This document shows, in pieces, positions 1 through 32,266 of a stretch of 32,266 bases of DNA. Position 1 is the stretch's first letter, and each line of letters starts with the position of its first letter. The DNA is from Acidobacteriota bacterium (GTDB lineage Bacteria; Acidobacteriota; Blastocatellia; Pyrinomonadales; Pyrinomonadaceae), in NCBI GenBank assembly GCA_021323895.1, contig JAJPKD010000093.1, forward strand, positions 1 to 32,266. Reading direction: 5' to 3'. The position numbers were made by a program, and so were the translations under genes. The notes beneath the pieces are model-generated. The model was not told the DNA's origin. It made no database searches and saw only the letters and a list, made by a program, of their open reading frames with translations.

Positions 1-14
1 CGTCTCGGCATATA

Positions 15-398
15 CTATTTCGCGCCTCCCTTCGGACGTTTGGCGCCGTACTTCGAACGGCTCTTCTTGCGATCGCCGACGCCGACCGAATCCAGCGTGC
101 CGCGAATTACGTGATAGCGAACACCCGGCAAATCTTTAACGCGCCCCCCGCGAATCAAAACGATCGAGTGCTCCTGCAAATTGTGACCGACGCCCGGGAT
201 GTAGGTCGTGACCTCGATGCCGTTGGTCAGACGAACGCGCGCAACTTTGCGCAGCGCGGAGTTCGGCTTCTTCGGCGTCTGGGTATAGACGCGAGTGCAA
301 ACGCCGCGTTTCTGCGGCGAACTCTGCAGCGCCGGGCTGGCCGTTTTGTATTTGACCTGCTGGCGCCCTTTGCGAACTAACTGATTAATCGTCGGCAT
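15..398 (-). CDS. rpsL: 30S ribosomal protein S12
   Basis: Small-subunit protein at the decoding centre, 127 aa, matching the usual bacterial length. The S12 signature block [11 protein letters not shown] (residues 41-51) and the [12 protein letters not shown] loop (84-95) are intact. Lys43 and Lys88 are both present, so neither classic streptomycin-resistance position is altered. Asp89, the residue methylthiolated in many bacteria, is also present. The ATG start gives the family-typical N terminus [10 protein letters not shown]. The Shine-Dalgarno region is weak and A-rich. The gene is the leftmost in the window and is transcribed off its edge, where rpsG and fusA would be expected from the usual str-operon order (not visible here). 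A strong promoter candidate lies about 380 bp upstream. Confidence 0.98.
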
Positions 399-776
399 CT
401 TTTGATTTTTCTCTTAAGTCAACAACCCGGCGCGTAAAGCGCAAAAAGGGCCGCGGCCTGCCTCTTTCCGGAACGCGTCCGGCAGTCAGCGCAGACAAAC
501 TGGCCTGCTCTCGAATTTAGTTAACGGGACGTTCTGTTTTCGCGTTTAGGCGGGCGCGGATTTGGCTTCCCAATAGCCCAAAATAGCCGAAGCTTCTCTG
601 TAGCGTCGCGGCGCCGAGGTTTCTTTGCCGCGTTCACATCTTGAGGGATGCGAGCTTTACGCCACAATATTCTCAAACGACCGATGCCGCGCATCGAGCC
701 GGGCAACGCCTCCGCACCGACAGAACCAGTTACAGCGTTGCACTAGAGGAACTCAGACCGTAGTCCGAAACGGGAA
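399..776 (-). promoter_or_regulatory. Long 5' leader of rpsL with hairpins
   Basis: No convincing gene lies in this stretch. If the promoter at 777-805 is used, rpsL carries a leader of roughly 370 nt. On the minus strand it contains a perfect 6-bp hairpin (CGATGC/GCATCG, 682-696). A second small stem, CCGGA/TCCGG with a 5-nt loop, lies near 469-483. The self-complementary block GGCCGCGGCC (449-458) is followed directly by CTTTTT, a terminator-like arrangement about 45 nt before the start codon. That suggests attenuation or autoregulation of the str operon, but this is inference. A 61-codon reading frame at 521-706 has no recognisable family and looks fortuitous. Confidence 0.35.
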
Positions 777-805
777 ACTATACGGACGCAAACTAATGAT
801 GTCAA
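777..805 (-). promoter_or_regulatory. Sigma-70-like promoter for rpsL
   Basis: On the minus strand a perfect -35 box TTGACA (800-805) is separated by exactly 17 bp from TATAGT (777-782), a 5/6 match to the -10 consensus. It lies in the gap between the small membrane protein gene and rpsL and points toward rpsL. This is the best consensus promoter I see in the window. Confidence 0.65.
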
Positions 806-822
806 GCGCAGGTGACTTCTTT

Positions 823-996
823 TCAATGTGCCAGCCACTTAATCAGATAGACGATACCCGTGATCGCGCCACCAATGATCGCCAGAACCAAAACGATCAG
901 CCCTGCGACCATCAACTTAAATTTCCGATACCGATTCTTATCTGGCGGAGAGAGCGAACTCTGCGGAAAATATGGTGGCGGTGTGTATGTAGCCAT
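823..996 (-). CDS. 57-aa single-pass membrane protein
   Basis: This small gene runs from an ATG at 996 to a TGA at 823. The product has a soluble Pro/Tyr/Ser-rich N terminus (about residues 1-20) and a short basic stretch (KNRYRKFK, 20-27). One strong hydrophobic helix follows (about 28-53, rich in Val, Leu, Ile and Gly), ending KWLAH. The positive residues before the helix predict an N-in topology. A GGAG Shine-Dalgarno sequence sits 10 nt before the ATG. The gene starts 36 bp after the TPR lipoprotein gene on the same strand, so the two may be cotranscribed. I do not recognise a family; the Pro-rich N terminus plus helix is reminiscent of small membrane-anchored accessory proteins, but no function should be assigned. 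Confidence comes from the ribosome site, the clean hydrophobic pattern and the position. Confidence 0.65.
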   Translation of the reverse strand: MATYTPPPYFPQSSLSPPDKNRYRKFKLMVAGLIVLVLAIIGGAITGIVYLIKWLAH

Positions 997-1032
997 TAGA
1001 ATTAGACTCCAAAAATCAAGCGTAAGGAATTC

Positions 1033-1815
1033 TTAAAAAGGTTTTCCCGGGGAACGTTTCGGCGTGGGCTTCGGTTTTGAGCGAGAATTCGTGTTCAGGT
1101 TCCCGTTCGCGTTTCCATTCTCCTGCTGCTTCTTCAGAATATCCTCAGCGTGTTTCTTTCCTTCCTTGATTCGCTGTGCGCCTTCCTGTGCGTTTTCCAA
1201 ACCATCGCTCGCCCGGCTGTCATTTGGATCAATTTCAAGAGCCTTTTGAAATGCCGATATCGCTTCCGGATATTGCGCTAGACGAATTTCAGCCATTCCC
1301 AATCGATACCATGTTTCCTCATCTTCGGGCTTTAGCTTAGTTGCTTGCCGGTAAGCACTTACGGCGCTTTCATCCTGATGAAGAAAACTATGGGCTTCGC
1401 CGAGCAGGAAGTAAGCACCAGCATCTTTTGAATCGGCTTGATTCTTCTTTTTGAAAAGCTCGATCGACTTTCTGTATTCGGTTTCGGCTTCGTCTTTCTT
1501 ATCCAAAGCCGCGTAGCTCATCCCCAAACGCAAGTGCGCTTCGGCGTTATTCGGATCCTGGTTGATGGCCTGTTTGAATTTCTCGACCGCCTGCTCATCC
1601 TGATCATTCTTATAGAGTTCTTTTCCCTCATCAATCAGAGTCTGGGCCTGACGCTTCGCCTGTTCAGCGTCGGTCGTCGACGCCATCGTCGAGCTGTTCG
1701 CATTTGAATTTGCTTTGGGGGATTTGCGGCAGCCGCCTGCGAAAATAAGCAGGAACACTAGCAGCGAACTTGAGATGAGTCTCGCTCGAGGCGTAATGGA
1801 TAATGGCGCAGTCAT
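1033..1815 (-). CDS. TPR-repeat lipoprotein
   Basis: Predicted exported lipoprotein of 260 aa. The N terminus has basic residues, a hydrophobic stretch (SSSLLVFLLIF) and a lipobox-like AGGC with the modifiable Cys at residue 29. A Ser/Asn/Lys-rich spacer follows, and then at least four tetratricopeptide repeats (about residues 50-205) with the typical pattern of W/Y-LG-A and A...Y/F..A. The C terminus is low-complexity, rich in Asn, Lys and Pro. TPR domains bind proteins, so this is probably an envelope scaffold with an unknown partner. I chose the ATG at 1815; a TTG one codon upstream is possible. The small membrane protein gene follows 36 bp downstream. No function beyond protein binding can be read from the sequence. 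Confidence 0.88.
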   Translation of the reverse strand: MTAPLSITPRARLISSSLLVFLLIFAGGCRKSPKANSNANSSTMASTTDAEQAKRQAQTLIDEGKELYKNDQDEQAVEKFKQAINQDPNNAEAHLRLGMSYAALDKKDEAETEYRKSIELFKKKNQADSKDAGAYFLLGEAHSFLHQDESAVSAYRQATKLKPEDEETWYRLGMAEIRLAQYPEAISAFQKALEIDPNDSRASDGLENAQEGAQRIKEGKKHAEDILKKQQENGNANGNLNTNSRSKPKPTPKRSPGKPF

Positions 1816-1827
1816 CAAAACCGCACC

Positions 1828-1856
1828 TATCTACGCGAATTGAGAACGCGAGTCAA
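1828..1856 (-). promoter_or_regulatory. Weak promoter candidate for the TPR lipoprotein gene
   Basis: On the minus strand TTGACT (1851-1856) is followed after 17 bp by TAGATA (1828-1833). The -35 is good and the -10 poor. Transcription would begin only a few bases before the ATG at 1815, which implies a leaderless or nearly leaderless mRNA. No clear Shine-Dalgarno sequence is present. Confidence 0.3.
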
Positions 1857-1901
1857 ATTCGCCGCGAAGATTTGAATTGGAATGCCGCTCGTAAAAAGCG
1901 A

Positions 1902-1935
1902 ATGAGCGCTGCAACGTGGGCGTCACAGCGCTCAT
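1902..1935 (-). terminator. Candidate Rho-independent terminator downstream of glmM
   Basis: A perfect 10-bp inverted repeat (ATGAGCGCTG / CAGCGCTCAT) with a 14-nt loop. Read on the minus strand it is followed within a few bases by a CTTTTT run. It lies about 280 bp beyond the glmM stop and before the TPR gene, so it could end the cdaA-ybbR-glmM transcript. Confidence 0.45.
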
Positions 1936-2167
1936 CCATTTTCGTGGTTACTGTCCTCACCCCAGCAACCACTTGAGACGGAGGATCCACCAACCGTCTC
2001 TCTTGCCCCACAATATACATCGCAACGCTCGTGCCGTGCAATAGAGATTTTTGAGACGACAAAATCCGCCTAAAACTCGCGGTTCTAGCTAGTTAGAGGG
2101 GCTGGGTAGAGGCCGATGTGCAAATTTTTCACGCTCGCCCATGTAAACTTTTCTCGACCGTGAAGAT
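1936..2167. other. Intergenic stretch between glmM and the TPR gene
   Basis: No credible gene is visible. A 69-codon frame on the minus strand (1853-2062) has no family features and runs across the terminator hairpin. A second small inverted repeat (GAGACGG / CCGTCTC, 1975-2000) sits here, its role unknown. The rest shows no recognised feature. Confidence 0.4.
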
Positions 2168-2230
2168 ATTATTCAGCGAGCTATTTAATCTTCACCAATT
2201 ATTCAGCGAGCTATTTAATCTTCACCAATT
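2168..2230. repeat. Tandem 30-bp duplication covering the 3' end of glmM
   Basis: Two exact head-to-tail copies of a 30-bp unit that begins TTATTCAGCGAGC (2169-2198 and 2199-2228). The second copy contains the glmM stop codon (2215-2217) and its last codons. The first copy is therefore a duplicate of the gene end, placed just downstream. The exact identity suggests a recent slippage duplication. Confidence 0.9.
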
Positions 2231-3594
2231 TCGCCCTTAATCACTTCGGCTAACTCCTGCGCGCGAGTGGTTACATCTCCCTCGTCTTCACCTTCGATCA
2301 TTACCCGCGCCAGAGACTCAGTTCCAGAATAACGCAGAAGCAACCGGCCCCGATCACCGAGCGCTCGCTCGATTTCGTGCGCCAGTTCCTGAACCGACGG
2401 CAATTCTTCGAAAGGTATTTTCTCGCGGACACGAACATTCACAAGTATCTGCGGAAAACGCTTGAATCCTTCGGTGAGCTGGCCCAGGCGCTTGTTCTCA
2501 TGGTTCATTACCCGCAGGAGGTTGATCGCCGTGATCATCCCGTCACCTGCGAGACTGATCTTCGGAAAGATAATGTGCCCCGACTGTTCACCGCCGAGTG
2601 CAGCGTTTGACTTGAGCAATTCTTCGAGCACGTACTTGTCGCCTACGTCTGTCCGCATTAGTTTGATATGGCGGGATCGCAGCGCAACTTCTAATCCCAA
2701 GTTCGTCATCACGGTCGAGACAACCAGATCGTTCTCAAGCTCCCCGCGCGATTGCATGTAGTTCGCCAGCACCCACATGGTGGCGTCGCCATCGACGAAC
2801 ATTCCGTCCGCATCGACGAACAGCGCGCGATCCGCGTCACCGTCGAAGGCAATGCCAAGGTCTGCGCGTTCAGTCAACACTCGCTCTTGCAAGCCCTCGA
2901 TATGCAGTGAGCCACAATTGAGATTGATGTTTCTGCCGTCAGGCTGATTGCTAATTGCAATGACGCGCGCACCCAGTTTCTCGAACAACAGCGGTGCTAG
3001 TTCAAACGACGCGCCATTCGCGCAATCAATAACGATTTTCAGCGCGGCTAGCGATAGATCATGAGCAACTTCATGCTGAAGAAAAGCCAAGTACCGATCA
3101 TGTAGTTCGAGGTCGCGAGGTTTCGCTTCCTTCTCTTCAATTTGGCGCAAACCCAAATCTCGAAAGCGATCTTCCGCAACATCCTTTTCAATCTGTCGTT
3201 CAGTTGGGTCATCGAGCTTTTTGCCTGACGGCGCGAAAATCTTGATGCCGTTGTCTTCATACGGATTGTGCGATGCGCTAATCACCACGCCCGCGTCAGC
3301 GCCGAGATTGCGCGTGAGGAACGCCACCCCCGGCGTGGTAATTACGCCGGCTGATTCGACTTCAGCGCCCAGCGATTTCGCGCCAATAGTGAGATCACGC
3401 TCGATTGCTGGTCCGGACTCGCGCGTGTCGCGACCGATCACGATTCGCGGAGCACGCCCCGGGTGTTGTTCGGCAAGGTGCGCAGAGAGCGACGCTCCAA
3501 TGACGCGAACGGTGACGGCATCCAACGGAAACTGCCCCGCCTTGCCACGGACACCGTCAGTGCCGAAAAGTTTTTTTGATTTTTCCGGCTGCAA
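2215..3594 (-). CDS. glmM: Phosphoglucosamine mutase
   Basis: Converts glucosamine-6-phosphate to glucosamine-1-phosphate on the way to UDP-GlcNAc for peptidoglycan. The family start KKLFGTDGVRG is clear. The phosphoserine loop ISASHNP (catalytic Ser about residue 108), the metal-binding DGDADR and the C-terminal phosphate-binding loop LLRYSGTES follow in order. From the TTG at 3594 the protein is 459 aa, close to the usual 445-450. No ATG or GTG is available near the family start; the only options are this TTG or another at 3672, which would overlap the ybbR remnant. The gene is last in cdaA-ybbR-glmM, the conserved order in many bacteria. The missing good start probably reflects the deletion that removed most of ybbR. 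Confidence 0.95.
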   Translation of the reverse strand: MQPEKSKKLFGTDGVRGKAGQFPLDAVTVRVIGASLSAHLAEQHPGRAPRIVIGRDTRESGPAIERDLTIGAKSLGAEVESAGVITTPGVAFLTRNLGADAGVVISASHNPYEDNGIKIFAPSGKKLDDPTERQIEKDVAEDRFRDLGLRQIEEKEAKPRDLELHDRYLAFLQHEVAHDLSLAALKIVIDCANGASFELAPLLFEKLGARVIAISNQPDGRNINLNCGSLHIEGLQERVLTERADLGIAFDGDADRALFVDADGMFVDGDATMWVLANYMQSRGELENDLVVSTVMTNLGLEVALRSRHIKLMRTDVGDKYVLEELLKSNAALGGEQSGHIIFPKISLAGDGMITAINLLRVMNHENKRLGQLTEGFKRFPQILVNVRVREKIPFEELPSVQELAHEIERALGDRGRLLLRYSGTESLARVMIEGEDEGDVTTRAQELAEVIKGEIGED

Positions 3595-3638
3595 TTTGTC
3601 TCTGGAATTCGTACCTGGAAGTCGATCGAAGAAATTGA

Positions 3639-3794
3639 TTATCTCGCCGCACGGCCCGAAATCAAAAACCAAAGGACCAGCGTGATCGCCAGTGCCAGCA
3701 GTTTGAGGCTCCAGTCCTCGATAAAGATCCGCCGCACTAACCGCTCAAATGCATTGCCAGTTTCCGGCGGCCTTCGTGTTTCGCGCAGCGGCAT
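3639..3794 (-). pseudogene. ybbR: Truncated YbbR/CdaR: membrane anchor only
   Basis: This 51-codon frame lies exactly where ybbR (cdaR) sits in cdaA-ybbR-glmM clusters, 8 bp after the cdaA stop. It encodes a basic N terminus and then the block FIEDWSLKLLALAITLVLWF, which matches the first helix of YbbR proteins. It stops after ISGRAAR. YbbR-family proteins normally continue for 200-400 residues of extracytoplasmic YbbR repeats, and none of that is present before glmM starts. The simplest reading is an internal deletion that removed the YbbR repeats and joined the anchor to the glmM start region. It may still be translated as a small membrane peptide that touches CdaA, but that is speculative. 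Confidence 0.75.
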
Positions 3795-3802
3795 AATGTC
3801 CG

Positions 3803-4660
3803 TTAGGCCGAGGCCACCTCCTCAGCTTCCGCAGATTCGGTCGCATGGGGATCCGCGCCTTTTCTCGACGCGTTGCGTCCTTCGATTTCTTTATAGATCG
3901 CCGCGCGCAAACGCGTCGGGTCGAGCGCGCGCTTGATTCTTCCGCGGCGCACGAATGATATCAAACCGGTCTCTTCAGAAACGACAATGGCGACGGCATC
4001 CGAATCTTCGGTGATTCCCAACGCGGCGCGATGACGCGTGCCCAGGTCTTTCGACAGCAAAGGATTCAGCGACAGCGGCAAAAAGCACGATGCCGCCGCG
4101 ATACGATCCCCGCGCACGATGATGGCGCCATCATGCAAGGGCGAAGCCTGGTTAAAGATCGAAACGATTAGATCGTAACTCAGCTCCGCATCCAGTCTCA
4201 CCCCCGCGTCAACAATTCCCTTCAGTCCAACATTGCGCTCGATAACAATCAGCGCGCCGGTTTTGGTCGAAGCCAGAGTAGTCGCGGCCAAGACAATCTC
4301 GTCGTAAATGCTTGCGCCAAACTGACCGCGACGCTTTCGCGAAAAGGGCAAACGAAAGCGATTGCCAAAGGTTATTAATCCCTGACGGATCTCGTTCTGA
4401 AACAGAACAATAATGGCAAAGCCAACGTAGATGAGTGCCCCGCGCAGAACGAACTCCAGCGTTACGAGTCGCGCATAAACGGAGAGCCAATATAGAGACG
4501 CGAAGACTGCCAGGCCCGCAGCCATCGGCGCCGCGCGCGTGCCGCGCAAAAGCTTCAGCACGCCGTACACGACCAGAAACACGAGCACGATGTCCGCGAT
4601 CGAACGAAGCTCGATCAGGCGAGCCAGGTATTCATTCATCGGTGCCAGAACCAGCAGCAT
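3803..4660 (-). CDS. cdaA: Diadenylate cyclase, CdaA type
   Basis: Makes c-di-AMP from two ATP. About 285 aa: three membrane helices (about 22-38, 44-63, 70-88), a short linker, then the DAC domain (about 110-250). Both catalytic motifs are intact: DGA (177-179, in SPLHDGAII) and RHRAA (209-213, in GTRHRAALGI). The C terminus is an extra Ala/Glu-rich tail. The ATG at 4660 gives seven residues before a second ATG at 4639, and the second fits the family start better. The partner gene ybbR is reduced to its anchor, while glmM, the third member, is whole. In studied Gram-positive bacteria CdaR and GlmM modulate CdaA, so loss of the CdaR sensor domain would change control here (inference). Confidence 0.95.
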   Translation of the reverse strand: MLLVLAPMNEYLARLIELRSIADIVLVFLVVYGVLKLLRGTRAAPMAAGLAVFASLYWLSVYARLVTLEFVLRGALIYVGFAIIVLFQNEIRQGLITFGNRFRLPFSRKRRGQFGASIYDEIVLAATTLASTKTGALIVIERNVGLKGIVDAGVRLDAELSYDLIVSIFNQASPLHDGAIIVRGDRIAAASCFLPLSLNPLLSKDLGTRHRAALGITEDSDAVAIVVSEETGLISFVRRGRIKRALDPTRLRAAIYKEIEGRNASRKGADPHATESAEAEEVASA

Positions 4661-4683
4661 GCTCGTTGTAGTCCACTACGTCT

Positions 4684-4702
4684 CTGATGCTCGCTGCATC
4701 AG
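4684..4702 (-). promoter_or_regulatory. Hairpin in the cdaA 5' leader
   Basis: A perfect 7-bp stem (CTGATGC / GCATCAG) with a 5-nt loop lies 23 bp upstream of the first cdaA ATG. It is not followed by a T run, so a terminator is unlikely. It could be an operator or an mRNA structure; nothing else supports a specific role. Confidence 0.3.
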
Positions 4703-4825
4703 CCGCTCAAACAAACAATTTTGAGGGAAGATCCCCTGAGACAGTCGCGTTCCGCGCCAATCGTTTACGAACGCTCCGCTGGGATTATCGCGAAAAAAAT
4801 GACGTGAGGCAATGATGTTGCGCCG

Positions 4826-5953
4826 CTATTTCGACCGCAATCGGCCGCGCCGCAGGAAGCCAACCAACTGGCCTGATTGATCGACCACGGCGACCGCGCC
4901 GACGCCGTTCTGCTCGATTAATTGATTGACACTTTCCAGCGTGGCGTTTTGCGGGACGAAGAGTTGCGAACTCACCGTACGCATCGTGTCGCGCACGCGA
5001 AGATTGCGCCAGCGCTCGCGGGGAATCTTCTTGAGATCTTCGAGCGAAAGAATGCCCAGCAAACGTCGATTCTGCGCGACCGGAAAACTCGCGTGGCGGT
5101 GCATGGGCAGAACTTGATCGATGAAGTTACTGATCGGCAGATCAGGCTCGAGTGAAACCGGCGGCGACATCGCGTCGGCCACGGTTGCCGGCTCGCGCGC
5201 GCTGCGCACGACGCTGGTCGCGGCGCCCAACAAAAATACCCCGACCAACACCGACCATAGGCCCATGAAGTACGCGCGAAACGTCGGCGCCACCGCCATA
5301 TAGATTCCAAACGCAATCAGCACCAACGACATCAACTGGCCGCAAAAGCCCGCTATCCGGGTTGCTTCGCGAATGTTGCCGCTGCGCTTCCAGATGATCG
5401 CGCGCAACACGCGGCCGCCGTCGAGCGGATAACCAGGAAATAAATTGAAGACCGCCAGCAACAGATTGCCGGCGCCGATGAAAAAGAAGAAGGCGGTGCC
5501 GAAATTGAATCGCAGTGTCGCCGTGACCAACATTCCGCCAAACGCGATCAGCGAGAAGAGGAAACTAGCGGCAGGCCCAGCGACTGCGATGCGAAATTCA
5601 GCTTTGGGATTTTCCGGCTGCGTCTTCAGTCGCGCGAGTCCGCCAAATGGATGCAGCACGATCTCTTCGATTTCGATTCCTTCGGTCCGCCCCATCAACG
5701 CGTGTGATAGTTCGTGTCCAAACACCGAGAGGAAGAGCGCCAGCGTGGTGACGATTCCCAACGTCCACGCGAGAAAATCGCCCGTCGGTGGAATGCGCAG
5801 CGTGCCGAGTTGCAGCGGGTACTTGCGCACGTTCGCGGCGATCAGCGCGACGCTCATCGCGAACACAATGAACCAGCGATAGTCGATGCGCACCGGAATG
5901 CGGTAAACGCGCGCGACTAGAATCTGTTTCTTGAAGATGGTTTTGAAATCCAT
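4826..5953 (-). CDS. Site-2 protease family (M50) metalloprotease with CBS pair
   Basis: Intramembrane zinc metalloprotease that cleaves membrane-embedded substrates. The protein is 375 aa with several membrane helices. Zinc ligands are in HELSH (about residues 80-84), and the second motif NLFPGYPLDGGRVLR supplies the third ligand Asp (about 178). The C-terminal half carries two CBS domains (about 260-310 and 323-370), which usually bind adenine nucleotides. This is the SpoIVFB-like M50B-plus-CBS architecture. The ATG at 5953 is chosen; a TTG three codons upstream lies in a repeat. The gene sits between the nucleotide cyclase and cdaA on the same strand, so adenine-nucleotide sensing by the CBS pair is attractive, but that link is inference. 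Confidence 0.92.
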   Translation of the reverse strand: MDFKTIFKKQILVARVYRIPVRIDYRWFIVFAMSVALIAANVRKYPLQLGTLRIPPTGDFLAWTLGIVTTLALFLSVFGHELSHALMGRTEGIEIEEIVLHPFGGLARLKTQPENPKAEFRIAVAGPAASFLFSLIAFGGMLVTATLRFNFGTAFFFFIGAGNLLLAVFNLFPGYPLDGGRVLRAIIWKRSGNIREATRIAGFCGQLMSLVLIAFGIYMAVAPTFRAYFMGLWSVLVGVFLLGAATSVVRSAREPATVADAMSPPVSLEPDLPISNFIDQVLPMHRHASFPVAQNRRLLGILSLEDLKKIPRERWRNLRVRDTMRTVSSQLFVPQNATLESVNQLIEQNGVGAVAVVDQSGQLVGFLRRGRLRSK

Positions 5954-5956
5954 CGC

Positions 5957-6094
5957 GGCCAAGGGCGAAGCGCAAAAGGGCCAAGGGCGAAGCGCAAAAG
6001 GGCCAGGGGTTAGACGCTCGTGGTCGCAGGATGTTCCAGAACCAGCCCTCGCGCTCTTTGCTCCTAACTCTTAGCGCTTTGCCCTTTACGCGCT
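5957..6094. repeat. Heptad-repeat inverted element, locus 1
   Basis: Arm 1 (5957-6013) is an exact tandem of a 22-bp unit (5957-5978, 5979-6000) plus a partial third copy. It is built from 7/8-bp words such as AAGGGCG and AAGCGCA. Arm 2 (6051-6094) has 7-bp words such as GCGCTTT and GCCCTTT, complementary to arm 1. Arm 1 lies directly upstream of the protease start codon. Arm 2 overlaps the stop of the cyclase gene. Confidence 0.6.
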
Positions 6095-7771
6095 GCTGAT
6101 CGCGTGTTGCCATTCGACTTCGAAGAGGGGGACGGGTTGCTCGCGATTCTTGACGCTGATGGGCTCGCGTTCAGCGAGTTGGTAACGCGAGCGCGCGGCA
6201 TGCGCAGTCACCTCGCTGACCAGGATCTCGCCGGCTTTCGCGTTTGATTCGAGACGCGAAGCTGTGTTCACGGTATCGCCGATCGCGGTGTATTCGGATC
6301 GTCGCTCGGATCCGATGTAGCCGACGATCACTTCGCCGGTATGGAGGCCGATGCCGATGCCGATTTCGGGATAGCCTTCGGCGCGCAACTCGTCGTTAAT
6401 GCTCAGCATGCGACGCTGCATGGCTACCGCGGCGGACATCGCATTAGCCGCGTCTTTCGGCGTGACCGTCGGCGCGCCGAACAGCGCCATCAATCCATCG
6501 CCAAGGTATTTATCGAGCGTCCCGCCGTGCGCGAAGATGATGTCGGTCATCGCGGAGAAATAGCGATTGAGCAACTGCACAATCTTCTCCGGCGAAGCAT
6601 GTTCCGAAATGCGGGTGAAGCCGCGAATGTCTGCGAACAGGACCGTAATCGTTTGCGTGACGCCGCCAAGCTTGAATGACTCGGGATTCTCGAGCATCTG
6701 CTTCACGACGTATTCAGGCAAGAACCGCGAGTAGTTCGCCCGCGCCACTTCTTCTTTCGCCAAACGTTCGTGCGCGCGCACGTTTTCCACGGCGATGGCA
6801 GTTTGCGCCGCGCCTGCGCTGATCAGTTCCAAGTCGTCAGGCTTGAAAGCCGAAAACGGATCGAGGCGATCGGCATACAACGCGCCGTGAACACCTGACT
6901 CAGTGAACAGCGGCGCGCAGATCGTCGAGCGCACGCCTTGCGATACGATCGAATCAACTCCGGCGAACTGTTCATCGGCAGCGGCGTCCTGCGACAGCAG
7001 CGCGACGCGCTCCTTCATCACTTTGCGCGTGATCGTGCGGCCAATCGTCATCTTGCGCGCGTGTGCTTCCAGCTTCTCATCACGAGCGCGCGTCGCGATC
7101 GGAAACAACTTCGCCTCGTCGGCCGTTGCCTCGGTGACGATTCCATCGGCGAGCAGGGCGACGACACGATCTGCGGGCGTCGCGCGGAAGATGATGTCGG
7201 TCGCCATCTTAAAAATCCGATCGAGGTCGAATCCGGCGCCGAGCGCTTTGCTCATCTCGTAAATCTCGCTGAGGATGTTCGCTTTGCGCTGCAACGACTC
7301 GAGCACTTTGTCGCCACGGGGCACGACGGTTCCGCCGCTGATGCCCGGATCGGACTGACGCAGCACGGTTGTCAGCACGTCCTTGGCGGACATCAAAAGT
7401 TGCGTGTGGCCCAGCGGCTTATCATCGAAACTCAAATCCGCCGTGCGTTCTTCCTTCGGCTGTTCGAAACGAATCGTGCTGGCGCCAATCGTTATCCGAT
7501 CGCCGTTCTGCAATTTGTGCTCGAACTTTTGTTCGCCGTTGATGAAGACCTGATTCGCGCTGCGCTTGAGCTGGCCGTTGACCATGATGCCGTCCACAAT
7601 CATGAACGAGCCGTCATCGTCAGGCTTGATGTGAGCGTGGTGACGCGACGCGCGCGGGTCGTCCAGCACGATTTGGTTATCGGGCGCGCGGCCAATCAAG
7701 CAGGGTGTTCGTGAATTAAGTTGATGTTGCGCCTGGCGTCCGCTGGCGTCAGTAACTTTAAGAAGGGCCAT
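6086..7771 (-). CDS. FHA-GAF class III adenylate/guanylate cyclase
   Basis: Signalling enzyme of 561 aa. An FHA domain (about 1-102, with GRAPDNQIVLDDPRASRHHA) should bind phosphothreonine peptides. A GAF-type sensor domain follows (about 165-335, ending in a linker helix). The C-terminal class III cyclase domain (about 370-540) has the two metal-binding Asp, D381 (FADIRGF) and D425 (KYLGDG). It also has the purine-reading Lys421 and Thr495, and Asn502 and Arg506 for transition-state stabilisation. The Lys/Thr pair is the type seen in adenylate cyclases, so cAMP is the likelier product. All catalytic positions are intact, so it should be active. It starts at an ATG preceded by AAGTAGG. The protease gene follows on the same strand after a heptad-repeat element. 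Confidence 0.94.
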   Translation of the reverse strand: MALLKVTDASGRQAQHQLNSRTPCLIGRAPDNQIVLDDPRASRHHAHIKPDDDGSFMIVDGIMVNGQLKRSANQVFINGEQKFEHKLQNGDRITIGASTIRFEQPKEERTADLSFDDKPLGHTQLLMSAKDVLTTVLRQSDPGISGGTVVPRGDKVLESLQRKANILSEIYEMSKALGAGFDLDRIFKMATDIIFRATPADRVVALLADGIVTEATADEAKLFPIATRARDEKLEAHARKMTIGRTITRKVMKERVALLSQDAAADEQFAGVDSIVSQGVRSTICAPLFTESGVHGALYADRLDPFSAFKPDDLELISAGAAQTAIAVENVRAHERLAKEEVARANYSRFLPEYVVKQMLENPESFKLGGVTQTITVLFADIRGFTRISEHASPEKIVQLLNRYFSAMTDIIFAHGGTLDKYLGDGLMALFGAPTVTPKDAANAMSAAVAMQRRMLSINDELRAEGYPEIGIGIGLHTGEVIVGYIGSERRSEYTAIGDTVNTASRLESNAKAGEILVSEVTAHAARSRYQLAEREPISVKNREQPVPLFEVEWQHAISSA

Positions 7772-8305
7772 AACCTACTTCAGATGATCGGAAGACTGAC
7801 TTCGACGTTCGATTCTACAAGGTTCGGGGCGTTTCAGCCTAACAAAAGTCGATTTACTCGCTCTTGCGCCGGGCTGCTGACAGTGACATGATGCGCGCGC
7901 AAAGCGGCTGCACCTCAAAAGAAGTCACGGAGGATTCCCATGCTCAGCCTCAAACGCCCGCTCTTAGTCTTGTCGATCATTTGACTTTCAAGCCGTGCGA
8001 ACAAACTTCCGACTACGACTTATCTTACGCACCTCCAACTTCTCCACAGTAGTTTCAGATTTTCGTAAGCGACCAAACGACATCCATTTTTCCGATCGCG
8101 ACATCGAAACGCTTCCGACCGGGAAACTTAAAGTTCTGCCGGTCGTAAAAGGAACGACGCGGGCTGCGACCGTTCACCGGTTGTGGTAGATTGGTTGTTC
8201 CATCAACGAAGCAATCAAAGGCGGGCGCTGCTGCCCGCCGATTAGTTGATAAGAGCGATCGGGATTTGGCCTGACTCGCGAAAATGGCTCGACACCGGAG
8301 TTCAC
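7772..8305. promoter_or_regulatory. Divergent intergenic region between the cyclase and M16 peptidase genes
   Basis: No credible gene lies in these 534 bp. For the cyclase (minus strand), TAGAAT at 7812-7817 is a plausible -10 box without a good -35. For the peptidase (plus strand), an extended -10 TG-G-TAGATT lies at 8184-8192, also without a good -35. Short plus-strand frames at 7864-8052 and 7995-8189 show no family features. Confidence 0.3.
8220..8239. repeat. GGCGGGC/GCCCGCC hairpin
   Basis: A perfect 7-bp GC stem with a 6-nt loop (GCTGCT), located upstream of the M16 peptidase. There is no T run after it. It shares the GCGGGC...GCCCGC core with the hairpin inside mutS2 at 22052-22069, so it may be a copy of one dispersed palindromic family. 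Confidence 0.5.
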
Positions 8306-9742
8306 GTGAAACGATTACTGCTGATATTTGCGCTCATCTTCTCTTTGGTTGCGCCGCTCGCCGCGCGACCGTTTCCGCTGCAAACAAATCCGCTCCGACA
8401 GTCGCAAGGGGCTGCGGCAACGAAGAGCGTCGCGGCCAAGCCCGCCGTCGCGGACATTCAAAGCAAAGTTCTGGCAAACGGACTAGAAGTCATCGTGCTC
8501 GAAGATCACTCGGTGCCGGTCGTCACGATCGAGCTCGCCGTCCGCAACGGCTCGTTCACCGAACCGCCCGAGCTGAACGGCCTGTCGCACCTTTACGAGC
8601 ACATGTTCTTCAAAGCGAATCGCGCGATCGCAAATCAAGAGGATTACTTGCAGAAGATCGGGCAGCTCGGCATCGCGTACAACGGCGAGACGCGTGAAGA
8701 AGTCGTCGAGTATTACTTCACGACGACCAGTCCAAATGTGCGCGCGGCCATGAACTTTATGCGCGATGCGACGCGTTACCCGTTGTTTGATGAGAAAGAA
8801 TTCGAGCGCGAGCGGCGAGTCGTCATTGGCGAAATCGATCGCAACGAATCTGAGCCGGGATACTACTTGAACAAGGAGATGAACGATCGTCTCTATTACA
8901 AGTTCCCGAGCCGGAAGCAGCCGCTCGGAAATCGGCAGACGGTTTCGACCGCGACGACTGAGATGATGCGCCTGATTCAGGGCCGCTACTACGTCCCGAA
9001 TAATTCCGCGCTGGTGGTCACGGGCGATGTGCAAACTGCGGACATCTACAAATTGGCGCAGGACTTTTTCGGCGACTGGCCCCGGCGCGAAAAAGATCCG
9101 TTCGTCGAGTTTCCCCTGGTCGAACATCCGCCGCTGCAAAACAGTTCAGGCGCCGTCATCAAACAGCCAGTGACGAACGTTTTGATCGAGATCGGGTGGC
9201 ATGGCCCATCGATTGGCAAAGACGATGCGGCCACGTACGCCGCCGACACTTTCTCGTTCATCATGCAGCAGCCGGACTCGCGGTTTCAGCGCAACCTGGT
9301 TGACACGGGATTGGTGAATGGGGTCGGGATTGGCTACTACACGCAACGAAACGTTGGTCCGATCAACGTCATCTTTCAGACTAGCCCGGACAAAGCGAAG
9401 GCCGCGCTGAAAGCCGTCTATAACGAAATCGCGCACTTCAACGACACAGACTATTACACCGACGAACAGCTCGAGAGCGCGAAGGCTTTGCTCGAAGCAG
9501 ACGATCTTTATTCACGCGAAAAGTTTGACGAGTATGCCAAGACGCTCGGGTTCTGGTGGTCATCCACGGGCATCGATTATTTCCGTGGTTACCTCGGCAA
9601 TCTGCGCCGCACTTCGCGCGCCGACATCAGCCGCTACATCACGACTTATATTCAAGGCAAGCCGCACGTTGGTCTCGCATTGATTTCCGAGCAAGCACAG
9701 CAACAGGCGAAGCTGACGCCGGAGGATCTGATCGGGCAATAA
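8306..9742 (+). CDS. Secreted M16 family zinc peptidase, catalytic type
   Basis: Predicted periplasmic or exported zinc metallopeptidase of the pitrilysin/insulinase family, 478 aa from a GTG at 8306. A GGAG site sits 5 nt before this GTG, and the product then begins with a clear signal peptide (KRLLLIFALIFSLVAPLAA). The inverted zinc motif HLYEH (H95, E98, H99) and the distal ligand Glu176 (VIGEIDRNE), 76 residues further on, match HxxEH-x(74-76)-E. Two M16 domains fill the length. A second M16 homologue without the zinc motif follows directly on the same strand, the usual catalytic plus non-catalytic pair of M16B enzymes. The substrate is unknown. Confidence 0.93.
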   Translation: MKRLLLIFALIFSLVAPLAARPFPLQTNPLRQSQGAAATKSVAAKPAVADIQSKVLANGLEVIVLEDHSVPVVTIELAVRNGSFTEPPELNGLSHLYEHMFFKANRAIANQEDYLQKIGQLGIAYNGETREEVVEYYFTTTSPNVRAAMNFMRDATRYPLFDEKEFERERRVVIGEIDRNESEPGYYLNKEMNDRLYYKFPSRKQPLGNRQTVSTATTEMMRLIQGRYYVPNNSALVVTGDVQTADIYKLAQDFFGDWPRREKDPFVEFPLVEHPPLQNSSGAVIKQPVTNVLIEIGWHGPSIGKDDAATYAADTFSFIMQQPDSRFQRNLVDTGLVNGVGIGYYTQRNVGPINVIFQTSPDKAKAALKAVYNEIAHFNDTDYYTDEQLESAKALLEADDLYSREKFDEYAKTLGFWWSSTGIDYFRGYLGNLRRTSRADISRYITTYIQGKPHVGLALISEQAQQQAKLTPEDLIGQ

Positions 9743-9751
9743 GATTTATTT

Positions 9752-9878
9752 GCCATTTGTCATTTGAGATTTTTCATTTGTCACTTGGCGAACATGACTG
9801 CAAAGATGAAGGGCACTCATCAATCGACTCAGGTTTTGAAAATGGGAAATGAAAAATCGCAAATGACGAATGTCAAAT
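9752..9878. repeat. Heptad-repeat inverted element, locus 2
   Basis: Arm 1 (9752-9788) is built from the 7-bp words GCCATTT, GTCATTT, GAGATTT, TTCATTT and GTCACTT. Arm 2 (9844-9878) has five words (GGGAAAT, GAAAAAT, CGCAAAT, GACGAAT, GTCAAAT). The best-paired 21-bp core has one mismatch. Arm 2 lies across the candidate start codons of the second M16 gene. Confidence 0.75.
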
Positions 9879-11251
9879 CGTTTCTGATCACGGCGGTGTG
9901 GGCGATATTGGTTCTGATTGCGCCCTCAACTATTGCGCAAACTCAAACGCCGACGCCGGCTCCGACGCCGGATTTTCAAGGCGTAATTGCTCGACAGGCT
10001 TCGCTCGTCAGTGAGTTCGACGTGAACGGGCTGAAAGTGATCGTCAAGAAACGCGAAGGCAGTCAGACCGTGGCAGCCGGACTGTTCATCCGCGGTGGTG
10101 TTGGGAACATCACAGCAACGAACGCCGGAGTCGAGGCTTTCATGTTGAATGTCGCAAGCGAAGCCACCGCGAGCTATCCCCGCGACCGCATGCGCAAAGA
10201 ACTGGCGAGAATGGGAACCGTAATTGGCGAAAGCGTCAACTACGATTATTCGGCGCTCACCATGGCCGCGACGCGCACGAATTTTGATCGATCGTGGGAC
10301 GTCTTCACCGATGTGGCGTTGCATCCGGCCTTCACCAAGGAAGACGTCGATTTGGTGAAGTCGCGTCTGGTCGCCAGCCTCAGTGATGACGAAGATGAAC
10401 CCGACACGTTCCTGCAACGATTGCAAGAGAAAGTTGCCTACGTTGGTCATCCTTACCTTAATCGCCCGGAGGGCACCGCAGCGACCATTGGCAAACTCAC
10501 TGCTGACGATCTCCGTGCTTACCATCAGCAAATCATGCAGACTTCGCATCTGTTGCTGGTGATTGTCGGCGATCTCGACGCGGCGCAACTGAAGCCGCGC
10601 ATCGCTGCAACATTCGGCAAATTGCCGCGCGGCGAGTACAAGCCGCAGGCCGCGCCGCAACTTGCTTTCACCGCGTCAACGCTCGACGTCACTACGCGAG
10701 AGTTGCCCACCAACTACATTCAGGGCTTCTACACCGCGCCGCCGATCACCTCGCCGGATATTTTTCCGATGTATGTCGCATCTTCGCTGTTGCGCGATCG
10801 CGTTTTTGAAGAAGTGCTGGTGAAGCGAAATCTCTCGTATGCTCCCGATGCTTTTCTGCGGACGCAGGCCGCAAACATTGGCGGCATCTATGTGACGGCA
10901 GTCGATGCCAACCAAGCCGTGCGGGTCATGCTTAACGAAATCACTCGGCTGCAACGAGACCCCGTGAGCAAAGACGACATCACCGGAATCATCGCTCAAT
11001 TCCTCACGACCTATTACATCGGCCAGGAAACCAACGCCGCGCAGGCTGGGAGCCTGGCACAGTACGAATTGATCGGCGGCGGATGGCGAAACTCACTTCA
11101 GTTTCTTGAGAAGCTGCGCGCCGTGACACCCGCCGACGTGCAGCGTGTCTCGCAGAAGTACATGAAGAATATTCGGTTCGTCGTGCTGGGAAATCCGTCG
11201 GCGATCGATAAGACCGTGTTTGTGGGACAAACTGCGAGTGAGAGTCACTGA
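9863..11251 (+). CDS. M16 family peptidase homologue, non-catalytic type
   Basis: Paired with the M16 peptidase just upstream. The HxxEH position is replaced by NAGVEAF in the segment ITATNAGVEAFMLNVASEAT, so zinc ligands are lacking and the protein should be inactive alone. It probably forms the partner subunit that shapes the substrate chamber. From the ATG at 9863 the protein is 462 aa, with a signal peptide (KSFLITAVWAILVLIAPSTIAQ) and a TPTPAPTP linker. Other ATGs at 9842 and upstream are in frame but lie in the heptad repeat, which makes the true start uncertain. No clear Shine-Dalgarno sequence precedes any of them. The 3' end overlaps the convergent gene by 7 bp. Confidence 0.9.
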   Translation: MTNVKSFLITAVWAILVLIAPSTIAQTQTPTPAPTPDFQGVIARQASLVSEFDVNGLKVIVKKREGSQTVAAGLFIRGGVGNITATNAGVEAFMLNVASEATASYPRDRMRKELARMGTVIGESVNYDYSALTMAATRTNFDRSWDVFTDVALHPAFTKEDVDLVKSRLVASLSDDEDEPDTFLQRLQEKVAYVGHPYLNRPEGTAATIGKLTADDLRAYHQQIMQTSHLLLVIVGDLDAAQLKPRIAATFGKLPRGEYKPQAAPQLAFTASTLDVTTRELPTNYIQGFYTAPPITSPDIFPMYVASSLLRDRVFEEVLVKRNLSYAPDAFLRTQAANIGGIYVTAVDANQAVRVMLNEITRLQRDPVSKDDITGIIAQFLTTYYIGQETNAAQAGSLAQYELIGGGWRNSLQFLEKLRAVTPADVQRVSQKYMKNIRFVVLGNPSAIDKTVFVGQTASESH

Positions 11252-11655
11252 ACCTTTCGGTTCAGCACTGCCGACGCGGAAATATCGCGCGCATCCTTGT
11301 AGGAATACAAAAACAGAATTTGTTTCCGGCTGATTCGCTGAATCAGAACCCGGCCCCGATCGGCGCACTTGTCCTGTCCATGATCCAGGACTTCTCTGAA
11401 TCGAGCGCGGGATTGATTGATTGAAATCAGCCGCCAACGGCCGCCGCAATTCAGCGTTGGGTAGTCAACCGAGTAGCGCTTCCCACGGGCGGTGAAAAGC
11501 ATCGACCAGGTGCTCTTGTCATCGATTTGATAACCGGTGCCTTCCCACTTTCCCTTGATCCAACCCGTCGATTTCTGTTGCGCCGCGGCGGCCCCGCTGA
11601 TGGTGAGAAGTATCAGCGCAAGTCCACAGCATCTGAGAAGGTTTTGTCGGGACAT
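11245..11655 (-). CDS. Secreted hypothetical protein
   Basis: 136 aa with a signal peptide (LLRCCGLALILLTISGAAAAQ, residues 6-26). The mature part is about 110 aa with a WIKGKWEGTGYQ start, scattered aromatics, three Cys and a beta-rich look. A lipocalin-like or small beta-barrel fold is possible, but I do not recognise the family. It is convergent with the M16 gene and overlaps it by 7 bp. Its start codon at 11655 lies just downstream of a single heptad-repeat arm (11667-11701), which separates it from pyrE on the same strand. Confidence in it being a real gene comes from the signal peptide and length; function is unknown. Confidence 0.75.
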   Translation of the reverse strand: MSRQNLLRCCGLALILLTISGAAAAQQKSTGWIKGKWEGTGYQIDDKSTWSMLFTARGKRYSVDYPTLNCGGRWRLISINQSRARFREVLDHGQDKCADRGRVLIQRISRKQILFLYSYKDARDISASAVLNRKVQ

Positions 11656-11666
11656 ACGTTCGTGCT

Positions 11667-11701
11667 GGCTACTGCTTACTGCCTTCTGCCTACTGCCTTT
11701 T
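11667..11701. repeat. Heptad-repeat array, locus 3 (single arm)
   Basis: Five 7-bp words of the TGCTTAC / TGCCTAC / TGCCTTC type lie between pyrE and the secreted hypothetical gene. It ends on the pyrE stop codon. Its unit is the same as in locus 6 (15986-16078). No partner arm is visible close by. Confidence 0.65.
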
Positions 11702-12320
11702 AGAATCTAACGTGTTCTTCGGGCGCGCCCTTCTTGCAATCGCCGCACTCCTCGGCAGAGTTGTAGAACTTCTCATCAAATTCAACCAGCGACTTGATCG
11801 ACACGCCATCCACACTGTCCGGCGCCGATGTGAATCGCACGATCACGCCACAGCCGATGATCGGGGCGCCAAGTTCCCGCACCAATTTGACCGTCTCTTC
11901 GATCGCATTGCCGCTGCGGATGATGTCGTCAACGATGATGCAGGGATGGATCTCGCCCTGATTGACGTATTGGCGAAACATGCGCTGGCCGTTCTCCTGC
12001 TCGGCCCAGTAAATCTGTTCCGAATTCAATGCGTCCCGCACACCGAAGGCGACTGGAATGCCGCCCGAACTGGGACTGATAATCGAGACTTTTGGTAACT
12101 GGCTGGCGATGTCGCGCTCGACGCGAAACTTGCGACTGAGCGCCACGGCCAGAACTCGCGCCGTGTCGTAATAACGAAACGCGAGCGGCATCTGAAAGTA
12201 ATGCGCTGTATGTTTGCCGTTGGGATAAATGAAGTGTCCTTCGCGAAATGCGCCGGTGCGCCGAAGGATTTTCATGATTTCATCAGATGACGGGATCAGT
12301 TGCACGCCTGTTGTTACCAT
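11700..12320 (-). CDS. pyrE: Orotate phosphoribosyltransferase (PyrE-like)
   Basis: Transfers the phosphoribosyl group from PRPP to orotate in pyrimidine synthesis. The PRPP-binding signature is CIIVDDIIRSGNAIEE (127-142, two acidic residues D131-D132). An upstream loop ISPSSGGIPVAFGV fits the pyrophosphate loop of the family. It is 206 aa, in the normal range. The C terminus carries CGDCKKGAPEEH, an extra Cys pair. The start at 12320 has an excellent GAGGAG site 6 nt upstream. The signature differs from the textbook OPRT motif (DVxTTGxS), so another type I phosphoribosyltransferase remains possible; orotate is my best call. Confidence 0.8.
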   Translation of the reverse strand: MVTTGVQLIPSSDEIMKILRRTGAFREGHFIYPNGKHTAHYFQMPLAFRYYDTARVLAVALSRKFRVERDIASQLPKVSIISPSSGGIPVAFGVRDALNSEQIYWAEQENGQRMFRQYVNQGEIHPCIIVDDIIRSGNAIEETVKLVRELGAPIIGCGVIVRFTSAPDSVDGVSIKSLVEFDEKFYNSAEECGDCKKGAPEEHVRF

Positions 12321-12338
12321 GGAGTCTCCTCAAAAAAA

Positions 12339-12414
12339 GTAAATGGTGAATCGTAAATCGTAAATAGTCGCCAATCTCTTCAGTTCTATTTACGATTTAC
12401 CATTCACGATTCAC
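12339..12414. repeat. Heptad-repeat inverted element, locus 4
   Basis: Arm 1 (12339-12367) has words such as CGTAAAT and GGTGAAT. Arm 2 (12386-12414) has TATTTAC, GATTTAC and CATTCAC. The arms pair in 26 of 29 positions with an 18-nt spacer, so it is the most compact of these elements. It lies between pyrE and the Nudix gene and just upstream of the pyrE ribosome site. Confidence 0.8.
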
Positions 12415-12439
12415 GCGATTTTCGCGGCGTAGCATAGCA

Positions 12440-12913
12440 TCATTGCTTCGACTTTTCACTCAGCGATAATGCGCGTTGAATTAGCCGCCGCTGGTCTTTT
12501 GAAAGCTCTTCCGGTAACTCGTCGAGAGCGAACCATTCCGCTCGCTTGATTTCGAAACTCGATGGTTTCGGATCGCCCACGACGCGCGCGCGAAAATAGA
12601 TTTCGACTTGCCGCGGTCGCGGCAAAGTACGAGCAAAGAGAAACTCAACTGACTCGATCTCAATGCTGATCTCTTCGCGCAGTTCGCGACGCAGACCTTC
12701 TTCCGGCTGTTCACTTCTTGAAAGAAAGCCGCCGGGAATTCCCCATCCACTATCAGGACGAAAAACATGCTCGAGCAACAGGATGCGGCTTTGCTCGTCG
12801 AAAAGCATCGCGCCGGTAGTAACGGTGAAGCGATTCTGGCCCAGGCGCACCATGCGGCGGCGAATCACGCCGGGCGTGAACTTCCAAATCGCACCAAGAA
12901 TGTTGGTGAGCAT
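12440..12913 (-). CDS. Nudix family hydrolase
   Basis: Hydrolyses a nucleoside diphosphate linked to another moiety. The Nudix box is in the segment GFLSRSEQPEEGLRRELREE, continuing ISI. It fits G-x5-E-x7-RE-U-x-EE, with Ser in place of the usual last Gly. The metal-binding Glu residues are all present. It is 157 aa, in the normal range. The N terminus has an Arg-rich stretch (VIRRRMVRLG). The gene is upstream of pyrE on the same strand, separated by the locus 4 repeat. The substrate cannot be read from the sequence. Confidence 0.9.
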   Translation of the reverse strand: MLTNILGAIWKFTPGVIRRRMVRLGQNRFTVTTGAMLFDEQSRILLLEHVFRPDSGWGIPGGFLSRSEQPEEGLRRELREEISIEIESVEFLFARTLPRPRQVEIYFRARVVGDPKPSSFEIKRAEWFALDELPEELSKDQRRLIQRALSLSEKSKQ

Positions 12914-12991
12914 TCGCGTCAGAGCATAGCACGCAGCATGCGCGCCGCCTCAGGCCCTGCGAAGTTTCGTGGTTCGGATCACAAAGCTAGG

Positions 12992-13020
12992 TTGAAGTCT
13001 GCACGCTTCGTGGTTAAGAT
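12992..13020 (+). promoter_or_regulatory. Promoter candidate for the zinc-ribbon repeat gene
   Basis: TTGAAG (12992-12997) is followed after 17 bp by TAAGAT (13015-13020). Both boxes are 4/6 matches. The same -10 box occurs in the better promoter of the ROK gene (16636-16641). The gene starts at 13054, giving a short leader without a clear Shine-Dalgarno site. Confidence 0.4.
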
Positions 13021-13053
13021 GCGCTCGTCAAACGATCGATTTCGCACTCAAAC

Positions 13054-14109
13054 ATGTCCACGAACACTTCAGAACTGAACACCACGCCGCAATCAGTCAG
13101 CGTCGGGACTCCGGCCGTGCCGAAGCGCATCACTAACGCGCAGACTGTCTGCAATGAACGCAACGAAAAGAACAAGCTCTGCAATGGCCACTTGAAACAA
13201 TTGAAGACGGCGGGCGAAGCTTCTGAGGTGCATCTGCGCGGCGATGATGTGCTTTACAAGTGCAACATATGCGGAACCATTTACATGGGACCGCCGCTGG
13301 GTCATGTGCGCGATCCGGAAAAGCAAAAGCGGTTCGTCGAAGCTGAGTTGTCCGCGCTTTTGCAAGCGGCCGGCGGCACGCTGCCGGTAATCAAGAAAAA
13401 TGAAAAAGGCGTGTACGTGATCGTCGAACCTGAGGGCGCCGGGCACGGACATGCCGCGCCCGCGCCGGCAGCTAAACCCGCGGCGCCTAAACCAGCCGCG
13501 CCATCGGTAGTCGCTGCCGCGCCGACAGCACCCGCAGCACAAGCGACTGCGGTTGCCGAGAAAGCGATGACGCCTCCCGCCCCGACAGCCGCCGCCGAAC
13601 CTAATCGATCATTGAACAAGCGATCGACCTACGCGGGTGTCGTGGACACTGGACCAGTTCCCGGCGAAACCAAGGAACAAAAGATTGAGCGGCTGAAGAA
13701 GGTGGTCGCTGGAGCAAAACAACGCGCGGAAGAGGGCGGCGGCGAGCCGCATGCAGCGGTTGAAGTCGTAGATTCATCACCGAGCGCCGATGCGCATCGG
13801 CCCGCGGCGGAAGCGCAAGCCGAAACCGGCGCCGCGTCGGCCGCTCCTTTGAGCGCGCCGGCCGCGAGTGCTTCGCCGATTGCGGGCGCGGAAACAGCCG
13901 CGGAACTCGCGCCTGATGCAGTCGCGCCCGCGACCACGCCCACGCCAACAACTTCGGCGGGCGCAGGCCCTGATCGGACTCTCATGAAGCGATCGACTTA
14001 TTGTGGGGTACAGGATACTGGACCAGTTGCGGGTGAGACGCACGAACAGAAGATTGAGAGACTGACAAAGCTGGCCGCGGCAGCGAAGCAGCGCGCCGAA
14101 GAAGGATGA
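13054..14109 (+). CDS. Zinc-ribbon protein with two 45-residue repeats, family unknown
   Basis: 351 aa. The N-terminal domain (about 25-125) has four Cys arranged as a split zinc ribbon: C33 and C43, then C70 and C73 in YKCNICGTIY. Two long Ala/Pro-rich low-complexity linkers follow (about 133-183 and 229-306). Each is followed by a copy of a 45-residue unit (184-228 and 307-351) identical in 34 of 45 positions. The unit core is KRSTYxGVxDTGPVxGE, followed by an EQKIERL helix and an AKQRAEE tail. The second copy ends exactly at the C terminus. No signal peptide is seen, so it is probably cytoplasmic. I do not recognise the 45-residue unit. It looks like a tethered binding module rather than an enzyme. 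The stop codon is separated from the convergent GHMP kinase stop by 1 bp. Confidence 0.85.
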   Translation: MSTNTSELNTTPQSVSVGTPAVPKRITNAQTVCNERNEKNKLCNGHLKQLKTAGEASEVHLRGDDVLYKCNICGTIYMGPPLGHVRDPEKQKRFVEAELSALLQAAGGTLPVIKKNEKGVYVIVEPEGAGHGHAAPAPAAKPAAPKPAAPSVVAAAPTAPAAQATAVAEKAMTPPAPTAAAEPNRSLNKRSTYAGVVDTGPVPGETKEQKIERLKKVVAGAKQRAEEGGGEPHAAVEVVDSSPSADAHRPAAEAQAETGAASAAPLSAPAASASPIAGAETAAELAPDAVAPATTPTPTTSAGAGPDRTLMKRSTYCGVQDTGPVAGETHEQKIERLTKLAAAAKQRAEEG

Positions 14110-14110
14110 G

Positions 14111-15118
14111 CTAGCCTTCGCTGACCACCAATCCTTCACGCGAAACTTTCCAACTCAAAACTTCTGCGCCTTCTTCTTCTAACAAGGCCCGCTCGACATC
14201 CGCTTTGCGACCTTCGGCGCACAGAAATGCGATGCAGCCACCGCCGCCGGCGCCGCAAACCTTGGCGGCTTCCGCGCCGTTTGCCAGGGTCTTTCCTACC
14301 AGCGCGTTCATGTGAGGCGTAGTGATGTTGGGCGCAAGCCTCTGCCGATTCGGATAAGCGAAGCGCATGATTTCGCCGACGGCTTTCCAATCAGCGGCAA
14401 TCAAAGCTTCGCGCATCTGTTCAGCCGCGTCGCGAATCACTTCGAAGATTTGAAACAGGGATCGATCGCCGTCGATGTGCCGCTTGAAGACTTCCCAGTT
14501 GTTGATTCCGGAAAGACGTGGCTCGCCCGTGTAACAAATCACAAAGCGCTCTTCGATCTCGTCTTCATTGACGGCGAGATGCTCACGCTCGACGCCGTCG
14601 GGCCGCAGATGAATCGCGGAAACTGATCCGTAGAAAGCTGGGTAGTAATCCTGAAGTCCGGCGGGGACTTTGATGACGGTCGTTTCAATGTTCGACGCGA
14701 TGCTAATGAATTCGGTTTTCGGATAACGATCGCCAACCAATCGATTCAGCGCGCCAATCAAGGCAATTGCCAGTGCGGACGAGCCTGAGATTCCGGCGCC
14801 CGCGGGAGCTTCGCTATGCGCGGTCAGATGAAATCCCGTTTCCGGCCTAAAGAAATGGACCATCTTCGAAACCAGTTCCAGTTCTTCGTCGCGCGCGAGA
14901 TCGGCGATGCAATCGAGCGCGCTCTCCAGACGAATGCCGCGATCGCGCGACTCGAGGATGATGCGGTCGTCGTCACGAGTTTCTATCCGCGCGCTCGCGC
15001 GCAAAGACAGCGCGAAGTTCACCGTCGAAGCGCGGGGATGAAATAAGTAAAGCGGCCAGATGTCGATCGTGCCTCCCGCAAGATCGACGCGCGTTGGAGC
15101 GGAGGATTCAATGACCAT
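14111..15118 (-). CDS. GHMP family sugar kinase
   Basis: ATP-dependent small-molecule kinase of 335 aa. The ATP-binding motif PAGAGISGSSA (105-115) and the C-terminal GHMP motif KVCGAGGGGCIAF (about 287-299) are intact. The segment KVPAGLQDYYPAFYG (150-164) resembles the GxQDxYxxxxGG stretch of the heptose and fucose kinase branch. That points to D-glycero-D-manno-heptose-7-phosphate kinase-like or L-fucokinase-like activity. The substrate cannot be fixed from context, because no other heptose genes are here. The start at 15118 is an ATG giving the typical N-terminal APTRVDLAGGTIDI. Confidence 0.88.
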   Translation of the reverse strand: MVIESSAPTRVDLAGGTIDIWPLYLFHPRASTVNFALSLRASARIETRDDDRIILESRDRGIRLESALDCIADLARDEELELVSKMVHFFRPETGFHLTAHSEAPAGAGISGSSALAIALIGALNRLVGDRYPKTEFISIASNIETTVIKVPAGLQDYYPAFYGSVSAIHLRPDGVEREHLAVNEDEIEERFVICYTGEPRLSGINNWEVFKRHIDGDRSLFQIFEVIRDAAEQMREALIAADWKAVGEIMRFAYPNRQRLAPNITTPHMNALVGKTLANGAEAAKVCGAGGGGCIAFLCAEGRKADVERALLEEEGAEVLSWKVSREGLVVSEG

Positions 15119-15126
15119 AATTTTGA

Positions 15127-15283
15127 AGAGGCTAGAGATTAGAGGCTAGAGGTTAGTTGTTTTGCTTGCATTGCTAATGCTTGGATATCAACCGAAACGC
15201 TTGATTGGAGCGCGAGTCACGTCTCACATTTGCAGCCACTACCGAACTACTCTTTAACCTCTAGTCTCTAGTCTCTAGTCTCT
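15127..15283. repeat. Heptad-repeat inverted element, locus 5
   Basis: Arm 1 (15127-15156) has the words GGCTAGA, GATTAGA and GGTTAGT. Arm 2 (15256-15283) is three exact AGTCTCT copies plus AACCTCT. They pair in 25 of 28 positions around a spacer of about 100 bp. It fills the gap between the GHMP kinase and the DedA gene. The DedA stop codon (TAG) lies inside arm 2. Confidence 0.8.
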
Positions 15284-15985
15284 GCGATGCGGTTTCTTCA
15301 GATGAATTTTTTCAGAAATCTCTTCCTTGAATTCCTTCAAGCCTTCGATGGCTTTGTGTTCGATCTCCTGCAAGCGCTCGGGCTTAACCTCTTCAACCCG
15401 CTTCGACACCCAGCGGCGCTTGATTAGATAAAAGACAACGATGCCGCCGATCAAAACTCCCAGGAGAATTTTTCCGACATGACGAAAGTCGCCAATCAAA
15501 CCCATCACGGCGCTCGAGAAAAAATAGCCGATGCCGCTCAGGATGAAAACCCAAAGAAAGCAACTGCCCAGCGAGAGCGGCACGAAGCGCAGGTAGCGCA
15601 TGCGCGCAACGCCATAAAAAGTGCACGAGGCCCAGCGTAATCCGTACACGTACTTGGAAATGAAAATCGAAAGCGTGCCGAAGCGATTGCTCAATCGTTC
15701 GATGCGCGGACTTGCGCTGCGATAAAACCGAAAGTTGCGAACCGTGCCGCTGAATGCGCGGCCCGCCGCGTAAGCCAAATTATCGCTCGCGAACCCACCA
15801 AGCGTTCCCCACAACAAAACTTTCGCGAAGCCATATCCTTTCAACCAGCCGTCATCGAAAAAACCTGTGTGCGCCAAGACGCCGGCCAGCAGCAATGTCA
15901 GGTCGCCCTCGAACATCACCAGCGCAAACACGCCGTACAATCCGTACAGTTCGATCAGATGAGAAAGAAAGTGAAGGCTGGACAT
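15275..15985 (-). CDS. DedA / SNARE-associated family membrane protein
   Basis: Inner-membrane protein of 236 aa from the ATG at 15985. The family core includes an acidic residue in MFEGDLTLLLAG and a GTLGGFASDNLAY segment. It also has the basic KYVYGLRWASCTFYG stretch, which parallels the F-x-R-F-x-P-x-x-R motif of DedA proteins. Several hydrophobic segments are present. The C-terminal 40 residues are charged and amphipathic. DedA proteins are linked to lipid-carrier recycling and membrane homeostasis. An upstream GTG/ATG-type extension (to 16036) would add 17 residues that are encoded only by repeat sequence, so I exclude it. The gene's start and stop both touch heptad-repeat elements of different unit types. 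Confidence 0.88.
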   Translation of the reverse strand: MSSLHFLSHLIELYGLYGVFALVMFEGDLTLLLAGVLAHTGFFDDGWLKGYGFAKVLLWGTLGGFASDNLAYAAGRAFSGTVRNFRFYRSASPRIERLSNRFGTLSIFISKYVYGLRWASCTFYGVARMRYLRFVPLSLGSCFLWVFILSGIGYFFSSAVMGLIGDFRHVGKILLGVLIGGIVVFYLIKRRWVSKRVEEVKPERLQEIEHKAIEGLKEFKEEISEKIHLKKPHRRD

Positions 15986-16078
15986 GTCAGTGGGCGGCGG
16001 GCAGTAGGCAGAAGGCAGAAGGCAGCGGACTCTCAAGCATAGTCCCTGCTTATTGCCTACTGCTTACTGCTCACTGAC
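15986..16078. repeat. Heptad-repeat inverted element, locus 6
   Basis: Arm 1 (15986-16028) has the words GGCAGTA and GGCAGAA. Arm 2 (16045-16078) has TGCTTAT, TGCCTAC, TGCTTAC and TGCTCAC. The arms are complementary with several mismatches, and the spacer is about 16 nt. Its unit is the same as in locus 3. It sits between the universal stress protein and DedA genes and overlaps the stop of the former. Confidence 0.7.
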
Positions 16079-16574
16079 TTCCCTCCTCTCCCGGTGGAGG
16101 TTTGACGACCAGGACAGGACACTTCGCATGGCGCACCACGGCTTCAGCAGTTGAACCAAAGATCATGCGACCCAAGCCGGTGCGGCCGTGTGACGAAATC
16201 ACGATGAGATCGACTTCGTGTTCTTCTGCGACACGCACAATCTCAGCGGCGGCATCGCCATGCACGATCACTTCTTCGATGTTGATGCCGTGCAGGTCTT
16301 CGCAATCGACGAGCTGCGGCAGTTCGCGCTCGGCCGAATCTTCCAACTGTTCGCTCATGTCGGCAATCGGCATGGGCTCCGCCAAACCGGTGTAACCAAC
16401 CGCGGGTACAATTGGTTCGACCACGTTGATGCAGATGATGGTAGCTTTGGCGGCGCGTGCGATCGCCGCGGCGTAAGGCAGAGCGAAATTCGCGCAGCCG
16501 CTGAAATCGGTCGGCAGCAAAATCTTGCGAAGCTGCAAAGCCGGCCGCCCGCTTTGGTCAGTCGTAATTGCCAT
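16071..16574 (-). CDS. Universal stress protein (UspA family)
   Basis: Cytoplasmic nucleotide-binding stress protein of 167 aa with a single Usp domain. The start RKILLPTDFSGCANFALPYAAAIA and the C-terminal block VISSHGRTGLGRMIFGS followed by TAEAVVRHAKCPVLVV are typical. The ATP motif G-x2-G-x9-G-S is nearly complete: the first Gly is Ser (SSHG) and the rest are intact, so ATP binding is plausible but not certain. It is divergent from the ROK-family gene and transcribed toward DedA. A perfect 8-bp palindrome (16587-16608) lies 13 bp upstream of its start and covers a TAGAAT -10-like box. Confidence 0.92.
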   Translation of the reverse strand: MAITTDQSGRPALQLRKILLPTDFSGCANFALPYAAAIARAAKATIICINVVEPIVPAVGYTGLAEPMPIADMSEQLEDSAERELPQLVDCEDLHGINIEEVIVHGDAAAEIVRVAEEHEVDLIVISSHGRTGLGRMIFGSTAEAVVRHAKCPVLVVKPPPGEEGSQ

Positions 16575-16586
16575 GCGAAATTCGAC

Positions 16587-16608
16587 CGCATTCTACACGC
16601 AGAATGCG
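16587..16608. promoter_or_regulatory. Palindrome in the usp-ROK divergent region (possible operator)
   Basis: A perfect 8-bp inverted repeat (CGCATTCT / AGAATGCG) with a 6-nt spacer. On the minus strand it contains TAGAAT, a candidate -10 box of the stress protein gene. It sits 5 bp from the ROK promoter. This position suits a repressor site, but no regulator can be named. Confidence 0.45.
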
Positions 16609-16612
16609 AAGT

Positions 16613-16641
16613 TTGACAGCCCGTTTACGCTTGCATAAGAT
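16613..16641 (+). promoter_or_regulatory. Sigma-70-like promoter for the ROK-family gene
   Basis: A perfect TTGACA (16613-16618) is spaced 17 bp from TAAGAT (16636-16641), with TG just upstream of the -10. It faces the ROK-family gene that starts at 16690. Confidence 0.6.
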
Positions 16642-16689
16642 GACCACGAAATTCCTGCCCAAATAGAAACCTGTGCGAAAGGCTCGCGC

Positions 16690-17634
16690 ATGCCCGAAAA
16701 TTCTGTGAACAATTTTGCCGGAATCGAAGTCGCGCTCTCAGCGATGCACGGCGCTTTGATTTCCGAAAATGGTGAAGTGCTCTCGCGCCGTGAATCGCTT
16801 TACGAACCGGAAAACCTGATCGGCGCGATCGTCGAGTTGACCAAATCGCTGCGTGAAGCCGGCGAAATAAAATCCGTCGGCCTCGCGATTCCGGGATTGG
16901 TGAACCGCGAAACCGATCGCGTGCTGATTTCGACCGGGCTGCCCTTCACCGCGCAGGAACACATTCATTCTGAGTTGATGCAGGCGACGGGCCTGCGCTT
17001 CGAACTCGAAAACGATGCCAACTCGGCCGCGTACGGCGAGTACAAGGCCGGCGCGGGCCGTGACGCGCGCGACATCTTCTACATCGGCATCGGCGATTCC
17101 ATCGGCGGCGCGTTGATTCTCGATGGAAAGTTGTGGACGGGAGCGTCGGGCTGCGCCGGCGAAGTCGGTCACATCACCATCGACACGGAAGGATCTGAGT
17201 GCGTGTGCGGCAACACCGGATGTTTGGAAACAACCGCGTCGGGTCCGAACATCGTGCGGCGCGCGCGCGAGCGCTTGAATCGCGATTCGACTTCTTCGCT
17301 CTCGAGCCTGGCCATGCAGGAGAATTTCACGGCTACGGATTTGGCCCTGGCCGCCACGAATGGCGATGACTTTTCGATCATGATGCTGGAACGCACGGGT
17401 CGCTCGATCGGCATCGCCGTCGCCAGCATCATCAATCTTCTGAGTATCGAAAAGATTATTGTCGGCGGCCCGATCATGGAAGCTGGCGAATTGATCCTCA
17501 AACCGATTATCGAAGAAGCCGGCAAACGTTCATTTCAGCAATGCTTTGAGGCCACGCGGATTGTCGCTGCGGAACTGGGAGTTGACGGAGTGGCGATTGG
17601 CGCCGCGCTGTTGGCCAAGGATGCGGGGAAGTAG
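16690..17634 (+). CDS. ROK family protein (sugar kinase-like)
   Basis: 314 aa of the ROK fold. The catalytic base is Asp109 in LENDANSAAYGE. The zinc site is H161 plus C171, C173 and C178 in CVCGNTGCLE. The segment FYIGIGDSIGGALILDGKL fits the second phosphate loop, and a C-terminal IIVGGPI motif is present. A glucokinase or related sugar kinase is the natural call. Oddly, the N-terminal DxGGT phosphate-1 loop is replaced by GIEVALSAMHG, so the first ATP contact is lost or altered. It has no DNA-binding domain, so it is not a NagC-type repressor. It is convergent with purE. Confidence 0.85.
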   Translation: MPENSVNNFAGIEVALSAMHGALISENGEVLSRRESLYEPENLIGAIVELTKSLREAGEIKSVGLAIPGLVNRETDRVLISTGLPFTAQEHIHSELMQATGLRFELENDANSAAYGEYKAGAGRDARDIFYIGIGDSIGGALILDGKLWTGASGCAGEVGHITIDTEGSECVCGNTGCLETTASGPNIVRRARERLNRDSTSSLSSLAMQENFTATDLALAATNGDDFSIMMLERTGRSIGIAVASIINLLSIEKIIVGGPIMEAGELILKPIIEEAGKRSFQQCFEATRIVAAELGVDGVAIGAALLAKDAGK

Positions 17635-17697
17635 CACAGACTTCAGTCTGTGATTAATGAGCAGCCGCCATGACCACAGACTGAAGTCTTACGCTAC
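17631..17697. terminator. Bidirectional hairpin between the ROK gene and purE
   Basis: Two arms (17631-17652 and 17675-17697) pair along about 20 bp with a 22-nt loop. Each arm itself contains the small palindrome ACAGACT/AGTCTG or its counterpart. It fills exactly the gap between the two convergent stop codons. No long T run follows, so it may be a dispersed palindromic repeat that also terminates transcription. Confidence 0.6.
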
Positions 17698-18192
17698 TTA
17701 ATCTAACGTCGTCTCTCTGATCTTCTTTTCCTGCTCAGCGCGAAAGTCGCGCAGCTTCTCTTTCAATTCAGGACGACTGTTTGCGAGGATCGAGATCGCA
17801 AACAGCGCCGCGTTGGTAGCGCCGGCTTTCCCGATGGCAAAAGTCCCGACCGGAATTCCACCCGGCATCTGCACCGTCGAAAGCAACGAATCTAATCCGT
17901 TCAGCACGCTCGTCATCGGCACGCCCAGCACTGGCAGCGTGGTGTGCGCCGCCATGACTCCTGCGAGATGCGCAGCGCCGCCAGCCGCGGCGATGATCAC
18001 TTCGACGCCGCGCGCATCGGCGTTGCTCGCAAACTCAGCGGCAAGCGCGGGCGAGCGATGCGCGGACATCACATGCGATTCATGCGGCACGCCGAATTTC
18101 TCCAGTGTTTCCGATGCCGCGCGCATCGTGTCCCAGTCCGACTTGCTGCCCATCACGACAGCGACGAGTTTTTGTTCTCCGTCTCTCCCCAT
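17698..18192 (-). CDS. purE: 5-(carboxyamino)imidazole ribonucleotide mutase
   Basis: Moves the carboxylate of N5-CAIR to give CAIR in purine synthesis. 164 aa. The family motifs MGSKSDWDTM, SAHRSP (catalytic His), AAAGGAAHLAGV and GGIPVGTFAIGKAGATNAALF are all intact, typical of class I PurE. The start at 18192 lies in a GGAG-rich repeat that provides a Shine-Dalgarno-like GGAG 8 nt upstream. The first residues MGRDGEQK are repeat-derived. It follows the isocitrate dehydrogenase gene by 24 bp on the same strand, so they are likely cotranscribed. No purK is visible. Confidence 0.95.
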   Translation of the reverse strand: MGRDGEQKLVAVVMGSKSDWDTMRAASETLEKFGVPHESHVMSAHRSPALAAEFASNADARGVEVIIAAAGGAAHLAGVMAAHTTLPVLGVPMTSVLNGLDSLLSTVQMPGGIPVGTFAIGKAGATNAALFAISILANSRPELKEKLRDFRAEQEKKIRETTLD

Positions 18193-18213
18193 CTCCGCGT
18201 CTCCGTGTCCGTC
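18176..18213. repeat. Short GGAGA-type tandem array at the purE start
   Basis: On the minus strand this is a run of 7/8-bp words such as ACGGAGAC, GCGGAGAT and GGGGAGAG. It spans the gap between isocitrate dehydrogenase and purE and enters the purE coding region. Confidence 0.5.
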
Positions 18214-18216
18214 TTC

Positions 18217-19671
18217 TTATTCTCCCTGATCCAGCGAATACCCACGCTCGCCGTCGAAGTTGCAAAGGTTCTCGATCTTAATGAAGTCAAAACCCGCGCC
18301 TGCAACTCTGCCGAGGACGTCAATAATGTCTTTGTGAGTGATGGGAGCGCCTTTGTTCTTTGACATAAAGCGACATCGCCATTGATCGGAGCAGAAGGTT
18401 TCAGCGGCACCGCCTGGCCAAACCTTGACGCCGCGATTACTGATCATCGAAAGCTGCAAACCGTCGGGCGTAACTTTGCTAAGCGCCTCGCCCAAATCCT
18501 GTGGCGAACCTTTCAGCCAATCAACAAACACATCGACGCCGACGAGGTCTTTCTTCGTACTTGATCGTTCTTTGACGATCGTTTCGCTGGCCACCTCGGG
18601 CGTCTCGTCCGGCTTGTAACTAACAGATTTCAATGTATTGGGGCGTTTGCCCATTCGTTCGGCCACCGCCTGCGCGAATTCCTTCGTGCCGACTTTCTGC
18701 TTGCTGACGCTCTCGTCAAAAATGTCGTAGGTATGCACGCCATCTTCGATGGTGCGCAGCCAGGCGTTGTGCACGCGTTCCGCCACCTGAGTTTGCCCGA
18801 TGTGCACCAGCATCATGATCGCCCCCAGCAACAGACCGGAGGGATTCGCCAGGTTCTGACCCGCGCGGCGCGGCGCCGATCCGTGAATTGCTTCGAACAT
18901 CGCCACGTTCTCGCCGATGTTGGCGGAGCCGGCCAGGCCGACCGATCCGGCAATCTGGGCGGCGACGTCGGACAAGATATCGCCGTACAGATTGGGCATG
19001 ACGATCACGTCGAAAGTCTCCGGCGTATCGGCCATCTTGGCGGCGCCAATGTCCACGATCCAATGTTCATTTTCGATGTCCGCGTATTCGGCGGCGATCT
19101 CGTTGAAGACTTTATGAAACAAACCGTCGGTCAGTTTCATGATGTTGTCTTTGGTGAAGCACGTAACTTTCTTGCGGTTGTGCGTCCGCGCATATTCGAA
19201 CGCGTAGCGAATAATCTTCTCCGAGCCTGGGCGCGAAATTATCTTCAAGCATTCCATCACCTGATCGCTCTGGCGATATTCGATGCCGGCATAAAGATCT
19301 TCTTCGTTCTCGCGGACGATCACCACATCCATGCCCGGATGCTTCGTTTCGATGAACGGATGATAGGCAACGCACGGCCGCACGTTCGCGTACAGGCCGA
19401 GTGTCTTGCGCACCGTCACGTTCAGGCTCTTGTAGCCGCCACCCTGCGGCGTCGTGATCGGAGCCTTCAGAAAAACTTTGGTGCTGCGCAGCGAATCCCA
19501 CGCGCTTGGATCAATTCCCGAAGTGTTGCCGGCCAGATAAACTTTTTCACCAATTTCGATTTTTTCAATCGCCAGTTTTGCGCCGCCTTCTTTCAGTATG
19601 TGCAGCGTCGCTTCCATGATTTCAGGACCAATGCCGTCGCCGTACGCGACGGTGATAGGAACGGTTGGCAT
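18217..19671 (-). CDS. icd: Isocitrate dehydrogenase
   Basis: Oxidises isocitrate to 2-oxoglutarate in the TCA cycle. 484 aa from the ATG at 19671 (start MPTVPITVAYGDGIGPEIM). Substrate residues Ser82, Asn84, Arg88 and Arg98 lie in the order of the family. The Asp-rich metal site NLYGDILSDVAAQ and the cofactor loop HGSAPRRAGQNLANPSG follow. A C-terminal extension of about 140 residues matches the longer Thermus/Rickettsia-type enzymes. I expect NADP use, but cofactor choice is not proven by what I can see. A TTG/ATG-type upstream extension to 19740 would read through a palindromic repeat and is excluded. Confidence 0.93.
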   Translation of the reverse strand: MPTVPITVAYGDGIGPEIMEATLHILKEGGAKLAIEKIEIGEKVYLAGNTSGIDPSAWDSLRSTKVFLKAPITTPQGGGYKSLNVTVRKTLGLYANVRPCVAYHPFIETKHPGMDVVIVRENEEDLYAGIEYRQSDQVMECLKIISRPGSEKIIRYAFEYARTHNRKKVTCFTKDNIMKLTDGLFHKVFNEIAAEYADIENEHWIVDIGAAKMADTPETFDVIVMPNLYGDILSDVAAQIAGSVGLAGSANIGENVAMFEAIHGSAPRRAGQNLANPSGLLLGAIMMLVHIGQTQVAERVHNAWLRTIEDGVHTYDIFDESVSKQKVGTKEFAQAVAERMGKRPNTLKSVSYKPDETPEVASETIVKERSSTKKDLVGVDVFVDWLKGSPQDLGEALSKVTPDGLQLSMISNRGVKVWPGGAAETFCSDQWRCRFMSKNKGAPITHKDIIDVLGRVAGAGFDFIKIENLCNFDGERGYSLDQGE

Positions 19672-19693
19672 TTGATTATTGCCTTTCTTTTTC

Positions 19694-19764
19694 AAGTCAG
19701 TACCACCTCCGGTAACGGGTGAATTTCGATTCGCCGCCACTCGTTACCGCAAGTGGTACTGACT
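19694..19764. repeat. Inverted repeat upstream of icd (TCAGTACCAC family)
   Basis: Arms 19695-19721 and 19738-19764 pair in 24 of 27 positions around a 16-nt spacer. The arm begins AGTCAGTACCAC and contains GGTAACG. It is a long hairpin in the leader region of icd. I recognise the sequence type as a dispersed repeat in acidobacterial genomes from general familiarity, without a database check. Confidence 0.75.
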
Positions 19765-19900
19765 CGTGTGGTTTGAGAAGTTCACGAATATAAGTCAAAA
19801 GACGAAGGTGCGCAAAGCGCTCCAACCTAACACGGACTCGCGCCGGCGTTTGTAACCTGGATCACACGCTGAAGTCTGTCGCGGTTGAGTGATAGACTGG

Positions 19901-22606
19901 ATGCTTCCCGTGAACGATCAAGCTTTCCAGATTCTCGAATTCGATGGACTGCGCACACTGGTGCGGCGATCCGCGCAGACCGAGCCGGGCCGCGGGCGCG
20001 TTGATTCGCTCGCGCCCATTAACGAATACGAAGAATTGAGCCGCGAATTGCGCGCGGCCGGTGAGATGATCGAGTTGCGCTCGCGCGGCGCGCGCCTGTC
20101 GTTCGAAGGTATCAGCGATGTAAGTGAATCAATCGCGCGCTTGAAAATTGCGGGAACTGCGCTCGAGCCGTTGGCAATGCTTGATTTGGCTCGTCTGTGT
20201 GAACGCGCGGTCGAGGCTCGCGCTGCAATTTTGACAGAACGCGAATCAAGTCCGACGCTCGTCGAAATCGTAGCCCCGCTGCCTGCCGATCTGAAGAAAC
20301 TCTCGGCGACACTAACGAAAAAGATTCTGCCCAGCGGCGAACTCGATGACCGAGCCAGTCCGCAACTCGCGTCGATTCGACGCGATCTGGCGAATGCTCG
20401 GGCGCGCATCACGCGCTCGCTGGAAGGTTTGATGCGTCGGCAAAGTGAAGCGATCCAGGAAGAACTCGTGACCATCCGCAACGATCGCTTCGTGATCCCG
20501 GTTCGGGCGGATCATCAATCACGCATCAAAGGCGTGGCCCACGGCTCGTCTTCCTCAGGCCAGACTGTTTTCATCGAACCACTCGAAACAATCGAAGCGA
20601 ACAACGAATTACAGAACCTGCGCGAGGCCGAGCAACGCGAGATCGCGGAGATCTTGTTTGGCTTATCAGAAGAGCTGCGTAAGCAACTGCCGGCGCTTGA
20701 ATTGGCGGCGGACGCGATTACCGAACTTGACTTCATCAACGCGAAAGCCGCGTTTGGCGGGAGGTTTGGTTGCGTGGTGCCGAAAGTATCGGTACCGCGA
20801 GCGATAGCGAGCGGATCAAAGAAGTCTCAAGGAGAGGCCCATGATCCGCTCGCTATCGCTCGCGGCACTGACACACTCGAATTCATTGATGCGCGCCATC
20901 CTTTGCTTGAGGAATCGTTACGCGCTGCTGGTGCTTCCGTCGTTCCCGTCTCACTCAAGCTTGATCGAGATCATTCCGTGATGGTCATCTCCGGCGCCAA
21001 CGCCGGCGGCAAAACTGTCGTGCTGAAAACTGCTGGATTGCTTTCGCTGATGGCGTTGTCAGGTTTGCCGGTGCCGGCCAAAGAAGCGCGCGTGCCTTTC
21101 TATCAAACCGTGCTCGCCGACATTGGTGATCAGCAATCGATCGCCGCGAACCTTTCCACCTTCACTTCGCACATGTCGAACATCGCCAGAATGATCGATT
21201 TGTGCGATGGGAACGCGGGCGTCTGGTCCGCATCTTGTCATTCATTAGTCCTCCTCGACGAAGTTGGCACGGGCACTGACCCAGAGGAAGGTTCGGCACT
21301 CGGCGTTGCCATTGTCGATCATTTCAAGCAGAGCGGTGCGCATGTGATGGCGACGACGCACTACTCGGGATTGAAAATGTACGCGGCCAACGAACCCGAC
21401 GTGCTCAACGCCAGCGTGGAATTCGACGAAACAACTCTGCGCCCGACCTACCGGTTAATGACGGGCTTGGCCGGCTCATCTTCGGGCTTGGAAATAGCGC
21501 GTCGTTTTGGCATTCCCGACCAGATCATCGGCGACGCTGCCTCGTATCTTCAGCAATCGTCCCGCGACGCGATTGATTATCTGCGGCGCATCAAGCGCGA
21601 AGCTGAAGAAGCTGAGACTTTGCGCACAGCACTTGAGGAAGAGCGCGCTGCGGTGGCGGAGAGGTTTACGTCTCTTGATAGCGAGTTTCAGAAACGCGAG
21701 GCCGAACGCCAAGCCGAATTCAAGCACGATTTGGCTCGTTCGGTTTCCGAATTCGAGAAGATCAGTCGCGATTTGTTATCGAAGATTGAAGATCGCGTCG
21801 CGCGCGTGAAAGTCGAGCGCGAAGCGGAAAAACGCGCCGCGGAATTGAAGCGCGAGGCGCAACAAGCCGCCCAAACATTTTCGCAGCGAGCGCGAGCTGA
21901 GGGCATCGCGCAAGCTAAACCTCAAGGTCTGGAAGGGGACATGCCCCCGCTGCTTCGCGGTGTGCGCGTTGTGCGAGACGGAAAGGTTGTGAGCGACGCT
22001 GCTGAACGTAAGGTCGCGACTATCGAAGCCGAGCGCGCTGCCCCGCGCTTTGCGGGCAAGGATGCCCGCGCTCCGGAAGGCGAGCTAAGAGTGGGCGCCC
22101 GCGTGCGGCTGATTTCATTTGGATCAATCGGCGTCATCGATCAATTAAGAGGCGATGAAGCCAATGTTCGCGTGGGCTCGCTGCACCTGCGTGAGAAGCT
22201 GTCGAATCTTGAGTTGATTGACGAAACCAGCAGCGATCGGCATGAGGCCAGCACCTCACGCGTTGGGAGGAGGGTCAAAGCGTCACTTGAAGATCTGCGT
22301 CGCCAATCCGCCACCACCGAAGTCCATCTTCATTCAAGAGAGGCAGATTCCAAATTCAAGAGCACAAGCGAACTGAATCTCATCGGCAAGAAAACTGACG
22401 AAGCGGTCGACCTCGTGGATAAGTTTTTGGACGAGGCTTTCTTGAATGGCGTGAATGAACTGCGCATAATCCACGGCCACGGAACCGGGGCGTTGCGCAA
22501 AGCAATTACTAAATTTCTGAGTGATCATCCGCACGTCGCGCGATTTTCTGCGGCGCCTCAGGAGCAAGGCGGCAGCGGCGCGACCATCGTAGAATTGAAA
22601 TCCTAA
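19901..22606 (+). CDS. mutS2: MutS2 family protein (endonuclease MutS2 / RqcU)
   Basis: ABC-type ATPase of the MutS2 group, linked to recombination control and, in Bacillus, rescue of collided ribosomes. 901 aa from the ATG at 19901; a GTG four codons upstream is possible. The N-terminal clamp and lever domain (about 1-295) is followed by the ATPase: Walker A GANAGGKT (365-372), Walker B LVLLDEVGTGTDPEE (from 449). A long coiled coil (about 540-680), a KOW-like segment and a C-terminal Smr domain (821-901) with HGHGTG (858-863) follow. The Smr DLxG motif is changed to LNLIG, so its first acidic residue is missing. Two palindromic repeats are embedded in frame, at residues 298-323 and around 718-723. 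The gene abuts dnaG with a 1-bp gap. Confidence 0.94.
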   Translation: MLPVNDQAFQILEFDGLRTLVRRSAQTEPGRGRVDSLAPINEYEELSRELRAAGEMIELRSRGARLSFEGISDVSESIARLKIAGTALEPLAMLDLARLCERAVEARAAILTERESSPTLVEIVAPLPADLKKLSATLTKKILPSGELDDRASPQLASIRRDLANARARITRSLEGLMRRQSEAIQEELVTIRNDRFVIPVRADHQSRIKGVAHGSSSSGQTVFIEPLETIEANNELQNLREAEQREIAEILFGLSEELRKQLPALELAADAITELDFINAKAAFGGRFGCVVPKVSVPRAIASGSKKSQGEAHDPLAIARGTDTLEFIDARHPLLEESLRAAGASVVPVSLKLDRDHSVMVISGANAGGKTVVLKTAGLLSLMALSGLPVPAKEARVPFYQTVLADIGDQQSIAANLSTFTSHMSNIARMIDLCDGNAGVWSASCHSLVLLDEVGTGTDPEEGSALGVAIVDHFKQSGAHVMATTHYSGLKMYAANEPDVLNASVEFDETTLRPTYRLMTGLAGSSSGLEIARRFGIPDQIIGDAASYLQQSSRDAIDYLRRIKREAEEAETLRTALEEERAAVAERFTSLDSEFQKREAERQAEFKHDLARSVSEFEKISRDLLSKIEDRVARVKVEREAEKRAAELKREAQQAAQTFSQRARAEGIAQAKPQGLEGDMPPLLRGVRVVRDGKVVSDAAERKVATIEAERAAPRFAGKDARAPEGELRVGARVRLISFGSIGVIDQLRGDEANVRVGSLHLREKLSNLELIDETSSDRHEASTSRVGRRVKASLEDLRRQSATTEVHLHSREADSKFKSTSELNLIGKKTDEAVDLVDKFLDEAFLNGVNELRIIHGHGTGALRKAITKFLSDHPHVARFSAAPQEQGGSGATIVELKS
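20792..20868. repeat. Long palindromic repeat embedded in mutS2
   Basis: Arms 20792-20818 and 20842-20868 pair in 26 of 27 positions with a 23-nt loop. The arm core is GCGAGCGATAGCGAGC. Both arms are translated, giving PRAIASGSKK and HDPLAIARGTDT. They fall in the linker between the clamp/lever and ATPase domains, where extra residues should be tolerated. The reading frame stays open. Confidence 0.85.
22052..22069. repeat. Second palindrome inside mutS2
   Basis: A perfect 7-bp stem (GCGGGCA / TGCCCGC) with a 4-nt loop, flanked by GCGC. It encodes AGKDAR in the linker before the KOW/Smr part. It shares the GCGGGC...GCCCGC core with the hairpin at 8220-8239. Confidence 0.55.
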
Positions 22607-22607
22607 A

Positions 22608-24410
22608 GTGCGTTTCCCGCAAACCTTCATCGAAGATCTCAAACGACAAGCGGACATCGTCCGCATCGTGCAGGACTATGTCCCGCTGAAGAAGGCGGGA
22701 GCGAACTGGCGTGCCCCCTGTCCGTTCCACAAAGAGACGAAACCATCATTCAACGTCAATCCGTCGAAGGAGATGTTCTTCTGCTTCGGCTGTCACAAAG
22801 GCGGCACCGTCTTTAACTTCGTCATGGAGATGGAGCGCGTCAGCTTCCCGGACGCAATCAAGATGGTCGCCGAAAAATCAGGTGTGCCGCTGCCCAAGAT
22901 GATCGACGACGATCGTTTCGAAACGCGCAGACGCGACAGCGATCTCGTGATTGAACTGAATCAATGGGCGCTTCAGTGGTGGCAGGATCAACTGCAAAGC
23001 CGAGCCGCCACGTCGGTGCGCAAATATTTGAAGGATCGCGGCATCACTGAGGAGACGACCAAGGTATTTCACCTGGGTTTTGCGCCTGATAGCTGGGAAG
23101 CCCTTTCAACTCACCTTCGTCAAAAAGGCGCGACGCAGGAACAGCTTGAGAAGAGCGGCCTGGTCGTCAAGAAAGATGAAGGCGGCTCGTACGATCGATT
23201 CCGCGGGCGGCTGATCTTCCCCGTGTTCGATGCTCAGGGAAAGCCGATCGCCTTTGGCGGGCGCACGCTCGATCCGGATGGCGAACCGAAGTATCTAAAC
23301 TCGCCGGAAACCCCGGCCTATACGAAAGGTCGTCATCTTTACGGTCTGCACTTGTCCAAAGATGAAATCAGGCGGCAGGAGTTCGCGATTTTGGTCGAAG
23401 GTTATCTTGATCTGATCGTTCCTTATCAAAATGGGGTCAAGAATATCGTCGCCAGTCTCGGCACGGCGCTGACGCCGGAGCAAGTGAAACTAATGGGCCG
23501 GTTTGCGCGTAAGGTTTTGGTCAACTATGATGGTGATCGAGCGGGCGTGCAGGCGGCGAAGCGGGCAATCGAAACGATTCTGGCAGAAGACATCGAAGTT
23601 AAGGTTCTGGTCCTCCCGGACAACGCAGATCCGGACGATTTCATCAGAAAACACGGCGTTTCCGAATATAACCGGCGCCGGAGCGAGGCACAGCCCCATA
23701 TACAATTTGTGATCGATCAAGCGGTACGGGATCGTCATCTTAACAGCCCAGCGGACAAGGCTGCGGCGGTCGAGGAGACGCTCCCGTTTGTTCGCGCTGT
23801 CCGGAATCGGATTCAGAAGCGCGAATATTTTGACATTGCGATGGACGCGTTGCGAGTTCAGCGCGAACAGAGACGCGAACTTTGGCAGCAGGTGCGCGGC
23901 GGCGCAAGCACCGACACCGCGGCTGTTCAAAAAGTGTTCGCGCGAGAGATTCGGCCAACAGTGGCGGAAGAGAAACTGCTCGGATTGTTAGTGGCGAATG
24001 ATGAGCTGCGAAACATCATTCTGCCGAAACTTGAACCGAGCGATTACGAAGGATTAGCAACAGCCGCGATTTTTCGCGCGCTGAAGAAACTGGGCGAAGA
24101 CGACGAGGCAATCACTTACGAAGCGTTAAGTGAGGCGACAGCGGACAACCGAACGGCGACGGAACTTCTTCCGCGCATATTGATTACTGAACCGGCTGAG
24201 TCTTTCGACGAATCGTTGGCTGATGCGCATAGCTGCCTTGATGCGCTGCGCTTGATGAAACTGGATCGCGACATCGATGAACTCGGCACGCAGATCGCCG
24301 AGGCCGATCGCGCGGGCGACGAAAAGCTACGCGACCAGTTGGTGATGAAGAAACTTGAATTATCGAAACAGCGCAGTAACTTTCTGCCGAATGGAAATGC
24401 GGCAAGCTGA
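22608..24410 (+). CDS. dnaG: DNA primase
   Basis: Synthesises RNA primers at the replication fork. 600 aa, starting with GTG at 22608, 1 bp after the mutS2 stop, so translational coupling is likely. The CHC2 zinc finger has C38, H41, C59 and C62. The TOPRIM core has EGYLD (264-268) and DGD (308-310, in NYDGDRAG), which carry the metal-binding acids. A C-terminal helicase-binding-like region follows. All catalytic residues are intact. The gene order dnaG-rpoD is the well-known macromolecular-synthesis arrangement. Confidence 0.97.
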   Translation: MRFPQTFIEDLKRQADIVRIVQDYVPLKKAGANWRAPCPFHKETKPSFNVNPSKEMFFCFGCHKGGTVFNFVMEMERVSFPDAIKMVAEKSGVPLPKMIDDDRFETRRRDSDLVIELNQWALQWWQDQLQSRAATSVRKYLKDRGITEETTKVFHLGFAPDSWEALSTHLRQKGATQEQLEKSGLVVKKDEGGSYDRFRGRLIFPVFDAQGKPIAFGGRTLDPDGEPKYLNSPETPAYTKGRHLYGLHLSKDEIRRQEFAILVEGYLDLIVPYQNGVKNIVASLGTALTPEQVKLMGRFARKVLVNYDGDRAGVQAAKRAIETILAEDIEVKVLVLPDNADPDDFIRKHGVSEYNRRRSEAQPHIQFVIDQAVRDRHLNSPADKAAAVEETLPFVRAVRNRIQKREYFDIAMDALRVQREQRRELWQQVRGGASTDTAAVQKVFAREIRPTVAEEKLLGLLVANDELRNIILPKLEPSDYEGLATAAIFRALKKLGEDDEAITYEALSEATADNRTATELLPRILITEPAESFDESLADAHSCLDALRLMKLDRDIDELGTQIAEADRAGDEKLRDQLVMKKLELSKQRSNFLPNGNAAS

Positions 24411-24440
24411 ACGCGCTGAAGAGAGTAACAGGAAGAATAA

Positions 24441-26162
24441 ATGGCTATTGAAGAAAAAGATGATGTGATGGATCGGCTGCTCCAGTTGGGCGGCGACAAG
24501 AAATTTCTGTCTTACGACGATCTGAATCGTGAACTGCCTGAGAACGTAGTGTCTCCCGACGACATTGAAGACGTGCTCCAGAAACTGGACGCGTCAAACA
24601 TTCATGTCGCGGATTCCGATGAACGTCTGATCGAACAGGCAGCGGCAATCGCGACCGACGATGAAGACGGTGACGAAGAACTCGAACTGGATTTATCAGC
24701 GGGCGCGCTGGAAAAGACCAACGATCCGGTTCGCCTGTATCTCCGGGAAATGGGCGTCGTGCCGTTGTTGACTCGCGAGGGCGAAGTCGCCATCGCGAAG
24801 CGCATTGAGCGCGGCCAGATTAAAACTCAAAAGGCAATCTCGCGATCGCCGATCGCGGTTGCCGAACTCATCAAGATGGGTGAAGAGCTTAAGGAAATGA
24901 AGCTCAACATCCGCGAAGTCGTTACTTTCTCCGAGCAGGCCGAGCTGGCGGGCGAAGAAGACAAGGCCGACGAATATCGCCAGTGGACGGTTGAAGGCAT
25001 CGAGAACATTGCCAAAATTTTCAAGAACACGCTGAAAGAATCAGCCAAGCTGCGCGCGGAAACGAAAGCCCAGCGCGGTAAGAAGACGAAGAAGCTTCTG
25101 CGCATGCGTGGCCGAGTGGCGCGTCTGCGCATCGAAATCTCTGACGAGATTGGTCGGCTTAATATGACTGAGCGTTCGCGGCAGCGGCTTATCAATGCGA
25201 TTCGCAACGTGCAGAAAGAAGTTCGTTCTGCTGAACGTGAGCTTTCCACGTACAGCGATCGGCTGACGAAGAAGCGGCTCAAAGCCGACGACATCAAGCT
25301 CTACAAGAAACACGTCTCGACCGCGAAGAAGCGTCTGGCGATGGTCGAAGAAGAGCATCACATTTCGCCGGTCGAAGTGAAGCGATGTCTTCAAGCAATC
25401 GTCACGGGCGAACATCAGACCGGCCAGGCGAAGCGCGAATTGGTTGAAGCGAACCTCCGTCTGGTCGTTTCCATCGCGAAGAAATATACGAACCGCGGTC
25501 TGCAGTTCCTCGATCTGATTCAGGAAGGCAATATCGGTTTGATGAAAGCCGTGGATAAGTTCGAATGGCGACGGGGTTACAAGTTTTCGACTTACGCCAC
25601 TTGGTGGATTCGCCAGGCGATCACTCGCGCCATCGCCGATCAGGCGCGCACCATCCGTATTCCGGTGCACATGATCGAAACGATCAACAAACTGATTCGC
25701 ACTTCGCGTGCGCTGGTGCAGGAACTCGGTCGCGAACCTACGAGCGAAGAGATCGCCAAGAAGATGGACATTCCGGTCTCGAAGGTGCGCAAGGTCTTGA
25801 AGATCGCCCAGGAGCCAATCTCTCTGGAAACGCCAATCGGCGAAGAAGAGGATTCGCATCTCGGCGACTTCATCGAAGACAAGTCTATTCTGAATCCGTC
25901 GGACGCCGTGGTCGCTTCGAATCTGCGCGAGATCACCGACGAAGTGCTGGCGACCTTAACGCCGCGCGAAGAGAAAGTGATCAAGATGCGGTTTGGTTTG
26001 GGCACAACCGGATCGGAGCACACCCTCGAAGAAGTTGGACAACATTTCGCTGTCACCCGCGAACGTATTCGCCAAATCGAAGCCAAGGCGCTAAGAAAGT
26101 TGCGGCATCCCTCGCGATCGAGAAAGCTGAAGGCTTTTCTCGAGACTGTGCAGCACGGGTAA
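24441..26162 (+). CDS. rpoD: Primary sigma factor RpoD (sigma-70)
   Basis: Housekeeping sigma factor of 573 aa. Region 1.1 (about 1-60, with an acidic cluster at 70-85), region 1.2 ([20 protein letters not shown]), and a non-conserved insert rich in Lys/Arg and Glu. Region 2 (about 332-410) includes the -10-binding block [20 protein letters not shown] and [11 protein letters not shown]. Region 3 and region 4 (about 508-570) include the helix-turn-helix [20 protein letters not shown]. An AGGAAG site lies 6 nt upstream of the ATG, 30 bp after dnaG. Its presence fits the TTGACA-type promoters seen elsewhere in the window. Confidence 0.98.
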
Positions 26163-26170
26163 GAAAGCAG

Positions 26171-26320
26171 AGGTCAAAGGCTAGAGATTAGAGGTTAGTT
26201 CTCAATTCGGAACAGCCTCTTGGTCTCCAGCTTTCGCCCTCTGAGAAAGACGCGGAAAGATGACTTATTCGTAGGGATGGAGGAGTTTTTCCAGCCTCTA
26301 GCCTCTGACCTCTAGCCTCT
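26171..26320. repeat. Heptad-repeat inverted element, locus 7
   Basis: Arm 1 (26171-26199) has the words AGGCTAG, AGATTAG and AGGTTAG. Arm 2 (26293-26320) has AGCCTCT and GACCTCT. They are complementary with several mismatches, mostly G-T compatible, around a spacer of about 93 bp. The unit is the same as in locus 5. Arm 2 ends directly against the ATG at 26321. Confidence 0.7.
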
Positions 26321-28318
26321 ATGCATCGCATCACCGAAAGCTACAAACGCAAACTCGCCTCGGAAGACGGCTGGGTGCTGAAGCGCGGCAGGCAACTGCG
26401 CATCGCGCTCTGCTACCCGAATGTTTATTCGATCGGGATGGCGAATCTGGGCTTTCAGGCGATGTATGAACTCTTCAACAACATCCCGGAAGTTTCGTGC
26501 GAGCGAGTTTTTTTGCCAGACAGTGGCCGCAGTGTGAAAGTGGGCGAAGGTTCGGTTAGTACCCGGACGCTCTCCAATAAGCGCGAACATTCACACAACA
26601 GCTCAGGTTACGACGTTCACGCGCCGCGCAAATCAGATATCGCCATTGATGAACTCCGTGAATACGAACGCACGCGCACTCCACTCCTCTCTCTCGAATC
26701 GCAAACACCGGTTCGCGAATTTGATGTGATCGCGTTTTCAATTTCTTTCGAGACCGATTACGTGAACATGGCGCGCATGCTGCAAATGAGTGGCGTGCCG
26801 GTTTGGTCGAAAGACCGAACAAGACACGACCCGCTGATAGTGATGGGTGGCGCCGCTTCGTTTCTAAATCCCGAGCCCATCGCCGAATTCACGGACGTGA
26901 TTGGAGTAGGTGAAGGCGAGATTTTGGGAGCGAAACTTGTCGATGCGATCTTTGAGAACGAATCGAAAGAAGAATTGCTGCTGGCGCTCGCGCGTCAGGG
27001 TCGGGGCTTCTACGTTCCTTCACTTTACTTTGTCGGCTACAACGAAGATGGCACGGTCAACACCTACACGCCGACAGAAGAGGGCGTTCCAGCGCGCGTC
27101 GGCCGTGCGATCTCGGCGGAGAACCCTAAGGAAGGCAGCCTGCGTCGCGCGATTAGAAAGCAGCAATTCGATCTCGTCGACCAATTGCGTCGTGATGAAG
27201 TGTTCGCACCATCGACAACCATCTTCGCCCCGCAAGCAGAGATGGGCGATCGATTCCTGGTTGAAATTTCGCGCGGCTGTTCGCAGGGCTGCCGCTTTTG
27301 CTGGGCTGGTTACAACTATTGGCCGCCGCGGGTGGTGCCGGCGCGCGACATTCTCGCCAAGGCTGCTGCCTGGCGCGGCAAGACCGACAAGATTGGTTTG
27401 GTTTCGACCGCAGTCTGCGATCATCCGGAGATTAGCGAGATCCTTCAGGGCTTGCGCGCGATGGACTATCGCATCTCGGTTTCATCGCTGCGGCTCGATC
27501 AAATCTCGGAGGACCTGTTGGACGCGCTGGTCGAATCGCGTGATCAGCAGATCGCGGTCGCACCCGAAACCGGCTCGGATCGCCTGCGCAGAGTAATCAA
27601 CAAAAATCTGACCAACGACGAGATCGTCGATATCTGCGGCGCGGTCTTCGATCGCGGCATGCTGACGATCAAACTTTACAGGATGGTCGGACTGCCGACG
27701 GAAACCGACGAAGATCTCGACGAGATGGTTGTACTGGTTGAGCGCATCAAGGATCGCATGCTCGAAGCGGGGAAACGCTTCGGCCGCGCCGGCAAGATCA
27801 TTCCGTCATTGAATGGTCTTGTGCCGAAGCCCAACACGCCCTTTCAGTGGGAACCGATTTGTGACGAAAAGGAATTGAAGCGGCGTTTGAAGTACGTCAG
27901 CAAGAAGCTGGCGCGCATTCCGAACGTCGAAGTCCGCGCCATGTCAGCGCGCATTGCTCACGAACAGGCTTTGCTATCTTCTGGCGATCGCCGTATTGCG
28001 AAAGTAATCGAAGCGACGGCGCGTCTGAATGGCGATTTGCATGCAGCGATTCGCGAAACTGGAATCGATCCGGCCTTTCACACCAGCCGCACACGTTCAC
28101 ACGATGAAATTCTGCCGTGGGAGATCGTCGATGCGGGATTGGGCCGGCCTTTTATGGAACGCGAACACGAACGCGCGCATGAAGCTCAATCAACTGCTCC
28201 CTGCCCTTCCGTCAATCAATGCACTCGTTGTGGAGTTTGTCCGACCACCTGGCTCGCCGAAGCACCGCCGGCGCTCGTGCAGTTGAAAGCTTTCGCCACC
28301 GCAACAGCACAATTGTAG
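26321..28318 (+). CDS. B12-binding-type radical SAM protein (TIGR03960-like)
   Basis: 665 aa. The N-terminal part (about 1-240) is a degenerate cobalamin-binding-like domain. The radical SAM core begins with the iron-sulfur motif C320-x3-C324-x2-C327 (RGCSQGCRFCWAG). The C terminus has a further Cys cluster, C628, C634, C637 and C640 (CTRCGVC), as in the TIGR03960 family. The substrate of this family is not established; it is widely conserved and often near ribosome or translation genes. The ATG at 26321 directly follows repeat arm 2, with no Shine-Dalgarno sequence. It is convergent with the next gene, with a 6-bp gap. Confidence 0.9.
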   Translation: MHRITESYKRKLASEDGWVLKRGRQLRIALCYPNVYSIGMANLGFQAMYELFNNIPEVSCERVFLPDSGRSVKVGEGSVSTRTLSNKREHSHNSSGYDVHAPRKSDIAIDELREYERTRTPLLSLESQTPVREFDVIAFSISFETDYVNMARMLQMSGVPVWSKDRTRHDPLIVMGGAASFLNPEPIAEFTDVIGVGEGEILGAKLVDAIFENESKEELLLALARQGRGFYVPSLYFVGYNEDGTVNTYTPTEEGVPARVGRAISAENPKEGSLRRAIRKQQFDLVDQLRRDEVFAPSTTIFAPQAEMGDRFLVEISRGCSQGCRFCWAGYNYWPPRVVPARDILAKAAAWRGKTDKIGLVSTAVCDHPEISEILQGLRAMDYRISVSSLRLDQISEDLLDALVESRDQQIAVAPETGSDRLRRVINKNLTNDEIVDICGAVFDRGMLTIKLYRMVGLPTETDEDLDEMVVLVERIKDRMLEAGKRFGRAGKIIPSLNGLVPKPNTPFQWEPICDEKELKRRLKYVSKKLARIPNVEVRAMSARIAHEQALLSSGDRRIAKVIEATARLNGDLHAAIRETGIDPAFHTSRTRSHDEILPWEIVDAGLGRPFMEREHERAHEAQSTAPCPSVNQCTRCGVCPTTWLAEAPPALVQLKAFATATAQL

Positions 28319-28324
28319 TCGGCG

Positions 28325-29464
28325 TCATTTATTATCGGGGTAAGCCTCGCGGCGACAACCACGCCGAACGAGAGCTAACACAAAGTTAGGTAGTCCGCCT
28401 GGTCCAACGTCAAATTCTTGCTGTTCGGGTTTGACTCCATAGCACATACCACCACTGTCGATTAAGTGCAGACGGTTCTTTCCAATTCCCGTCTTGATTG
28501 AAAAGGTTCCGTCCGCGTTCAGATGTACGAAATCAGTCTTGCCGCTCACTTTGCTCCCCCAGAGGTCTCCGGTGCTTGGGTATTCGGCCTCCAGTTCGAT
28601 TTCACTGTCCGGCAAAGGCGGTTTTCCGCTTTGCTCATCAATCACTCGACCGGAAATTGTGACCGCGTGCACCATTTTCACGTTGAGATCGTTCACAGTT
28701 TGCAGAAGGCCGCCTTCACGATTCTCGACTGCGACAGCGAAATCTGGCAAATAATCGGGATGTGTCGCCATCACCGCCAAGCGCGTTACCTTGTCGAAGC
28801 GATCGGCGCGGACCTTCATTTCGAAAACACCCTTCACGTCAGAATTACCTATCGCCTCTTCATAAGAGATGTTCGATTTCAAAATCAGACGGGCGTTCGT
28901 GACGGGCTTAGCGTTGGCCGAATCCAAAACTCGGCCGCGAATGAAAGCAATTGGATAACGCGCAACGGCTTCCGCATTGGCGGCGGTCTTTTTCCATCCG
29001 TCAGCCGTCCACGAATAAATTGCCTCACCCGGAGCGCGGGGTAATTGATGTTCGAATGCACCTGCTTGAAACGGCATTGAATCGACGTAGAGGCGAGTTT
29101 TGCCTTCGGCATGAAAGATGAGATTCACGCTCTTGCCGTGAAGGGTCAGCTTCAGTTCGATCGGTTTGGTAAAGCGGCACGGTTCATACCGCTCGATGTG
29201 CGCCAAGAATCTGAGATTTCCGATCTCTTTGCGAATTGATTCAGGAAGACCGACCCAGCCTTCTCCAAATTCCTTGTCCTTAATCTCCCAGCCTGGACCA
29301 ATCCACAAATCGTCATGATCCGGATTAATAAGTTTGCCGTGCTCGTCGCGAACCAGGTAAATCAGGCTGCTGCCCCAACAGCTAGGTTGCGCGCGCACAA
29401 ACTGGGCCGCTGCTGAAAGGAGCAGCAGCGATAAAGCGATGGTCGTAAGTGTTCTGAGTTTCAT
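28325..29464 (-). CDS. Secreted carboxypeptidase-regulatory-like protein
   Basis: 379 aa from the ATG at 29464, with a GGAGG site 5 nt upstream. Signal peptide (LRTLTTIALSLLLLSAAAQFVRAQ). An N-terminal region without recognised domains has four Trp. Two Ig-like carboxypeptidase-regulatory-type repeats follow: FIRGRVLDSANAKPVTNARL (about 190-260) and ISGRVIDEQSGKPPLPDSEI (about 290-355). Such domains are beta-sandwich binding or spacer modules. The ligand is unknown. An upstream reading-frame extension to 29596 is excluded because the start above is strong. Confidence 0.85.
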   Translation of the reverse strand: MKLRTLTTIALSLLLLSAAAQFVRAQPSCWGSSLIYLVRDEHGKLINPDHDDLWIGPGWEIKDKEFGEGWVGLPESIRKEIGNLRFLAHIERYEPCRFTKPIELKLTLHGKSVNLIFHAEGKTRLYVDSMPFQAGAFEHQLPRAPGEAIYSWTADGWKKTAANAEAVARYPIAFIRGRVLDSANAKPVTNARLILKSNISYEEAIGNSDVKGVFEMKVRADRFDKVTRLAVMATHPDYLPDFAVAVENREGGLLQTVNDLNVKMVHAVTISGRVIDEQSGKPPLPDSEIELEAEYPSTGDLWGSKVSGKTDFVHLNADGTFSIKTGIGKNRLHLIDSGGMCYGVKPEQQEFDVGPGGLPNFVLALVRRGCRREAYPDNK

Positions 29465-29546
29465 TGACCCTCCGTTACGAATCATGCCGATTATTGACCA
29501 TGGAAGCAGTCTTGCCTCGCTGCTTGTGGATCGAATAGTCGAAGAT

Positions 29547-31085
29547 TTAAGGCTCTTCCGTAGCCAGCGACTCGGTTGTGGCCGCGCTCGCTGCACTCTT
29601 CCGCCAAATCAAGTAAGCAGGTATTCCCGTGAGCACGAGGAGAGATCCAATGCCGGCTGTGTATGGCGCGAGATACGCGAGATCCAAAATGACTACTACA
29701 GCCATCGTGATGTAGATGACGGGAACGATTGGATAGCCCCAGGCACGATATGGCCGCGTCAGCTCCGGCGCTTTACGGCGCATAATGATCACCGCGCCAA
29801 CCATCAGAGAATAAAAAATCAGATCTGCCGGGATAAGGTATTCAAGCAACTGACTGTACACGTTGCCATAAGCGATGCCGCCAGTCTTCGGATCAGTTCC
29901 CACAGTGCGGGGCAGCGTCAATAGACAGGCCCAGATCCCCTGCGTGATCAAAGCAATCGCCGGCACGTGCTGCTTATTCAACTTCGCCACACCTTTGAAG
30001 AACAATCCGTCTCGCGCCATCGCGTAGTACACCCGCGCGCCCGCCAAAATCAATCCGTTGTTACAGCCAAACGTCGAGATCATGATGGCCGCCGCCATGA
30101 TGATCGCGCCTTTCGATCCGAAGATCGCTTGCATGGTCGCACTGGCGACGCGGCCTTGATCAGCTTTTTGAATTCCCACGAGCGGCAGAGTGACTACATA
30201 AGCAACATTCGCCAGCAGATACAGGCCAACCACCACGCCACAGCCGATTAAAAGCGCCAGCGGTAAGTTACGTCCGGGATTCTCAACTTCTCCGGCGGTG
30301 AACGTGACGTTGTTCCACGCCGATTGCGCGAACAACGGCCCGGTCATCGCACGTCCGAGAATGATTGCCAGGGCCGCACCTCCAGCCAAAGCCAGCCCGG
30401 GCTGCGCCGCTTGTGGATTCCAACCATTGGCCCAAGGACTCCACCACGATGAGGTGTAAGCGGCGCTGCCATGGTTCCAGCCCAGCAGTAATCCCACCAC
30501 AATCAATCCGATCAGCGCCGCGGTCTTGGTAAAGGTGAAGGTGTTTTGAATGAACTTGCCGGTCTTAAGGCCACGCAGGTTGGTTAGCGTCAGCGCGATG
30601 ATCATGATGATCGCGAGGAGCTGGGAAGTCGAAAGACTGATTGCATAGCCGCTGAGAAATGACGGCAAACGATGCGGCGCGATCAGATAGTTATTCGCAT
30701 CAATACCTGAAATCAAAACGCCGGTGAAGTTGGCGAACGCTACCGCGACCGCCGCAATCGTTCCGGTTTGGACGACGAGGAAAAGCGACCAACCAAAGAG
30801 AAAACCCGTGCCCGGGCTATAAGCCTGCCGGAGAAAGACGTAAGGCCCGCCAGCACGCGGCATCATCGCGGCCAATTCCGCACAGCACAGCGCGCCCGTA
30901 ATAGTCATCACGCCGGCTAGGGCCCACGCCACCAGCAACCAACCGGGCGAGCCAACCAATTTTGAAGACTCTGCTGAGGTAATGAAGATGCCTGATCCGA
31001 TCATCGACCCGATGACAATCATCGTGCCGTCCGTCAGACCTAGTCCGCGAACCAGCTTGTTTGAATTCGAAGGGGTTTCTGCCAT
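29547..31085 (-). CDS. APC family amino acid permease
   Basis: Integral membrane transporter of 512 aa from the ATG at 31085. The APC signature is clear: MIVIGSMIGSGIFI in helix 1 (substrate-binding GSGI), GALCCAELAAMMPRAGGPYV in helices 2-3. About 12 hydrophobic helices are present. It resembles the basic amino acid/polyamine antiporter and LAT-like branch; substrate cannot be assigned. It starts 82 bp upstream of the secreted carboxypeptidase-regulatory-like gene on the same strand. An extension to 31157 would add 24 polar residues and is less likely. Confidence 0.93.
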   Translation of the reverse strand: MAETPSNSNKLVRGLGLTDGTMIVIGSMIGSGIFITSAESSKLVGSPGWLLVAWALAGVMTITGALCCAELAAMMPRAGGPYVFLRQAYSPGTGFLFGWSLFLVVQTGTIAAVAVAFANFTGVLISGIDANNYLIAPHRLPSFLSGYAISLSTSQLLAIIMIIALTLTNLRGLKTGKFIQNTFTFTKTAALIGLIVVGLLLGWNHGSAAYTSSWWSPWANGWNPQAAQPGLALAGGAALAIILGRAMTGPLFAQSAWNNVTFTAGEVENPGRNLPLALLIGCGVVVGLYLLANVAYVVTLPLVGIQKADQGRVASATMQAIFGSKGAIIMAAAIMISTFGCNNGLILAGARVYYAMARDGLFFKGVAKLNKQHVPAIALITQGIWACLLTLPRTVGTDPKTGGIAYGNVYSQLLEYLIPADLIFYSLMVGAVIIMRRKAPELTRPYRAWGYPIVPVIYITMAVVVILDLAYLAPYTAGIGSLLVLTGIPAYLIWRKSAASAATTESLATEEP

Positions 31086-31095
31086 GGTGCCGTCG

Positions 31096-31124
31096 CTAGT
31101 ATCGCAATCCCACGCCAGAGTCAA
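31096..31124 (-). promoter_or_regulatory. Weak promoter candidate for the permease
   Basis: On the minus strand TTGACT (31119-31124) is spaced 17 bp from TACTAG (31096-31101). The -10 is poor (3/6). Transcription would start within about 5 nt of the ATG, and no Shine-Dalgarno sequence is seen. Confidence 0.25.
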
Positions 31125-31200
31125 TGAAATTCCATGGCCGCGAGCTGGTGACTCCACGCGATCAAGTCAATTGATAGCTTTGAATCGGAAAGCGCCCGGC

Positions 31201-32019
31201 CTACCTTTTTACCGGAATCATCTTCCCGTCACCTTCTTTCAATGACTGCGCCTGACCGCAGTACCACTGATCGACGGCAACATAACAGGTGAAGATGCGC
31301 TCGACGTTGAGGTGTGCTTCGTTGTGCTGGCGGTAGAAAGTCTTTTGATTGAACTTCACCCGAAAAGGGTAAACCATCGTGTCGATCGTGGCGCCGGCGC
31401 TGAGGTCTTCCCGTCGATTCCATCGATGCGGAGCGCCGGGCGCAAACTCAAGAATGTCCACGGTTGTTGCACCATCCTGGCCCGGTGATGAAGGCGTTTC
31501 AAACAAACAGCGAATAAGTTTCTTCGCCAAGTCCGCGGGCGGTGGCGGACCATTACGCGCCGGACCCGCTTTCAAATTTTTGCAATCGAGCAGTTCACGA
31601 TCGGCCAGCACTGTGTCGTTCTCATCCACGCGCAGTTTGTCGCTTTCGATCCTGGGCGCCGCACCGCCGCCTGCAAGGGGACGAAGATATCCGATCGTCC
31701 TGCTGGGGTCACCAGAGTAGGTCGGCCCCTGTTCCGCCAGCCGCTGCGAAACGTCGAAAACTCTGGGAAGCCGCCCCGGCAACGGATCCAAGGTGACTTG
31801 ATAAGTAGTTTGTGACTGCGTTGAACTCAACTTGACGACCGTTATCTTTGTGACAGTGGCCTTCACCCATTTCGCTTTGGTGGGATCGCCGGTCTCAAGC
31901 GCGTCGAATTCAACGCGATCGCCTTCTTTGAATTTAAGCGGCGTTTGACCCTGCGCCTGACGCGGCGATACTGCGACAGTTGCTAATAACAAGAACAGCG
32001 GAAGAACTTTCTTCATCAT
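31201..32019 (-). CDS. Secreted hypothetical protein
   Basis: 272 aa. Signal peptide (MMKKVLPLFLLLATVAVSPRQAQGQ). The mature part has a KFKEGDRVEFDALETGD segment that resembles a small SH3-like or KOW-type beta barrel and a later region with four Cys (two in LLDCKNLK...LIRCLFE, two in IFTCYVAVDQWYCGQ). I do not recognise the whole family. A GGAG site lies 8 nt upstream of the first ATG. It is upstream of the permease on the same strand, separated by 115 bp. Function is unknown; export is the only firm inference. Confidence 0.82.
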   Translation of the reverse strand: MMKKVLPLFLLLATVAVSPRQAQGQTPLKFKEGDRVEFDALETGDPTKAKWVKATVTKITVVKLSSTQSQTTYQVTLDPLPGRLPRVFDVSQRLAEQGPTYSGDPSRTIGYLRPLAGGGAAPRIESDKLRVDENDTVLADRELLDCKNLKAGPARNGPPPPADLAKKLIRCLFETPSSPGQDGATTVDILEFAPGAPHRWNRREDLSAGATIDTMVYPFRVKFNQKTFYRQHNEAHLNVERIFTCYVAVDQWYCGQAQSLKEGDGKMIPVKR

Positions 32020-32055
32020 CGCTACTTCTCCTTTGTCGTGAATTTAAAACATTAA

Positions 32056-32266
32056 TCACGGCCCAAACCGCTGGCGATACTCGATCGAGTTCATGAAGGC
32101 CTTCACCATCTCGGCATCGATGAAGTTGCCATTGAAACGGTTGAGCTTTGTCAGCCAAAAATCGTAACCGCTGTAATCCCTGTCATTGCCTTCGTTCGGA
32201 TTGCGTCGCAGGTAGCCGAAATATTCCATCAGGACGAAGGCTCGGTTCATTTCGGCCTGGACCACG
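32056..32266 (-). CDS. DUF4214-type protein, C-terminal fragment
   Basis: Only the 3' end is in the window; the frame stays open to the edge, and the real start lies beyond it. The visible segment has the pattern AFVLMEYFGYLRRNP, followed by DFWLTKLNRFNG and AEMVKAFMNSIEYRQRFG. This matches the DUF4214 domain that ends many large secreted, Calx-beta or repeat-containing proteins in Acidobacteriota. The usual spacer between the two parts is longer here (NEGNDRDYSGY). It is upstream of the secreted hypothetical gene on the same strand. Confidence 0.75.
   Translation of the reverse strand, partial: VVQAEMNRAFVLMEYFGYLRRNPNEGNDRDYSGYDFWLTKLNRFNGNFIDAEMVKAFMNSIEYRQRFGP

Follow-up and report, generated by a model that had tools for sequence, protein, structure and literature searches.

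Why does the gene between cdaA and glmM in an Acidobacteriota genome hold only 51 codons, and is what remains of it still at work? CdaR (YbbR), the regulator of the diadenylate cyclase CdaA/DacA in Bacillus, Listeria and Staphylococcus, is encoded in the gene order cdaA-cdaR-glmM. The same order is present in the window, that is, the whole stretch of 32,266 nucleotides analyzed here, which comes from a Pyrinomonadaceae genome (G000; 4.4 Mb, 95% complete, 322 contigs, a metagenome or draft assembly). CdaR likewise begins with a single N-terminal transmembrane anchor, but the short gene of the window, here referred to as mini-cdaR, encodes 51 residues against about 300, with no YbbR repeat and nothing sizeable outside the membrane.

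The gene between cdaA and glmM

The genes concerned lie on the minus strand in the order M50 protease, cdaA, the 51-codon ORF, glmM, a TPR protein and, further on, rpsL (Table 1). Mini-cdaR follows the cdaA stop (3803) after 8 nt, and 44 nt are left between its own end and the glmM TTG, so that no YbbR repeat fits in, just as the preliminary description had claimed; a frameshifted YbbR downstream was rejected for the same want of room. The two flanking enzymes are also whole, as described before, and both score above the curated cut-offs: CdaA matches the DAC domain PF02457 (E=1.5e-41) and TIGR00159 (228 bits, cut-off 189), and GlmM matches TIGR01455 (536 bits, cut-off 448). The CdaA of the window also has its membrane N-terminus, for which the CdaA_N family gave 23.6 bits, just under its cut-off of 23.8.

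Table 1. Features of the mini-cdaR locus in the window, and related loci elsewhere
Feature	Location	Strand	Remarks
mini-cdaR, 51-aa anchor-only CdaR	3639..3794	-	ATG 3792-3794, TAA 3639-3641
mini-cdaR product sequence	3639..3794	-	MPLRETRRPPETGNAFERLVRRIFIEDWSLKLLALAITLVLWFLISGRAAR
29 codons, RRIFIEDWSLKLLALAITLVLWFLISGRA	3648..3734	-	protein identical in G000 and G004, 17 nucleotide differences
predicted single transmembrane helix	3657..3713	-	W28-S46, Kyte-Doolittle mean 2.0
spacer with fossil of former cdaR 3' end	3592..3638	-	leads into glmM TTG
cdaA, diadenylate cyclase, 285 aa, intact	3803..4660	-	PF02457, TIGR00159
glmM, phosphoglucosamine mutase, intact	2215..3594	-	TTG start 3592-3594 common to relatives
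M50 metalloprotease with CBS domains	4826..5962	-	upstream neighbour of cdaA
CdaA-CdaR fusions, family f3	L136-L144		G038, G042, G046, G050, G054, G060-G063; some Chloracidobacterium-like, of two contigs and 3.7 Mb
genus pgpH loci	L151 (G000:C64), L152, L153, L154, L155, L156		

A Pfam scan of the 51-aa product matched no family, PF07949 (the YbbR repeat) included, and mini-CdaR is therefore no YbbR protein by domain definition. The product nevertheless aligns with the CdaR N-termini of 40 out of 60 relatives, far beyond chance, and is 76% identical to that of the sister species G004. The conserved transmembrane anchor is present, complete with the K, A, I, L and W that do not vary in the family profile; in full CdaR, six of the nine invariant columns fall in this anchor. 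Moreover, the gene occupies the place of cdaR between cdaA and glmM, and descent from a full CdaR is supported by a graded series and a fossil 3' end in close relatives (see below). Judged by sequence, mini-CdaR is thus a CdaR by descent and position. The earlier reading of the middle gene as CdaR cut to its anchor holds on these alignments, while the conserved unit starts at RRIFIEDW and not at WSLK as first proposed. A full ybbR elsewhere in the genome was also sought and none was found, the 95% complete genome of G000 containing no YbbR domain; the extracytoplasmic part has been lost permanently. From the arginine-rich N-terminal side of the helix, an N-in orientation is predicted.

Stepwise loss of the YbbR repeats

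Relatives of the same family mostly possess a CdaR of about 300 aa with two PF07949 matches, in which the alignment shows two or three repeats. Within the genus (members G000-G006), four species (G001, G002, G003 and G005) have a CdaR of about 150 aa with one YbbR repeat, corresponding in the alignment to the second one of the long forms, and G000 and G004 have none. In a tree based on the concatenation of five proteins, G000 and G004 group together (100/100) as sister to G001 and G003 (100/100), G002 and G005 stand outside and G006 branches off first within the genus (92/90). The repeats have thus been lost stepwise along the tree: several, then one, then none. Across the 162 genomes of the class, the anchor was recognized in 139, and frames shorter than 100 aa away from contig ends occur only in G000 and G004. 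The other short frames of the class were set aside, for they lie at contig ends (G021, G035, G091), are split by a frameshift (G095) or contain masked Ns (G135).

The counterpart in G004 bears on whether the reduction is real. G004 is another species of the genus with a separate metagenome or draft assembly of about 170 contigs; it carries a 51-codon ORF in the same place, and no YbbR domain was found in its genome. Because the neighbouring proteins of the two species share 77-90% identity, i.e. differ by 10-23%, the two genomes are independent, and the same structure in both shows that mini-cdaR is not an assembly artefact. An assembly collapse that removed the YbbR part, which the preliminary description had allowed for, can hence be given practically no chance. 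The frame stops at the same site in both species (after GRAAR and GRAVK), the spacers are nearly equal in length, and each retains the fossil of the cdaR 3' end before the glmM TTG; in the window, this spacer aligns with the last cdaR codons of G002 and G005. The shared stop site and fossil spacer point to one deletion in the common ancestor of G000 and G004, whereas two independent deletions with identical ends would strain the explanation. The comparison with close relatives proposed earlier therefore dates the deletion to this ancestor, after the earlier repeat loss in the genus.

We also searched 396 genomes of the phylum for anchor-only CdaR, and the matches listed contain at least one further case. 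It belongs to G330, from a distant Acidobacteriota genus of family f70 (G330:C44:12500-15500, L166), where cdaA is followed by a frame ending in VRRLVTHNLGWKLLCLGVAILLWLLLVAADNRV at its stop and then, within a few bases, by glmM. No YbbR domain was found in this genome, which is 99% complete, and its congener G420 (L168) has a 247-aa CdaR frame with a YbbR domain. These sequences indicate that anchor-only CdaR has arisen independently at least once more.

Other arrangements were seen as well. G242:C31 (L167), from a further distant family of the phylum, encodes a one-repeat CdaR in a 142-aa frame. G058 (G058:C14, L111) has CdaA without a recognizable adjacent CdaR and no YbbR in its genome, so CdaR is not required by every CdaA.

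Conservation of the anchor

Is the short gene maintained, or is it a leftover? G000 and G004 share an uninterrupted run of 29 anchor residues although the codons for it differ at 17 nucleotides, and synonymous sites between the two are near saturation. In neutral simulations with as many changes, about 10 amino-acid changes arose on average and none of 200,000 runs reached zero. The pN/pS ratio is 0.022 for a 28-codon anchor block; cdaA has 0.119 and glmM 0.215. Residues 1-20 of mini-CdaR, on the other hand, vary freely between the two species, which confines the conservation to the anchor. A similar distribution is found in two pairs of one-repeat species, where constraint on CdaR is strongest in the anchor (pN/pS 0.053 and 0.170) and weakest in the YbbR repeat (0.198 and 0.380). 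We infer that the anchor has been under strong purifying selection ever since the deletion; the comparison is one of two sequences, and the contrast is large. Such selection on the remnant marks a maintained gene.

A decaying pseudogene, i.e. a functionless remnant, might be expected from an internal deletion that left a fossil 3' tail, in a genus that is overall shedding parts of its c-di-AMP system. However, decay does not explain anchor residues that stay unchanged close to synonymous saturation while the N-terminal codons beside them are free, nor the independent case of G330, which ends likewise. This reading is strongly disfavoured, and we regard it as very improbable.

Alternatively, the only purpose of the ORF could be translational coupling between cdaA and glmM. 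It starts close behind cdaA, and one-repeat species have a cdaR stop that overlaps with the TTG start of glmM; in G000 and G004, however, 44-46 nt now separate the stop from that downstream start, and coupling by overlap is thus lost. Furthermore, coupling requires no particular amino acids, which are the very feature conserved here, and this explanation too appears quite improbable. Dual coding with an in-frame upstream extension of glmM was considered for the same stretch and excluded, because the extension frame is open in G000 and closed in G004.

The wider c-di-AMP system and the proposed role of mini-CdaR

The reduction is not confined to CdaR. In the congener G006 (100% complete, 30 contigs; L122, L165), a search found no DAC domain, no CdaR and no 7TM-HD hydrolase PgpH. 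Both losses are clean. The M50 gene of G006 directly abuts glmM, the anchor having gone together with cdaA, and the hflX-like and HIT genes, between which pgpH lies in the remaining species of the genus, adjoin each other. PgpH itself is about 550-610 aa long in these other species, against about 820. Pfam found the 7TM and HD parts in PgpH of G000, G002, G003, G004 and G005 and gave no match to the extracellular domain 7TMR-HDED in these five, while the domain is present in G014 and G034; for G001 the shortening is judged from frame length only. In the alignment, the first helix is joined nearly directly to the 7TM part. PgpH, a different protein encoded on another contig, has thus undergone a loss of its outside domain parallel to that of CdaR and kept its catalytic HD part. 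In G023 and G009 (L159, L161), members of other genera with full CdaR, 7TMR-HDED is partly deleted. The losses in CdaR and PgpH are therefore not strictly tied, and the PgpH ectodomain loss is older or independent.

Mini-CdaR is, then, a middle step in a wider stripping of the c-di-AMP system. As to the loss of the CdaR ectodomain itself, the preliminary description was correct; what it missed was the maintenance of the remnant, the wider stripping and the independent recurrence. Its suggestion that CdaA is thereby uncoupled from its usual envelope signal is plausible. Since the extracytoplasmic domain of PgpH is also removed in the genus, c-di-AMP turnover appears to have left the control of these outside domains, and extracytoplasmic sensing would have been discarded from both synthesis and breakdown. 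As a separate observation, the c-di-AMP riboswitch RF00379 has one match in the genus (G003:C319:1583-1732, L132; 58 bits), which may be foreign because the G003 genome has 5% contamination.

The partner of the bare anchor is most likely CdaA. CdaR and CdaA interact via their transmembrane domains and are fused in some streptococci (PMC10243994), the contact being made through the CdaA transmembrane region (PMC8573169); both papers relay the finding from full-length CdaR of Listeria. In the class of the window, nine genomes of family f3 encode CdaA-CdaR fusions, 642-685 aa long (Table 1). In both sets of fusions CdaR works physically tied to CdaA; they retain the YbbR part, whereas the window protein is separate and anchor only. 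A reading in which the anchor works as a small membrane protein but has another main partner, e.g. another envelope protein, is unlikely in view of this contact and the natural fusions, the operon position of the gene and its loss together with cdaA in G006.

As for structures, a comparison by sequence with solved ones identified no CdaA-CdaR complex: 9g69 is a diadenylate cyclase of 292 aa, and those matching CdaR are only isolated YbbR domains, e.g. 4qdy and 5hqh. The mode of CdaR action has been called unclear (PMC8573169), and CdaR has been reported both as an activator and as a repressor, with an effect whose sign differs between species (PMC8573169, PMC9259658). Deletion of cdaR in P. 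gingivalis raised c-di-AMP (PMC9259658), as did a transposon mutant of cdaR in S. aureus (PMC11520302), while an earlier S. aureus deletion left it unchanged under standard conditions (PMC5207132). GlmM inhibits CdaA in B. subtilis and S. aureus (PMC8573169, PMC6368335).

We consider it likely, on the sequence evidence above, that mini-CdaR is a derived CdaR kept as a small membrane subunit which contacts CdaA via its helix. In this scheme, the CdaR that has lost all YbbR repeats persists as a 51-residue single-pass protein of the inner membrane. Its helix would lie alongside the transmembrane region of CdaA, where full-length Listeria CdaR is reported to bind. The anchor may constitutively set or stabilise a state of CdaA, or it may aid CdaA assembly, and the sign of the effect would not be predictable. 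GlmM would be left as the remaining CdaA regulator encoded beside mini-cdaR. The retained anchor argues that the contact with CdaA itself persists, and its conservation points to an effect on CdaA that the anchor can still exert by itself.

Small single-pass subunits such as KdpF, CydX and AcrZ bind and tune larger membrane proteins through a short helix. Mini-CdaR, an anchor-only derivative, probably works like a small regulatory subunit of this kind but is presumably not homologous to them; it comes from a larger sensor protein that has been stripped.

More generally, and more tentatively, at somewhat less than even chances, the transmembrane helix may be the true effector of CdaR and YbbR a dispensable sensor, so that lineages giving up envelope sensing would repeatedly reduce CdaR to a free-standing micro-regulator of CdaA and strip the outside domain of PgpH, as a stage en route to the loss of c-di-AMP. 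The anchor-only CdaR has arisen at least twice and is under strong selection. In it, the part that binds CdaA is parted by nature from the part that senses, with no need of engineering, which makes the open question of CdaR action testable. In addition, species with one repeat, with the anchor only and with no c-di-AMP enzymes form a graded series within the genus, along which one may ask at what point a second messenger that is usually essential can be dispensed with.
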